Part shown: piece after piece, positions 1-64,000 of the stretch
Layout: each line of letters opens with the position of its first letter
Position numbering within the stretch: position 1 is the first letter of the stretch
Source of the DNA: Pseudomonas sp. FP2309
GTDB taxonomy: Bacteria > Pseudomonadota > Gammaproteobacteria > Pseudomonadales > Pseudomonadaceae
Length of the DNA: 64,000 nt
Direction of reading: 5' to 3'
Assembly: GCF_030687575.1 (NCBI RefSeq)
Contig: NZ_CP117439.1
Location: forward strand, 372,001 to 436,000
Notes under the pieces: generated by a model
What the model saw: only the letters and a program-made list of their open reading frames with translations
Database searches by the model: none
What the model was told of the DNA's origin: nothing
Program-made: the position numbers and the translations under genes

Positions 1-61
1 GGCGCTATTCAGGGGCGCGCTCGGCACCATAAGTCGGCGCCCCCACCTGACAGGTCAACCG

Positions 62-1654
62 ATGGATCACCGCAGCCGTTTTCGCCTGGAGTCCCTGGGC
101 ATCTTTGTGTTTGCCTTGCTGCTGTTCACCTTGGGGATCTGGGATCAACAACCCCAAGGGTTTGACGGACGCTGGGCGTTGTTCCTGCAAGAAATGTTTC
201 GCCATGGCGCGAGTTTTTTCCCGACAACCTACGGCCAGCCTTACGCGGATTACCCTGGCACGGCGACCTTCTTCAGCTTGGTGTTTGCCCGCCTGTTTGG
301 CGCGCCCAATCACCTGGCGAACGTGCTGCCCACCGCGTTGGCGTCTGCCGGGGTGGTGGCGCTGATCTATCGCTTGCTGGTCGCGTCGAACCGGCAGTGG
401 GCGTTGCTCACGGTGTTGCTGACCTTGCTCACCACCCAACTGCTGGAGAAGTCCCGCTCGGTATGCCTGGACCAGATGGTGGCGCTGCTCTGTATCGCCA
501 GCTTCTATCTGCTGCACAGCGGCGGGCGCTGGCGGCAGCTTGCGGTGTTCCCGTTGTTCGTCCTGGGTTTTGCGATACGCGGGCCATTGGGGCTGATCGA
601 GGTGTGCGGTGTGGCCTGCGTGTATTGGGCGTTGGGCAGGCCTGGGGAGCGACTCAAACAGGTGTTGGTCCACGGCATCGCTGGCTTGGTGTTGCTGGGC
701 GCCTGTTGGTGGGTGCTGGTGAAACTGGCGCGTATCAGCGGTGGCGATGCATTCGCCGATGAGGTGTTCAGGATGCAAGTGGGCGGGCGCCTGGACGAAA
801 CCGGCGAGCCGTTTTATTTCTATTTTCAGTTGAGCTTGTACCGCTATTTCCCGGTGGTGCCATTGGCGCTGGCCACCTTGATCGCCTTGCGTCATCGCTG
901 GGCTGAACGCGGTGACGAGACCGTGCAGTTGGTGGTGCGTCTCGGCGCCTGCGGCTTGATGATCTTGCTTGGCTTGTCGGTGCCGCACTTCAAGCGGGCT
1001 TATTACATCTTGCCCATGGTGCCGATGTTTGCGGCTGTCGCCGCCTATGGGCTGCTCCAGGCGCAAGGCTGGCTCGTTGGCGTGCGCCGCTGCTACGAAG
1101 GCCTTGTCGCGGCGCTGCCGGCGTTGTGTGCGGTTGTAGTCTTTGTCTGTCGGCACAGCTGGCAAAAGCACGGTTACTGGCCAGACGTTTCGTTGCCGTT
1201 ATTGACGAGTGCGCTGGTGGTGTTGCAAGTGGCGGCGTTGCTCGCCTGGCGGCGGACGGCGCGGTTGGTGTGGCTGAGCCTGATCGCCTTGGCGGCGCAG
1301 TGGCTGCTGCTGGTGACAGTGATCGAGCCGGCCAAGGATCTGCAGTTCGATACCCGCGCGTTTGTCCGGCAGGTGGAAGCGTTGCGTCATGCGCAGCCGG
1401 GGCCCTTGGTGTTTATCAATCTGGGCCGCGATACCTGGGCGGTGCGCTACATGATGAACCTGGACCACGATGAGCAGCCGGTGTTTATCGGCAGTCACGA
1501 GCTTGAGCGGTTAGGCACAGTGCCGCGACCCGCCTGGGTAATTATGTCGCGCAAGGAGGGTGCGTTGCTGCACGGCACTGCGATGGAGTCGCTGGCACCT
1601 GCGTTCGAGGGGCGCTTGAACGACAACCCGTTGTGGGTGTTTTTACTCAAGTAG
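62..1654 (+). CDS. GT39/ArnT-like membrane glycosyltransferase
   Basis: The 530-residue product is a polytopic inner-membrane protein of the dolichyl-phosphate-mannose/ArnT type (GT-C fold, PMT_2 family). Members use a polyprenyl-phosphate sugar donor and transfer the sugar to a lipid or protein on the periplasmic side. A first membrane segment (about residues 10-27) is followed by a loop with an acidic motif, FDGRWALFLQE, and then by TYGQPYADYPG, as in GT39 proteins. Many Leu/Val-rich segments follow, and a soluble C-terminal part starts near residue 420. The reading frame stays open upstream to base 2, so the true start could lie further left; the ATG at 62 has no strong ribosome site. The acceptor cannot be told from sequence, and I do not call it arnT because no arn genes are nearby. 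Confidence 0.75.
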   Translation: MDHRSRFRLESLGIFVFALLLFTLGIWDQQPQGFDGRWALFLQEMFRHGASFFPTTYGQPYADYPGTATFFSLVFARLFGAPNHLANVLPTALASAGVVALIYRLLVASNRQWALLTVLLTLLTTQLLEKSRSVCLDQMVALLCIASFYLLHSGGRWRQLAVFPLFVLGFAIRGPLGLIEVCGVACVYWALGRPGERLKQVLVHGIAGLVLLGACWWVLVKLARISGGDAFADEVFRMQVGGRLDETGEPFYFYFQLSLYRYFPVVPLALATLIALRHRWAERGDETVQLVVRLGACGLMILLGLSVPHFKRAYYILPMVPMFAAVAAYGLLQAQGWLVGVRRCYEGLVAALPALCAVVVFVCRHSWQKHGYWPDVSLPLLTSALVVLQVAALLAWRRTARLVWLSLIALAAQWLLLVTVIEPAKDLQFDTRAFVRQVEALRHAQPGPLVFINLGRDTWAVRYMMNLDHDEQPVFIGSHELERLGTVPRPAWVIMSRKEGALLHGTAMESLAPAFEGRLNDNPLWVFLLK

Positions 1655-1720
1655 GGGGTTGCGTGCGCGCAGATCCGGGGTGGCGTTAAGTGCTGCGGAT
1701 CTACGCCATAAATCGCAGGC

Positions 1721-1747
1721 AACAAAAAACCCGCACTGGGCGGGTTT
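1721..1747 (-). terminator. Terminator of tRNA-Phe
   Basis: On the minus strand an 8-bp stem (AAACCCGC paired with GCGGGTTT) is followed by a T-rich tract, 45 bp past the tRNA 3' end. This is a typical intrinsic terminator for the tRNA transcript. Confidence 0.75.
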
Positions 1748-1791
1748 CTTGTGTGTTTCAGATGGCGTTTGCACCACCTGAAACTAATGAG

Positions 1792-1867
1792 TGGTGCCCA
1801 GAGACGGAATCGAACCGCCGACACGGGGATTTTCAATCCCCTGCTCTACCGACTGAGCTATCTGGGC
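1792..1867 (-). tRNA. tRNA-Phe (GAA)
   Basis: A 76-nt cloverleaf can be read on the minus strand. The acceptor stem GCCCAGA pairs with TCTGGGC, followed by A and an encoded CCA. The D-arm contains AGCTCAGTCGGTAGAGC, the anticodon loop is ATTGAAAAT with anticodon GAA, and the T-arm contains GGTTCGATTCC. No island or integrase adjoins it, so it is not an occupied attachment site here. Confidence 0.97.
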
Positions 1868-1877
1868 AACGGGGCGC

Positions 1878-1906
1878 ATTAAACGGGTTTTTCAGGGGGG
1901 CGTCAA
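1878..1906 (-). promoter_or_regulatory. Sigma-70 promoter of tRNA-Phe
   Basis: On the minus strand TTGACG and TTTAAT are separated by exactly 17 bp. The -10 box ends 10 bp before the tRNA 5' end, and a G/C-rich stretch follows it, as in stringently controlled stable-RNA promoters. Confidence 0.65.
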
Positions 1907-1970
1907 GCAAGTTTTCAAAAAAAATTTAATTATTACCGTCGCTTACGTGTCGACCCCGGTTTTTGTTCAA

Positions 1971-2243
1971 TTATTGAGCAGGTGGAACATAGCCGTCGGC
2001 CTTGGCGTAATCCTCGCCGGAAAAGAACTTGTCCATTTCGCCCGCCAGGTATTTACGGTCTTCGGCGTTCATCATGTTCAGGCGCTTTTCGTTGATCAGC
2101 AGGGTCTGGTGTTTCAGCCAGTCGCCCCAGGCTTTGGCGGAGACGTGGTCGTAAATGTCCTGGCCCTTGGCGCCCGGGTACGGAGGGCGTTCCAGGGCTG
2201 GCAGTTCTTCTTTGTACTTGCGGCACATTACGGTGCGGGTCAT
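1971..2243 (-). CDS. yggX: YggX, Fe(II) trafficking / oxidative damage protection protein
   Basis: The 90-residue product matches the YggX family in length and sequence. The N-terminus MTRTVMC carries the conserved Cys7, followed by [11 protein letters not shown] and the helical core [20 protein letters not shown]. The family protects iron-sulfur clusters from oxidants and takes part in cytosolic iron handling. The start overlaps the mutY stop in ATGA, so translation is probably coupled. MutY carries a [4Fe-4S] cluster, which fits the pairing; the same two genes are adjacent in enterics. Confidence 0.95.
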
Positions 2244-3307
2244 GACGACACTCCTGCATTCAATACATCGGCCGCGCGCTTGAGCAGTTTCTTGACCGGG
2301 GCGGCAAGGCCCAGGCGCGGCGGGGTGGCGAGGTTATACCAGAGCCAGTCGGCCTCGGCCACGTGATGGGCGGATTCCTCGACCTGTACCAGCCAGGGTT
2401 CGATGGCCAACTGGAAGTGGCTGAAGGTGTGGACCAGGCCGGGCAGTTCCTGCTGTTTACCCAGCTCAAGGGCGTGCTGGTTGGCCAGGTGTTCGAGGTC
2501 TTGCAGATCGTCGAGCTCCGGCAAGCTCCACAAACCGCCCCACAGGCCGGTGGAAGGGCGCCGGTAAAGCAGAATCGCACCTTCGGCGTTGGCCAGCATC
2601 GGCATCAGCGTGCGCTTCTGGGGGATGGTCTTGCGCGGCTTGGGGATCGGGTAGCGCGTCTCCAGGCCGAGCATGTGGGCTTCGCAGCCTTTTTCCAGCG
2701 GGCACAGCAGGCAGCTGGGTTTGCTGCGCGTGCAGAGGGTGGCGCCCATGTCCATCATCGCCTGGGTGTAAGCGTTGACGCGGTCATGGGGGGTGAAGCG
2801 CTCGGCGGTGGCCCACAACTGTTTGGCCACCTTGGGCTCGCCAGGGTAACCCTCTTGCGCGGTAAAGCGTGCCAGTACGCGTTTGACGTTGCCGTCCAGA
2901 ATCGGCGCGCGCAGGCCCATGCTCAGGCTGGCGATCGCGCCGGCGGTGGAAAGGCCGATGCCGGGCAGCTCGGTGAGCTTTTCGACATCCCTGGGAAACT
3001 CGCCGCCGTACTCGGCCATCACGATCTTTGCAGTCTTTTGCAGATTGCGCGCCCGGGTGTAGTAACCCAGCCCGGTCCACAGGTGCAGCACTTCGTCTTC
3101 CGGCGCGGCGGCCAGGGCTTCGACCGTCGGCAGGGAGGCCATGAAACGGTCGAAGTAATTGAGTACGGTGCTCACCTGAGTCTGTTGCAGCATGATTTCC
3201 GAGACCCACACCCGGTAGGGCGTAATGCCCTGTTGCCAGGGCAGGTCATGACGGCCATGGCGGTCGTACCAATTGAGTACCGCCTGCGAAAACTGCTCGT
3301 TTCTCAT
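2240..3307 (-). CDS. mutY: Adenine DNA glycosylase MutY
   Basis: This base-excision repair enzyme removes adenine mispaired with 8-oxoguanine. The 355 residues show the helix-hairpin-helix glycosylase core with catalytic Glu37 ([10 protein letters not shown]) and Asp138 in the hairpin region ([20 protein letters not shown]). The four [4Fe-4S] ligands are Cys192, 199, 202 and 208, the same numbering as in E. coli. The C-terminal part from about residue 230 is the NUDIX-like domain that recognises 8-oxoguanine. Its start is 4 bp inside the end of the upstream asmA-like gene, so asmA, mutY and yggX form one translationally coupled unit. Confidence 0.97.
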
Positions 3308-5520
3308 CGTTTGAACAGGCCTTTCAAAGCATCTTTGAGCTGTGGATTCACCTTGTCGAGCTTCTCTTCCAGCTTGTCGCTGAGCTTGTTGCCGGCCGCC
3401 TTGATCGCCACCTGGCTCAAGCCGTCCTTATCCAGACGGCACGCCTTGGCGCCCAGTTCCAGCGGGCCACGGCAGCGCAGCGGCACTTCGATGTCGCGGA
3501 AATTGGCGCCTACTTCGCAGGCCGGGTCCGGCACTTCGCGCTGGTCGCCCTCGACGATGATGCCTACGCGGTAGTCCATGCCCAGCACGCGCAGGTCGAC
3601 GTCGCCATTGCCGTTGACCGCCAGGCCAGGGATGCGCACTTTCAAGTCGGGGTTGTTGGCCACGCCGTTACGGAAAGTCAGGTTGCCCTTCAGCTCTTGG
3701 AACGGCGTGTCTTTGCCGCGCTGTTCGCCGCTCAGGGTCTTGCGATTGAGCATTGCGATGCCAGTGCACAGTTGCTGTTCAAGGTTGGCGTTGAGCAGCA
3801 CTCCGTTGTTGATCACAAAGCTGGCGGTGCCGTTGAGGCTGTCGATCAGCGCCTTCTGGCTGTTGCCGCGACCGCTGAGGTTGCTGTCGAGGGTGATCTG
3901 GCCTTTGACCGGCGGCGTTTGCCCCTGGGCTTGCAGGATGCGCTCGACCGGTACTTGCTTGATCCGGCTTTGCAGGGCCAGCAGCGGAATGTCCTGGCGC
4001 ACATCCAGCGTGCCGTTGGCCTGGAAGGTGCCGTTGTAGAGACCGCCGCTCAGCGTGCTGAGCTTGAGTTGACCGTCAACGCCAGAGGCTTTGAGCACGG
4101 CATTCTGGATCGGCAATTTGCTTAAGGTCAGTTGGTCGAAGGCCAGGTCGGCGTCGATATCCAGCTTGCGCAGGTGGGCCAGCGGCAGCAGTTTGTCGGT
4201 GCTCCAGGCGCCTTTGGTCGGTGCGTCAGGGAGCGGCGTGGTGCCGCCGGCGGCCATGGCGCCGGCTTCGCTGTTCTGTACTTCGGCCTGGCGGGCGGCG
4301 GTGGCCCCCTTGGCGGATTCGGATTTGGCCGGCAGGTAGTTGTCGGCGTTGAAGCTGTCGCCCTTGAGCTGCACGCGCAGCGCCTGCTTGGCGAAATCGT
4401 CCACGGCGACGCGACCGGTGAAGGTGCTGCCATCGAGTTTCAGGTTCAGGTCTTCCAGCGTCAGGCTGGTCGGCGTGCCTTTGAGGCGGCTGACCAGTTC
4501 GACCTTGCTCAGGCTGCCCTCGGCCATTGGTGGCAGTGGGTTGCCGACGCTATCGAGGAACTTGGCCAGGTCGAACTGGGCGATGGACAGTGCACCGCTC
4601 AGTTGTGGCGTCTTGTCCAGGTCGTTGACCTTGAGTTCGCCCAACGCACGCAGTTGGTTGGCCGACAGCTTCATGTTGGTCCATTCGGCGATGTTGGCGG
4701 CCTGGTCGACCAGCAGTTGACCCTGGGTGGAGAAGGTCACGGTCTTGCCTTGCAGCGGCTCGCCAGTGGCTTCGCCGCTGATACGCATGTCTTCGAACTG
4801 GTAGCGCTTGAGGGCGCGCTCGATGCGCAGGCTGCCGTTGAGTTCGGTTTTGACGCGCATGACCGGTTGGTTGCTGCCGAAAAACGCGGTGAGCTTGACC
4901 GGAATGCTCGCACCTTCGTGGATGGCGCCAGCGCTCAGTTGGATGCTCTCGGCGCTGAACTGCTTGCCGGTCTGCTCATCGTTGTATTCGATGCGGGCGT
5001 TGTTGACCGTCAGGCTGTCGATATCCAGGCGGATGGGCTGGGCCGGTTTTTCCGGCTTGGTTTCAGCGACCGGTTCCGCCGGAGCCTGAACAGGCGTGCC
5101 GGTCGTTGCGTCGGGCACGTTCTTGCCGATGTCTTCCCAGTTGCCGTGGCCCTGCTTGTCACGGTTCAGGCGCAGGTTCAGGCCTTCGACACGCACATCG
5201 CTCATCTGCACTTCACGGCGCAGCAGCGGCAGCACCCGCACCGACAGACCGAGCATTTGCAGATCGGCGAAGGGTTGGGTTGGCGTGGTCAGGGTGGCCA
5301 CGCTGGCTTCGTGCAGTTCAAGGCCGAGCCAGGGGAACAGGCTCCAGCCGATATCGCCATTGAGCGTCAGCTCGATGTGGGCCTTGTCGCGGGCAATCTG
5401 GCGAATCTCTTCTTTGTAGTCGTTGGGATCGAAGAGGTGGGTCAGGGCAAAGCCGAGAGCCACAATGATCAGCAACAGCCCGAGAAGTACCAGACCCAGG
5501 ATTTTGCCGAACGCTTTCAT
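3304..5520 (-). CDS. AsmA family protein
   Basis: The product is about 738 residues when started at the ATG at 5520, which has AAGGA seven bases upstream; an in-frame ATG at 5547 has no such site. A single N-terminal membrane anchor (about residues 7-27) precedes FDPNDYKEEI and GDIGWSLFPWLGLEL, the classic AsmA N-terminal motif. A long beta-rich periplasmic region with a Pro/Ala-rich linker (around residues 140-165) follows. AsmA-like proteins are thought to be bridge-like lipid carriers that affect outer-membrane assembly. It is the first gene of the asmA-mutY-yggX unit. Which of the several Pseudomonas AsmA paralogues this is cannot be settled here. Confidence 0.9.
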   Translation of the reverse strand: MKAFGKILGLVLLGLLLIIVALGFALTHLFDPNDYKEEIRQIARDKAHIELTLNGDIGWSLFPWLGLELHEASVATLTTPTQPFADLQMLGLSVRVLPLLRREVQMSDVRVEGLNLRLNRDKQGHGNWEDIGKNVPDATTGTPVQAPAEPVAETKPEKPAQPIRLDIDSLTVNNARIEYNDEQTGKQFSAESIQLSAGAIHEGASIPVKLTAFFGSNQPVMRVKTELNGSLRIERALKRYQFEDMRISGEATGEPLQGKTVTFSTQGQLLVDQAANIAEWTNMKLSANQLRALGELKVNDLDKTPQLSGALSIAQFDLAKFLDSVGNPLPPMAEGSLSKVELVSRLKGTPTSLTLEDLNLKLDGSTFTGRVAVDDFAKQALRVQLKGDSFNADNYLPAKSESAKGATAARQAEVQNSEAGAMAAGGTTPLPDAPTKGAWSTDKLLPLAHLRKLDIDADLAFDQLTLSKLPIQNAVLKASGVDGQLKLSTLSGGLYNGTFQANGTLDVRQDIPLLALQSRIKQVPVERILQAQGQTPPVKGQITLDSNLSGRGNSQKALIDSLNGTASFVINNGVLLNANLEQQLCTGIAMLNRKTLSGEQRGKDTPFQELKGNLTFRNGVANNPDLKVRIPGLAVNGNGDVDLRVLGMDYRVGIIVEGDQREVPDPACEVGANFRDIEVPLRCRGPLELGAKACRLDKDGLSQVAIKAAGNKLSDKLEEKLDKVNPQLKDALKGLFKR

Positions 5521-5845
5521 GGGCGAGTCCTTGTATGTCGATTTCAAAATTTAGCCGCAGAGTATAACGCCCGACGGCCGGTGGCAGGTCACCGATCGTT
5601 ACATTGTATCCAGACCGGGTTGAACGGGAATTTGACGTCAATAAAAGCGAAATTTCCGATAAAAGTGATGTCACTTTGGTTTTTCTGGCGCTCGCAAATG
5701 CTAATCTTTGCGCGTTCGTCCGCCTTCTGCGACGTATCGTCGCGCCAAAATGGAGCTTCACTCAACAAAAACGGCCACGCTTTGCGTGCAAGGCCGAGGG
5801 AGAGAGCGCCTGACGGACAACTACAAATAACTGGGGGAAACACCA
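5521..5845. other. Divergent intergenic region with a 16-bp palindrome
   Basis: These 325 bases separate the asmA-like gene (minus) from the MFS transporter (plus). No gene is convincing in them. They contain the palindrome AAAGTGATGTCACTTT at 5662-5677 (7-bp arms), an A/T-rich stretch around 5625-5700, and the ribosome site GGGGGAAAC just before the MFS start. The palindrome could be an operator for either gene. Confidence 0.4.
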
Positions 5846-7507
5846 ATGAGCACTAGTACTGCGGCCGGTTCAGCCGCCGCACAGCCTGCGTTCCTGTCCA
5901 AGGAACGCATTATCGCCAAGCCCGGCTTCAACCGCTGGCTGGTTCCACCGGCCGCGCTGGCCATTCACCTTTGCATCGGCATGGCCTACGGCTTCTCGGT
6001 GTTCTGGTTGCCGTTGTCCAAGGCGCTGGGTATCACCAAACCTGTGGCTTGCGCGCCGGACATGAGCTTCATCGCCCAAGTCTTCTCGTCCCAATGCGAC
6101 TGGCCCATCTCCATGCTGGGCTGGATCTACACCCTCTTCTTTATCTTCCTGGGCTGCTCTGCAGCGATCTGGGGTGGCTGGCTGGAACATGCCGGGCCGC
6201 GTAAAGCCGGTGTCGTATCGGCCTTGTGCTGGTGCGGCGGCCTGCTGATTTCGGCATTGGGTATCTATACCCATCAGATCTGGCTGATGTGGATCGGCTC
6301 CGGCGTCATTGGCGGTATCGGCCTGGGCCTGGGCTATATCTCGCCTGTGTCGACCCTGATCAAGTGGTTCCCGGACAAGCGCGGCATGGCCACCGGCATG
6401 GCGATCATGGGCTTCGGCGGCGGCGCGATGGTGGGTGCACCGCTGGCTGCAGCGCTGATGGGCCACTTCGCTTCGCCAACGAGCGTGGGCGTTTGGCAGA
6501 GCTTCCTGGTAATGGCGGCGATCTACTTTGTGTTCATGATCGGCGGCGCATTGTCCTACCGCGTGCCACCGACCGGCTGGAAGCCAGAGGGCTGGACCGC
6601 GCCGGCGAAAAAAGCCAGCAACGCGATGATCACCCACCGCCACGTGCACGTGAACGTAGCGTGGAAAACGCCACAATTCCGCCTGGTGTGGCTGGTGTTG
6701 TGCCTGAACGTATCGGCCGGTATCGGCATCCTCGGCATGGCTTCGCCGCTGCTGCAGGAAGTGTTCGGCGGCAAGCTGCTGGGTGTGGATGTGCCGTTTG
6801 GCCAGTTGGATGCGGGGCAATTGGCATCGATCGCGGCCATCGCAGCGGGCTTCACCGGTCTGTTGAGCCTGTTCAACATCGGTGGTCGCTTCTTCTGGGC
6901 CTCGTTCTCCGACTACCTGGGCCGTAAAAACACCTACTTCGTGTTCTTCGCCCTGGGCTTTGCCCTGTATGCGCTGATCCCGAACCTGGGGCACCTGGGT
7001 AACGTCGCGCTGTTCGTGGCGGCGTTCTGCATCATCCTGTCGATGTACGGCGGTGGTTTCGCGACCGTTCCGGCATACCTCGCGGACCTGTTCGGCACCC
7101 AGATGGTCGGCGCGATCCACGGTCGCCTGCTGACCGCATGGTCGGCGGCGGGCGTGCTGGGCCCTGTGTTGGTTAACTACCTGCGTGAGTATCAGTTGAG
7201 CATCGGCGTTGAGCGCGCCGCGGCTTATGACATCACCTTGTACATCCTCGCCGGTCTGCTGGTGCTGGGCTTTATCTGCAACCTGCTGGTCCGTCCGGTG
7301 GCCGACAAGTACTTCATGAGCGACGCAGAACTGGCCGCCGAGCAGGCCCTGGGCCATGACAAAGGCGCGGATGCCAGCACCGTGCTGGAGTGGAAAGCCT
7401 CCGCCGGCAGCAAGCCTCTGGCGATTGCCGCCTGGCTGGTGGTGGGTATTCCGTTGGCGTGGGGTGTGTGGGTGACCCTGCAGAAGACGGCGGTACTGTT
7501 CCGCTAA
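5846..7507 (+). CDS. MFS transporter of the OFA (oxalate/formate antiporter) type
   Basis: The 553-residue protein has twelve predicted membrane segments. Its Major Facilitator motifs include the loop WFPDKRGMATGMAIMGFGGGAM after segment 4, typical of the OFA subfamily that includes the oxalate:formate antiporter and YhjX. A second loop with FFWASFSDYLGRKNTY marks the start of the second half. An insertion between segments 1 and 2 (about residues 65-85) holds two cysteines, and the C-terminal tail ends in one more hydrophobic segment. Monocarboxylate transport is likely from family membership, but the substrate is unknown. It is a single-gene unit; a REPIN follows it directly. Confidence 0.8.
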   Translation: MSTSTAAGSAAAQPAFLSKERIIAKPGFNRWLVPPAALAIHLCIGMAYGFSVFWLPLSKALGITKPVACAPDMSFIAQVFSSQCDWPISMLGWIYTLFFIFLGCSAAIWGGWLEHAGPRKAGVVSALCWCGGLLISALGIYTHQIWLMWIGSGVIGGIGLGLGYISPVSTLIKWFPDKRGMATGMAIMGFGGGAMVGAPLAAALMGHFASPTSVGVWQSFLVMAAIYFVFMIGGALSYRVPPTGWKPEGWTAPAKKASNAMITHRHVHVNVAWKTPQFRLVWLVLCLNVSAGIGILGMASPLLQEVFGGKLLGVDVPFGQLDAGQLASIAAIAAGFTGLLSLFNIGGRFFWASFSDYLGRKNTYFVFFALGFALYALIPNLGHLGNVALFVAAFCIILSMYGGGFATVPAYLADLFGTQMVGAIHGRLLTAWSAAGVLGPVLVNYLREYQLSIGVERAAAYDITLYILAGLLVLGFICNLLVRPVADKYFMSDAELAAEQALGHDKGADASTVLEWKASAGSKPLAIAAWLVVGIPLAWGVWVTLQKTAVLFR

Positions 7508-7517
7508 CGCTGTACCT

Positions 7518-7653
7518 GATCATTCCCACGCTATGCGTGGGAATGCATCCCCTGACGCTCCGCGTCACCAGCGCGCCGGACCTGAGTCTTGCGTCAGTTG
7601 GCGGGACGCGGAGCGTCCCGGGCGGCATTCCCACGCAGAGCGTGGGAATGATC
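7518..7653. repeat. REPIN (ATTCCCACGC family)
   Basis: This 136-bp element starts with GATCATTCCCACGC and ends with its exact reverse complement. Each end also forms its own hairpin (CCCACGC with GCGTGGG), with GACGCTCCGCGTC-type sequence inside each arm. This is two REP units in opposite orientation, as in P. fluorescens REPINs. It lies between the MFS gene and the his operon. A related element is at 30107-30219. Confidence 0.85.
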
Positions 7654-7732
7654 TTCGCGCACCAGGCTGGGGCGCTTTGATCAACTCGTCAGTCTTATCC
7701 CCTTCGATGTTTCTGTTTAGCGCCCGCGCCCC

Positions 7733-7738
7733 TATAAT
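7733..7738 (+). promoter_or_regulatory. -10 box of the his operon
   Basis: A perfect TATAAT lies 38 bases before the hisB start in the only spacer upstream. No good -35 hexamer is seen at 16-18 bp. I see no his leader peptide or attenuator. Confidence 0.45.
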
Positions 7739-7776
7739 GGCTGCCTTTTTCGCCCAATGATTTTGCGGAGCTGGTG

Positions 7777-8370
7777 ATGGCCGAACGTAAGGCGTCCGTC
7801 GAGCGCGACACTCTGGAAACCCAGATCAAAGCCTCGATCAACCTGGATGGCACCGGAAAGGCCCGATTTGATATCGGTGTACCTTTTCTTGAGCACATGC
7901 TGGACCAGATCGCCCGTCACGGGCTGATCGACCTGGATATCGTCAGCAAGGGCGACCTGCATATCGACGACCACCACACGGTGGAAGACGTAGGCATCAC
8001 CCTGGGCCAGGCGTTTGCCAAGGCCATCGGCGACAAAAAAGGCATCCGTCGCTACGGCCATGCCTATGTCCCGTTGGACGAAGCGCTGTCGCGCGTGGTC
8101 ATCGACTTCTCCGGCCGCCCAGGCCTGCAGATGCACGTGCCCTATACCCGCGCCACCGTCGGCGGCTTTGACGTTGACCTGTTCCAGGAATTTTTCCAGG
8201 GTTTCGTCAACCACGCACTCGTCAGCCTGCACATCGACAACCTGCGCGGTACCAATACCCACCACCAGATCGAAACCGTGTTCAAGGCCTTCGGTCGCGC
8301 GCTGCGCATGGCGGTGGAGCTGGATGACCGCATGGCCGGGCAAATGCCGTCGACCAAGGGCGTCCTGTAA
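7777..8370 (+). CDS. hisB: Imidazoleglycerol-phosphate dehydratase HisB
   Basis: This enzyme catalyses the seventh step of histidine synthesis: imidazole glycerol phosphate to imidazole acetol phosphate. The 197-residue protein is monofunctional and lacks the histidinol-phosphatase domain of enteric HisB. The metal-binding signatures are visible: [13 protein letters not shown] and [12 protein letters not shown] in the first half, and a second histidine-rich stretch, NTHHQIE, near the end. The ATG at 7777 is preferred over the GTG three bases earlier because GGAG lies at proper distance. The stop codon overlaps the hisH start by one base. Confidence 0.97.
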
Positions 8371-9008
8371 TGCAGACGGTCGCGGTTATCGATTACGGCA
8401 TGGGTAACCTGCACTCGGTGGCCAAGGCCCTCGAGCACGTGGGAGCCGGCAAGGTGCTGATCACCAGCGATGCCAAGGTGATCCGCGAAGCCGACCGCGT
8501 GGTATTCCCGGGTGTTGGCGCAATTCGCGATTGCATGGCCGAAATCCGCCGCCTGGGCTTTGACAGCCTGGTGCGCGAAGTCAGCCAGGACCGCCCGTTC
8601 CTCGGCATCTGCGTGGGCATGCAAGCCTTGCTCGATCGCAGTGAAGAGAACAACGGCGTCGACTGCATCGGTCTGTTCCCCGGTCAGGTGAAGTTCTTCG
8701 GCAAAGACCTGCACGAGGACGGCGCCCATCTCAAAGTGCCGCACATGGGCTGGAACCAAGTCAGCCAGACCGTGGACCACCCGTTGTGGCACGACATTCC
8801 GGACATGGCGCGTTTCTACTTCGTGCACAGCTACTACATCGCCGCCGGTAACCCGCGCCAGGTGGTGGGTGGCGGGCACTACGGCGTCGACTTCGCCGCA
8901 GCGCTGGCCGACGGTTCGCGCTTTGCCGTGCAGTTCCACCCGGAGAAGAGCCATACCCATGGCCTGCAATTGCTGCAGAACTTCGCCGCCTGGGACGGGC
9001 GCTGGTAA
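8370..9008 (+). CDS. hisH: Imidazole glycerol phosphate synthase, glutaminase subunit HisH
   Basis: HisH is the class I glutamine amidotransferase that supplies ammonia to HisF. In its 212 residues the nucleophile loop FLGICVGMQ with the catalytic cysteine is near position 80. The His-Glu pair of the triad sits in QFHPEKSH near the C-terminus. The N-terminus [12 protein letters not shown] is standard. It overlaps hisB by one base and is followed without a gap by the DUF2164 gene. Confidence 0.97.
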
Positions 9009-9266
9009 ATGGCCCGCAAGCCGAAGCCGCCGATCTTGAGCCTCACGCCCGAGCAGGAGAGTGAGGCCACCCTCAAGATCAAGCGATTCATGGAAGATCG
9101 CTTCGAGCTCAAGCTGGGCTCGTTCGAGGTCGCCGAGATTCTCGAACTGTTCACCCACGAAGTGGCGCCGCATTATTACAACAGGGCGATTTTCGATACG
9201 CAGACGCTCCTTAAAGAAAGGTTCGAAAGCATCGAAAGCGACCTGTGGTCGCTTGAGAAACCCTGA
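9009..9266 (+). CDS. DUF2164 family protein within the his operon
   Basis: The 85-residue product matches the DUF2164 family, small cytosolic helical proteins of unknown function. Visible features are a basic, proline-rich start (MARKPKPPILSL) and a core around KRFMEDRFELKLGSFEVAEIL, EVAPHYYNRAIFD and a C-terminal acidic helix. The start codon follows the hisH stop directly and hisA starts 39 bases downstream, so it is co-transcribed with the his genes. No catalytic motif or membrane segment is evident, and its role in or outside histidine synthesis is unknown. Confidence 0.85.
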   Translation: MARKPKPPILSLTPEQESEATLKIKRFMEDRFELKLGSFEVAEILELFTHEVAPHYYNRAIFDTQTLLKERFESIESDLWSLEKP

Positions 9267-9305
9267 TTTCCCAAGCATTGCTGAATTTCGAATAAGGTTT
9301 GCCAG

Positions 9306-10043
9306 ATGCTGATTATCCCCGCTATCGATCTCAAGGACGGCGCCTGCGTACGTCTGCGCCAAGGCCGCATGGAAGATTCCACTGTGTTCTCCGATGACCC
9401 GGTGAGCATGGCTGCCAAATGGGTGGAAGGGGGCTGCCGTCGTCTGCACCTGGTGGACTTGAACGGCGCCTTTGAAGGCCAGCCGGTCAATGGCGAAGTG
9501 GTCACCGCGATCGCCAGGCGCTACCCGAACCTGCCGATCCAGATCGGTGGCGGTATCCGCTCCCTGGAAACCATCGAACATTACGTCAAGGCGGGCGTGA
9601 GCTACGTCATCATCGGCACCAAGGCCGTCAAAGACCCCGCCTTCGTCGCAGAAGCGTGCCGTGCGTTCCCCGGCAAAGTCATCGTCGGCCTGGACGCTAA
9701 AGATGGTTTCGTCGCCACCGATGGCTGGGCTGAAATCAGCACCGTACAGGTGATTGACCTGGCCAAGCAGTTCGAAGCCGATGGCGTGTCCGCGATCGTT
9801 TACACCGACATTGCCAAAGACGGCATGATGCAGGGCTGCAACGTGCCGTTCACCGCCGCACTGGCGGCCGCGACCAGGATCCCGGTGATCGCGTCCGGCG
9901 GTATTCACAACCTGGGCGACATCAAGTCGCTGCTGGACGCCAAGGCGCCAGGGATCATCGGCGCGATCACCGGCCGCGCGATCTACGAAGGGACCCTGGA
10001 CGTCGCCGAGGCCCAGGCTTACTGCGATGCCTACAACGGCTGA
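9306..10043 (+). CDS. hisA: ProFAR isomerase HisA
   Basis: HisA opens the ribose ring of ProFAR (Amadori rearrangement), the fourth step of histidine synthesis. The 245-residue (beta-alpha)8 barrel has the catalytic Asp in the first strand ([14 protein letters not shown]) and the second in [13 protein letters not shown]. The phosphate-binding motifs QIGGGIRS and IASGGIHN are in the two half-barrels. HisF starts nine bases downstream. Confidence 0.97.
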
Positions 10044-10052
10044 GGACTGACC

Positions 10053-10823
10053 ATGGCGCTGGCCAAACGCATCATCCCTTGCCTGGACGTCGACAACGGT
10101 CGCGTGGTCAAGGGCGTCAAGTTCGAGAACATTCGTGACGCCGGTGACCCGGTGGAAATCGCCCGTCGCTACGATGAACAAGGTGCCGACGAGATTACCT
10201 TTCTCGACATCACCGCCAGCGTCGACGGCCGCGACACCACGCTGCATACCGTCGAGCGCATGGCCAGCCAGGTGTTTATCCCGCTGACCGTGGGCGGTGG
10301 CGTGCGTACCGTGCAGGACATCCGCAACCTGCTCAACGCGGGCGCGGACAAAGTGTCGATCAACACCGCCGCGGTGTTCAACCCGGAGTTCGTCGGCGAA
10401 GCCGCGCAGCACTTCGGTTCGCAATGCATCGTGGTCGCCATCGACGCCAAGAAGGTCTCAGGCCCGGGCGAAACCCCGCGCTGGGAGATCTTCACCCATG
10501 GCGGTCGTAAACCCACCGGCCTGGATGCGGTGGAGTGGGCGATGAAGATGGAAGGCCTGGGCGCCGGGGAGATCCTGCTGACCAGCATGGACCAGGACGG
10601 CATGAAAAACGGCTTCGACCTGGGCGTCACCCGCGCCATCAGCGATGCACTGGGCATTCCGGTGATCGCCTCCGGCGGCGTGGGGAACCTGCAACATTTG
10701 GCCGACGGTGTGATCGAAGGCCACGCCAGCGCGGTGCTGGCGGCGAGCATTTTCCACTTTGGTGAATACACCGTTCCCGAGGCCAAGGCCTACATGGCGG
10801 CGCGCGGTATCGTGGTTCGTTAA
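10053..10823 (+). CDS. hisF: Imidazole glycerol phosphate synthase, cyclase subunit HisF
   Basis: HisF uses ammonia from HisH to convert PRFAR into imidazole glycerol phosphate and AICAR. The 256-residue barrel shows the catalytic aspartates in [15 protein letters not shown] (Asp11 region) and VVAIDAKK (Asp130 region). The phosphate-binding loops are TVGGGVRT and IASGGVGN. It is the last biosynthetic gene of this operon; hisG, hisD and hisIE are not in the window. Confidence 0.97.
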
Positions 10824-10889
10824 ACGTTGCTGGACACCATGGCAGGCGCGCGGCACTCTCTGCGCTTGCCATGGATTTCGGTAACCTTC

Positions 10890-11645
10890 ATGTTCAAACA
10901 CCTGCTGCTCGCCCTTGCCAGTACCTTCGTGCTGATGGTCGGCACCGCCCACGCCGAAGCATCGTCCGACGACACCCTGGTGCTGCTGACGGAAAACTTC
11001 CCGCCTTACAACATGGCGAAAAACGGCAAGAACTTCGCCAAGGAAGAGAACATCGAAGGCATCGCCGTGGACATCGTGCGAGAAACCTTCAAGCGCGCCG
11101 GCATCTCCTACAACCTCACCCTGCGTTTTCCTTGGGAGCGCATCTACAAACTCGCCCTGGAGAAACCCGGCTACGGCGTATTCGTGATGGCGCGTCTGCC
11201 GGAACGCGAAGCGCTGTTCAAGTGGGTCGGCCCCATCGGCCCGGATGACTGGGTGCTGCTGGCCAAGGCCGACAGCAAGGTCCAGGTCGCCGACCTCGAG
11301 CACGCCCGCGGCTTCAAGATCGGTGCCTATAAAGGTGACGCCATTGCTCAAACCCTGGAGCGGCAGGGGCTCAAGCCGATCCTTGCGCTACGTGACCAGG
11401 ACAACGCGCAAAAGCTTGTAGATGGCCAGATCGACCTGTGGGCCACCGGCGACCCGGCGGGCCGCTATCTGGCCCGCCAGGTCGGGGTGACCCAGCTAAA
11501 GACGGTCCTGCGCTTCAACAGTGCCCAGCTTTACCTGGCGCTGAACAAGGAGGTGCCGGACCAGGTAGTCGCCAGGCTCCAGGCGGCGCTCGACCAGTTA
11601 CGGGGCGAGGGTGTCGTCAACGACATCATGGCGCGCTATCTCTAG
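10890..11645 (+). CDS. Periplasmic solute-binding protein, amino-acid type
   Basis: The 251-residue precursor has a clear signal peptide (MFKHLLLALASTFVLMVGTAHA, cut after AHA). It is followed by a type 3 solute-binding fold: VLLTENFPPYN, GIAVDIVRETFKRAG and FKIGAYKGDAIAQTLERQG. The ATG at 10890 is chosen because it gives the signal peptide directly; the frame is open from 10827. There is no ABC permease or ATPase next to it. In pseudomonads similar orphan proteins accompany polar amino-acid uptake systems encoded elsewhere, or are sensors. It is 66 bases after hisF and may be read through from that operon. Its last 48 bases overlap the convergent Vps62-type gene. Confidence 0.75.
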   Translation: MFKHLLLALASTFVLMVGTAHAEASSDDTLVLLTENFPPYNMAKNGKNFAKEENIEGIAVDIVRETFKRAGISYNLTLRFPWERIYKLALEKPGYGVFVMARLPEREALFKWVGPIGPDDWVLLAKADSKVQVADLEHARGFKIGAYKGDAIAQTLERQGLKPILALRDQDNAQKLVDGQIDLWATGDPAGRYLARQVGVTQLKTVLRFNSAQLYLALNKEVPDQVVARLQAALDQLRGEGVVNDIMARYL

Positions 11646-12890
11646 CCCCGGTTCCTCTTGAGCGGGTTGTAGCGTTGCAGGCGTCTGCTCGGGCAGCGGC
11701 TGGGTGTCGGCGGACTCGCTGATATAGATGTGATCGCCATTGGTGTAGCTCACGGTGGATGACACCTGGCTGCCGTCCTGGCGTAGCAGCCGGTAGTCGC
11801 TTTGCAGCAGGTAAGCCGCCAGGGCTTTCTGCGGCGGCGCGTACGTGATGATCTCCAGCGGCGCTGAATGGCTCCAGTTTTTGGCCGAGCGTTGGGTGTG
11901 GGTGAAGTCTCGGTCCAGATGCGCCGAGAACTTCAGCGCGAAGCCGCGTGTGTCATCCGGCCACCTGCTACACAGGTTGACGCAGGTGATGGCGGCCAGG
12001 GCCTTGGCATTTCTGCCGTTCTCACCTTTGGTGGCGGTCCACATGAACGGCTGACTGGTCGCTGTGGTGTTGTGACCGAAGCCGGCCAGCAGATGACGGT
12101 CTGTACGTTCCAGTCGATACGTGGGCGACGCCTGAGACTGTTCGATCACGGTCATTTCCGGGTCTTTCACACAAAACCACGGCAACTCGCACACTTGGGG
12201 GGTGGATGCAGTTTCGACTTGGGAGGGGGGTTCGAGCCCGCTGAAGGCGGGCGGTGCGGGCAGGTCGCTCAGTTGCGCTGTCAGTGTCAAACGCAGCGAA
12301 TACACCCCATGGCGAGGCTTGGTATAGGTGGTGTTACCAACAAAGGTGCCGGGGGCCAGGTAGAGCTCTCCGGCGGATGCATCGGGAAGGGTGATGGACC
12401 ACAGGCTTAGATCGTTGGGGCCGCCGCTGCCTTTATCGTTCCAGATCGGTTCCCCGACTTGAGCGGCCACCACCAGGTCTTCTCGCACGCAACGCACGGC
12501 GTGGTATGAGGGTTTGTCGTAGTTCACACCGTACACCAGTCCCATCGCTACATAACCCTGTGGGGGTACCGGGCGCCAAATCGACGCATCGGCGCGCGCG
12601 CCCGTGCCCTTGTCGTGCCACACCAACTCGTAGTCGAGCGGCGGGCGCAGGGCGGTGCCTTCGGCTTTGTTCGCATCGCTGACGACTGCAACGATTCTGC
12701 TTTGGTTGATATTGCGATAGTGATCAGCCGCAATATCACCCAGGGAAAAAAACGAGCTCAGTGCATCGGATGTCGTGCTGGGTCGCCATAGGCCAACAGG
12801 TTTATGCGCACCGGAGCCTTTATCGTTCCACAGAGGTAAAAACTCGCTGGTGAAGCTGATGAGCAGGTCGTTGAATTGCAAGGGGTTCAT
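11598..12890 (-). CDS. Vps62-domain protein with three WxDKGSG repeats
   Basis: The 430-residue product looks like the Vps62/DUF946 family, better known from plants and fungi. Three similar modules begin at W21NDKGSG, W91HDKGTG and W150NDKGSG. In each a second Trp follows 14 residues later (W35, W105, W164), and the second module continues with the family hallmark PPQGYVAMG. The rest (about 200-430) has no motif that I know. I see no signal peptide and no membrane segment. The ATG at 12890 has GGAG at a good distance; an earlier in-frame ATG at 12920 does not. The gene is alone on its strand, convergent with the solute-binding gene (48-bp overlap). Function unknown; a sugar- or membrane-binding beta-rich protein is only a guess. 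Confidence 0.7.
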   Translation of the reverse strand: MNPLQFNDLLISFTSEFLPLWNDKGSGAHKPVGLWRPSTTSDALSSFFSLGDIAADHYRNINQSRIVAVVSDANKAEGTALRPPLDYELVWHDKGTGARADASIWRPVPPQGYVAMGLVYGVNYDKPSYHAVRCVREDLVVAAQVGEPIWNDKGSGGPNDLSLWSITLPDASAGELYLAPGTFVGNTTYTKPRHGVYSLRLTLTAQLSDLPAPPAFSGLEPPSQVETASTPQVCELPWFCVKDPEMTVIEQSQASPTYRLERTDRHLLAGFGHNTTATSQPFMWTATKGENGRNAKALAAITCVNLCSRWPDDTRGFALKFSAHLDRDFTHTQRSAKNWSHSAPLEIITYAPPQKALAAYLLQSDYRLLRQDGSQVSSTVSYTNGDHIYISESADTQPLPEQTPATLQPAQEEPGLEIARHDVVDDTLAP

Positions 12891-12953
12891 GGATAGGTCT
12901 CCAGTTGATTGAGGTATCAACTATCGAGCCGGGAGTGCGGTGGTGAGCGGTAA

Positions 12954-13739
12954 CTATCTACGTGTCGGAAGATACTCGCCGTTTTTTCCATGTGCCGCCA
13001 TGGCTTGGTTGCTGCGCACGCTGATCATCAACTTGATATCGATCCATTCCACACCCTGGGCCTTGAGCTTGGGCAATTCGCGCTCCAGCACTGCCAGGGT
13101 TTGCGGGTAAGGGTGGCCGATCATCACGGCCGAACCCTGTTTATGGGCAAGCTTGATTGCCGTTTGCAGCTGCGTGGCAATGGCCGCTTCGGTACGTTCG
13201 TCATCCAGGAACACGTCCCGCGAAACATGCGCCAGACCGATCTTTTGTGCCTCGGCCGCCGCCACGGTTTGCGCGCTGGTACGGCTGTCGACAAAGAACT
13301 TGTTGCGCCGTTGCAGTTCGGCCATCAACCAGGCCATGGCGGCGGGTTGCGCCGTCATACGGCTGCCCATGTGGTTGTTGATGCCGGCGGTGTAGGGCAC
13401 TGCGTTGAACGCGGCGTCCAGGCGTTTGCCCAGTTCTTCGATGGGCAGCTCGGGGTGCCAGGCGAACGGACCGGTGGCCGGGTCCATGGGCATGTGCAGG
13501 ATCACGGTCTTGCCCGCCTTGTGGGCTTCGCGGGCGAATTCGGCGGCGTGAGGGGTGTCGGGCATGATCGCGGTGGTGACGGGCCCAGGCAGGGCCAGTA
13601 CGCGCCGATCCCGGGGCAGGTTTTGCCCCAGGTCGTCGATGATCAGGGTCAGGTAGGCTTTTTGCGGCTCGCCGGCCGGGGTCGCATGGGCGACCCCGGC
13701 CAGGCTGCACAGCACAGCGATGATCAGTGCAAAACGCAT
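12954..13739 (-). CDS. yibQ: Divergent polysaccharide deacetylase YibQ
   Basis: The 261-residue precursor has a signal peptide (MRFALIIAVLCSLAGVAHA) followed by a divergent polysaccharide-deacetylase fold. Motifs seen are LTLIIDDLGQN, the active-site-like TVILHMPMDP, the NNHMGSRMTA segment with its His, and FVDSRTSA. The family sits next to envC and ctpA in many proteobacteria and is thought to act on peptidoglycan or another envelope glycan; its true substrate is not established. It starts one base after the ctpA stop and is the last gene of the envC-ctpA-yibQ unit. Confidence 0.88.
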   Translation of the reverse strand: MRFALIIAVLCSLAGVAHATPAGEPQKAYLTLIIDDLGQNLPRDRRVLALPGPVTTAIMPDTPHAAEFAREAHKAGKTVILHMPMDPATGPFAWHPELPIEELGKRLDAAFNAVPYTAGINNHMGSRMTAQPAAMAWLMAELQRRNKFFVDSRTSAQTVAAAEAQKIGLAHVSRDVFLDDERTEAAIATQLQTAIKLAHKQGSAVMIGHPYPQTLAVLERELPKLKAQGVEWIDIKLMISVRSNQAMAAHGKNGEYLPTRR

Positions 13740-13740
13740 A

Positions 13741-15057
13741 TCAACGGCTGCGCGTGATGCTCAGGCCCTTGAGCAGGCTCAGCGCCTGGGCCAACTGGTA
13801 ATCGTCGTCCTGCGGCATCGGCTTGGCTTTCGCGGCGCTGCCGGTCGGCTGGTCGGCGCCGCCGTTGCCGTTGCCCAGGTGACCTTGCAGGTCTGCCTCT
13901 TTGTAGTACTCGCTGTCGACCTCGTTGGTGATCTTGGCCTTGCGCACTTCAATGTCCGGGACGATGCCCTGGGCCTGGATCGAGCGGCCATTCGGCGTGT
14001 AGTACAGCGCGGTGGTGATCTTCAGCGCACGCTCGTTGTTCAGCGGCAGCACGGTTTGCACCGAGCCTTTGCCGAAGCTGGTGGTGCCCATCAGCACGCC
14101 GCGCTTCTGGTCTTGCAGGGCACCGGCGACGATCTCCGACGCCGAGGCACTGCCGCCGTTGATCAGCACGGCCAGCGGCACGTTCTCGCTGAGGTCGTTG
14201 CCGGTGGCCGAGAAACGCAGCTCGGAATTGGCGATACGGCCTTTGGTGTAGACGATCAAGCCTTTGGTGATGAAGTGGTCGACCACTTCCACCGCCGATT
14301 GCAGCACGCCGCCTGGGTTGTTACGCAGATCGAGCACAATGCCGCTGAGCTTCTTGCCGTTGTCCTTGCGCAGCTTGGCCAGGGCCTTGGCCACTTCGTC
14401 GCCGGTCTTGACCTGGAATTGGGTGATGCGGATGTAGCCGTAGCCCGACTCCAGCAACTGGCTCTTCACGCTCTTGACCGTGATGGTCGCGCGGGTCAGC
14501 GTCACGTCGAACGGGTTACCGCCGTCGCGCACCAGGGTCAGGGTGATCTTCTGGCCGATCTTGCCGCGCATCTTGTCGACGGCTTCGGTCATGGTCTGGC
14601 CACGGGTCGGCTGGCCGTTGATCTTGACGATAAAGTCGCCGGCCTGGATGCCGGCCTTGGACGCCGGGGTGTCGTCGATGGGCGAGACCACTTTGATGTT
14701 GCCGTCTTCGGCACCGACTTCAATGCCCAGACCGCCGAATTCACCGCTGGTGCTTTCCTGCAACTCGGCGAAATCTTCCGGGCCCAGGTAAGCGGAGTGG
14801 GGGTCAAGGTTGCTGAGCATGCCCTTGATGGCGTTCTCCAACAGGGTCTTGTCGTCTACGGGTTCGACATAGGCTGCCTTGATCCGGTCCATGACCTCCG
14901 CGAAGGTACGCAGCTCGTCCAGCGGCAACGGCGCCTTGGTGGTCGCGGCCGTAGCGGCGGGTGCAGCCGGAGCGGCCTGGTCGGCAAAAGCCAGAGGCGC
15001 GCCGATCACCAGGGCGATCGTCAGGGCCAGCGAAGTGAGGCGGGACAAATGCAGCAT
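13741..15057 (-). CDS. ctpA: S41 carboxy-terminal processing protease CtpA
   Basis: This periplasmic serine protease has 438 residues. A signal peptide (residues 1-25) is followed by an Ala-rich linker and the N-terminal dimerization part. A PDZ domain (about 95-175, with GLGIEVGAEDG and AGIQAGDFIVKINGQPT) precedes the S41 catalytic core. The nucleophile is the first Ser of NGGSASASEIVAGAL and the general base is Lys in TTSFGKGSVQT. In P. aeruginosa CtpA works with an outer-membrane lipoprotein to degrade peptidoglycan cross-link hydrolases. Being between envC and yibQ suggests a joint role in wall remodelling. Confidence 0.93.
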   Translation of the reverse strand: MLHLSRLTSLALTIALVIGAPLAFADQAAPAAPAATAATTKAPLPLDELRTFAEVMDRIKAAYVEPVDDKTLLENAIKGMLSNLDPHSAYLGPEDFAELQESTSGEFGGLGIEVGAEDGNIKVVSPIDDTPASKAGIQAGDFIVKINGQPTRGQTMTEAVDKMRGKIGQKITLTLVRDGGNPFDVTLTRATITVKSVKSQLLESGYGYIRITQFQVKTGDEVAKALAKLRKDNGKKLSGIVLDLRNNPGGVLQSAVEVVDHFITKGLIVYTKGRIANSELRFSATGNDLSENVPLAVLINGGSASASEIVAGALQDQKRGVLMGTTSFGKGSVQTVLPLNNERALKITTALYYTPNGRSIQAQGIVPDIEVRKAKITNEVDSEYYKEADLQGHLGNGNGGADQPTGSAAKAKPMPQDDDYQLAQALSLLKGLSITRSR

Positions 15058-15087
15058 GTCGAACGAACTCCTAGTGTAGATGCGACC

Positions 15088-16383
15088 CTATCCTTGGGAA
15101 CGGCACCATTGTGCGGGATCGCTCGGGCGACCCTGCTGACGAATAGCGAAGTACAGCGCCGGGGTGTCCTGGCCACCACTGTTACCGACAGTGGAGATGG
15201 ATTCACCGGCTTTTACAACATCACCTGCCGACTTGAGCAACGTCTGATTGTGGCCGTAAAGGCTCAAATAGCCATTGCCGTGGTCGAGAATCACCAACAA
15301 ACCGGCGCCCCGCAGCCAATCGGCAAACACCACGCGCCCGCCGTGGACGGCGTGGACCTGGCTGCCGGCAGAGGCGCTGATCATCACGCCATCCCACTTG
15401 GCGCGGGTGTCGTCGCCACGGGTTTCCCCAAAGCGTGCCAGTAATCGACCATCAACGGGCCATGGAAGTTTGCCGCGCGCTGCAGCAAAAGGCCCGCCGA
15501 AGGACTCGCCGGCGCTGGAAACCAGCGGGCCAGGCGCTGGATGCGCGGGTTTGCGCGGTGCCGGCGCATCCGTGGTGGCAGCCAGCTCGGCTTCACGCTG
15601 GCGCTTTTTTTCCGCTTCCTGCTGGGCGATCAGCGCTTTTTGCCGCGCTTCCTCTGCCTCACGTGCCTGGCGCGCCAGGGTTTCTTCGATGGTCTTGAGG
15701 ACTTTGGCCAGGTCGGCCTGGTCCTGCTCGCGGGCCTGCAGCTTGGCGTCGCGGGCCTTTACGTCGTCATTGAGCTTGGCCAGGGCCAGTTGGCGTTCCT
15801 TGCGAACCTTGTCGAGTTCGTCGCGCTGGGTGTCGAGGGCGCTTTTCTGGTCTTGCAACTGCGACTGCTGGTTGGCGATTTCCTGTTCCACGTTGACCAG
15901 TTGGCGCAGGGTTTCGTTGAAGCTTTTAAGTTGCTCCAGGCGGGCCTTGCTCAGGTAGTCGTAGTAGGTCAGGGTGCGCGCGAATTTCTCGGGGTTCTGC
16001 TGGTTGAGCAGCAACTTGAGGTATTCCTGGCGGCCGCTCTGGTAGGCGGCGCGGGCCTGGATCGCGATCAGGCGTTGCTGTTCAACGCGTGCGCTCTGGA
16101 GTTTTTTTTTCTCAGCGTCGAGTCGCTCCAGTTCCGACTCGCTCTTCTTTAGTTCTTTTTGCAGCTCCTGGACCTGCTTCTCCAGCTTGCCCATTTCGGT
16201 TTCCGTGCCGCGCAGGTCTTTCTGCACCCCGGATTTTTCTTCCTGGAGCTTGCCGAGCAGTTTTTTCAGCTCGGTAATGTCCTGACGCGTAGCGTCCAAC
16301 TGTTGTTGGGTTTGTGCGCGCTCGTCGGCAAATGCCGGTTGGAGCAGGCAGACAAGAGCAAGGGTAATCAAGGCGCGAAGCAT
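15088..16383 (-). CDS. envC: EnvC-like murein hydrolase activator
   Basis: The 431-residue precursor starts at the ATG at 16383 (MLRALITLALVCLLQPAFA signal); a longer in-frame start would bury it. Residues 25-260 are almost entirely coiled coil, rich in Glu, Lys and Gln. A short linker leads to a C-terminal LytM/M23 domain (about 310-431). In that domain the zinc ligands are lost: the usual HxGxD is KWDGVMI and the usual HxH is ALYFAI. As in E. coli EnvC, this indicates an activator of amidases at the septum rather than an enzyme. It is followed 30 bases later by ctpA. Confidence 0.92.
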   Translation of the reverse strand: MLRALITLALVCLLQPAFADERAQTQQQLDATRQDITELKKLLGKLQEEKSGVQKDLRGTETEMGKLEKQVQELQKELKKSESELERLDAEKKKLQSARVEQQRLIAIQARAAYQSGRQEYLKLLLNQQNPEKFARTLTYYDYLSKARLEQLKSFNETLRQLVNVEQEIANQQSQLQDQKSALDTQRDELDKVRKERQLALAKLNDDVKARDAKLQAREQDQADLAKVLKTIEETLARQAREAEEARQKALIAQQEAEKKRQREAELAATTDAPAPRKPAHPAPGPLVSSAGESFGGPFAAARGKLPWPVDGRLLARFGETRGDDTRAKWDGVMISASAGSQVHAVHGGRVVFADWLRGAGLLVILDHGNGYLSLYGHNQTLLKSAGDVVKAGESISTVGNSGGQDTPALYFAIRQQGRPSDPAQWCRSQG

Positions 16384-16497
16384 AGAGGCGGGCGACACCA
16401 GGGAAAGGGACGGCCTAGTATGCCCGCCAAGCGCCGCAAAAAAAACGCCCAATGCGGGCTGGTGGGCAAGATAGGTGCCGAGTGGTTATCAAATAGC

Positions 16498-16545
16498 GCA
16501 AAACCCATGTGGGAGCTGGTGTGCACTCTCCCACATGGGTTTTGC
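16498..16545. repeat. Perfect 18-bp inverted repeat after gpmI (REP-like)
   Basis: GCAAAACCCATGTGGGAG and its exact reverse complement flank 12 bases. The element begins 12 bases past the gpmI stop and contains the TGTGGGAG core of the Pseudomonas REP family seen elsewhere in this window. It can fold into a very stable hairpin and may act as a terminator or mRNA 3' stabiliser for gpmI. Confidence 0.7.
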
Positions 16546-16557
16546 AGTGAGCTGAAA

Positions 16558-18084
16558 TTAAATCAGGATCGAAGTGCCGGTCATCTCTTGCGGCTTCTCC
16601 AGCCCCATCAACATCAACATGGTCGGGGCCACGTCGGCCAGCACGCCGCCGTCACGCACTTTAAAGTCGCGCTTGCCGACATAGATGAACGGCACCGGCT
16701 CGGTGGTGTGGGCCGTGTGGGCCTGGCCGGTGGATTCGTCGGACATTTGCTCGCAGTTGCCATGGTCTGCGGTGATCAGCGCTTCGCCGCCGACTTTCTC
16801 CAGCGCGTCGACAATGCGGCCGACGCACAGGTCCAGGCATTCCACGGCTTTGGTCGCCGCTGCCAGGTTGCCGCTGTGGCCGACCATGTCACCGTTGGCG
16901 TAGTTGACCACGATCACGTCATAACGCTGGTGTTCGATCGCGTCGACGATCTTGTCGGTGACTTCAGGCGCGCTCATTTCCGGCTGCAGGTCGTAGGTGG
17001 CGACTTTTGGCGAAGGAATCAGGATGCGTTCCTCACCTGGGAACGGTTCTTCGCGCCCGCCGGAAAAGAAGAACGTCACGTGGGCGTATTTTTCGGTTTC
17101 GGCGATGCGCAGCTGGGTCTTGCCGTTTTTCGCCAGGTAATCGCCCAGCACGTTGTCCAGGCTGCCCGGAGCGAAAGCGGCGGGGGCCGGGATGCTGGCG
17201 GCGTATTGGGTCAGGCCCACGTACTGCACTTTTGGCTGGCGTGCGCGGGGGAACTCGTTGAAGTCGTCCTCGACGAACACGCGGCTCAGCTCGCGGGCGC
17301 GGTCGGCGCGGAAGTTCATGAACACCACGGCGTCGCCGTCTTCGACTTTTACCGGCTCACCGATGGTGGTGGCTTTGACGAACTCATCGCTCTCGCCACG
17401 GGCGTAGGCCGCTTCCAGACCTTCCTGAGCGGTGGCGGCGTTGAACTCGGCCTGGCCGTCGACGATCAGGTTGTAGGCTTGGGAAACGCGGTCCCAGCGG
17501 TTGTCGCGGTCCATGGCGAAGTAACGGCCGATGATGCTGGCGATGCGACCTTTGCCCAGGGCGGCAAAAGTGGCGTCGAGCAGTTCGATGGACGACTGAG
17601 CGCTTTTGGGTGGTGTGTCGCGGCCGTCGAGGAAGGCGTGCAGGTAGATCTTGTCGGCGCCGCGCTTGAAGGCCAGTTCGGCCATGGCCACCAAATGGTC
17701 CTGGTGGCTGTGTACGCCACCGTCCGACAGCAGGCCCATGAAGTGCACGGCCTTGCCGGCGGCCACTGCTTTATCTACCGCCGCACAGATAGTCGGGTTC
17801 TCGAAGAACTCGCCGTCGCGGATCGCTTTGGTCACGCGTGTGAAGTCTTGATATACCACTCGTCCGGCGCCGAGGTTCATGTGGCCGACTTCCGAGTTGC
17901 CCATTTGGCCGTCCGGCAGGCCCACGTCCATGCCCGAGCCGGAGATCAGGCCGTTGGGTACGCTGGCGGTCAGGCGGTCGAGCACAGGCTTGCTGGCCGC
18001 GTATACCGCGTTGTCGTGGTGGCTTTCACTGTGTCCGAAGCCATCGAGAATTATCAGGACCAAAGGTTTAGGCGTGGTAGTCAT
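16558..18084 (-). CDS. gpmI: Phosphoglycerate mutase, 2,3-bisphosphoglycerate-independent
   Basis: This manganese enzyme interconverts 3- and 2-phosphoglycerate in glycolysis and gluconeogenesis. The 508 residues show the alkaline-phosphatase superfamily pattern: [13 protein letters not shown] at the start with a metal Asp, the phosphorylated Ser64 in [16 protein letters not shown], and the metal sites [14 protein letters not shown] and [11 protein letters not shown] near the C-terminus. The ATG at 18084 (MTTTPKP, with GAGGAT upstream) is preferred over the ATG at 18162. It is divergent from yibN-grxC-secB and upstream of envC, the E. coli neighbourhood. Confidence 0.97.
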
Positions 18085-18235
18085 AGATCCTCTCGCGGCG
18101 CTAATAAAGAAAGGCAATTGAAAAGGGAGTGGCAGTTTAAAGCGAAGTTCCGACCGCGTCACCGCTTTACGGGGGTTGGCCCCCCCTGACGGCTGTGTAT
18201 ACTTACCGCCATTTTAACGCCCTGGAACCTCCTTG

Positions 18236-18649
18236 ATGGTTGATCACCTGATTGCATTTGCCACTGCCCACTATCTGCTTGTGGGTGCCTTCGTCATCCT
18301 GCTGGCGCTGCTGATCGCTCACGAATTGAGCCGTGGTGGCCGCAGCCTGAGCACGTCCGAGCTGACCGCGATGGTTAACAAGGACGAGGCCATTGTGGTG
18401 GATATCCGCCCTGCCAAGGACTTCGCCACCGGTCATATCGTCGGGGCCCTGAACATTCCCCAGGACAAGCTGATCGCGCGCCTGCCCGAGCTGGAAAAGC
18501 ACAAGGCCAAGACCATCATCCTGGTCGACGCCCAGGGCCAGCACGCCGGCACCCACGCCCGCGAAATGCTCAAGACTGGTTTCACCGCGGCCAAACTGTC
18601 CGGTGGCATCAGCAGCTGGCGCGCCGATAACCTGCCGCTGGTGAAGTGA
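18236..18649 (+). CDS. yibN: YibN-like membrane-anchored rhodanese without cysteine
   Basis: The 137-residue protein has one N-terminal membrane segment (about residues 10-28) and a cytosolic rhodanese fold (about 40-137): VVDIRPAKDFATGHIVGALNIP, and then ILVDAQGQHAGTHAREMLK where the catalytic loop should be. The loop has no cysteine, nor has the whole protein, so it cannot be a sulfurtransferase. It probably acts by protein binding. YibN of E. coli, in the same gene context, is a membrane protein reported to associate with membrane-insertion factors. grxC starts two bases after its stop. Confidence 0.88.
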   Translation: MVDHLIAFATAHYLLVGAFVILLALLIAHELSRGGRSLSTSELTAMVNKDEAIVVDIRPAKDFATGHIVGALNIPQDKLIARLPELEKHKAKTIILVDAQGQHAGTHAREMLKTGFTAAKLSGGISSWRADNLPLVK

Positions 18650-18650
18650 T

Positions 18651-18905
18651 ATGAGCCAGGTCGTCGTGTACTCCAGCGATTATTGCCCTTATTGCATGCG
18701 GGCCAAGGCTCTGCTGGATAAGAAGGGTGTTGCCTTCGAAGAGATCAAGGTCGATGGCAAACCCCAGCTGCGCGCCGAAATGGCCCAGAAGGCGGGGCGC
18801 ACCTCCGTGCCGCAGATCTGGATCGGCGCCAGGCACGTCGGTGGTTGCGATGACCTGTTCGCCCTGGAGCGCGCCGGTAAACTCGATGCGCTGCTGCTCG
18901 TCTGA
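18651..18905 (+). CDS. grxC: Glutaredoxin 3
   Basis: This 84-residue dithiol glutaredoxin has the active site C12-P-Y-C15 in SSDYCPYCMRAKALL. The glutathione-binding TSVPQIWIG with cis-Pro and the GGCDDL motif follow. It reduces disulfides and mixed glutathione disulfides in the cytosol with glutathione. It lies between yibN and secB in one plus-strand unit. Confidence 0.96.
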   Translation: MSQVVVYSSDYCPYCMRAKALLDKKGVAFEEIKVDGKPQLRAEMAQKAGRTSVPQIWIGARHVGGCDDLFALERAGKLDALLLV

Positions 18906-18947
18906 CTCCCAAACCCTAAAAGACCCCAAGATCAAGAAGGATCCGCG

Positions 18948-19427
18948 ATGACTGACCAACAGAACACCGAAGCAGCAGAAGCTCAAGGCCCACAGTTCTC
19001 GCTGCAGCGGATCTACGTGCGTGACCTGTCGTTCGAAGCGCCGAAAAGCCCGGCCATCTTCCGTCAGGAATGGACCCCAAGCGTTGCACTGGACCTCAAC
19101 ACCCGTCAAAAGGCGCTGGAAGGCGACTTCCACGAAGTCGTGCTGACCCTGTCGGTCACCGTCAAAAATGGCGAAGAAGTGGCCTTCATCGCTGAAGTGC
19201 AACAGGCCGGTATCTTCCTGATCCAGGGCCTGGACGAGGCGTCCATGAGCCACACCCTGGGTGCCTTCTGCCCGAACATCCTGTTCCCGTATGCCCGTGA
19301 GACCCTGGACAGCCTGGTCACCCGTGGCTCGTTCCCCGCGCTGATGCTGGCACCGGTGAACTTCGATGCCTTGTACGCTCAAGAGCTGCAGCGCATGCAA
19401 CAGGAAGGCGCGCCGACCGTTCAATAA
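18948..19427 (+). CDS. secB: Protein-export chaperone SecB
   Basis: The 159-residue product is SecB, the tetrameric chaperone that keeps preproteins unfolded and hands them to SecA. Recognisable parts are [19 protein letters not shown] near the N-terminus, the core strands, and the C-terminal [14 protein letters not shown]. The acidic N-terminal start with TEAAEAQ is usual. AAGGATCC precedes the ATG. It is the last gene of the yibN-grxC-secB unit, with a REP-type element right after. Confidence 0.97.
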
Positions 19428-19442
19428 GTCGACGCGGTAAAC

Positions 19443-19535
19443 AATGTGGGAGGGGGCCTGCCCCCGATAGCGGTGGATCAGTCACCCAGGTGTCGACTGA
19501 GACTCCGCCATCGGGGACAAGCCCCCTCCCACATT
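19443..19535. repeat. REP doublet (GTGGGAGGGGGC family)
   Basis: The 93-bp element starts with AATGTGGGAGGGGGC and ends with its exact reverse complement; inside, a second pair of complementary parts (CCCCCGAT, ATCGGGG) extends the symmetry. It lies between the convergent secB and trmL genes. A sibling is at 33366-33456 and a single hairpin of the family at 40575-40607. Confidence 0.85.
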
Positions 19536-19547
19536 TCGTTTTGTGTG

Positions 19548-20003
19548 TTATTTGAAGCCGAGTTGGCGCCAACCTTCGTAAACCGCGACGGCTACGGTGT
19601 TGGACAGGTTCAAGCTGCGGCACCCTTCACGCATCGGTAAGCGCAGGCGATGGCCATCCGGCAGTGCATCGAGTACCTCGGCCGGCAGGCCACGACTTTC
19701 GGGGCCGAACAGGAAGGCGTCGCCCTCGGCGAAGCTGGCATCATGGAACGGTCGCGAGCCCTTGGTGGTGAACGCGAACAGGCGGGGGTTGCCCAGGCTT
19801 TCCAGGCAGCTCGCCAGGTCGGCATGGCGCTGGAGGGTGGCGTACTCGTGGTAGTCCAGCCCGGCACGGCGCAGACGTTTATCGTCCATGTCGAAACCCA
19901 AGGGCTCGATCAAATGCAGGTGGCAGCCACTGTTGGCGCACAGCCTGATAACGTTGCCGGTATTCGGCGGAATTTCTGGTTGAAAAAGGATGACGTGAAA
20001 CAT
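19548..20003 (-). CDS. trmL: tRNA (cytidine/uridine-34 2'-O)-methyltransferase TrmL
   Basis: The 151-residue SPOUT-fold protein methylates the wobble ribose of certain leucine tRNAs. The N-terminus MFHVILFQPEIPPNTGNVIRL and the C-terminal knot motifs LFGPESRGLP and LPMREGCRSLNLSNTVAVAVYE are diagnostic. The start at 20003 has CGGAG six bases upstream. The start codon lies head to head with that of the plus-strand gene at 20002, sharing the CATG. Confidence 0.96.
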   Translation of the reverse strand: MFHVILFQPEIPPNTGNVIRLCANSGCHLHLIEPLGFDMDDKRLRRAGLDYHEYATLQRHADLASCLESLGNPRLFAFTTKGSRPFHDASFAEGDAFLFGPESRGLPAEVLDALPDGHRLRLPMREGCRSLNLSNTVAVAVYEGWRQLGFK

Positions 20004-20442
20004 GCACGGCTCCGAAGGCAAAGATGCGCTGCATTCTACCCCCGAAGAGGACCCAAGACCGAAGCTAATGCCGAGGGTCATGGGCTCATTGGCGATTGCC
20101 GGCTTGATGGTGGGCCTGATGATCGGTCGCCTGACCACGCCGGACCCGGTGGAGTTGCAGCAGGTCGAGACCGTGGCGGATGGTGTCGTGGTGTGGTTCA
20201 ACCGGGAACCCAAGCTGCACGGTGAACATATCGACGGCACGGTGGCATTGCTGTTCGACGCAGGCGGCAAGGCTGCCAGTGGGCAACTCAAGGTCGGTGA
20301 CAAGGATGTGAACTGGCGCATTCGCAAGACCGATGCCGGTTTGCTGCTGAACCTGGTGGCGGCTCGGCCGTTGCGCGGGGAATGGCAGGGCCAGGAGGTC
20401 GACGACCGCTGGCGGCTGGAGATCCATCTCCAAGAGCAATAA
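20002..20442 (+). CDS. Small single-span membrane protein, unknown
   Basis: I do not recognise a family. The 146 residues start with a polar, acidic stretch. One membrane segment follows (about 27-45, VMGSLAIAGLMVGLMIGRL), then a soluble, probably periplasmic domain of about 95 residues (DGVVVWFNREPKLHGEHIDGTVALLFDAG ending LEIHLQEQ) that looks beta-rich. The start could also be the ATG at 20068, which would leave only a short tail before the membrane segment. It is divergent from trmL with overlapping start codons and is followed by the repeat array. Confidence 0.6.
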   Translation: MHGSEGKDALHSTPEEDPRPKLMPRVMGSLAIAGLMVGLMIGRLTTPDPVELQQVETVADGVVVWFNREPKLHGEHIDGTVALLFDAGGKAASGQLKVGDKDVNWRIRKTDAGLLLNLVAARPLRGEWQGQEVDDRWRLEIHLQEQ

Positions 20443-20660
20443 AAGAGGGAATCCCCGGCCTGCCTGTACCAAGGTCCCCAAAACGGGCTGAAGCTTAGGG
20501 CGGTGCGCCGCATAAGCCCCGGTGTAAAGAAGGGAGTTCCCGGCCTGCCTGTACCAGGGCTCCCAAAACGGTGTGAAGCCTCAAGAGGCTTCGGTGTTAA
20601 AGAGGGGATTCTCGGCCTGCCTGTACCAAGGTCCCCGAAACTGGGTTGTACCAGGGTTAT
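20442..20660. repeat. Three-unit imperfect tandem repeat with internal hairpins
   Basis: Three units begin with AAAGAGGG, AAAGAAGGG and AAAGAGGGG at 20442, 20526 and 20599 (spacings 84 and 73). Each contains the core CGGCCTGCCTGTACCA, then (A/G)GG(T/C)(C/T)CCC(A/G)AAAC. After the core, units 1 and 2 have different inverted repeats (in unit 2 GAAGCCT-CAAG-AGGCTTC); unit 3 ends in a shorter tail that repeats TGTACCAGGG. The stretch has no plausible gene. It may be a minor repeat family of P. fluorescens or a structured 3' region. Confidence 0.65.
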
Positions 20661-20715
20661 TGCAGGGCGCGTGCCAGAGTGGCGCAGGAGTGCCAAAAAA
20701 ATCTTTTAGAAAGCA

Positions 20716-20740
20716 CAAAGCCCCGGAATACGGGGCTTTG
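20716..20740. terminator. Bidirectional-looking terminator between the repeat array and ntrC
   Basis: A 10-bp perfect stem (CAAAGCCCCG, loop GAATA, CGGGGCTTTG) is followed on the plus strand by GTGTTTT, and on the minus strand by TGCTTTCT and later a run of T. It can serve the plus-strand gene ending at 20442 and ntrC coming from the right. The remaining bases up to ntrC (20741-20886) show nothing. Confidence 0.65.
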
Positions 20741-20886
20741 GTGTTTTGCAGCTCAGCTTTTTTCAGCAATGTTCAGGTGTCTGCCGTTGGCGCCATGCCC
20801 GATGCCGGTTCATGGTGCCTTGAAGCGGTGCACAGTTCCTGAACCTTGAACAGATGCACCTGTGGGATTGTCAGCGGATCTGAGGC

Positions 20887-22323
20887 TTAGCCCTCATCCC
20901 CGTCATCATCATCCGCACCATCGACCTTCATCCCCAGTTCCTTGATCTTGCGCGTCAGGGTATTACGCCCCCAGCCCAGCAACACCGCGGCGTCGCGACG
21001 GCGGCCGGCGGTGTGCTTCAAGGCGGTCTCGATCATGATCCGCTCGAACGCAGGCACCGCGCTGTCCAGCAGGTTCGACTGGCCACGCGCCAGTGCCTGG
21101 TCGGCCCACTGGCGCAGTGCCTGCTCCCAGTTGGTCACCGGTGCTGAGTCCTGCGGCAGGCTCAGCAGTTCCGGCGGCAGATCGCTGATATGCACTTCGC
21201 GGCCGGACGCCATTACGGTGATCCAGCGGCAGGTGTTCTCCAACTGGCGCACGTTGCCGGGCCACGGCAGGTTTTTGAGGTATTCCTCGGTTTCGCTTTT
21301 GAGCAGCTTCGGCTCCACCGCCAGCTCCTGGGCGGCGCGGCTGAGGAAGTGGCGAGCGAGGGTCGGGATGTCTTCGCGGCGATCCGACATGCGTGGGATG
21401 TGGATGCGGATCACGTTGAGGCGGTGGAACAAGTCCTCGCGGAATTTGCCCGCGTGTACCAGGGTTTCGAGGTTCTGGTGCGTGGCCGCAATGATGCGCA
21501 CATCGACCTTGACCGGCGTGTGCCCGCCGACGCGGTAAAACTCGCCGTCCGCCAGTACGCGCAGCAAGCGGGTCTGGGTGTCGGCCGGCATGTCGCCGAT
21601 TTCATCGAGAAACAAGGTGCCGCCGTCCGCTTGTTCAAAGCGGCCCCGACGCAGGTTGGCTGCACCGGTAAATGCGCCTTTCTCATGGCCGAACAGCTCG
21701 GATTCCATCAGGTCTTTTGGAATCGCCGCCATGTTCAGCGCAATAAACGGCGATGCTGCCCGTGGGCTGTGACGGTGCAGGGCGTGCGCCACCAGCTCTT
21801 TACCGGTCCCCGATTCGCCATTGATCAGCACGGTGATGTTGGAGTGGCTCAAGCGCCCGATGGCGCGAAACACTTCCTGCATCGCCGGTGCTTCACCGAT
21901 GATTTCCGGGGTGCGGGTCAGGGCCGGCGGGGCTTCCTGGTTTTGCTGCTCCTGAGCGTGCTGATTGGCGCGCTTTACCAGCGCCACGGCCTCGTCCACG
22001 TCAAACGGCTTGGGCAGGTATTCAAACGCGCCGCCCTGATACGACGCGACAGCGCTGTCCAGGTCCGAGTGTGCGGTCATGATGATCACCGGCAGGCGCG
22101 GGTGCTGCTCGCGAATCCGCGCCAGCAGGTCCAGGCCACTGGCGCCGGGCATGCGGATGTCAGAGATGATCACGTCGGGCTGCTGGCGCGCCAGGCGGCT
22201 CATCACCCCGTCGGCGCTGTCGAAGCTCTGGGTGGTCATGCCTTCCTGTTGCAAGGCTTTCTCGAGGACCCAGCGGATAGAACGGTCGTCATCGACGATC
22301 CAGACAGTTTCACTACGGCTCAT
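20887..22323 (-). CDS. ntrC: Nitrogen regulation response regulator NtrC
   Basis: The 478-residue sigma-54 activator has three parts. The receiver (1-120) has phospho-acceptor Asp55 in IISDIRMPG. The AAA+ domain (about 138-370) has Walker A GESGTGKE, the sigma-54 contact GAFTGA (216-221) and Walker [12 protein letters not shown]. The Fis-type helix-turn-helix at the C-terminus contains [20 protein letters not shown]. Phosphorylated NtrC switches on nitrogen-scavenging genes, and in this group also hut. It overlaps ntrB in ATGA. Confidence 0.97.
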
Positions 22324-23405
22324 GTCGATTGGGCTCCTTGTTCCAGTGGCAGAAAGATCGAGAATGTGGTGTGGCCGGGATGGCTCTCACATTCGATCAG
22401 GCCCTGATGCTGGCTGATGATGTTCTGGGTAATGGCCAGGCCCAGCCCGGTACCGTCCGGGCGGCCGCTGACCATGGGAAAGAAAATGGTTTCCTGCAGT
22501 TCCGCAGGAATACCCGGACCGTTGTCGATGATCTCGACCTTGGTTACCAGGCGATGGCGCACATGGCCGATGGTGAACTGGCGCAGGGCGCGGGTGCGCA
22601 GGCTGATGCGGCCCAGGCGCAGTTCGTTCTGGCTGCTGATGGCCTGCATGGCGTTGCGCACGATGTTGAGGACCGCCTGGATCATCTGTTCGCGGTCGAT
22701 CAACACGTCGGGAATGCTCGGGTCATAGTCGCGCACCAAGGTGATGCAGCCCTGGCTTTCCGCTTCAACCAACTGGCACACGCGCTCCAGAACTTCGTGC
22801 ACGTTGGTCATCGCCAGCGATGGCAATTTGTTGGAGCCGAGCATGCGGTCCACCAGGTTACGCAAGCGGTCGGCCTCTTCGATGATGACGTTGGTGTAAT
22901 CCTTAAGGTGCTCGTCCGGCAGTTCGCGCGCGAGCAACTGCGCGGCGCCGCGAATGCCGCCCAATGGGTTCTTGATCTCGTGGGCCAGGCCGCGCACCAG
23001 CATCTTGCTGGTTTCCTGTTTGGACAATTGCGCTTCTTCTTTGGTGATGCGCAGCAGGCGGTCGCGGGGGTGCACTTCGAGCAGCAGCAGGGTCGCGCCA
23101 TTACTCAGGATCGGCGTTACGGCGTAGTCGACGGTCAGCGTCTGACCGGTGAGAGCGGTGAGCATCGCTTCGCGCTTGGTGAACGGGTGTGCCTGCTCCA
23201 CGGCCTGGCGCAACGAACTCAAGGCTTCGGCCGATTCGGTGAACAATTCGCTGATGAACTGCCCATGGCTGCGCTGACCACTGATGGCCAGGAGCATTTC
23301 CGCGGCCGGGTTCATGTACTCAAGACGCAGGTCGTCATTGAGCAGAATGGTTGCGGTGGTCAGATTGTCGAGTAGCAAACGGTGCAGTGCATCGCTGATG
23401 GTCAT
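22320..23405 (-). CDS. ntrB: Nitrogen regulation sensor kinase NtrB
   Basis: This 361-residue cytosolic histidine kinase phosphorylates or dephosphorylates NtrC under control of the PII protein. A PAS domain (about 10-115) precedes the dimerization helix with His142 in GLAHEIKNPLGGIRGAAQLL. The kinase domain follows, with NIVRNAMQAI, DNGPGIP and GTGLGLAITQNI. There is no membrane segment. The gene is upstream of and coupled to ntrC. Confidence 0.97.
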   Translation of the reverse strand: MTISDALHRLLLDNLTTATILLNDDLRLEYMNPAAEMLLAISGQRSHGQFISELFTESAEALSSLRQAVEQAHPFTKREAMLTALTGQTLTVDYAVTPILSNGATLLLLEVHPRDRLLRITKEEAQLSKQETSKMLVRGLAHEIKNPLGGIRGAAQLLARELPDEHLKDYTNVIIEEADRLRNLVDRMLGSNKLPSLAMTNVHEVLERVCQLVEAESQGCITLVRDYDPSIPDVLIDREQMIQAVLNIVRNAMQAISSQNELRLGRISLRTRALRQFTIGHVRHRLVTKVEIIDNGPGIPAELQETIFFPMVSGRPDGTGLGLAITQNIISQHQGLIECESHPGHTTFSIFLPLEQGAQST

Positions 23406-23461
23406 CAGGACCTCTTTTGGAGCAAGGCGCGGGCTTGAGGCACACGCTGATACAAGGAAAA

Positions 23462-23477
23462 TGCAAAAACCAAACCA
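23462..23477 (-). promoter_or_regulatory. Putative sigma-54 promoter of ntrBC
   Basis: On the minus strand TGGTTTGGTTTTTGCA fits the -24/-12 pattern, with GG and GC ten bases apart, 57 bp before the ntrB start. It is weaker in the -24 half than the glnA promoter. An NtrC-type site lies about 130 bp upstream. Confidence 0.45.
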
Positions 23478-23605
23478 AGGCTCCGAAAAGAAGCGTTAAT
23501 CGCCTGAAATAGGGGTTCCAGGCGCGAAACTGTGGCGTTCTGCCAGCTTGCTCGGGAAGTTTCGAACCAAAATGGGTTGAGCGGGTGGGTAGGGTGCAGT
23601 GACGG

Positions 23606-23620
23606 GCACCAATATAGTGC
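23606..23620. promoter_or_regulatory. NtrC-type binding site upstream of ntrB
   Basis: GCACCAATATAGTGC matches the NtrC enhancer pattern GCAC-N7-GTGC. It lies between the cupin gene and ntrB, upstream of the putative sigma-54 promoter, which suggests autoregulation of ntrBC. The rest of the 294-base spacer holds nothing else I can name. Confidence 0.5.
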
Positions 23621-23699
23621 GTTTTTGAAAGGGCTGTTCAGCAAGCATTCCAGGGATCGTGCGCGGCGTTTGGGCGCGCATGATCCAAGGGGGTTGCTA

Positions 23700-24125
23700 T
23701 CAATAGGGTTGCGACAGCGGCATATCCGGTGTGCCTGCGTAGAACACCAGCAATTCCACAGGTGTCTTTCCGGTTGTGCCTCGATGCACTGTGCCGACCA
23801 TCTCGGCCAGGGTTTCTCCCGGTTTGAGCGTGCGAGCCAGCCCTCCCTGGCGGGTTTCGACTGTCAGCTGACCCGAGACCACATAAGCCGCATTGGGGAT
23901 TGGGTGGCTGTGCCAGGGCATCTGTGTATTTGCCGGGATCCGGATTCGCAACAGTGTGAGCTCCGGCGGCCCGGCGGGGTAGGTTTTATAGGGCGCTCCA
24001 TCCCATGATGAGTGGCTCTTGAGCAGAACTTGCTGTTCGACGTGCGCAGCTTGCTTGGGTGGGCTGCCGCAGCCGATGACAGATAAGCAGGCAGCGGCGG
24101 CGAGCAGGCATTTGAGGGCATTCAT
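23700..24125 (-). CDS. Cupin-domain lipoprotein
   Basis: The 141-residue precursor has a lipoprotein signal (LSVIGC, Cys19) and a single small cupin domain. The first cupin motif is seen in MPWHSHPIPNAAYVVSGQLTVE (two His and the later Glu as metal ligands). The second is GTVHRGTTGKTPVELLVFY. Such one-domain cupins bind a metal and may be dioxygenases, isomerases or ligand sensors; the reaction cannot be told. It probably sits in the periplasm. It lies between the secreted chorismate mutase and ntrB, all on the minus strand, but its spacing does not prove co-transcription. Confidence 0.75.
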   Translation of the reverse strand: MNALKCLLAAAACLSVIGCGSPPKQAAHVEQQVLLKSHSSWDGAPYKTYPAGPPELTLLRIRIPANTQMPWHSHPIPNAAYVVSGQLTVETRQGGLARTLKPGETLAEMVGTVHRGTTGKTPVELLVFYAGTPDMPLSQPY

Positions 24126-24220
24126 GGTTCCGTCCTGTTTGGTCAGTGAGCCGTCAGGCTATGGCTGCCAATGGGCGGATGGATGCCGGACGGCGCCTCA
24201 AATCGAGTAGTCCGTAACCG

Positions 24221-24760
24221 TTATTGGTTGGTCTGGGTACACAGTTCGCCCGTGGCACGGATCATCGCGATCTGCAGCAGCGGCTCGTTGAGTGGCTCGT
24301 GCACAGCCTGCGCGACCCATTGCGGGCACGCGGGGTTGCTGCGCTCGGGGCTGAAGTCGGCCAGCTGTTGCAGCAGGCGTTTTTGCAGTTGGTCCAATTG
24401 TGGGCGGATCTGCCCCACCAGGTCAGGACGCGGGGCGTCGGGTGCCTTGCCCTGCCAATGCCAATCGGACAGGTGGGTGTACTGCACCAGTTTATTGGCC
24501 TCTATCTGCGCCGCAAAAAACTGTTCGGCGGCATCGGGAGACAGTTTGTAGTTGGCAGCCTGTGCTCTCACGCTGGCGATAACATCCTGTTCCCGTGCGC
24601 GGTCTTCTACCGCCTTGCGGCTGTCCCATTTGCTCAGTGCCACTTGGTCGGCGATGCTCAGGCGTTCGGCGATGCTGTCGAGCAAGGGGGCGAGTGTGGC
24701 GGGCGCTGCCGATACGTTGGTAGCGGTCAATAGCAGGGCGAATGCGATTCTGAGTTTCAA
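24221..24760 (-). CDS. Secreted chorismate mutase (AroQ gamma class)
   Basis: This 179-residue protein has a cleavable signal peptide (MKLRIAFALLLTATNVSAA) and an all-helical chorismate mutase domain. The first long helix holds LLDSIAERLSIADQVALSKW, then KAVEDRAREQDVIASVRAQA, and the helix FFAAQIEANKLVQYTHLSDW carries the conserved Gln/Glu. Two cysteines near the C-terminus (in NPACPQW and GELCTQ) can form the disulfide typical of the periplasmic class. The enzyme turns chorismate into prephenate; why this happens outside the cytosol is not known. It is 128 bases after glnA, past the glnA terminator. Confidence 0.85.
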   Translation of the reverse strand: MKLRIAFALLLTATNVSAAPATLAPLLDSIAERLSIADQVALSKWDSRKAVEDRAREQDVIASVRAQAANYKLSPDAAEQFFAAQIEANKLVQYTHLSDWHWQGKAPDAPRPDLVGQIRPQLDQLQKRLLQQLADFSPERSNPACPQWVAQAVHEPLNEPLLQIAMIRATGELCTQTNQ

Positions 24761-24828
24761 GGTTGATCTCCTTGTCGAGCGGATAGGCGAAGGGCCAATG
24801 GTGAGGATGCCGAGGCATTATGTCAGGC

Positions 24829-24858
24829 AAAAAAAGACCTCCCGAAGGAGGCCTCTTT
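24829..24858 (-). terminator. glnA terminator
   Basis: On the minus strand GGCCTCC, a TTCG tetraloop and GGAGGTC are followed by seven T. The stem can extend to about 12 pairs into the flanking A and T tracts. It starts about 30 bases past the glnA stop. Confidence 0.85.
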
Positions 24859-24888
24859 CGTCACGCTGCGTCAAGCAGCGCTACCGGA

Positions 24889-26295
24889 TCAGCAGCTGTA
24901 GTACAGCTCGTATTCCAGTGGGTGTACGAAGGTGCGTACTTTGATTTCTTCTTCGCTTTTGAGCTCGATGTAGGCATCGATGAAGTCGTCGCTGAATACG
25001 CCGCCTTTGGTCAGGAACGCACGGCCCTTGTCCAGCTCTTCCAGGGCTTCTTTCAGGCTGCCGCACACTTGTGGGATCTCTTTGGCCTCTTCAGGCGGCA
25101 GGTCGTACAAGTTTTTGTCGGCTGCGTCGCCAGGGTGGATCTTGTTCTGGATACCGTCCAGACCGGCCATGACCAGTGCAGCGAAGGCCAGGTACGGGTT
25201 GGCTGCCGGATCCGGGAAGCGAGCTTCGATACGGCGAGCGCGAGGGCTGGACACGTAAGGAATGCGGATCGATGCCGAACGGTTGCGAGCCGAGTAGGCC
25301 AGCATCACTGGTGCTTCGAAACCTGGGACCAGACGCTTGTAGGAGTTGGTCGACGGGTTGGTGAAGCCGTTCAGGGCCTTACCGTGCTTGATGATGCCGC
25401 CGATGAAGTACAGGGCGGTGTCGGACAGGCCGGCATAACCTTCGCCAGCGAAGGTGTTCTTGCCTTCTTTAGCGATGGACAGGTGAACGTGCATACCCGA
25501 ACCGTTATCGCCGTACAGTGGCTTAGGCATGAAGGTAGCGGTACGGCCGTAGGCATCTGCCACGTTGTGTACGCAGTACTTCAGGGTCTGAACTTCGTCA
25601 GCCTTGGCAACCAAGGTGTTGAACTTCACACCGATTTCGTTCTGGCCGGCAGTCGCCACTTCGTGGTGGTGAACTTCGATGACCAGGCCCATTTCTTCCA
25701 TGGCGTTGCACATGGAGGTACGGATTTCGTGGTCGTGGTCGAACGGCGGAACTGGGAAGTAGCCACCTTTGACGCCTGGACGGTGGCCTTTGTTGCCGCC
25801 TTCCACGTCCTGGTCGGACATCCAGGAACCTTGTTCGGAGAAGATTTTGAACATGGAGCCGGAGATGTCGGACTTGAACTTGACCGAATCAAAGATGAAG
25901 AATTCTGGCTCCGGGCCTACGAATACGGTGTCGCCGATACCAGTCGACTTCAGGTATTCCTCGGCGCGCTTGGCGATCGCTCGTGGGTCGCGGTCGTAGC
26001 CTTGCATGGTCGAAGGCTCGATCACGTCGCAGACGATGATCAGGGTTGGGTCTTCGGTGAACGGGTCGAGGACCGCGGTGCTGTCGTCCGGCATCAGGAT
26101 CATGTCGGAGGCTTCGATGCCTTTCCAGCCGGCAATGGAGGAACCGTCGAACATTTTGCCTTCTTCGAAGAACGCATCATCCAGCGCATCGCGAGCCGGC
26201 ATGGTCACGTGGTGCTGAGTGCCTTTGGTGTCCGTGAAGCGCAGATCAATCCATTTAACGTCATGATCTTTGATGAGTTGAACCGACTTCGACAT
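24889..26295 (-). CDS. glnA: Type I glutamine synthetase
   Basis: GlnA makes glutamine from glutamate, ammonia and ATP and is the main ammonia assimilation enzyme. The 468-residue length is standard for the dodecameric, adenylylated form. Visible signatures are [10 protein letters not shown], the metal and glutamate loop [31 protein letters not shown] and the adenylylation Tyr (about 398) in [16 protein letters not shown]. The ATG at 26295 (MSKSVQL, preceded by AGGACACT) is the family start; an in-frame ATG at 26382 lies outside the predicted sigma-54 transcript. It is controlled by NtrBC, encoded 1.5 kb downstream. Confidence 0.98.
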
Positions 26296-26397
26296 AGTGT
26301 CCTCCGGGTGGCTTCGGGCTGGGGTAGTGGAGTTAGCCCTTAGAATGTGGGTGATGCCGGCGCGGATAGTCCGCCATGGCAACCTGCCTCACAAGAG

Positions 26398-26413
26398 AGC
26401 AAATTGCATGCCA
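26398..26413 (-). promoter_or_regulatory. Sigma-54 promoter of glnA
   Basis: On the minus strand TGGCATGCAATTTGCT is a near-perfect -24/-12 element (consensus TGGCACG-N4-TTGCW). Transcription should start near 26387, giving a leader of about 90 bases before glnA. Confidence 0.8.
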
Positions 26414-26517
26414 GTGCGCCAACATGGGTTTTCTGCTCCAAAAACGCCCCTATAAAGGTGCATTGCGACAAACACCGAAAAATAGCGCACCGCAATGTGG
26501 CGTCAGTGCGCACAAAT

Positions 26518-26532
26518 GCACCGCTTTAGTGC
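26518..26532. promoter_or_regulatory. NtrC-type enhancer site for glnA
   Basis: GCACCGCTTTAGTGC matches GCAC-N7-GTGC and lies about 135 bp upstream of the predicted glnA start point, the usual enhancer distance. A weaker half-matching site, GCACCGCAATGTGGC, is at 26487-26501. Confidence 0.6.
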
Positions 26533-26581
26533 GCAGTGACTGCGTTGCATATTAACTGGTTAAACCTTGAGCGATTTCCGC

Positions 26582-26587
26582 TATAAT
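26582..26587 (+). promoter_or_regulatory. -10 box of thiI
   Basis: A perfect TATAAT lies 42 bases before the thiI start. A -35 hexamer is not obvious. Together with the glnA elements this accounts for the 334-base divergent spacer 26296-26629. Confidence 0.45.
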
Positions 26588-26629
26588 CCGCGCCCCCCTT
26601 TTTCAGCAGGCCCGGCGCGCGCTGTTTCC

Positions 26630-28084
26630 ATGAAATTAATCGTTAAAGTCTTCCCTGAAATCACCATCAAAAGCCGACCGGTACGGATGCGTTTCATCCG
26701 TCAGTTGGCCAAGAACATCCGTGCCGTGCTCCGCGATCTGGACCCGGCTGTGGTGGTCAATGGTGTGTGGGATAACCTCGAGCTGGAAACCCGCCTGACC
26801 GACGCCAAAGCCTTGAAGGATATGACCGAGCGCCTGAGCTGCATGCCGGGCATTGCGCATTTCCTGCAAGTGGATGAGTACCCGCTGGGTGACTTCGACG
26901 ACATCACCGACAAGTGCAAGCTGCACTTTGGCGGCGAGCTCGAAGGCAAGATTTTTTCGGTGCGTTGCAAGCGGGCCGGCAAGCACCCATTCAGCTCGAT
27001 GGATGTCGAGAAATACGTCGGCAGCAAGCTGCGTCGCGAGTGCGGTGCGGCTGGAATTTCCTTGAAAGCGCCGCAAATTGAAGTGCGCATGGAAATTCGC
27101 GACCAACGGTTGTTTGTGATCCACAACCAGCACAACAGCATCGGCGGCTATCCGCTGGGCGCCCTGGAACAGACCCTGGTACTGATGTCCGGCGGTTTCG
27201 ATTCTACGGTAGCGGCCTACCAGATCATGCGCCGCGGCCTGATGAGCCACTTCTGCTTCTTTAACCTGGGCGGGCGTGCACATGAATTGGGCGTGATGGA
27301 AGTTGCGCACTTTATCTGGAAGAAGTACGGCAGCTCCCAACGCGTGCTATTTGTGAGCGTGCCGTTCGAGGAAGTACTGGGCGAAATTCTCGGCAAAGTC
27401 GATAACAGTCATATGGGCGTAGTATTGAAGCGTATGATGTTGCGCGCTGCGTCCCGAATTGCCGATCAGTTGCAGATCGATGCGCTGGTGACCGGCGAAG
27501 CGATTTCCCAGGTCTCCAGCCAGACGCTGCCAAACCTGTCGCTGATCGACTGTGTGACCGAGAAGCTGGTATTACGCCCGCTGATCGCCAGCCACAAGCA
27601 GGACATCATCGACCTGGCGGAAGAAATCGGCACCGCCGACTTCGCCAAGCATATGCCTGAATATTGCGGGGTCATCTCGGTGAATCCCAAGACCCACGCC
27701 AAGCGCAACCGCGTGGAGTACGAAGAACAACAGTTCGACATGGCGATTCTGGAGCGTGCGCTCGAGAACGCCAAACTGGTGCCGATCGATCGGGTTATCG
27801 ACGAGTTGGGCCAGGATGTGCAGATCGAAGAAGTCAGCGAAGCTCTGGCCGGTCAGATCGTCATCGACATCCGTCACCCGGATGCCGCTGAAGACGAGCC
27901 GCTGGAAATCGCCGGCATCGACGTACAAACGCTGCCGTTCTATGCATTGAACGCGCGTTTCAAGGAACTGGATGACAGCCGTCAGTACCTGCTGTATTGC
28001 GACAAAGGCGTGATGAGTCGCCTGCATGCCCACCATTTGCTCAGTGAGGGGCATGCCAATGTGCGCGTTTATCGACCGAGCTAA
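26630..28084 (+). CDS. thiI: tRNA uridine 4-sulfurtransferase ThiI
   Basis: ThiI makes 4-thiouridine-8 in tRNA and passes sulfur to thiamine thiazole synthesis. The 484 residues contain a ferredoxin-like and THUMP region (1-165), the PP-loop adenylation domain with SGGFDST (187-193), Cys346 in MPEYCGVIS, and a C-terminal rhodanese domain with the persulfide Cys457 in [12 protein letters not shown]. Both cysteines needed for the gamma-proteobacterial mechanism are present. The ATG at 26630 ([10 protein letters not shown]) fits the family start; the frame is open 63 bases further up. Confidence 0.97.
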
Positions 28085-28223
28085 GAGCCCGGGGCTGTTT
28101 GCCTGTGGCCTGCGTCACCGGCCCCCCGACTCTGCCGTCAAGCTGTAACGGCAAGGCCTGACTCTACTGTAAATCGCTGCCACGACCTGTCAGCACACCG
28201 AATCCTCTGATCGAGATACACAA

Positions 28224-30044
28224 GTGATCGAAAATCTACGTAACATCGCCATCATTGCTCACGTTGACCATGGTAAAACCACCCTGGTAGACAAACTCCT
28301 GCGTCAATCCGGCACTCTGGAGCGCAACGAGCTCAACGACGAGCGCGTGATGGACTCCAACGACCAGGAAAAAGAGCGCGGTATTACCATCCTGGCAAAA
28401 AACACCGCTATCAACTGGAACGGCTACCACATCAACATCGTGGACACCCCGGGCCACGCCGACTTCGGCGGCGAAGTTGAACGTGTAATGTCGATGGTTG
28501 ACTCCGTTCTGCTGCTGGTTGACGCTCAAGACGGCCCTATGCCGCAAACCCGTTTCGTGACCAAGAAGGCTTTCGAAGCCGGCCTGCGTCCGATCGTGTG
28601 CATCAACAAGGTTGACCGTCCAGGCGCGCGTCCGGACTGGGTTCTGGACCAGATCTTCGACTTGTTCGACAACCTGGGTGCTACCGAAGAACAGCTGGAC
28701 TTCAAAGTCGTCTACGCCTCGGCCCTGAACGGCATTGCCGGTCTGGACCACACCGACATGGCGGAAGACATGACCCCGCTGTACCAGTCGATCGTCGACA
28801 ACGTACCAGCACCGAAAGTTGACCGTGAAGGCCCGTTCCAGATGCAAATCTCGGCACTGGACTACAACAGCTTCCTGGGTGTTATCGGCGTTGGCCGTAT
28901 CGCTCGCGGCAGCGTCAAGCCGAACACCCCGGTTGTCGCTATCGGCGCTGACGGCAAGAAGCGTAACGGTCGTATCCTGAAGCTGATGGGTCACCACGGT
29001 CTGCACCGCATCGACGTCGAAGAAGCCTTCGCTGGCGACATCGTGTGCGTCAGCGGTATGGACTCGCTGTTCATCTCCGACACCCTGTGCCAGCCGGACA
29101 ACGTCGAGGCGATGAAGCCTCTGACCGTTGACGAGCCAACCGTTTCCATGACCTTCCAGGTAAACGACTCGCCTTTCTGCGGTAAAGAAGGCAAGTTCGT
29201 GACCTCCCGTAACATCAAGGAGCGTCTGGACAAAGAGCTGCTGTACAACGTTGCTCTGCGCGTTGAAGAAGGCGACTCGGCTGACAAGTTCAAGGTCTCC
29301 GGCCGTGGTGAGCTGCACCTCTCGGTACTGATCGAAACCATGCGTCGCGAAGGCTTCGAAATGGGTGTTGGTCGTCCGGAAGTTATCATCCGTCAGGTTG
29401 ACGGCGTGAAGCAGGAACCGTTCGAAAACGTCACCATCGACACCCCTGAAGAATCCCAGGGCAAGGTCATGGAAGAGATGGGCCTGCGTAAGGGCGACCT
29501 GACCAACATGGTGCCGGATGGTAAAGGCCGTGTGCGTCTGGAATACAACATCCCTGCTCGTGGTCTGATCGGTTTCCGTAACCAGTTCCTGACCCTGACC
29601 AACGGTGCTGGCATCCTGACCTCGATCTTCGATCGCTACGACACCATGAAGTCCGGCGACATGTCCGGCCGTCAGAACGGTGTTCTGGTATCGGTAGAAA
29701 CCGGCAAGGCACTGACCTACTCCCTGGAAACTCTCCAGGCGCGTGGCAAGCTGTTCGTTGAACACGGTCAAGAGATCTACAACGGTCAGATCGTTGGTCT
29801 GAACAGCCGTGACAACGACATGGGCGTCAACCCAACCAAAGGTAAGAAGCTCGACAACATGCGTGCTTCGGGTAAAGACGAAACCATCGCCCTGGTTCCA
29901 CCTGTTCGCTTCACCCTGGAACAGGCTCTGGAATTTATCCAGGACGACGAGCTGTGCGAAGTCACGCCTAAGTCGATCCGCCTGCGTAAGAAGATCCTGG
30001 ACGAAGGCGAGCGTACCCGCGCTGCCAAGAAAGCCAAGAACTGA
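28224..30044 (+). CDS. typA: Translational GTPase TypA/BipA
   Basis: This 606-residue ribosome-binding GTPase is involved in ribosome assembly and adaptation to cold and stress. G motifs are clear: [17 protein letters not shown], the switch region with [17 protein letters not shown] and [10 protein letters not shown]. Domains II, III and V-like follow, and the BipA-specific C-terminal domain ends with basic residues ([10 protein letters not shown]). It is a single-gene unit with a strong terminator. The spacer to thiI (28085-28223) shows no clear promoter. Confidence 0.97.
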
Positions 30045-30062
30045 GTTAACTCAGGCTGAATG

Positions 30063-30100
30063 AAAAACGCCCCCGGTCGAAAGACCGGGGGCGTTTTTTT
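30063..30100 (+). terminator. typA terminator
   Basis: A 12-bp stem (ACGCCCCCGGTC with its complement) closed by a GAAA loop is followed by seven T. This is a very strong intrinsic terminator 20 bases after the typA stop. Confidence 0.93.
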
Positions 30101-30106
30101 ATGCCT

Positions 30107-30219
30107 GATCGTTCCCACGCTCTGCGTGGGAATGCCTCTTGGGACGCTCCGCGTCCCGCGTTCAAGGGCGGACGCAGAGCATCCAGGGCTGCATTCCCAC
30201 GCGGAGCGTGGGAACGATC
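30107..30219. repeat. REPIN (ATTCCCACGC family)
   Basis: The 113-bp element is bounded by GATCGTTCCCACGC and its exact reverse complement, with internal GGGACGCTCCGCGTCCC. It belongs to the same family as 7518-7653 but has a different middle. It fills the space between the typA terminator and the end of the YkgJ-family gene, whose stop codon is only four bases away. Confidence 0.85.
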
Positions 30220-30222
30220 ATC

Positions 30223-30657
30223 TTAGAACTTATCCAGCGTACGGAACTTGGTCTCGCGCACCACTTCCTTTGGCTTGTACGCGCAATACCCCGGCCGCGG
30301 GCCGATTTTCGGGTGGTTGCGGCAGGTGTCCGGGCGCTTGTCATAAATAGTGCAGAAGCGCGTCTTACGATCCAGGTACAGGCAGTCGTTGTTGCTCATG
30401 CGCTGCAGGGTAAAAATTTCGGATTTGTTGTTGTAGCGCTCGACGATGCCTTCCTTCTGCAGCCGCTTGGCGATGTTCTTCGGCGGGTCGCCGCGCTCGA
30501 ATTCGTCGACGATGCCGATGCGGATCAGGTCCTTGATCTTCACTTCGACCGGCAGCGTGCAGCAGCTGGACACGCAGCCGCCGCACATGTGCGCGGAATA
30601 TTTCTGCCAGGTCTCGAGACGGTCAAGTTCCGCGGCGGCGATCAGTTGAGGCTTCAT
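30223..30657 (-). CDS. YkgJ-type cysteine cluster protein
   Basis: The 144-residue protein belongs to the zinc/iron-chelating cysteine-cluster (YkgJ/UPF0153) group. It has CGGCVSSCC near residue 25, DCLYL with a further Cys, [16 protein letters not shown] and GYCAY at the end, enough for one or two metal or Fe-S sites. The function is unknown; related proteins have been linked to metal handling. The ATG at 30657 ([14 protein letters not shown]) is preferred over an in-frame start 210 bases upstream, which would overlap the promoter region of glgP. The divergent spacer up to glgP (30658-30897) shows no clear motif. Confidence 0.85.
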
Positions 30658-30897
30658 CAGGGTTCCAAAAGGTGGGGCGGTATCCGGGCGCGCGATCATA
30701 CCGGGATTGGTGGTTTTTTGAACAATATTTTGCGTGTTTCGGCCCGAAGGTGCGCATTGCTCAAAAGCAGGCACGGCCAATGCATCAAAACCTGTTAAAG
30801 GTAAATGCGTTAAAAAACTGCCGAACCAGAGCGGCCACCGTCTGTCAGACCGTCTAGGCTCTAGCAACTCCTTCTATCTCGCCCGAGGTCGCAATTG

Positions 30898-33348
<2,451 letters not shown>

Positions 33349-33365
33349 ACCAATGCAGTAGAAAA

Positions 33366-33456
33366 ATGGGAGGGGGCTTGCCCCCCGATGGCCGCGTGTC
33401 AGTTTGCAGATATGTCGACTGGCACAGCGCTATCGGGTGCAAGCCCCCTCCCACAT
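33366..33456. repeat. REP doublet (GTGGGAGGGGGC family)
   Basis: ATGGGAGGGGGCTTGC at the left end pairs with GCAAGCCCCCTCCCACAT at the right end, with CCCGATGG and TATCGGG inside. It differs from 19443-19535 in its middle and lacks two bases in the left end. It follows glgP closely and precedes the DUF2339 gene. Confidence 0.85.
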
Positions 33457-33520
33457 CTGTTGCGCGTCGATATACTAGGCCCCGGTCTGCCCGCCTCGGG
33501 CTGCTCAGGGAATATCGACC

Positions 33521-36500
33521 ATGCAATGGATTTTCATGCTGATGGGCCTGGTGCTCGGCTGGACGCTCGACGAGTCGTTCTATGACGCAGGCATCGGTGC
33601 GCTGCTGGGGTTGGGCATTGGCCAGGCGATTCGCCTGTCCAGGCTGGCCGCCCAGGCGCAACAGCAAGCGCTTCAGCTGGAAACCACGCAGAAGGCCGTG
33701 ATTGCGCTGGGTGATCGGTTGCGGCAACTGGAAGTGCCCGCGCCAACCAGCAGCGTCATTGTCGAAGACCCCAGCCCGGAACTTGCCCCAGAATTCATCC
33801 CTGCACCCGCAGCTGTTGCCCAAACCCCCGAGCTTGTGTGGGAGTTACCGGCCGAATTGGCGTCCGTCGCCGCTGTTGCCGAGCCGAGCCAGACGCTGCC
33901 GGACGACGTTTGGGTGGCCACGCCACGTCCTCAAGAACCTGCCGCGCCCCGTGACCCCAACCTGATCGAACGCGCCATGAGCGGTGCGCGCAATTGGCTG
34001 TTAGGCGGCAACACGGTGCTGCGGGTGGGCGTGGTGCTGTTGTTCCTTGGCCTGGCATTCCTGTTGCGCTATGCCACCGAAGGCATGGTGGTGCCGATCG
34101 AGCTGCGTTACGCCGGGGTGGCGGCAGCGGCGGTCGGCCTGTTGGGTCTGGGCTGGTGGTTGCGGCTGCGTAACAGCAACTATGGCCTGATGCTGCAAGG
34201 CACCGGCATTGCGGTGCTGTACCTGACGGTGTTTGCGGCGATGCGCCTGCACCCGCTGATCGATCCTGGCGCAGCCCTGGGCCTGCTGGTGGCGGTCACG
34301 GTGTTTTCGGCGATCCTGGCGATTGCCCAGGACGCACTGGGCCTGGCCTGCGCGGCTGCGCTCGGCGGCTTTGCGGCACCGATCCTCACGTCCACTGGCG
34401 CCGGTAACCATGTGGCGTTGTTCAGTTATTTCGCCTTGCTCAATACCGGAATTCTCGCCATCGCCTGGTTCAAGGCCTGGCGTTTGCTCAACCTGATTGG
34501 TTTTGTCGGCACCTTCGGCATTGGGTTCGCCTGGGGCATGCGTTCCTACACGCCGGAGTTGCTGTGGAGCACCGAGCCGTTCCTGGTGCTGTTCTTCCTG
34601 ATGTACCTGGCCATCGGCCTGCTGTTCGCCCGTCGTAAATTGCAGGAGATGGGCGATGCACCCGAAGGCCGTGATGCGTTGCTGCGCTGGTCTGCGGCCA
34701 AAGGCGATTACGTCGACGGCAGCATGCTGTTCGGCCCGCCGCTGGTGGGCTTTGGTTTGCAGTTCGCGCTGGTGCAGCACCTGGAGTTTGCCGCTGCGTT
34801 CAGTGCATTGGGCCTGGGCATTATCTATATGGGGCTGGCCCGGTTGCTCAGCGGTGGGCGCGCCTTGTTGCTGGCCGAAACCTGTCTGGCCCTGGGAGTG
34901 ATTTTTGCCAGCCTGGCGATTCCACTGGGTCTTGATGCACGCTGGACCGCTGCGGCGTGGGCGGTGGAAGGCGCGGGCATCTTCTGGCTCGGCTTGCGCC
35001 AACAACGGCCATTGGCACGTGCCTTCGGTCTGTTGCTGCAAGCGGGCTCGGCGCTGGCGTTTCTCAGCGAGCTGCGTATCGGCGAACACACATTGATTGA
35101 TGGCGCGCCGTTGGGCGCCATGCTTCTGGGCGCGGCGCTGCTGTTGAGCTTCCATCACTTGCGCCAGGCGCCGAGCGAGCAGGCCGCGCAGTGGGAGCGC
35201 AAAGGGCTGCCGCTGCTGGCGAGCCTGGGTTTGAGTTTCTTGTACCTGCTCGCACCGCTGCTGTTGCTGACCCAAGGCACCGCCGTGAGCTGGGCGATCG
35301 CCGGGCTGGTGACGCTGTTTGTCGGTTTGCGCATTGGCTCGCGGACCTTCCTGTTCACCGCGTTTGCCGTGCAGTTGCTGGGCGGGGCGTTGTTCCTGCT
35401 GCGCTTGCAGGGCGGAGAGGGCGCGGCGGTATTCAGTGCGGGCTGGAGTGGTTTGCTCAGCGCCTCGCTGATCGGCCTGGCCTTGATCGGCGGCATGCTG
35501 CTGGCCGCCCGCGACGATATGGTGCGCAGTGATAGACGCCTGTTACGCGGGTTGTCGGTGGTGCTGTTGGCCGGCTTGGTGCTGATCAATCTCGCGGTGC
35601 TGTTCGTGCTGCCCTGGGAAAGCGCCAGCGGTGTATGGGCGGCCAGTGGCTTGTTTATCATCTGGTTGAGCCTGTACCTGCAACAGCGGGTCAGTTTCGT
35701 GTTCGGGTTGCTGCTGCAACTGATCGGCGGTGGCTCATTTTTGCTGGCGATGCCGGATCTGCTCGGGCCTTTGTCTCGCGAGGGCTTGAGCCCATTGGCC
35801 CACGCCGGTTTCTGGACGCCGTTGGTGCTGGGCCTGGCCGCCTTGATCGGCGCCTGGCGTCTGCAGCGTGAGCCCCATGCGCCGGTATTCGCTGTATTGA
35901 AGCTGCAACGTCTGTCCGACCTGCTGCTGATGTGGGGCGCGGCCTGGTGGACGATGGCGCTGATCGGTGAAGTGCTGAGATTCGTGGCCGATGAGTTACA
36001 AGGTGCCTGCTTGCTGGGGGGGGCGGCGGTCAGCGTGGCAGTCTGGACGCTGTTGGCAACACGCCTGCGCTGGGCGTCGCTGGGCGTGCTGTGCACGTTG
36101 CTGATGCCGGCAGCGGGCGTGGTGTTGCTAGCGTCGGCGCACACCTATTACCACCCGGCGGCGCAGTTCGGCCTGTTGGCCTGGTTGGCGGTGTTTGGGG
36201 TGCATTTCGTCTCGCTGCGACGGTTGGCGGCGGTGGTGCCGACCAAGGTGTTGAGCGTTGCCCATGTGCTGGGCTGCTGGATGCTGATCGGCGTGCTGGC
36301 GCTGGAGCTGCGTTATGGCCTGTTGCGTCTGTCGGCCGAATACAACGCCTGGCGCTGGCTGGGCTGGGCTATTCTGCCGAGCCTGTACCTGGTGCTGGCT
36401 GCTGCGCCGCGCCATTGGCCGTGGCCGGTGTCGGCGTACCCGCGCGAATATCGGGTGCTGGCGGCGTTGCCGCTGGCGGTGCTGATGCTCGGCTGGTTCT

Positions 36501-37051
36501 GGCTGGCGAACAGCTTCAGCGACGGCACGGCTGAGCCATTGCCCTATGTGCCGTTGCTCAATCCGCTTGACCTGGGCCTGTTGTTCGCGCTGCTGGGCGT
36601 GTACCTGTGGGGCCGCAGCGTGGCGCCGCAACGTGGACCGCGTGCCGAGCGGCTTGCCCAGGGTATCGCGGGCCTCTCGCTGTTCGCGTTCTTCACGGCG
36701 CTGGTGATGCGCACCGCGCACCATTGGGGCGGGGTGCCGTTCCATCTGGATGCGCTGCTCGAATCAATGTTGGTGCAAGCCGGCCTGTCGATTGTCTGGA
36801 CCCTGATCGCCCTCGGCCTGATGATCGGCGGGCATCTGCGTCATCGTCGCGAAGTGTGGCTGATCGGTGCGGCGCTGATTGCGGTGGTGGTGGCCAAGCT
36901 GTTCTTCGTCGAGTTGAGCAACCGTGGCGGTCTGGCGCGGATCGTGTCGTTTATCGGCGTGGGCGGGCTGTTGCTGGTGGTGGGCTATTTTGCGCCGCTG
37001 CCACCCAAGCGTGTCGAACCTGTGCCCGAAACTGAAGGAGCATCCTCTTGA
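33521..37051 (+). CDS. DUF2339 giant polytopic membrane protein
   Basis: The 1176-residue protein begins with a hydrophobic segment (MQWIFMLMGLVLGWTL), then a short coiled-coil (RLSRLAAQAQQQALQLETTQKAVIALGDRLRQLE) and a Pro/Ala-rich acidic linker to about residue 150. From about 165 to the end it is a continuous series of membrane helices, at least twenty, rich in Leu and Trp. This is the DUF2339 family; no function is established. It overlaps the DUF3999 gene downstream, a partnership that points to a two-protein envelope complex. A Glu/Arg-containing AERxLARAFGLL-like loop suggests transport or glycan handling, but that is speculation. Confidence 0.85.
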   Translation: MQWIFMLMGLVLGWTLDESFYDAGIGALLGLGIGQAIRLSRLAAQAQQQALQLETTQKAVIALGDRLRQLEVPAPTSSVIVEDPSPELAPEFIPAPAAVAQTPELVWELPAELASVAAVAEPSQTLPDDVWVATPRPQEPAAPRDPNLIERAMSGARNWLLGGNTVLRVGVVLLFLGLAFLLRYATEGMVVPIELRYAGVAAAAVGLLGLGWWLRLRNSNYGLMLQGTGIAVLYLTVFAAMRLHPLIDPGAALGLLVAVTVFSAILAIAQDALGLACAAALGGFAAPILTSTGAGNHVALFSYFALLNTGILAIAWFKAWRLLNLIGFVGTFGIGFAWGMRSYTPELLWSTEPFLVLFFLMYLAIGLLFARRKLQEMGDAPEGRDALLRWSAAKGDYVDGSMLFGPPLVGFGLQFALVQHLEFAAAFSALGLGIIYMGLARLLSGGRALLLAETCLALGVIFASLAIPLGLDARWTAAAWAVEGAGIFWLGLRQQRPLARAFGLLLQAGSALAFLSELRIGEHTLIDGAPLGAMLLGAALLLSFHHLRQAPSEQAAQWERKGLPLLASLGLSFLYLLAPLLLLTQGTAVSWAIAGLVTLFVGLRIGSRTFLFTAFAVQLLGGALFLLRLQGGEGAAVFSAGWSGLLSASLIGLALIGGMLLAARDDMVRSDRRLLRGLSVVLLAGLVLINLAVLFVLPWESASGVWAASGLFIIWLSLYLQQRVSFVFGLLLQLIGGGSFLLAMPDLLGPLSREGLSPLAHAGFWTPLVLGLAALIGAWRLQREPHAPVFAVLKLQRLSDLLLMWGAAWWTMALIGEVLRFVADELQGACLLGGAAVSVAVWTLLATRLRWASLGVLCTLLMPAAGVVLLASAHTYYHPAAQFGLLAWLAVFGVHFVSLRRLAAVVPTKVLSVAHVLGCWMLIGVLALELRYGLLRLSAEYNAWRWLGWAILPSLYLVLAAAPRHWPWPVSAYPREYRVLAALPLAVLMLGWFWLANSFSDGTAEPLPYVPLLNPLDLGLLFALLGVYLWGRSVAPQRGPRAERLAQGIAGLSLFAFFTALVMRTAHHWGGVPFHLDALLESMLVQAGLSIVWTLIALGLMIGGHLRHRREVWLIGAALIAVVVAKLFFVELSNRGGLARIVSFIGVGGLLLVVGYFAPLPPKRVEPVPETEGASS

Positions 37052-38403
37052 TCGGTAAGTTGAGTGTGGCCGTGGTCGGCCTGTGCGCGGCGTTGTCGGC
37101 GTCGGCTCAGGAAACGCCGGCGGAGTTCACCCGCCAGGTGCCGCTGAGCGTCAGCGGTAATGGCCCCTGGTATCGGCTTGAACTGCCACTGGCCGTGCAA
37201 TTGAACGCGGCCCAGGCCGACCTCAGTGACGTGCGCGTGTTTAACGCCGCCGGCGAGCCCCAGGCGTATGCGCTGTCGCGTCAGTCGTCGCAGCGTACCG
37301 AAAGCCGCACCGTCACTGAGGTGAAGTGGTTCCCGCTGTACGCCGCCGACACCCGCGAAACCCTGCCCGGTGTGGTGATGAAAACCACCATCGAAGGCAC
37401 GCTGGTCGAAATCAAACCGTCCACTGCCGCCAAGCCTGGCAAGCAGGTATTGCGTGGCTGGGTGCTGGATGCCAGCGCGATCAAGGCGCCGTTGCAGCAA
37501 TTGAGCCTGGACTGGAGCCTTGAGCAAGAGGGCTTCCAGCGTTTCAGTATCGAGGCCAGCGATGACTTGCAGCATTGGCAGGCCTGGGGCGATGGGCAAG
37601 TGGCGCGTTTGTCGTTTGCCGATGAGCGGGTCGAGCAGCATGACGTCAGCTTACCGGGGCAATCGGCGCGCTACCTGCGTTTGGTATGGCAAGGGCAGGC
37701 CGCACCGCTGTTGACCTCGGCCAAATTGGTGAGCGCCACCAGCAGCAGTCTGCCTATGCCGTTGATGTGGTCGCAGCCGCTGGCCGGTACGCGGCTCCAG
37801 GCCGGTGAGTACAGCTGGCAACTGCCCACTGGTTTGGGGGTGGAGCGCTTGCGTATCGAGATGAAGCAGCCCAATACCCTGGCGCCGGTGACGTTGGCCG
37901 GACGCAATGATGCCAGGCAAACCTGGCAGCCGTTGAGCAATGGCTTGCTGTATCGCCTGAGCCAGAACGGCCAGGATGTAGTGCAGGACCAATTGCAGTT
38001 GCCGGGCCAGGTGGTCCGCGAGCTGAAAATGCAGGTGGACGAACGCGGTGGCGGCCTGGGCGCCGAAGCGCCGGCGCTGAGTTTTGCGGTGCGTGCCACT
38101 CAGTTGGTGTTCCTGGCGCGGGGTGAGCCGCCGTTCACCCTGGCCTTTGGCAATGCCTCGGTGAAAGCGGCGAACCTGCCGCTGACGACGCTGATCCCGG
38201 ACTCCAGCGCCGAGCACCTCAAGACGTTGGGCCAGGCCACGCTCGCGGGGGAGGTCGCGGTCACGTCACCTGCTGCCGTCGCCGCCGTCGAAAGCGGGCC
38301 GAACTGGAAAAAACTCGGGCTCTGGGCCGTGTTACTGCTGGGTGTGGCGGCCCTGGGGGCCATGGCCTACAGTTTGCTGCGCAAGCCGCCGGCGGCACGT
38401 TAA
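37048..38403 (+). CDS. DUF3999 envelope protein
   Basis: The 451-residue precursor starts at a TTG that overlaps the stop of the DUF2339 gene (TTGA), with GAAGGAG seven bases upstream. A signal peptide (about 1-20) is followed by a beta-rich periplasmic domain with discoidin-like stretches (YRLELPLAVQLNA, ARYLRLVWQGQ). A single C-terminal membrane anchor (LGLWAVLLLGVAALGAMAYSLL) is followed by KKPP-like basic residues. It is likely the periplasmic partner of the preceding membrane protein. No function is known. Confidence 0.85.
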   Translation: MIGKLSVAVVGLCAALSASAQETPAEFTRQVPLSVSGNGPWYRLELPLAVQLNAAQADLSDVRVFNAAGEPQAYALSRQSSQRTESRTVTEVKWFPLYAADTRETLPGVVMKTTIEGTLVEIKPSTAAKPGKQVLRGWVLDASAIKAPLQQLSLDWSLEQEGFQRFSIEASDDLQHWQAWGDGQVARLSFADERVEQHDVSLPGQSARYLRLVWQGQAAPLLTSAKLVSATSSSLPMPLMWSQPLAGTRLQAGEYSWQLPTGLGVERLRIEMKQPNTLAPVTLAGRNDARQTWQPLSNGLLYRLSQNGQDVVQDQLQLPGQVVRELKMQVDERGGGLGAEAPALSFAVRATQLVFLARGEPPFTLAFGNASVKAANLPLTTLIPDSSAEHLKTLGQATLAGEVAVTSPAAVAAVESGPNWKKLGLWAVLLLGVAALGAMAYSLLRKPPAAR

Positions 38404-38512
38404 ATAAAGTCCATGAACTCTATTGGGTTTAAATCCTCTGATAGGAGGAAATACGCCCCGACTCGCGTTAAACTGCGCGGGTTTTCAAGCCCCCCATTCT
38501 CCGGAGCCTTAC

Positions 38513-39523
38513 ATGTCCCGCGTTACCTTGAGTCGCTATTTGATTGAGCAGACCCGCAGCAACAACACGCCTGCCGATCTGCGCTTCCTTATCGAAGTGG
38601 TGGCGCGTGCTTGCAAGGAAATCAGCCACGCCGTGTCCAAAGGCGCACTGGGTGGTGTCCTGGGCAGCATGGGCACTGAAAACGTGCAGGGTGAAGTGCA
38701 GAAGAAGCTCGACGTGATCTCCAACGAGATCCTGCTCGAAGCCAACGAATGGGGCGGTCACCTGGCCGGCATGGCGTCCGAAGAAATGGACAATGCCTAC
38801 CAGATCCCCGGCAAATACCCCAAAGGTGCCTACCTGCTGGTGTTCGATCCCCTGGACGGTTCGTCCAACATCGACATCAACGCACCGGTCGGCACGATTT
38901 TCTCGGTACTGCGTTGCCCCAACGAATACCTGAGCCAGAACGAAGCCCTGAACGAAAAGGCCTTCCTGCAGCCAGGCACCGAGCAGGTTGCTGCAGGTTA
39001 TGCGATCTACGGTCCACAGACCATGCTGGTGCTGACCCTGGGTGATGGCGTCAAAGGCTTCACCCTCGATCGCGAAATGGGCAGCTTCGTGCTGACCCAC
39101 GAAGACATCACCATTCCTGCGTCGACCCAGGAATTCGCGATCAACATGTCCAACCAGCGCCACTGGGAAGAACCGGTCAAACGCTACGTCAACGAGCTGA
39201 TGGAAGGTGAAGAAGGCCCGTTGAAGAAGAACTTCAACATGCGCTGGGTCGCCGCGATGGTGGCCGACGTGCACCGCATCCTGACCCGTGGTGGCCTGTT
39301 CATGTACCCGCGCGACAGCCGCGAGCCTTCCAAACCGGGCAAACTGCGCCTGATGTATGAAGCCAACCCGATGTCGTTTTTGGTTGAACAGGCGGGCGGC
39401 GCGTCCACCGACGGTCACCAGCGCATCCTCGACATCCAGCCTGACGGCCTGCACCAGCGTGTGGCGGTATTCCTGGGTTCAAAAGAAGAAGTTGAGCGCG
39501 TGACGGCCTACCACAAGCAGTAA
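38513..39523 (+). CDS. fbp: Class I fructose-1,6-bisphosphatase
   Basis: This enzyme makes fructose-6-phosphate in gluconeogenesis. The 336 residues show the metal and phosphate motifs ASEEMDN and [24 protein letters not shown], and the substrate-binding region [21 protein letters not shown]. The start at 38513 has CCGGAG upstream. It has its own terminator. Pseudomonads lack phosphofructokinase, so the enzyme supports the gluconeogenic and Entner-Doudoroff cycle. Confidence 0.97.
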
Positions 39524-39573
39524 GCCGCTGCGATAGGTGAACCGCTTTGTTGTGAGCCGGTTCACCGTTAAAG

Positions 39574-39612
39574 AAGCCCCGAAACGTTTCAGCGTTTTCG
39601 GGGTTTTTTTGT
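39574..39612 (+). terminator. fbp terminator
   Basis: AGCCCCGAAA and TTTCGGGG(T) form a stem around a short internal fold, followed by seven T, about 50 bases after the fbp stop. Confidence 0.85.
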
Positions 39613-39699
39613 TTTCGTTCGTCGGGAACCAGACACCTCTTTTCCCTTCTAAGCTTCTGGCAGATACCCACGCTGCTTCGTCCCTCCAGGAGTTTATCC

Positions 39700-39954
39700 A
39701 TGTCGTTACGCCGTCTTGCCCTGCTGACTTTCTGCGTGCTGTTGGCCGCCTGCAGCAAGGTCAATCAAGAGAATTACGCAAAACTGTCGGCCGGGATGCC
39801 CAAGGCTGAGGTCGAATCGTTGCTGGGCAAGCCAACCGACTGCTCCGGCGCACTGGGCATGTCCAGCTGCACCTGGGGCGATAAAACCAGCTTTATCAGC
39901 GTTCAATATGCCGGTGACAAAGTTCTGATGTTTTCCGGGCAAGGCCTGAAGTAA
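39700..39954 (+). CDS. Small BamE-like lipoprotein
   Basis: The 84-residue precursor has a lipoprotein signal with lipobox LLAAC (Cys18). A single small domain starts with NYAKLSAGMPKAEVESLLGKPTDC, the pattern of SmpA/BamE-like (DUF3862-type) domains, and two or three further cysteines could form a disulfide (DCSGALGMSSC). It is probably anchored in the outer membrane. The partner is unknown. It precedes blc by 30 bases and may be co-transcribed. Confidence 0.8.
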   Translation: MSLRRLALLTFCVLLAACSKVNQENYAKLSAGMPKAEVESLLGKPTDCSGALGMSSCTWGDKTSFISVQYAGDKVLMFSGQGLK

Positions 39955-39984
39955 ACCGGGGCGAGAGCCTGCGGGAGAAGAAGA

Positions 39985-40554
39985 ATGATGCGTTTTGTTT
40001 TGTTCCTTTGCGCCAGCCTGTTTTTGGCGGGCTGCGCCAGCCATTCTGGCGATGATCTGCAACCCAAGACCGCCGGCAGCGTCAACCTCAAGCGTTACCA
40101 GGGTACCTGGTACGAGTTGGCCAGATTGCCGATGTACTTTCAGCGCAACTGTGCGCAGTCCGAAGCGCGCTACACCTTGCTGCCCGACGGCGACATGTCG
40201 GTCTTCAACCGCTGCCTGACCACCGAATGGAAGTGGGAAGAAGCCAAGGGCACGGCCACGCCGCAGGTACCTGGCAAAACCGACAAGCTTTGGGTGGAGT
40301 TCAATAACTGGTTTACGTCGCTGCTGCCGGGCGTCGCCAAGGGCGATTACTGGGTGCTGTACGTGAGCGATGACTACAAGACCGCTATCGTGGGCAGCCC
40401 GAGCCGCCGTTATATGTGGATCCTGTCGCGTACCCCGACGGTGAGCGCCGACACGCGCGAAGACCTGTTGAGCCGGGCGCGACAGCAGGGGTACGACACC
40501 ACGCGGTTGATCTTCCGGACCTCGGACAAGCAGATGGCCAAGACTTCGCAGTAA
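39985..40554 (+). CDS. blc: Outer-membrane lipocalin Blc
   Basis: The 189-residue lipoprotein has lipobox FLAGC and the lipocalin signature YQGTWYELARLPMYFQRNC, then FNRCLTTEWKW, VEFNNWFTS and the third motif YMWILSRTP. Bacterial lipocalins bind fatty acids or lysophospholipids at the outer membrane and are linked to stress. The first of two adjacent ATGs has the purine-rich site GGGAGAAGAAG before it. A REP hairpin separates it from the convergent hutF. Confidence 0.95.
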   Translation: MMRFVLFLCASLFLAGCASHSGDDLQPKTAGSVNLKRYQGTWYELARLPMYFQRNCAQSEARYTLLPDGDMSVFNRCLTTEWKWEEAKGTATPQVPGKTDKLWVEFNNWFTSLLPGVAKGDYWVLYVSDDYKTAIVGSPSRRYMWILSRTPTVSADTREDLLSRARQQGYDTTRLIFRTSDKQMAKTSQ

Positions 40555-40574
40555 CGCGGGCTTATCACCGATCT

Positions 40575-40607
40575 AATTGTGGGAGGGGGCAAGCCCCTTC
40601 CCGCATT
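40575..40607. repeat. Single REP hairpin between blc and hutF
   Basis: TTGTGGGAGGGGGC, a two-base loop (AA) and GCCCCTTCCCGCA form one hairpin of the GTGGGAGGGGGC family with a few wobble pairs. It lies between two convergent genes and may act as terminator for both. Confidence 0.75.
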
Positions 40608-40608
40608 G

Positions 40609-41973
40609 TTAACCGAGTAAGTCTTTCAACACTTCAGTAAACGCCTGGCTGCTTTCTTCCTCGCCGGCATGATGCCCATCGCGAACCACCCACTTGCCGT
40701 TGACCAACACATCGCGCACTTGCCGATCACCGCCGGCGAACAGCCAGCGGTTGAGAATGCCATCTCCGGTGGCCGTCGCCAGGTAAGGGTCGTTACCGTC
40801 CAGCACGATCCAATCCGCACGCTTGCCCACTTCCAATCCACCAACAGGCTGACCCAGCGCCTGCGCACCGCCGTCCAGCGCGGCATCGAACAGCGTACGG
40901 CCGACCATCGGTTGGTCGCTGCGATACAGGCGGTTGCGCCGCTGATCACGCAGGCGCTGGCCGTATTCCAGCCAACGCAATTCTTCCACCACACTCAATG
41001 ACACATGGCTGTCGGAGCCGATGCCCATGCGCCCGCCCTGGGCGAGAAAATCCACTGCCGGGAAAATTCCGTCGCCCAGGTTGGCCTCGGTGGTCAGGCA
41101 CAGACCTGCAATCGCACGACTTGTGGCCATACGCGTAACCTCGTCGGCATCGGCGTGGGTGGCGTGCACCAGGCACCAGCGTTGATCCACCTCGACATTG
41201 TCATACAGCCATTGCAGTGGGCGCTTGCCGCTCCAGGCCAGGCAGTCAGCGACTTCTTTTTGCTGTTCGGCGATGTGGATATGCACCGGGCAGGCCTTGT
41301 CGCTGGCGGCCAACACCTCATTGATCTGTTGCGGCGTGACCGCGCGCAGTGAGTGGAAGCACAGGCCCAACTGTTGCGCCGGTTGCGCGGCCAGGATGGG
41401 TTGCAGGCGTGCTTGCAAGTCCAGGTAGTGGTCGGTGCTGTTGATAAACCGTCGCTGGCCGTCATTGGGTGCCTGGCCGCCAAACCCTGCGTGGCTGTAG
41501 AGCACCGGCAACAACGTCAGGCCGATACCGCTGCTGGCCGCCGCCTGGCTGATCTGGCGCGACAGCTCCGTGCGGTCGGCGTACGGCTGGCCGCTGACAT
41601 CGTGATGCACGTAGTGAAACTCGGCGACCGAGGTGTAACCGGCCTTGAGCATCTCGATATACAGCTGACGTGCGATCACCTGCAGTTGCTCCGGGCTGAT
41701 CTTGCCGACCATGCGGTACATCAGCTCGCGCCAGGTCCAGAAACTGTCATTGGGGTTGCCCGCGACTTCGGCCAAACCTGCCATGGCGCGCTGGAACGCG
41801 TGCGAATGCAGGTTTGGCATACCCGCCAAAACCGGGCCTCTCAGCCGTTCTGCGCCCTCTGCGCTGGCATTGGCCACCATCTGTGTCAGGCGACCATCGA
41901 CGCTGACTTCAAGACGTACATCATTGGCCCATCCACTAGGCAGCAGCGCGCGTTCGGCAAAGAAAGCGGACAT
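40609..41973 (-). CDS. hutF: Formimidoylglutamate deiminase HutF
   Basis: HutF removes ammonia from N-formimino-glutamate to give N-formylglutamate, the step that defines the five-step histidine pathway. The 454-residue amidohydrolase shows metal sites PNLHSHAFQRAMAG, HIHIAEQQKEV, LVHATHADADEV and GIGSDSHVSLSVVEELRWLEYGQRL, the last being a HutF hallmark. It is transcribed away from hutC, with a HutC-type operator 28 bases upstream. Confidence 0.97.
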   Translation of the reverse strand: MSAFFAERALLPSGWANDVRLEVSVDGRLTQMVANASAEGAERLRGPVLAGMPNLHSHAFQRAMAGLAEVAGNPNDSFWTWRELMYRMVGKISPEQLQVIARQLYIEMLKAGYTSVAEFHYVHHDVSGQPYADRTELSRQISQAAASSGIGLTLLPVLYSHAGFGGQAPNDGQRRFINSTDHYLDLQARLQPILAAQPAQQLGLCFHSLRAVTPQQINEVLAASDKACPVHIHIAEQQKEVADCLAWSGKRPLQWLYDNVEVDQRWCLVHATHADADEVTRMATSRAIAGLCLTTEANLGDGIFPAVDFLAQGGRMGIGSDSHVSLSVVEELRWLEYGQRLRDQRRNRLYRSDQPMVGRTLFDAALDGGAQALGQPVGGLEVGKRADWIVLDGNDPYLATATGDGILNRWLFAGGDRQVRDVLVNGKWVVRDGHHAGEEESSQAFTEVLKDLLG

Positions 41974-42000
41974 GATCAGAGCACCCCGGTCGTGTGTTTA

Positions 42001-42015
42001 TTTGTATATACATAT
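42001..42015. promoter_or_regulatory. HutC operator between hutF and hutC
   Basis: TTGTATATACAT contains the palindrome TGTATATACA (42003-42012), followed by a second overlapping TATACA. It resembles the HutC site CTTGTATGTACAAG and lies where it can repress hutF and autoregulate hutCD. Confidence 0.65.
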
Positions 42016-42081
42016 ACAGACGTTTGCCTGCTCGGTAAACTCCGGCAATCTATGCATCTTTTCCCCCTGCAAGGATTCCCT

Positions 42082-42831
42082 GTGCCGACTCCGCCCGCCA
42101 ACTCTTCGCTGGCTGCCCACATGGACGAAAGTCCGGCGCCCTTGTATGCCCGCGTCAAACAAATGATCAGCCAGCAAATTCTCAACGGCAACTGGCCGCC
42201 CCATTACCGCGTGCCGTCGGAAAGCGAACTGGTCAGCGAACTGGGCTTCAGCCGCATGACCATCAACCGCGCCTTGCGCGAGCTCACGGCCGAAGGGTTG
42301 CTGGTGCGCATGCAAGGCGTCGGCACATTTGTCGCCGAGCCCAAGAGCCAGTCTGCGCTGTTTGAAGTGCACAACATTGCTGATGAAATCGCCTCCCGCG
42401 GTCATCGGCATACCTGCCAGGTCATCACCCTGGGCGAAGAAGCCGCCGGTTCCGAGCGCGCCGTGGCCCTGGAGATGCGTGAAGGCGGGCGGGTCTTCCA
42501 TTCGTTGATCGTGCATTACGAAAACGACATTCCCGTGCAAATCGAGGACCGTTTCGTCAACGCCCTGGTGGCCCCGGAATACTTGCAGCAGGACTTCACC
42601 CTGCAAACCCCTTACGCCTACCTGAACCAGGTGGCCCCGTTGACCGAGGGCGAGCACGTGGTTGAAGCGATTCTCGCCGACGCCGCCGAGTGCAAACTGC
42701 TGCAAATCGAGCCGACCGAGCCGTGCCTGTTGATTCGCCGGCGCACCTGGTCCGGCCGCCAGCCGGTGACGGCTGCACGCTTGATCCATCCCGGTTCGCG
42801 CCACAGCCTCGAAGGACGGTTCAGTAAATGA
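42082..42831 (+). CDS. hutC: Histidine utilization repressor HutC
   Basis: This 249-residue GntR-type repressor binds urocanate as inducer. The winged helix-turn-helix (about 20-85) reads PLYARVKQMISQQILNGNW, VPSESELVSELGFSRMTINRALREL and GVGTFVAEPK. The UTRA effector domain (about 100-245) has HSLIVHYENDIPVQIEDRFVN. The GTG at 42082 with AAGGA six bases upstream is chosen; an ATG at 42052 in frame has no site. Its stop overlaps the hutD start (ATGA). Confidence 0.96.
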   Translation: MPTPPANSSLAAHMDESPAPLYARVKQMISQQILNGNWPPHYRVPSESELVSELGFSRMTINRALRELTAEGLLVRMQGVGTFVAEPKSQSALFEVHNIADEIASRGHRHTCQVITLGEEAAGSERAVALEMREGGRVFHSLIVHYENDIPVQIEDRFVNALVAPEYLQQDFTLQTPYAYLNQVAPLTEGEHVVEAILADAAECKLLQIEPTEPCLLIRRRTWSGRQPVTAARLIHPGSRHSLEGRFSK

Positions 42832-43388
42832 CTGCAGTCACCGTCTGGCGCGCCGCCGATTACGTACGCATGCCATGGAAAAACGGCGGGGGCAGCACCG
42901 AAGAAATCAGTCGTGACGCCGGCATCGGCCTGGAGGGCTTTGGCTGGCGTTTGTCGATTGCCGACATTGCTGAGTCGGGCGGTTTTTCCAGTTTTGCCGG
43001 CTACCAGCGTGTGATCACCGTGATCCAGGGCGCGGGCATGGTGCTGACCGTGGACGGCGAAGAGCAACGCGGCCTGTTACCGCTGCAACCGTTCGCCTTC
43101 AAGGGTGACAGTCAGGTGGCGTGCCGCCTGATCGCAGGGGCGATTCGCGATTTCAACCTGATCTATTCGCCCCAGCGCTACCACGCGCGCTTGCAGTGGG
43201 TGGATGGTGTACAGCGGTTTTTCAGCTCGGCGCAGACCGTGCTGGTGTTCAGTGTTGCCGATGAGGTGAAGGTGCTGGACCACACGCTCGGCCATCACGA
43301 TTGCCTGCAAGTGGACGGTAACACCGGCTTGTTGGATATCAGCGTTACCGGCCGCTGCTGCCTGATCGAGCTGACCGCACGCGGTTAA
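42828..43388 (+). CDS. hutD: HutD/Ves family protein
   Basis: This 186-residue bicupin-like protein begins WRAADYVRMPWKNGGGSTEEI, the HutD signature, followed by FGWRLSIADIAESGGFSSF and a second cupin half. In P. fluorescens SBW25, HutD has been described as a governor of hut expression that limits urocanate-driven induction, and its structure suggests binding of a small ligand. It is coupled to hutC. Confidence 0.93.
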   Translation: MTAVTVWRAADYVRMPWKNGGGSTEEISRDAGIGLEGFGWRLSIADIAESGGFSSFAGYQRVITVIQGAGMVLTVDGEEQRGLLPLQPFAFKGDSQVACRLIAGAIRDFNLIYSPQRYHARLQWVDGVQRFFSSAQTVLVFSVADEVKVLDHTLGHHDCLQVDGNTGLLDISVTGRCCLIELTARG

Positions 43389-43606
43389 ACGGCAGAAGGG
43401 CAACCCCTCCACAGTTGGTTTTGCTGTTTCCAACCTGCGCACCAATTTGTTACCGAATGCCCCAGCGTGACGCAAAGTTTCGCTGCCGCGACAAATCCCC
43501 TTTGTCGCAAAACGTCTGCGCAAGAAATTTCATCAAGCGTCGAAGCCCGTGTTTTCAAGGCCTTTGCGCATCCTCGGAAAAAATCTGCAGGCCTGACTTC
43601 TAGAGT

Positions 43607-43622
43607 TGGCAGCTCGATTGCA
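43607..43622 (+). promoter_or_regulatory. Sigma-54 promoter of the hutU unit
   Basis: TGGCAGCTCGATTGCA is a close match to TGGCACG-N4-TTGCW, with GG and GC ten bases apart. Transcription should start near 43633. It agrees with published sigma-54, CbrB and NtrC control of hut in SBW25. Confidence 0.75.
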
Positions 43623-43626
43623 TATG

Positions 43627-43640
43627 CTTGTACATACAAG
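43627..43640. promoter_or_regulatory. HutC operator overlapping the hutU start point
   Basis: CTTGTACATACAAG is the reverse complement of the known HutC site CTTGTATGTACAAG. It starts five bases past the -12 box, so bound HutC would cover the transcription start. Confidence 0.8.
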
Positions 43641-43711
43641 TAAAGATGTGTGCGTAAGACTCTTCTTCGCACCATCCCTGTTCGCGCATCGATCGCCGAG
43701 GAGTCTGAGTT

Positions 43712-45382
43712 GTGACCAAGCCTACAAAATACCGTGACGTCGAAATCCGCGCCGCCCGTGGTAACACGCTCACCGCCAAAAGCTGGCTGACCGAAGCGCC
43801 GCTGCGCATGCTGATGAACAACCTCGACCCGCAAGTGGCCGAGAACCCCAAGGAACTGGTGGTGTACGGCGGCATCGGCCGTGCCGCGCGTAACTGGGAG
43901 TGCTACGACCAGATCGTCGAAAGCCTCACGAACCTGAACGACGACGAAACCTTGCTGGTGCAATCGGGCAAGCCGGTTGGCGTATTCAAGACCCACAGCA
44001 ACGCCCCGCGCGTGCTGATCGCCAACTCCAACCTGGTGCCGCACTGGGCCAGTTGGGAGCACTTCAACGAACTGGATGCCAAGGGCCTGGCCATGTACGG
44101 CCAGATGACCGCCGGCAGCTGGATCTACATCGGCAGCCAAGGCATCGTCCAGGGGACATACGAAACCTTCGTCGAAGCCGGTCGCCAGCACTACGACAGC
44201 AACCTCAAAGGCCGCTGGGTACTCACCGCCGGCCTCGGCGGCATGGGCGGCGCGCAGCCGCTGGCGGCCACGTTGGCCGGTGCGTGCTCGCTGAACATCG
44301 AGTGCCAGCAGGTCAGCATCGATTTCCGCCTGGCCAGCCGTTATGTCGACGAGCAAGCCACCGACCTCGACGACGCCCTGGCGCGCATCGATAAATACAC
44401 AAAAGAAGGCAAGGCCATCTCCATCGCCTTGTTGGGTAACGCCGCAGAAATCCTGCCGGAACTGATCAAACGTGGCGTGCGCCCGGACATGGTCACCGAC
44501 CAGACCAGCGCCCACGACCCGCTCAACGGCTACCTGCCGGCCGGCTGGACCTGGGACGAATACCGCGCCCGCGCCAAGACCGAACCGGCTGCGGTGATCA
44601 AGGCGGCCAAGCAGTCGATGGCCGTGCACGTCAAGGCCATGCTGGAATTCCAGAAACAAGGCATCCCGACCTTCGACTACGGCAACAACATCCGTCAGAT
44701 GGCCCAGGAAGAGGGCGTGCAAAACGCATTCGACTTCCCTGGCTTTGTACCGGCCTATATCCGCCCCTTGTTCTGCCGCGGCATTGGCCCGTTCCGTTGG
44801 GCGGCCCTGTCCGGCGACCCGCAAGACATCTACAAGACCGACGCCAAAGTCAAAGAACTGATCCCGGACGACGCTCACCTGCACAACTGGCTGGACATGG
44901 CGCGCGAGCGCATCAGCTTCCAGGGCCTGCCGGCGCGGATCTGCTGGGTCGGTCTGGGCCAGCGCGCCAAGCTGGGCCTGGCGTTTAACGAAATGGTGCG
45001 CAGCGGCGAGCTGTCGGCCCCCGTGGTCATCGGTCGCGACCACCTTGATTCCGGCTCGGTAGCCAGCCCGAACCGCGAAACCGAATCCATGCAGGATGGC
45101 TCCGACGCCGTGTCCGATTGGCCGTTGCTCAACGCCTTGCTCAACACCGCCAGCGGCGCGACCTGGGTCTCGTTGCACCATGGTGGTGGCGTCGGCATGG
45201 GCTTCTCCCAGCACTCCGGCATGGTCATCGTCTGCGACGGTACCGACGAAGCGGCTGAGCGTATTGCCCGCGTGCTGCACAACGACCCGGCCACCGGTGT
45301 GATGCGTCACGCAGACGCCGGTTATCAGATCGCCATCGACTGTGCCAAAGAGCAGGGCCTGAACCTGCCGATGATCAAGTAA
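43712..45382 (+). CDS. hutU: Urocanate hydratase HutU
   Basis: HutU adds water to urocanate to give imidazolonepropionate, using tightly bound NAD. The 556 residues have the family start [35 protein letters not shown], the NAD-binding [18 protein letters not shown] and the C-terminal [19 protein letters not shown]. The start is a GTG at 43712. It heads the long hut operon. Confidence 0.97.
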
Positions 45383-45425
45383 GCCTGCGCCACCCTGAAA
45401 ACAATCCACCAGAGGTTGAACACAC

Positions 45426-46898
45426 ATGGCTGCAAATGACGCGCGTGCAAGCACCACCCCGTTGATCGAGAAACGTTCGATCGACTACATCCCGCAAGCG
45501 GAAAGACACGGTCGTCTCTTGAGCCAGTTCACCCTGTGGCTGGGGGCCAACCTGCAGATCACGGCCATTGTCACCGGGGCCTTGGCCGTGGTGCTGGGCG
45601 GTGATGTGTTCTGGTCGTTGATCGGTCTGTTGATCGGCCAACTGCTGGGCGGCGCGGTGATGGCGCTGCATGCCGCGCAGGGCCCGCAACTGGGCTTGCC
45701 GCAGATGATCTCCAGCCGTGTGCAGTTCGGTGTGTATGGCGCGGCCATTCCGATGGTGCTGGTGTGCCTGATGTACCTGGGCTTCACGGCAACGGGCACC
45801 GTCCTGTCCGGCCAGGCCTTGGGCCAGTTGTTCAGTGTCAGCGACAGCGTCGGCATCCTGATCTTCGCCAGTGTCATCGTGCTGGTCACGGTGTTGGGTT
45901 ATCGGGTGATCCACTTTATCGGCCGCGTCGCCAGCGTCATTGGCGTGATTGCCTTCGTTTACCTGTTTATGCGCCTGGTGGGCCAGGCTGACATCGGCGC
46001 CTTGTTGCAAATCCGCCATTTCAGTTGGGGCAGCTTTTTGCTCGCGGTGTCGCTCGCGGCCTCCTGGCAGATCGCCTTTGGCCCTTATGTGGCTGACTAT
46101 TCACGCTACTTGCCGAGCAGCACCTCGTCGGTGAAAACCTTCCTCGCCGCCGGCGCCGGCTCGGTGATTGGCGCGCAGGTGGCGATGGTCCTCGGTGTGT
46201 TTGCCGCGGCCATGGCCAACGGGAAATTCGCCGGCCATGAGGTGGCCTACATCGTGGGGTTGGGCGGGAGCGGTGCCGCCGCTGCGCTGCTGTATTTCAG
46301 CATCGCATTCGGCAAGGTCACCATCTCGACGCTGAACTCCTACGGCAGCTTCATGTGCATTGCCACCATCATCAGCGGCTTTCGCGGGCACTTGCAGGTA
46401 TCACGCCTGCAGCGCCTGGTGTTTGTGTTGCTCATCGTCGGCACCGCAACGCTGATCGCGCTGCTGGGCCAGCATTCGTTCCTCGGTGCGTTCAAATCCT
46501 TCATTTTGTTCCTGCTGGCGTTCTTTACGCCTTGGAGCGCGATCAATCTGGTGGACTTCTACTGCATCACCCGTGAGCGCTATGACGTACCGGCGTTGTC
46601 CGATCCAAACGGGCGCTACGGCCGCTGGAACCCGCTTGGGATCAGCGTGTATGTGTTCGGCGTGCTGGTGCAGTTGCCGTTCATCTCCACCAAGTTCTAC
46701 ACCGGCCCGCTGGTGGACGTGCTGGGCGGCGTGGATATCTCCTGGATCATCGGCCTGGTGCTACCCGCAGCCCTGTATTACGTGTGCGCAAAAAAATGGC
46801 ACGCCAGCGTGCCCGATCAACTGATTCTGCCGCTCGAGCAGGACAGCGTTGTACCCACCAAAACAAGCAGAGCCGGTCGCGCTGCGGCGCAGGCCTGA
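45426..46898 (+). CDS. NCS1-family permease, probable urocanate or histidine-derivative importer
   Basis: The 490-residue protein has twelve predicted membrane segments and the NCS1 (CodB-like, purine-cytosine permease) pattern: LLSQFTLWLGANLQITAIVTGAL in segment 1, PQMISSRVQFGVYGAAIP, and FGPYVADYSRYLP after segment 5. FLLAFFTPWSAINLVDFYCI is near segment 10. In SBW25 a CodB-like gene is in the same position after hutU. Placement suggests uptake of urocanate or a related imidazole. The family usually carries nucleobases or hydantoins. Start and stop are well spaced (43 bases after hutU). Confidence 0.82.
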   Translation: MAANDARASTTPLIEKRSIDYIPQAERHGRLLSQFTLWLGANLQITAIVTGALAVVLGGDVFWSLIGLLIGQLLGGAVMALHAAQGPQLGLPQMISSRVQFGVYGAAIPMVLVCLMYLGFTATGTVLSGQALGQLFSVSDSVGILIFASVIVLVTVLGYRVIHFIGRVASVIGVIAFVYLFMRLVGQADIGALLQIRHFSWGSFLLAVSLAASWQIAFGPYVADYSRYLPSSTSSVKTFLAAGAGSVIGAQVAMVLGVFAAAMANGKFAGHEVAYIVGLGGSGAAAALLYFSIAFGKVTISTLNSYGSFMCIATIISGFRGHLQVSRLQRLVFVLLIVGTATLIALLGQHSFLGAFKSFILFLLAFFTPWSAINLVDFYCITRERYDVPALSDPNGRYGRWNPLGISVYVFGVLVQLPFISTKFYTGPLVDVLGGVDISWIIGLVLPAALYYVCAKKWHASVPDQLILPLEQDSVVPTKTSRAGRAAAQA

Positions 46899-46966
46899 CG
46901 GGACGTGGACAGGGCAGGATGCCTTTTGACTGCCGTAATCCATTTCATGATTGGGAGCGTCACACA

Positions 46967-47932
46967 ATGAAAATGAATAAGACCCTGCTGACCACGTTGT
47001 TCTCGGCAGGCTTGCTTGCCAGCAGCGGCGCCTATGCGGCCGGCTGGTGCGAGTCGGGTAAACCGGTGAAATTCGCAGGCCTGAACTGGGAGAGCGGCAT
47101 GCTGCTCACCGACATCCTGCAAACCGTTCTGGAAAAAGGCTACGACTGCAAAACCGACAGCTTGCCGGGTAACTCCATCACCATGGAAAACGCCCTGAGC
47201 AGCAATGACATCCAAGTGTTCGCCGAAGAATGGGTCGGCCGCAGCGAAGTCTGGAACAAGGCCGAGAAGGCCGGCAAAGTCGTCGGCGTAGGCGCGCCGG
47301 TGGTGGGCGCTATCGAAGGCTGGTACGTGCCGCGCTACGTGATCGAAGGCGACGCCAAGCGCAAGCTGGCCGCCAAGGCGCCGGACCTGAAAAACATCGC
47401 CGACCTGGCCAAGTACGCCGCCGTGTTCAAGGACCCGGAAGAACCCTCCAAGGGCCGTTTCTACAACTGCCCGGCCGGCTGGACCTGCGAGCTGGACAAC
47501 AGCGAGATGCTCAAAAGCTACGGCCTGGAAAGCAGCTACACCAACTTCCGCCCAGGCACCGGCCCGGCGCTGGATGCGGCGGTGCTGTCGAGCTACAAGC
47601 GTGGCGAGCCGATCCTGTTCTACTACTGGTCGCCAACCCCGCTGATGGGCCAGGTCGACCTGGTGAAGCTTGAAGAAAAGCCCGGTGTGGACAAGACCGT
47701 GAGCATCAAGGTCGGCCTGTCCAAGGCCTTCCATGAGCAAGCGCCGGAACTGGTGACCGTGTTCGAAAAGGTCAACCTGCCCATCGACCTGTTGAACCAG
47801 AACCTGGGGCGCATGGCCAAGGAGCGGATTGAATCGCCGAAACTGGCGAAGATTTTCCTCAAGGAACATCCTGAAGTCTGGCACGCCTGGGTCAGTGAAG
47901 ACGCCGCCAAGAAAATCGACGCGGCCTTGTAG
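46967..47932 (+). CDS. hutX: ABC transporter substrate-binding protein (HutX-like)
   Basis: The 321-residue precursor has a signal peptide (cut after AYA) and the OpuAC/ProX-type binding fold: GKPVKFAGLNWESGMLLTDILQTVLEKGYDCKTDSLPGN and a C-terminal GEPILFYYWSPTPLMG. This type binds quaternary amines or histidine-like ligands with aromatic side chains. The start at 46967 is taken because it gives the signal peptide; the frame is open from 46784. Together with the next two genes it forms a periplasmic uptake system; in SBW25 the same trio is called hutXWV and is linked to histidine. Confidence 0.88.
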   Translation: MKMNKTLLTTLFSAGLLASSGAYAAGWCESGKPVKFAGLNWESGMLLTDILQTVLEKGYDCKTDSLPGNSITMENALSSNDIQVFAEEWVGRSEVWNKAEKAGKVVGVGAPVVGAIEGWYVPRYVIEGDAKRKLAAKAPDLKNIADLAKYAAVFKDPEEPSKGRFYNCPAGWTCELDNSEMLKSYGLESSYTNFRPGTGPALDAAVLSSYKRGEPILFYYWSPTPLMGQVDLVKLEEKPGVDKTVSIKVGLSKAFHEQAPELVTVFEKVNLPIDLLNQNLGRMAKERIESPKLAKIFLKEHPEVWHAWVSEDAAKKIDAAL

Positions 47933-48003
47933 GTCAAGTGCGCCCGGCTACCCTGTAGGGTGGCCGGGTGCTTGGCCACAACCCACTGGATCGAGAGCAC
48001 GCT

Positions 48004-48855
48004 ATGTTTCCTGAGAGTTTTACGTTTTCCATTGCCGACTGGGTCAACGGTTGGGTGGATTCACTGGTCACCAACTACGGCGATGTGTTCCGGCAGATTT
48101 CCGACACCCTGCTGTGGGCCATCGTCAACCTCGAAGGCCTGCTGCGCGCAGCGCCGTGGTGGTTGATGCTGGCTATCGTCGCCGGCATTGCCTGGCACGC
48201 CACACGCAAGGTGGTGACCACCGTCGTGATCGTCGGCCTGCTGTTCCTGGTGGGGGCGGTTGGGCTGTGGGACAAGCTGATGCAAACCCTGGCCCTGATG
48301 ATGGTGGCCACGGTGATTTCGGTGCTGATCGGCATTCCGTTGGGCATTCTCTCGGCGCGCAGCAATCGCCTGCGTTCGGTGCTGATGCCACTGCTCGACA
48401 TCATGCAGACCATGCCCAGCTTCGTGTACCTGATCCCGGTGCTGATGCTGTTCGGCCTGGGCAAAGTGCCGGCGATTTTCGCCACGGTGATCTACGCGGC
48501 GCCGCCGCTGATTCGTCTGACCGACCTGGGCATTCGCCAGGTCGATGGCGAAGTCATGGAAGCCATCAACGCCTTCGGTGCCAACCGCTGGCAACAACTG
48601 TTCGGCGTGCAACTGCCTCTGGCGCTGCCCAGCATCATGGCCGGTATCAACCAGACCACCATGATGGCGTTGTCGATGGTGGTGATCGCCTCGATGATCG
48701 GCGCCCGTGGCCTGGGTGAAGACGTACTGGTCGGCATCCAGACCCTCAACGTCGGCCGAGGCCTTGAGGCCGGGCTGGCCATCGTGATTCTCGCCGTGGT
48801 CATCGACCGCATTACCCAGGCCTACGGTCGTCCACGGCATGAGGCGAGCAAATGA
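48004..48855 (+). CDS. hutW: ABC transporter permease (HutW-like)
   Basis: The 283-residue inner-membrane protein shows the ProW/OpuAB pattern: three N-terminal segments, then the binding-protein-dependent core. The EAA loop is around [36 protein letters not shown]. The N-terminal sequence [22 protein letters not shown] is typical of this subfamily. The stop overlaps the ATPase start (ATGA). Confidence 0.92.
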
Positions 48856-49676
48856 CTACTGTCAGCAAAATCGAAGTTAAAAACGTCTTCAAGATCTTCG
48901 GCAACCGTTCCAGGGAAGCGCTGGCGCTGGTTGGCCAGGGCAAGACCAAAGACCAGGTGCTGGCCGAAACCGGTTGTGTGGTCGGCGTGAACGACCTGTC
49001 CCTGAGCATCGCCACCGGTGAGATCTTCGTGATCATGGGCCTGTCGGGCTCCGGCAAATCCACCCTGGTGCGTCACTTCAACCGGCTGATCGACCCCACC
49101 AGCGGCGCGATCCTGGTGGACGGCGAAGACATACTGCAACTGGACATGGACGCCTTGCGCCAGTTCCGCCGCCACAAGATCAGCATGGTGTTCCAGAGCT
49201 TCGGCTTGCTGCCCCACAAGACCGTGCTCGACAACGTGGCCTACGGCCTCAAGGTGCGGGGCGAAACCAAGCAAGTGTGCGCCGAACGTGCGCTGCACTG
49301 GATCGAGACCGTGGGCCTGAAGGGCTACGAAAACAAATACCCGCACCAACTCTCCGGCGGCATGCGCCAACGCGTCGGCCTGGCCCGCGCCCTGGCGGCC
49401 GATACCGATATCATCCTGATGGACGAAGCGTTCAGCGCCCTCGACCCGCTGATCCGCGCCGAGATGCAGGACCAGTTGCTGGAGCTGCAAAAGACCCTGC
49501 ACAAGACCATCGTGTTTATCACCCACGACCTCGACGAGGCCGTGCGCATCGGCAACCGCATTGCGATTCTCAAGGACGGCAGGCTGATCCAGGTCGGCAC
49601 GCCGCGCGAGATCCTGCACTCGCCGGCGGATGAGTACGTGGATCGGTTTGTTCAGCGGCGCGCGGCGGTGGTCTGA
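48852..49676 (+). CDS. hutV: ABC transporter ATP-binding protein (HutV-like)
   Basis: The 274-residue ATPase has Walker [10 protein letters not shown], the signature [15 protein letters not shown], Walker [13 protein letters not shown] and the switch His in FITHDLDEA. It is close to ProV/OpuAA but ends without the CBS pair found in osmoregulated ProV, so it is probably not ionic-strength-gated. It couples to the permease gene before it; hutH1 follows 51 bases on. Confidence 0.93.
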
Positions 49677-49727
49677 CCCGGGTTTTGTGGCCGGTAATGC
49701 GGTAAACGTATTCAAGAAGGTATGAAG

Positions 49728-51236
49728 ATGTCCCAGGCAGCAACAATCATCATCGCCGACACCCCCCTGCGCTGGCAGGACGTGGTCGCCGTGGCTCGCC
49801 ATGGCGCAGCCCTTGAACTCTCGGACCAGGCCTGGGCGCGGATCGACAATGCCCAAGCCATCGTGCAGCGCATCGTCACCAGCGGTGAGCGCGCCTATGG
49901 GGTGAACACCGGCCTGGGCGCGCTGTGCAATGTGTCGCTCGAGGGTGAGCAACTGAGCCAGCTGTCGCGCAATACCTTGCTCAGCCATGCCTGCGGCGTC
50001 GGCCCGGTGCTGAGTGATGAGCAGACCCGCGCAATCATCTGCGCCGCCGTGATCAACTACAGCCACGGCAAATCCGGCCTGCATCCGCAGGTGGTGCGCG
50101 CATTGCTGGCGCTGCTCAACCATGGCATCACCCCGCAAGTGCCGTCCCAGGGGTCGGTGGGTTACCTGACCCACATGGCCCACGTCGGCGTGGCCCTGCT
50201 GGGCGTTGGCACCGTGAGCTATCGCGGCCAGGTCGTGACGGCGCAAGCGGCGCTGCAGGCCGAAGGTTTGCAGCCCGTGGTACTCGGCGCGAAAGACGGC
50301 CTGTGTCTGGTCAATGGCACGCCGTGCATGACCGGCCTGAGCTGCCTGGCCCTGGCCGATGCCCATCACCTGCTGCAATGGGCCGACGTGATCGGCGCCA
50401 TGAGTTTTGAGGCCCAGCGTGGTCAGATCGACGCATTCGACGAAGCCATCATCGCGCTCAAGCCGCACCCGGGCATGCAGAAGGTCGGCATCAACCTGCG
50501 GGCATTGCTCGACGGCAGTGAAGTGATCGCCAGCAGCAAGGGCATCCGCACCCAAGACGCGTTGAGCATTCGCTCGATCCCGCAGATCCACGGCGCCGCG
50601 CGCGACCAGGTGGAGCACGCCACGCGCCAGATCGAGACCGAGCTCAACAGCGCCACCGACAACCCGCTGGTGCTCGGCACCCCGGACCAATACCGCGTGG
50701 TGTCCCAGGCCAATCCGCACGGCCAGTCCGTGGCCATGGCCGCCGACCTGCTCGCCATCGCCATGGCCGAAATCGGCTCGGTGGCCGAGCGCCGCCTGGA
50801 CCGCCTGATCAACCCCCACGTCAGCGGCTTGCCGGCGTTTCTGGTGAGCAACCCAGGGGTCAATTCCGGAATGATGATCGTGCAGTACGTCGCGGCGTCT
50901 CTGTGCGGCCAGAACCGCCAATTGGCGCAACCGGCGGTGCTCGACAATTTCGTTACCTCGGGCCTGCAGGAAGACCACCTGAGCATGGGCACCAACGCGG
51001 CGCTCAAGCTGCACCAGCTGCTGGCCAACGTTACCCAGATCCTCGCCATCGAGTATCTGCTGGCGGCCCAGGCATTTGAATTCTTGAAGGATCAACGCTT
51101 CGGCGCAGGCACCGACAGGGCCTGGCGTTTGCTGCGTAATGTGGTTCCCGCCTACGAGCAGGACCGCTGGCTGGCGCCGGATATTGCGACCGCCGCCAGA
51201 TTGCTCAAAGACACTGTCTTACCGACTTTGCACTGA
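49728..51236 (+). CDS. hutH1: HutH-like protein without the MIO triad (HutH1)
   Basis: The 502-residue product is clearly of the histidine/phenylalanine ammonia-lyase family along its whole length. It cannot make the MIO cofactor: the loop reads GSVGYLTHMAH (142-152), where HutH2 next door has [14 protein letters not shown]. Ala, Ser and Gly are deleted precisely and the following Asp is Tyr146. Compared with P. putida histidase, Tyr57, His87, Asn196 and Arg282 are kept, while the Tyr280 and Phe329 positions are Leu279 and Pro330. The frame is intact and codon use is like its neighbours, so it is not decaying. It may bind histidine or urocanate, form mixed tetramers with HutH2, or have another activity. 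The ATG at 49728 has AAGG seven bases upstream. Confidence 0.9.
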   Translation: MSQAATIIIADTPLRWQDVVAVARHGAALELSDQAWARIDNAQAIVQRIVTSGERAYGVNTGLGALCNVSLEGEQLSQLSRNTLLSHACGVGPVLSDEQTRAIICAAVINYSHGKSGLHPQVVRALLALLNHGITPQVPSQGSVGYLTHMAHVGVALLGVGTVSYRGQVVTAQAALQAEGLQPVVLGAKDGLCLVNGTPCMTGLSCLALADAHHLLQWADVIGAMSFEAQRGQIDAFDEAIIALKPHPGMQKVGINLRALLDGSEVIASSKGIRTQDALSIRSIPQIHGAARDQVEHATRQIETELNSATDNPLVLGTPDQYRVVSQANPHGQSVAMAADLLAIAMAEIGSVAERRLDRLINPHVSGLPAFLVSNPGVNSGMMIVQYVAASLCGQNRQLAQPAVLDNFVTSGLQEDHLSMGTNAALKLHQLLANVTQILAIEYLLAAQAFEFLKDQRFGAGTDRAWRLLRNVVPAYEQDRWLAPDIATAARLLKDTVLPTLH

Positions 51237-51267
51237 ACACTGAAAATAATTCACAAGGAGTACGAAT

Positions 51268-52800
51268 GTGACTGCGCTAAATCTGATTCCAGGCCAACTG
51301 AGCCTTGCCCAACTGCGCGCCATCTACCAGCAGCCGGTGACCCTCAGTCTGGATGACAGCGCCACGGCGCAGATCGACGCCAGTGTTGCCTGTGTGGAGC
51401 AGATTCTCGCCGAGAACCGCACCGCCTATGGCATCAACACCGGTTTTGGCCTGCTGGCCTCGACCCGCATCGCCAGCGAAGACCTGGAAAACCTCCAGCG
51501 TTCCCTGGTGTTGTCCCACGCCGCCGGCGTCGGTGAGCCGATCAGTGACGCGCTGGTGCGGCTGGTCATGGTGCTCAAGGTCAACAGCCTGAGCCGTGGG
51601 TTCTCGGGGATTCGTCGCCAGGTGATCGACGCGCTGATCGCGCTGATCAATGCCGAGGTGTACCCCCACATTCCGCTCAAAGGTTCGGTGGGCGCATCCG
51701 GTGACTTGGCGCCATTGGCCCACATGTCCCTGGTGCTGCTGGGCGAAGGCAAGGCGCGTTACAAAGGTGAATGGCTGGACGCGACCGCCGCGCTGAAAAT
51801 CGCCGGCCTCGCGCCGCTGACCCTTGCCGCGAAAGAAGGCCTGGCGCTGCTCAACGGCACACAGGTTTCCACGGCCTATGCCCTGCGTGGCCTGTTCGAA
51901 GGTGAAGACTTGTTCGCCGGCGCATTGGCCTGCGGTGGCCTGACCGTGGAAGCGGTGCTCGGCTCGCGCTCGCCGTTCGACGCGCGTATCCATGCGGCAC
52001 GCGGCCAGCGTGGGCAGATCGACGCGGCGGCGGCCTACCGCGACCTGCTGGGCGAAAGCAGCCAGGTGTCGCAGTCGCACCAGAACTGCGACAAGGTGCA
52101 AGACCCGTACTCGCTGCGTTGCCAGCCCCAAGTCATGGGCGCATGCCTGACTCAGTTCCGCCAGGCCGCTGAAGTGCTGGAGGTAGAGGCCAACGCCGTG
52201 TCGGACAACCCGCTGGTATTTGCCGCCGAAGGCGACGTGATTTCCGGTGGCAACTTCCACGCCGAACCGGTGGCGATGGCCGCCGACAACATGGCCCTGG
52301 CCATCGCCGAAATCGGCTCCCTGAGTGAGCGCCGCATCTCGTTGATGATGGACAAGCACATGTCGCAACTACCGCCGTTCCTGGTGGGCAATGGCGGTGT
52401 GAACTCCGGCTTCATGATCGCCCAGGTAACCGCCGCCGCGCTCGCCAGCGAAAACAAGGCGCTGGCCCATCCCCATAGCGTCGACAGCCTGCCCACGTCC
52501 GCCAACCAGGAAGACCACGTGTCCATGGCCCCCGCTGCAGGCAAGCGTCTGTGGGAAATGGCTGAAAACACCCGTGGCATCCTCGCCGTGGAATGGCTGG
52601 CCGCGTGCCAGGGCCTGGACCTGCGCGAAGGCCTGAAGACCTCACCCACCCTCGAAAAAGCCCGCGGTATGTTGCGCGACAAAGTGGCGTTTTATGACAA
52701 GGACCGCTTCTTCGCCCCCGACATCATCGCCGCCAGCGAACTGCTCGCCAGCCGCTGCCTGAATGAACTGGTGCCGGCCACGTTGCTGCCGAGCCTGTAA
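51268..52800 (+). CDS. hutH2: Histidine ammonia-lyase HutH (canonical copy)
   Basis: This enzyme turns histidine into urocanate and ammonia. The 510 residues equal the P. putida enzyme in length. The MIO-forming Ala143-Ser144-Gly145 is in [17 protein letters not shown], and the active-site residues are in [36 protein letters not shown] and NFHAEPVA. The GTG at 51268 follows AAGGAG at seven bases. It lies 31 bases after hutH1 and 14 before hutI. Confidence 0.97.
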
Positions 52801-52814
52801 CTGAGGAGGCATTG

Positions 52815-54020
52815 ATGAAAACGCTTTGGCAACACTGCCACGTCGCAACCATGGCCGGCGGCAACTACTCGATCATCGAGGATGCGGCCATGGTGACCAC
52901 CGGTGCGCTCATCGAGTGGATCGGCCCGCGCAGCGCTGTGCCGACGGCGGATTACGTCCATGTGCATGACCTGCGGGGCGCGTGGGTCACGCCTGGACTG
53001 ATCGACTGCCACACCCATACGGTGTTTGGTGGCAACCGCAGCGGCGAGTTCGAACAACGTCTTCAAGGCGTGAGCTATGCCGAGATCGCCGCTAGCGGCG
53101 GCGGTATTGCCAGCACCGTGCGCGCCACCCGTGCGGCGTCCGAAGATGAACTGTTTGCCAGCGCTGAAAAGCGCCTGCGCAGCCTGCTGCGTGACGGTGT
53201 GACGAGCGTGGAGATCAAGTCCGGTTATGGCCTGGACCTGGCCAACGAACGCAAGATGCTGCGCGTGGCCCGGCGCCTGGGCGAAGCGCTGCCGGTGAGC
53301 GTGCGTGCCACCTGCCTGGCGGCCCATGCGTTGCCGCCCGAGTACAAGGACCGCGCTGACGAGTACATCGAGCACATCTGCAACGAGATGCTGCCGGCGT
53401 TGGCGGCGGAGGGGCTGGTGGATGCGGTGGATGCGTTCTGCGAATACCTGGCGTTCTCCACCGAGCAGGTGGAGCGGGTATTTAAAGTGGCGCGGCAACT
53501 TGGCCTGCCGGTGAAGCTGCATGCCGAGCAGCTGTCGTCGCTGCACGGCTCCAGCCTGGCCGCGCGGTACCAGGCGCTGTCGGCAGACCACTTGGAGTTC
53601 ATGACCGAAGAAGACGCTATCGCCATGGCCGCTGCCGGCACCGTCGCCGTGCTGTTGCCGGGGGCGTTTTACTTCTTGCGTGAAACCCAATTGCCGCCCA
53701 TGGACGCGTTGCGCAAACACGGGGTGAAGATCGCCATCGCCAGCGACCTCAACCCCGGCACCTCGCCGGCCCTCTCGGTGCGCCTGATGTTGAACATGGC
53801 GTGCACCTTGTTCCGCATGACCCCGGAAGAAGCCTTGGCGGGCGCCACCACACACGCCGCCACCGCGTTGGGCATGGGCGCCACCCATGGCTCGCTGGAA
53901 GTGGGCAAGGTCGCCGATTTTGTCGCCTGGCAGATCGATCGCCCCGCCGACCTGGCTTACTGGCTCGGCGGCGAGCTGGATAAACGCGTCGTGCGCCATG
54001 GCGTCGACGTCACCGTATAA
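52815..54020 (+). CDS. hutI: Imidazolonepropionase HutI
   Basis: HutI opens the imidazolone ring to formiminoglutamate. The 401-residue amidohydrolase shows metal and substrate motifs [55 protein letters not shown] and [18 protein letters not shown] stands before the ATG. It is followed by hutG 11 bases later. Confidence 0.97.
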
Positions 54021-54031
54021 GGAGTAATGCT

Positions 54032-54832
54032 GTGGATAAGGTTCTGAACTTCAAACAAGGCAGCACGCCGCTGTTGATCAGCATGCCCCACGCCGGCCTG
54101 CGCCTCACACCTGCGGTCGAGGCAGGGTTGATCCCCGAGGCGCAAGGCCTGCCGGATACCGACTGGCACATTCCGATGCTGTATGACTTTGCCGAGGAAC
54201 TGGGCGCCAGCACCCTTGCGGCCGAGTACTCGCGGTTTGTCATCGACCTGAACCGACCCTCCGATAACAAGCCGCTCTATGCAGGCGCCACCACCGGTCT
54301 TTACCCGGAGACATTGTTCGATGGGGTCCCGCTGTTTCGCGACGGTCAGGTGCCGACCGAAGAAGAGCGCGTGACCTACCTGCAAAAGATCTGGGGCCCG
54401 TATCACCGCGCCCTGCAAGAAGAGCTGGCGCGGCTCAAGGCCGAGTTCGGCTATGCGTTGCTGTTCGATGCACACTCGATCCGTTCGGTGATCCCGCATC
54501 TGTTCGAGGGCAAGCTGCCGGACTTCAACCTCGGCACCTTCAACGGTGCCGCGTGCGACCCTGAACTGGCCAGCCAGTTGGAGGCGATCTGCGCTGACCA
54601 TCCGCAGTACAGCCATGTACTCAACGGGCGCTTCAAGGGCGGCCATATCACCCGGCATTACGGCAACCCGGCGCAGGATATTCACGCGGTGCAGTTGGAG
54701 TTGTGCCAGAGCACCTATATGGAAGAGGTTGCGCCGTTCCGTTATAGGCCGGACCTGGCCGGGCCGACGCAGGTGGTGTTGAGGCAATTGCTGGAAGGCT
54801 TTTTGGCCTGGGGGCGAAAGCACTACCGCTAG
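54032..54832 (+). CDS. hutG: N-formylglutamate deformylase HutG
   Basis: HutG releases formate from N-formylglutamate, the last step of the five-step pathway. The 266 residues match the bacterial N-formylglutamate amidohydrolase: LLISMPHAGLRLTP, DTDWHIPMLYDFAEELGA, FVIDLNRP, FDAHSIRSV and RFKGGHITRHYG supply the metal and substrate residues. The start is a GTG at 54032 with GGAG nine bases upstream. No further hut gene follows. Confidence 0.96.
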   Translation: MDKVLNFKQGSTPLLISMPHAGLRLTPAVEAGLIPEAQGLPDTDWHIPMLYDFAEELGASTLAAEYSRFVIDLNRPSDNKPLYAGATTGLYPETLFDGVPLFRDGQVPTEEERVTYLQKIWGPYHRALQEELARLKAEFGYALLFDAHSIRSVIPHLFEGKLPDFNLGTFNGAACDPELASQLEAICADHPQYSHVLNGRFKGGHITRHYGNPAQDIHAVQLELCQSTYMEEVAPFRYRPDLAGPTQVVLRQLLEGFLAWGRKHYR

Positions 54833-54971
54833 TTGCCGGCCGGACAGTCGCAGCAGTGCAATTGCCGGTCGCCACAGGTCGCTTTTGAAGGGGCCTCGCT
54901 GGGTAAGGTTGTGGATACGGCGCACCAGACGCCATCTCCCACAATAAAAACTGCCGAGTGAGACCTCTTTC

Positions 54972-55919
54972 ATGAAAAGACTGTTCAACCGTTACCTGTT
55001 GACCCTCACCGGCGCCGCGCTGCTCAGCGCGCAAGCCCTGGCCGCCGAGCCGGCCTCCTGCAAAACCGTGCGCATGGGCGTGGTCAGTTGGACCGACGTG
55101 GTCGCCACCTCCGGCATGGCCGACGTGCTGCTCACTGGCCCGGGCTACGACAGCAAGCAAACCAACGCCGTGCAGCAGATCATCTTTGCCGGCATCCGCG
55201 ACAAGCGCCTGGATATCTTCCTTGGCTACTGGAAGCCGGCCATGGACAACAACATCGCGCCGTTCCTCGCCGCCAAACAACTCAAGGTGCTCGACACGCC
55301 GAGCCTTGCCGACGCTCAGGCGACCCTGGCGGTGCCGCAATACGTGGCCGACGCTGGCCTGAAGACCTTCGCCGACATCGCCCGCTTCAAGCAGCAACTG
55401 GGCGGCAAGATTTATGGCATCGAGCCCGGCAGCGGTGCCAATACCGATATCCAGAAAATGATCGACACCAACCACTTCGGCCTGGGTGGTTTCAAGCTGG
55501 TGGCCTCCGGTGAAGCCGGGATGCTCGCGGCCGTGCAGCGCGCGGTGAACCGCAAGGAGTTCGTCGTGTTCGTCGGTTGGACCCCGCACCCGATGAACAT
55601 CAATATGCACATGACCTATCTCACCGGCAGTGAAGATGTGTTCGGCCCCAACGAAGGCCGCGCCACGGTCTCCACCGTCACCGCGCCGGACTTCGCCGAG
55701 CGTTGCCCGAATGCCAATCGATTGTTGGAGAATCTCACCTTCACCGCCGCTCAGGAAAGCCAGTTGATGGTGCCGATCATGGAGCGCAAATCGCCCCAGG
55801 AGGTGGCCAAACAATGGTTGCGCGATCATCCCGAGGATCTGCAGCGTTGGCTGGCCGGGGTGACCACGTTTGACGGCAAAGAGGGTGTGGCAGCGGTGCA
55901 GGCCAGCCTTAAACCTTGA
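54972..55919 (+). CDS. Orphan ChoX-like substrate-binding protein
   Basis: The 315-residue precursor has a signal peptide (cut after ALA) and the OpuAC fold as in choline-binding ChoX: VRMGVVSWTDVVATSGMADVLL, DIFLGYWKPAMDNN and VVFVGWTPHPMNINMHMTYL with the tryptophans that box a quaternary amine. Choline, betaine, carnitine or a similar cation is the likely ligand. No permease or ATPase is next to it; pseudomonads often have several such orphan proteins sharing one CbcWV core. It is followed by a hydrolase gene 52 bases on, probably in one unit. The 139-base spacer from hutG shows no clear site. Confidence 0.8.
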   Translation: MKRLFNRYLLTLTGAALLSAQALAAEPASCKTVRMGVVSWTDVVATSGMADVLLTGPGYDSKQTNAVQQIIFAGIRDKRLDIFLGYWKPAMDNNIAPFLAAKQLKVLDTPSLADAQATLAVPQYVADAGLKTFADIARFKQQLGGKIYGIEPGSGANTDIQKMIDTNHFGLGGFKLVASGEAGMLAAVQRAVNRKEFVVFVGWTPHPMNINMHMTYLTGSEDVFGPNEGRATVSTVTAPDFAERCPNANRLLENLTFTAAQESQLMVPIMERKSPQEVAKQWLRDHPEDLQRWLAGVTTFDGKEGVAAVQASLKP

Positions 55920-55971
55920 GCCAAAGGAAAACTCCCACCGTTGATATCCCGCTTTTTCAAGGTGTTCGTGC

Positions 55972-56901
55972 ATGTACGCCATTTCTGCGCAGCTTGCCGC
56001 TTTCGTCCAAAAGACCGAATCCTTCAGCAGCGACGACGTGTCGCTGGCCGGGCTGCGTCAACACTACGCGCGCATGTGCCAGGCATTCACCCCGCCGAAA
56101 CCAGAAGGCCTGCGAGTTTCGGACTTTTCCCTCGGTGGCGTAGGCGTGCGCAGTTATCACCCCGCATCGCCCACCCCGGCCGAAGGCTGGCCGTGCCTTG
56201 TTTATATGCACGGCGGCGGTTGGGTGGTTGGCGGGCTGGATTCCCACGATTTCATCTGCTTCGAACTGGCCAGTGCCCTGAACGTGCTGGTGATCGCCAT
56301 TGACTACCGCCTTGCACCGGAACACCCATTCCCGGCAGCGTACGACGATTGTCGCGCTGTGTGGCGGGCGATCCAGGCAGGGCAGGGGCCGCATGCCATC
56401 AACCTGCAACGTCTGGTCGTGATGGGCGACAGTGCCGGCGGCAACCTGGCCGCCGCCTTGTGCCTGGGCCTGCGCGACGACGGCCAGCCACTGCCCCGCG
56501 CCCAGGTATTGATTTACCCAGGCCTGGGTGGCCCGGCGGATCTGCCCTCACGCCAGGACTGCCGGGATGCGCCGCTGCTCAGCACGGCCGACACGGCCAC
56601 CTACCTGGCGCTGTACCTGGGCGAGTCGGGCCGGCCGTCCCCCTATGCCATGCCCCTGCTGGCGGAGGATTACAACGGTTTGCCGCAGGCGTTTATCGCC
56701 GTGGCCCAGTTCGATCCCCTGCGCGACGACGGCATGCTCTACGCCGAGCGCCTGCAAGCGGCAGGCGTGAGTACGCTGCTTTATCCAGGAAAAGGCCTGG
56801 TCCACGGTTGTTTGCGGGCGCGGGGTCAAGTGGTAGAGGTGGATCGACTCTACGACTACCTGCTCGATTACCTTAAGGGCGAAGGGCTGACACAGGTCTA
56901 A
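55972..56901 (+). CDS. Alpha/beta hydrolase, HSL family
   Basis: The 309-residue cytosolic enzyme belongs to the hormone-sensitive-lipase group: the oxyanion motif YMHGGGWVVGG, the nucleophile in VMGDSAGGNLAAAL, Asp in FDPLRDDGMLYAE and His in GLVHGC. It should cleave short acyl esters. Because it follows a quaternary-amine-binding protein, a choline or carnitine ester is an attractive substrate; this is inference only. Confidence 0.85.
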   Translation: MYAISAQLAAFVQKTESFSSDDVSLAGLRQHYARMCQAFTPPKPEGLRVSDFSLGGVGVRSYHPASPTPAEGWPCLVYMHGGGWVVGGLDSHDFICFELASALNVLVIAIDYRLAPEHPFPAAYDDCRAVWRAIQAGQGPHAINLQRLVVMGDSAGGNLAAALCLGLRDDGQPLPRAQVLIYPGLGGPADLPSRQDCRDAPLLSTADTATYLALYLGESGRPSPYAMPLLAEDYNGLPQAFIAVAQFDPLRDDGMLYAERLQAAGVSTLLYPGKGLVHGCLRARGQVVEVDRLYDYLLDYLKGEGLTQV

Positions 56902-56928
56902 GTGCGCAAGGACATGCTCATTGCACAA

Positions 56929-56987
56929 TTCGGGTTTATAGTGCCAGACGGCACAATAAAAGACGTCCCCCCAGGGATGAACCCGAA
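56929..56987 (+). other. Nested inverted repeats in the pip leader
   Basis: Outer arms TTCGGGTT (56929-56936) and AACCCGAA (56980-56987) enclose a small hairpin, GTGCC-AGAC-GGCAC (56941-56954). It lies 18 bases before the pip start. It could be an operator, a leader structure or chance. Confidence 0.35.
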
Positions 56988-57004
56988 CCCCTACGGAGCG
57001 CGCA

Positions 57005-57976
57005 ATGCAGACTTGGTACCCGCAGATCAAACCCTACGCCCGGCACGATCTGGCCGTCGATGAAACCCACACGCTGTACGTCGATGAAAGTGGCTCCCCC
57101 GATGGTTTGCCCGTTGTATTCATCCACGGTGGCCCTGGTGCAGGGTGCGATGCCCAGAGCCGCTGCTACTTCGATCCGAACCTCTATCACATTGTCACCT
57201 TCGACCAGCGCGGTTGCGGGCGTTCCACCCCCCGGGCCAGCCTGGAAAACAACACGACCTGGGACCTCGTCGCCGATATGGAGCGCATTCGCGAGCATCT
57301 GGGCATCGACAAATGGGTGCTGTTTGGCGGTTCCTGGGGCTCGACGCTGGCCCTGGCCTACGCGCAGACCCACCCCGAGCGTGTGCTGGGTTTGATCGTG
57401 CGCGGCATTTTCCTGGCGCGCCCGCAGGATATCGAATGGTTCTACCAGGCCGGCGCCAGCCGCCTGTTCCCGGATTACTGGCAGGATTACATCGCGCCGA
57501 TCCCTGCCGACGAGCGCCACGACATGATCGCGGCCTACCACAAGCGCCTCACCGGCAATGACCAGATCGCCCAGATGCACGCGGCCAAAGCCTGGTCCGG
57601 CTGGGAAGGGCGCATGCTGGGCCTGTGTCCGAGCCCGCAGCACGTGGAGCGTTTTTCCGAGCCGCAACGGGCCTTGTCCATTGCGCGTATCGAGTGCCAT
57701 TACTTCACCAACAATTCTTTCCTGGAGCCCAACCAACTGATCCGCGATATGCACAAGATTGCCCATTTGCCTGGCGTAATCATCCACGGCCGCTACGATA
57801 TGATCTGCCCGCTGGATAACGCTTGGGAACTGCATCAGGCCTGGCCCAACAGTGAGCTGCAGGTAATTCGTGAAGCAGGCCATGCGGCTTCGGAGCCGGG
57901 CATCACCGATGCGTTGGTGCGTGCGACCAGCGAGATGGCACGGCGCCTGCTTGATCTACCGCCAGAAGAAGCATGA
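57005..57976 (+). CDS. pip: Prolyl iminopeptidase
   Basis: This enzyme removes N-terminal proline from peptides. The 323-residue S33 alpha/beta hydrolase shows [25 protein letters not shown], the nucleophile in [22 protein letters not shown], Asp in GRYDMICP and His in [10 protein letters not shown]. It overlaps dtd in ATGA. Confidence 0.96.
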
Positions 57977-58410
57977 AGGGTTTGTTGCAACGGGTGCGTG
58001 GCGCCCGCGTCGAGGTGGCGGGCGAGGTTGTCGGCTCGATTGATCAGGGTTTGCTGGTGCTGGTGGCGGTCGAGCCTTCAGATACGCCTGAAAGCGCCGA
58101 TAAGTTGCTGCACAAGTTGCTCAACTATCGGGTATTCAGCGACGACGAAGGCAAGATGAACCTGTCGCTCAAGGACATCGGCGGCGGTTTGCTGCTGGTG
58201 TCGCAGTTCACGTTGGCGGCGGACACCAAAAGCGGTCTGCGGCCAAGCTTCTCGACAGCAGCCCCGCCAGCCCTTGGAGCAGCGCTTTTCGACCACCTGC
58301 TGTTACAAGCGCAACAATCCCATGGCAAGGTGGCGTCGGGACGTTTTGGCGCAGATATGCAGGTACATTTGGTCAATGATGGCCCTGTGACCTTTCTGTT
58401 ACAGACATGA
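57973..58410 (+). CDS. dtd: D-aminoacyl-tRNA deacylase Dtd
   Basis: Dtd hydrolyses D-aminoacyl-tRNA and protects translation. In its 145 residues the SQFTLAADT and [10 protein letters not shown] motifs (the latter with the Gly-cisPro pair in GP) are present. The usual GRRPSF is GLRPSF here. It is coupled to pip. An A/T-rich inverted repeat, ATTAAAA-ACGAC-TTTTAAT (58415-58433), follows the stop. Confidence 0.95.
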
Positions 58411-58607
58411 ATGTATTAAAAACGACTTTTAATGCCTGAAACGCAGGATTTCGCTACAAATACTTCGTTGCCCCTGATGCGTTGTCTCGCGGGCTACTAG
58501 ATAATCGCGCGCTACGGGGATCAGCGTTGTTTGGTCCATTTTTGACTTAGGTAGAGACTTGTCCGACAACCATTGGGGAATCATTTTGACCCAGGGGAGT
58601 CGGAACA

Positions 58608-58634
58608 ATGCTCGCCAACCTGGCATATAGATAG
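58608..58634 (+). CDS. Candidate 8-codon leader ORF before opgG
   Basis: A short frame, MLANLAYR then TAG, has a strong ribosome site (AGGGGAG) about eight bases upstream and lies 42 bases before the opgG start. It may be a regulatory leader peptide or chance. The rest of the 266-base spacer holds nothing I can name. Confidence 0.25.
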   Translation: MLANLAYR

Positions 58635-58676
58635 CTGGCCGTTGGTTTTTTGATCTGTTTTCGGCGAGGGTTGCTC

Positions 58677-60413
58677 GTGATTGTTAGTCCCTGTAATGCA
58701 CCAAAATTGTCTGCCAAACGGTTACGAAACGCACTGGTAACGGGCTCGGCCCTGTTTTGCCTGTTCGGCGCGGGTCAACTGTGGGCATTCAGTCTGGATG
58801 ATGTGTCGGCCAAGGCAAAAGAGCTGGCCGGGCAGAAATACGAAGCTCCGCGCAGCAATCTGCCGAACGAATTCCGTGAGATGAAGTTCGCGGACTACCA
58901 GAAGATTCGTTTCCGTAACGAAAAAGCCGAATGGGCCGATCAGAACACCCCGTTCAAGCTGTCCTTCTATCACCAGGGTATGCATTTCGATACACCGGTG
59001 AAAATCAACGAAGTGACCGCCGACAGCGTGCATGAAATCAAATACGACCCGTCGCGTTTCGACTTCGGCGACGTGAAGTTTGATCCTAAAGCCACCGAGC
59101 AACTGGGTTATGCCGGTTTCCGTGTGCTGTACCCGATCAACAAGAACGACAAGCAAGACGAAATCATGACCATGCTCGGCGCGAGCTATTTCCGCGTCGT
59201 CGGCAAGGACCAGGTTTACGGCCTGTCCGCCCGTGGCATGGCGATCGACACGGCGTTGCCGTCCGGCGAAGAGTTCCCGCGTTTCACCGAGTTCTGGATC
59301 GAACGTCCAAAGCCGGGCGACAAGCACCTGGTGATCTTTGCGCTGCTGGATTCGCCCCGTGCGACCGGCGCCTATCGTCTGATCCTGCGTCCGGGCACCG
59401 ACACCGTCGTCGATGTGAAGTCCCAGATGTTCCTGCGTGACAAGGTCAGCAAGCTGGGCGTTGCCCCACTGACCAGCATGTTCCTGTTCGGCGCTAACCA
59501 GCCGTCCAAGGTGCTCAACTACCGTCGTGAACTGCACGACTCCAGCGGCCTGTCGATCCATGCCGGTAACGGCGAGTGGATCTGGCGCCCACTGAACAAC
59601 CCGAAACACCTGTCGGTCAGCAACTTCACCGTGGAAAACCCACGGGGGTTCGGCCTGCTGCAACGAGGTCGCAACTTCAGCCACTACGAAGACCTGGACG
59701 ACAACTACGACAAGCGCCCAAGCGCCTGGATCGAGCCTGAGGGCGACTGGGGCAAGGGTTCCGTCGACCTGGTCGAGATCCCGACCGCCGATGAAACCAA
59801 CGACAACATCGTTGCCTTCTGGAGCCCGGCCGAGCTGCCTAAAGTCGGTGAGCCACTGGAAGTCGCCTACCGCCTGCACTGGACCCTGGACGACGCTGCG
59901 TTCCACTCGCCGGACAGCGCCTGGGTCAAGCAGACCCTGCGTTCCACGGGTGACGTCAAGCAATCCAACCTGATCCGTCAGCCGGACGGCAGCGTGGCTT
60001 ATCTGGTGGACTTCGAGGGCCCGTCCCTGAAGAAACTGCTGCCGGACGCCCCGGTGCGCAGCCAGGTGAGCGTGGGTGACAACGCTGAACTCGTAGAAAA
60101 CAGCGTGCGTTACAACGAACACACCAAAGGCTGGCGCCTGACGCTGCGTCTGAAGATCAAGGACGCGGGCAAACCGACCGAAATGCGTGCGGCCCTGGTG
60201 CAAGACATTCCTCAGGCTGAGCCCGAGAAAGTCTCGACCCAAGTGCTGAAGGCTGACAAGGTTTTGGCCAAGCAACATGAAAAACAGGCCAAGAAAGACG
60301 CCAAGGACAAGGAAGCCAAGCAGCCGGAAGCTGCCCCAGCCACACCGGAGCCGATCAAGACTGAGCAAGTCCTGACCGAAACCTGGAGCTATCAGTTGCC
60401 TGCCGATGAGTAA
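58677..60413 (+). CDS. opgG: Glucan biosynthesis protein OpgG
   Basis: This periplasmic protein is needed to build osmoregulated periplasmic glucans, likely adding or shaping the beta-1,6 branches. The 578-residue precursor has a signal peptide (cut after LWA), then [21 protein letters not shown] and the MdoG fold with [27 protein letters not shown] and [20 protein letters not shown] Lys/Ala/Glu-rich tail follows (about 525-560). The GTG at 58677 with GAGGG six bases upstream is chosen over a TTG at 58650. It overlaps opgH by eight bases. Confidence 0.94.
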
Positions 60414-62976
60414 TTCTCAAGCCCGGCCAGAGACTCTGACCGAGTATCTGGCGCACCTGCCGATGACCGCTGAGCAGCGCGCCGAACTGGCGGGCTGCAC
60501 CTCCTTCAGCGAGTTGCACGAACGGTTGTCGTCCAAGACCTTCGATGCGCCCATCGACGCCGCCCAGGCGTCGGTCGGCAGCCGGTTGAACCTCAGCACG
60601 GCCGAAGAGCTGCAAGACGCCGAAATGCTGGGGCTCGACGCCGGCGGTCGCGTGTGCCTCAAGGCCACGCCGCCGATTCGTCGCACTCGCGTGGTACCGG
60701 AGCCGTGGCGCACCAATATCCTGGTGCGCGGCTGGCGCCGTATCACCGGTCGCAGCAACCCACCGGCACCGCCGAAGGATGAACGTGTACTGCCGGCCGC
60801 GCGCTGGCGTACCGTGGGTTCTATCCGTCGTTACATCCTGCTGGTGCTGATGCTTGGCCAGACCATCGTGGCTGGCTGGTACATGAAAGGCATCATGCCG
60901 TACCAGGGCTGGTCGCTGGTCGACTTCGACGAAATCCGCAACCAAACCCTGCTGCAAACCGCCACTCAGGTGCTGCCGTACGCCCTGCAAACCAGCATCC
61001 TGATCATGTTCGGTATCTTGTTCTGCTGGGTTTCGGCGGGCTTCTGGACCGCCTTGATGGGCTTCCTTGAGCTGCTGACCGGCCACGATAAATACCGGAT
61101 CTCCGGTAAAAGTGCCGGCAACGAGGCGATTCCGAAAGATGCCCGCACCGCGTTGGTCATGCCGATCTGCAACGAAGACGTGCCGCGTGTATTCGCCGGT
61201 TTGCGCGCAACGTTTGAATCGGTAGCGGCCACAGGTGACCTGGACCGCTTCGACTTTTTCGTGCTCAGCGACAGTAACGACGCCGACATCTGCATCGCCG
61301 AACAGCAAGCCTGGCTGGACGTGTGCCGTGAGGCCGGTGGTTTCGGCAAGATTTTCTATCGCCGTCGCCGTCGTCGCGTAAAGCGCAAGAGCGGCAACCT
61401 CGACGACTTCTGCCGTCGTTGGGGCGGTGAATACAAGTACATGGTGGTGCTCGACGCTGACTCGGTGATGAGCGGCGAATGCCTGACCAGCCTGGTGCGC
61501 TTGATGGAAGCCACGCCGGATGCCGGGATTATCCAGACTGCGCCGCGTGCGTCGGGCATGGACACCCTGTATGCGCGCATGCAGCAGTTCGCCACCCGTG
61601 TGTATGGCCCGCTGTTCACCGCTGGCCTGCACTTCTGGCAACTGGGTGAATCCCACTACTGGGGTCACAACGCGATCATCCGCATGAAGCCGTTTATCGA
61701 GCACTGCGCCCTGGCGCCATTGCCGGGTAAAGGTGCGTTCGCCGGGTCTATCCTGTCCCACGACTTCGTTGAAGCGGCGCTGATGCGCCGTGCCGGCTGG
61801 GGCGTTTGGATCGCCTACGACCTGCCGGGCAGCTACGAAGAACTGCCGCCGAACCTGCTTGATGAACTCAAGCGCGACCGTCGCTGGTGCCACGGTAACC
61901 TGATGAACTTCCGCCTGTTCCTGGTCAAGGGCATGCACCCGGTGCACCGTGCGGTGTTCCTGACCGGCGTGATGTCGTACCTCTCGGCGCCGTTGTGGTT
62001 CCTGTTTCTGGTGCTGTCCACGGCCCTGCTGGCGGTGAACACCCTGATGGAGCCGCAGTACTTCATGGCGCCGCGCCAGTTGTACCCGCTGTGGCCACAA
62101 TGGCATCCGGACAAGGCGGTGGCGCTGTTCTCCACCACCATCGTGCTGCTGTTCCTGCCCAAGTTGCTCAGCATCATCCTGATCTGGGCCAAGGGCGCGA
62201 AAGAGTTCGGCGGCAAGTTCAAGGTGACCATGTCGATGCTCCTGGAGATGCTGTTCTCCATGCTGCTGGCGCCTGTGCGGATGATTTTCCACACCCGTTT
62301 CGTCCTCGCCGCGTTCCTCGGCTGGGCCGCGACCTGGAACTCGCCCAAGCGTGACGACGACTCGACCACCTGGGGCGAGGCGTTCAAACGTCACGGCACC
62401 CAGACGTTGCTGGGCTTCCTCTGGGCCTTGCTGGTGGTGTGGTTGAACCCCAGCTTCCTGTGGTGGCTGGTGCCGATCGTCGGTTCGCTGATGTTGTCGA
62501 TCCCGGTATCGGTGATCTCCAGCCGTGTGAACCTGGGCCTCAAGTCTCGCGACGAGAGCCTGTTCCTGATCCCTGAGGAGTACAACCCGCCGCAAGCGCT
62601 GCTGTCGACGGAGAAGTACACCCACGAAAACCGTTGGCATGCCCTTAACGATGGGTTCGTGCGTTCGGTGGTGGACCCGCAGCAGAACGCCCTGGCGTGT
62701 GCCCTGGCGACCTCGCGTCACCGTGAGGCCGAGCCGATTGAATACCTGCGTACCGAACGTGTTCGTCACGCGTTGAAAGTCGGTCCTGCCGGCCTCAACA
62801 ACGCTGAACGCGTGGCCTTGCTCAGTGACCCGGTCGCCCTGGCGCGCCTCCACGAGCAGGTCTGGAGCGAGGGGCATGCCGAGTGGCTGGCCGCTTGGCG
62901 TGACTCGATCAAAGCCGATCCACACGCGCCGTTGCTGCCGCTGCAACCGCTGTCGTCTCAGGCCCAGCCGGCCTGA
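60406..62976 (+). CDS. opgH: Glucan glucosyltransferase OpgH
   Basis: OpgH polymerises the beta-1,2 glucan backbone from UDP-glucose at the inner membrane. The 856 residues include an N-terminal cytosolic part, two membrane segments (about 140-215) and the GT2 catalytic domain: [44 protein letters not shown] and [11 protein letters not shown]. Several C-terminal membrane helices follow. The start lies inside the end of opgG, so expression is coupled. A hairpin follows. Confidence 0.96.
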
Positions 62977-62981
62977 TTCAG

Positions 62982-63010
62982 ACACCCCCGAGGGCTCACC
63001 TCGGGGGTGT
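62982..63010 (+). terminator. opgGH terminator
   Basis: ACACCCCCGAGG, loop GCTCA and CCTCGGGGGTGT form a perfect 12-bp stem six bases after the opgH stop. The T tract is poor (TTCC), so termination may be partial or helped by Rho. Confidence 0.7.
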
Positions 63011-63163
63011 TCCAAGCGCTGGTCCTACGGCGTTTCGCACCTCTTCCGAATATCCCTGACCCCTTGTTATTTCGAAACAAAAGACCCTCGTCCGAGGCGT
63101 TTTTGCCTGCCTGCGACTGGAGTAGGATCGCCCCCCTCATTCGACTCGATCACTGGGGGACTC

Positions 63164-63964
63164 ATGATCAAAAGGTATTGCTCGGCCTGGCTGATGGGCG
63201 TTGTGGCGTGGGTACTTGCCGGGGTTGCGCACGCGGGAGCGATTGACGACGCGGTGCGCCGGGGTGTGCTCAAAGTCGGCACCACGCCGACCTATGTGCC
63301 GTTCGAAATGACCGATAAACAGGGGCGCATCGTTGGCTTCGAAATCGACTTGCTCAAGGTGATGAGCCAGGCCCTGGGGGTTGAGCTTGAACTGGTTGCT
63401 GTGCCCTACACCGAGTTGTTATCGGGGTTGCAGGCGAAAAAATTCGACATGATCGGCAGCGGCATGACGGTCACCCAGGAGCGCAATCTCAAGCTGAACT
63501 TCAGCGATGCCTTTATCGTGGTCGGCCAGACCGTGCTGCTGCACCCCAGCCTGGCCGGCAAGGTCACCAGTGTTGAAGACCTGGACGACGCCAGCTACCG
63601 CATCGTCGCCAGCGAAGGCACCACCGGCGAAGCCGCCGCGCAGCGGTTTTTGGGGGCGGCTCGGCTGAGCAGCTTTGCCACGCCGGAAGAGGGCGTGCGC
63701 CAGGTCGTACAAGGCAAGGCCGACGCGTTTATCCACGATGCGCCGTACAACCTGATCGCCATGAGCCGGCCGGAGAACAGTGCGTTGCTGTTGCTGGAGC
63801 AGCCGTTCACCTTCGAGCCCCTGGCGTTCGGCGTCAAAAAAGGCGATTTCGACAGCCTCAACTGGATCAACCATTTTCTCAATCAGGTGGCCCAGGACGG
63901 CACCTATGATCGCCTGCATGACCGTTGGTTCAAGGACACCGCGTGGCTGGCGGAAATCGACTGA
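63164..63964 (+). CDS. Amino-acid-type ABC substrate-binding protein
   Basis: The 266-residue precursor has a signal peptide (cut after AHA). A type 3 binding fold follows, VLKVGTTPTYVPFEMTDKQGRIVGFEIDLLKVMSQALG, with FDMIGSGMTVTQERNLKLNFSDAF and a second domain with KADAFIHDAPYNL. Arg in QERNL and Asp in DAPY are ligand-binding residues of the amino-acid group. It probably works with permease genes just beyond the right edge; only 36 bases follow. The start is the ATG at 63164, where the signal peptide begins. Confidence 0.85.
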   Translation: MIKRYCSAWLMGVVAWVLAGVAHAGAIDDAVRRGVLKVGTTPTYVPFEMTDKQGRIVGFEIDLLKVMSQALGVELELVAVPYTELLSGLQAKKFDMIGSGMTVTQERNLKLNFSDAFIVVGQTVLLHPSLAGKVTSVEDLDDASYRIVASEGTTGEAAAQRFLGAARLSSFATPEEGVRQVVQGKADAFIHDAPYNLIAMSRPENSALLLLEQPFTFEPLAFGVKKGDFDSLNWINHFLNQVAQDGTYDRLHDRWFKDTAWLAEID

Positions 63965-64000
63965 AAGTCATAACTGCTTACACATCAATCCCTTGCTGCG

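Follow-up and report, generated by a model that had tools for sequence, protein, structure and literature searches.

The histidase-like protein encoded by hutH1 in Pseudomonas sp. FP2309 has lost precisely the Ala-Ser-Gly triad that forms the MIO electrophile, and it is proposed here that it is a lyase that would eliminate trimethylamine from hercynine (histidine betaine, which is made by fungi and mycobacteria) to give urocanate; a probability of roughly two in three seems appropriate for this reading. MIO serves to activate ammonia, which by itself leaves poorly, so that an enzyme whose substrate already carries a good leaving group, in the form of a quaternary amine, could dispense with it. 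What leads to this proposal is the combination of retained histidase binding residues, absence of MIO, a leucine in place of an active-site tyrosine, a betaine-type transporter encoded alongside, and a urocanase in the same pathway. The stretch of DNA that was analysed (the window, 64,000 nucleotides) contains the following features of the hut locus.

40609..41973, minus strand: hutF, formiminoglutamate deiminase, with relatives in other hut loci
41353..42831, plus strand: open reading frame whose C-terminal part is the HutC repressor, named by reading, with similar frames in other hut loci
43712..45382, plus strand: hutU, urocanase, named by reading and position, with relatives elsewhere; it would take the predicted product, urocanate
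45426..46898, plus strand: hutT-like NCS1 permease (PF02133)
46967..47932, plus strand: hutX, OpuAC/ProX-type substrate-binding protein of the betaine family (PF04069, 208.4 bits)
47968..48855, plus strand: hutW, ABC permease (nearest model a choline ABC permease, 296.1 bits, below the cut-off of 363)
48852..49676, plus strand: hutV, ABC ATPase (TIGR01186, betaine/proline/choline family, 370.1 against a cut-off of 326.6)
49728..51236, plus strand: hutH1, MIO-less HAL/PAL/TAL-family protein, predicted hercynine (histidine-betaine) trimethylamine-lyase
50151..50183, plus strand: active-site loop GSVGYLTHMAH of HutH1, with Ala-Ser-Gly missing at 50162/50163 and Asp replaced by Tyr146; the motif was also matched as a DNA pattern
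51268..52800, plus strand: hutH2, canonical histidase with ASG (MIO) and Tyr280 present
52812..54020, plus strand: hutI, imidazolonepropionase, named by reading
54032..54832, plus strand: hutG, N-formylglutamate deformylase, named by reading
54972..55919, plus strand: choline-type substrate-binding protein directly 3' of hutG (TIGR03414, 433.4 bits, cut-off 379.05; best PDB match 2reg, a choline/betaine-binding protein)

The hutH1 frame is open over 502 residues, a second possible start being the in-frame ATG at 49722, two codons upstream. Its product matches PF00221, the aromatic amino acid lyase domain, at 554.5 bits over residues 14-470 and is 40% identical to HutH2; the genome holds three matches to the family in all, the third (with ASG) lying some 73 kb away. 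The curated histidase model TIGR01225 gives 541.3, barely over its cut-off of 539.15, which means that this model passes a protein lacking the triad. When the loop GSVGYLTHMAH is aligned to its counterpart in HutH2, [14 protein letters not shown], exactly three residues are absent and the Asp that follows the triad has become a Tyr; the codon for Gly145 ends at 50162 and that for Tyr146 starts at 50163, exactly the junction claimed in the preliminary description of this DNA. The same alignment bears out the further changes claimed there, namely Leu279 and Pro330 in place of Tyr280 and Phe329 (P. putida histidase numbering), as well as the retention of Tyr57, His87, Asn196 and Arg282, to which Gln276 and Glu415 (Glu414 in histidase) can now be added. 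That the leftover loop might itself make a MIO-like ring was considered only; given that Gly-Tyr-Leu has no Ser and no following Gly, no route to such a ring is known to this author.

These changes are not peculiar to one strain. The exact loop occurs in 121 of 121 sequences (the query and the best 120 of 7438 homologues), and the broader pattern GS[V/A]GY[L/I][T/S/A]H in 134 of the 136 unique open reading frames that score nearer to HutH1 than to HutH2 (these being of at least 380 residues and drawn from the loci fetched by then, some of them partial copies of one gene from overlapping loci); of the remaining two, one is a third paralogue that has ASG, while the other resembles ergothionase and, like HutH1, lacks the triad. 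A residue alignment was made of 253 HutH1, 102 HutH2, 3 third-type, 2 group-B (see below) and 2 ergothionase-type rows; as the HutH1 rows were picked by loop or from the homologue list, independence cannot be claimed for the loop columns, and many of the rows are closely related. Each of Tyr53, His83, Asn195, Gln277, Arg283 and Glu414 (histidase numbering) is found in 253/253 HutH1 sequences, the Tyr280 position is Leu in all 253, and the Phe329 position is Pro in 249 and Ala in 4. Mean dN/dS for hutH1 is 0.113, like that of hutI (0.118) and hutG (0.128), the other values being 0.097 for hutX, 0.091 for hutV, 0.070 for hutH2 and 0.059 for hutU (Nei-Gojobori, 528 pairs from 33 operons, the pairs not being independent). 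The fixed loop and the low dN/dS together rule out a sequencing error or a relic. The expectation that the protein has been kept in frame under selection is thus borne out, and of the three findings that would have told against it, namely sequencing error, an ASG triad in the orthologues and neutral evolution, none was seen.

As for distribution, a HutH1-level match (E <= 1e-138, counted by eye) is present in 208 of 298 genomes of the genus sample, while the exact loop, searched as a strict DNA pattern, is present in 7/194 genomes of the order sample and 13/398 of the phylum sample, two samples that overlap. HutH1 loci were also found in Salinicola, Vreelandella/Halomonas, Oceanimonas, Zobellella, Pokkaliibacter and Polaromonas, and further ones in P. 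aeruginosa PA7, Erwinia, Burkholderia and Rhizobium.

In the mechanism envisaged, a betaine-type transporter (here HutXWV) would import hercynine, or N-alpha-trimethylhistidine, whose imidazole and carboxylate would be held by His87, Asn196, Arg282, Gln276 and Glu415; the beta proton would then be removed, with Tyr57 as the likely base, and trimethylamine expelled by a simple 1,2-elimination to leave urocanate, which would be degraded in turn by HutU, HutI, HutF and HutG. In histidase Tyr280 lies near the amino group, and Leu279, which takes its place, may provide a hydrophobic seat for the trimethylammonium group. The hercynine reading would also explain why SBW25 can grow on histidine without hutH1, a result that was mentioned in the preliminary description and is repeated in a review (PMC8871633). 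Within the hut operon no trimethylamine-degrading gene was recognised. A search of the FP2309 genome for EgtD, which makes hercynine, gave no match to TIGR03438, the control for this search being weak (1/14 control genomes matched, and that under the cut-off); taken at face value, hercynine would therefore have to come from outside the cell.

These genes are coupled to transport. Across 102 loci (22 hand-picked from genomes and plasmids together with the best 80 of 581 relatives, ranked by likeness to the Salinicola sequence; several genomes occur twice, e.g. as L083 and L100, and the group-B loci L089 and L090 were left out), the gene directly upstream of hutH1, meaning on the same strand and within 500 bases, is a transporter gene in 101, as recognised by similarity to a reference set. 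By class it is a hutV of HutXWV type in 71, an ATPase of the HisP/opine ABC family in 12 and a BCCT permease in 18 (that of L091, for instance, matching PF02028, the betaine/carnitine/choline family), with none recognised in one locus, L080. As a control, the gene preceding HutH2 was noted for all 68 copies in the same loci; it is hutH1 for 51 of them and a transporter gene, at any distance, for just 2. In FP2309 itself 51 bases separate the end of hutV from the start of hutH1, and the eight PDB matches of HutX (compared, as for its domain, over 46970-47929) are all of glycine-betaine, proline or choline type or unnamed ABC chains, the best being 7yle. The choline-type binding protein 3' of hutG has no permease or ATPase frame adjoining it. 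Taken together, the transporter families found beside HutH1 would be better suited to quaternary or N-alpha-substituted amines than to free histidine. PMC8871633 describes HutXWV as a participant in histidine uptake, which the hercynine reading must accommodate as a side activity; the same review describes a urocanate transporter, HutTu, at the hutT-like place in SBW25.

It is at this point that a related proposal has to be weighed, according to which HutH1 is a MIO-free lyase giving urocanate from some other N-alpha-substituted histidine, such as N-methylhistidine, dimethylhistidine or histopine. The 12 loci with a HisP/opine-family ABC upstream lend themselves to this, and in the one HisJ-type binding protein tested (that of L085) an octopine/nopaline-binding protein is nearest, at 211.9 bits as against 104.3 for a histidine-binding protein; an opine-type binding protein is no pointer to a quaternary amine in particular. 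A SolA-type N-methyl amino acid oxidase adjoins the ABC-HutH1 unit in two loci (L078 and L099), and would suit N-alpha-substituted amino acids generally; its presence also counts in favour of hercynine. Against this, the BCCT and HutXWV-type transporters that account for 89 of the 102 loci are quaternary-amine families, and without MIO a secondary or tertiary amine leaves poorly, so that this alternative seems unlikely.

The gene content of the loci bears on whether HutH1 can head a pathway. In the fetched stretch of 14 of the 102 loci there is no hutU, hutI, hutG, hutH2, hutF or hutD, and nine of these 14 consist of hutXWV-hutH1 alone (several being named P. putida, P. monteilii or P. soli). 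A unit in Burkholderia pyrrocinia comprises an ABC transporter, HutH1 and a HutC that passes TIGR02018 (284.8 against 220); HutC is described as answering urocanate in PMC12977541 and PMC8871633, while the title of PMC12772324 has it sensing PCA. Among 28 HutH1 genomes checked, all 28 have hutU and 27 have HutH2 (the exception being Salinicola corii), implying that HutH1 is rarely the sole head enzyme. Three Salinicola assemblies, namely S. corii, a metagenome-assembled genome with a 99% identical HutH1, and S. lusitanus, carry hutU, hutI, hutF and HutH1, arranged as hutU, BCCT, HutH1 and hutI in a row with hutF nearby and hutG recognised in two of the three. A PF00221 search did not find HutH2 in any of these three, of which S. 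corii, the one with a stated completeness, is rated 100% complete; it found HutH1 and a third-type paralogue in each, together with an ergothionase-like protein in S. corii only, while in the other four assemblies searched HutH2 was present (broken in one). The third-type paralogue of Salinicola, which has ASG but Gln for Glu414, is probably not a histidase. In S. corii the ergothionase-like gene and an OpuAC-type protein are in the same cluster as HutH1.

A comparable arrangement is seen on a Priestia megaterium plasmid, where the one operon inspected holds hutU, hutI, an agmatinase-family gene, two MFS genes and a MIO-less HutH with the loop GSLGYLNHQAH and Leu at 280; this is the sole family match in its record, and the same protein occurs at 99% or higher identity in 12 records. 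On another Priestia plasmid, where the order is HutP-HutH-HutU-HutI, the HutH has ASG. Polaromonas sp. P2-4 has an open HutH1 and a HutH2 broken into three pieces, but since hutU there is also in two pieces, sequence errors are possible.

Of the three roles left open in the preliminary description, the MIO-free reaction is now favoured, and with a proposed substrate class, while ligand sensing and a mixed tetramer with HutH2 both look weaker. The first of these would make HutH1 a catalytically dead protein that binds histidine or urocanate, either to sense it or to partner the adjoining transporter on the cytoplasmic side. The lack of MIO, the altered Tyr280 and Phe329 positions, the constant location just after a transporter gene and the dispensability of hutH1 for growth on histidine (PMC8871633) are all compatible with such a role. 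Yet the relaxed constraint expected of a pseudoenzyme or sensor is not seen, six catalytic or binding residues being invariant in 253 sequences and dN/dS being like that of pathway enzymes; moreover the would-be partners belong to three different transporter families, and in the Salinicola and Priestia operons there is no candidate for the first enzyme other than a protein of HutH1 type. A dead sensor or partner is accordingly judged improbable.

The idea that HutH1 joins HutH2 in mixed tetramers, and so modulates histidase, draws on the fact that active sites in the HAL/PAL family are built from several subunits, on the position of hutH1 directly 5' of 51 of the 68 HutH2 genes, and on the co-occurrence of the two proteins in 27 of the 28 genomes. 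Such a tetramer is evidently not needed in the three Salinicola assemblies that have HutH1 without HutH2, nor in the 14 loci without other hut genes in the fetched stretch, and with the two proteins sharing only 40% identity this must be considered very improbable.

Comparison with characterised relatives helps to place the hercynine reading. The statement in the preliminary description that MIO is used by all known family members was wrong, as ergothionase, which releases trimethylamine from ergothioneine, works without it according to PMC13405746. The enzyme of Treponema denticola (PDB 6s7j/6s7q) is, like HutH1, a PF00221-type relative with Leu at the Tyr280 position, it shares the Tyr53, Gln277, Arg283 and Glu414 positions, and its substrate is a histidine-derived betaine, as is proposed for HutH1. 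Four essential catalytic residues of ergothionase have reportedly been identified (Maurer et al. 2019). The two differ in the loop, which in ergothionase (SSIGEGD) is one residue short and keeps the Asp (SSIGEG-DIT), whereas in HutH1 three residues are missing and Asp has become Tyr (GSVGY---LTH); ergothionase-type proteins have also lost Asn195 and keep Phe329, while HutH1 keeps Asn195 and has Pro (249/253) for Phe329, from which it follows that the pockets differ. Among solved structures, the second lyase-like protein of S. corii is closest to ergothionase 6s7j (268 bits, with the next at 238.5); in the ergothionase-like proteins of Salinicola and Polaromonas position 280 is Leu and Val, and the loop contains AA or VA. 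HutH1, unlike ergothionase, is linked to hutU and hutI, and with hutU, hutI and hutG as its neighbours ergothioneine is not favoured as the main substrate. To histidase (EC 4.3.1.3; P. putida 1b8f, and HutH2 here) HutH1 is akin in fold family, in the six active-site residues and in operon, but it differs in lacking Ala-Ser-Gly, Tyr280 and Phe329, in its 40% identity to HutH2, and in being unnecessary for growth on histidine in SBW25 (PMC8871633).

A further set of proteins, called group B here (loop like GSVGYLxxExH), comes from Pseudomonas, Rhizobium, Burkholderia, Bacillus and Paenibacillus, and many of its members are named histidine ammonia-lyase. They share the three-residue loss and the Asp to Tyr change, with GSVGY in 113 of the 120 homologues listed (7 not read by the pattern), but they have Glu in the loop of the sequences shown and keep Phe329 in the two rows checked. 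Read by pattern in the same homologues listed, the Tyr280 position is Tyr in 85/120, Leu in 28, another residue in 2 and not read in 5; since most of group B keeps Tyr280, there is no strict coupling between losing MIO and losing Tyr280. In both L089 and L090 a polar-amino-acid/opine-family ABC ATPase is encoded immediately upstream, with SBP_bac_3 in L090, and in L089 the neighbours are a Rieske oxygenase, a reductase and a thiolase rather than hut genes. More remotely, the fumarase/aspartase superfamily, whose fold is distantly related, contains lyases that need no MIO to eliminate amines or other groups; their active-site loop and substrates are different.

In the first of three trees (55 rows) HutH1 forms one clade of 30 rows with support of 100/99, and group B stands beside it weakly (82/61, with a long-branch warning); the second (35 rows, 11 of them new sequences, no ergothionases) recovers a single GSxGY branch at 99/95. 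The third, of 37 rows from other phyla as well (20 GSxGY proteins, 14 MIO enzymes from four phyla and 3 ergothionases), places all 20 GSxGY proteins, including group B, Priestia and Agrobacterium, on one side at 96/93 and the ergothionases apart at 100/100, although seven rows are of unlike composition, three are long and the backbone is weak (71/46). On these trees the GSxGY branch reaches the Bacillota. Membership of HutH1 in the ergothionase clade was considered and rejected, the two being separate clades in both trees that hold ergothionase, so that MIO and Tyr280 have been lost in both on separate branches; if the ancestor had MIO, it would have been lost at least twice overall, and within the GSxGY branch most simply once. 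Decay of a duplicate copy or an error of assembly, for which only the lost triad speaks, is refuted by the common loop class (134/136), the dN/dS of 0.113, the clade support of 100/99 and the fact that related MIO-less groups share the triad loss.

Neither a hercynine lyase nor a remark on the loss of MIO in HutH1 appears among the open-licence literature matches listed, as far as their available text goes, subscription papers being outside the scope of that search. Ever since the SBW25 work found it unnecessary on histidine, HutH1 has been a second histidase lacking an explanation, and a substrate for it can now be proposed.

A broader generalisation, for which the odds seem about even, is that a single loss of MIO gave rise to the GSxGY proteins, as one ancient branch within the histidase/PAL family whose members are now amine-lyases for aromatic amino-acid betaines, HutH1 acting on histidine betaine and its sister groups on other betaines, with acrylate products handled by CoA or oxygenase steps. 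In Agrobacterium (L207) the lyase occurs with an OpuAC-type ABC transporter, a CoA transferase and an enoyl-CoA hydratase, and in Pseudomonas (L089) with a polar-amino-acid/opine-family ABC transporter, a Rieske oxygenase and a thiolase. The rule would then be that where there is no MIO it is a quaternary or otherwise substituted amine that leaves, and many public records in this branch that are called histidine ammonia-lyase would be misnamed. If the proposal for HutH1 is true, the curated histidase model, which HutH1 passes, would mislabel part of this branch, an already activated leaving group would make MIO dispensable, and Pseudomonas strains common in soil and on plants would degrade hercynine via the hut operon, releasing trimethylamine.

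Further substrate-binding proteins are encoded close to hut genes, one of choline type in the window and others, HutX-like, at other loci:

Window 54972-55919, choline-binding-type protein, immediately 3' of hutG
L076:15493-16503, second HutX-like protein, near hutU

The first might deliver its ligand to HutWV or to a different betaine transporter; among the ORFs of the window, no permease or ATPase adjoins it. Second HutX-like proteins (51-54% to HutX; that of locus L076 is an OpuAC protein) are encoded near hutU also in loci L087, L088, L112, L113, L119, L135 and L178, and in none of these eight loci is there a matching hutW or hutV adjoining.

In genome G080 (L081, L157) HutH1 is open while HutH2 is split with a stop, which may reflect sequence quality, since the third paralogue is likewise split and completeness of this genome is given as 86%. 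In genome G250 (L080) is found the sole HutH1 among 102 without a recognised upstream transporter (50% identity, loop GSVGYISHMAH); a divergent LysR-like gene lies at the locus, and this HutH1 possibly has another substrate.

If PA5093 is the HutH1 of P. aeruginosa, then naming it hutG, as PMC12772324 does, is at odds with the hut clusters seen here.

Further MIO-less or ergothionase-like lyases are:

L089:9373-10917 (-), group B lyase, GSVGY loop
L090:9863-11401 (+), group B lyase, GSVGY loop
L083:4513-6045 (-), ergothionase-like gene, Salinicola corii, loop GSLGAAD
L197, ergothionase-like gene, Polaromonas sp. P2-4, loop GSIGVAD
L207:6965-8512 (+), MIO-less lyase, Agrobacterium plasmid NZ_CP123840.1, loop GSVGYLIATSH, Leu at 280

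Group B is a second MIO-less group, and the GSVGY loop occurs in 113 of its 120 listed homologues (P0122-P0241). Hosts include Pseudomonas, Rhizobium, Burkholderia, Bacillus and Paenibacillus, and many of the proteins are recorded as histidine ammonia-lyase. An ABC ATPase gene lies immediately 5' at both group B loci (2/2), with a Rieske oxygenase, a reductase and a thiolase close by in L089. Both ergothionase-like proteins have Arg at the His83 position. On the Agrobacterium plasmid, the lyase gene follows an OpuAC-type ABC and precedes genes for a CoA transferase, a hydroxyacyl-CoA dehydrogenase and an enoyl-CoA hydratase, a set that looks like an aromatic betaine route via CoA esters.
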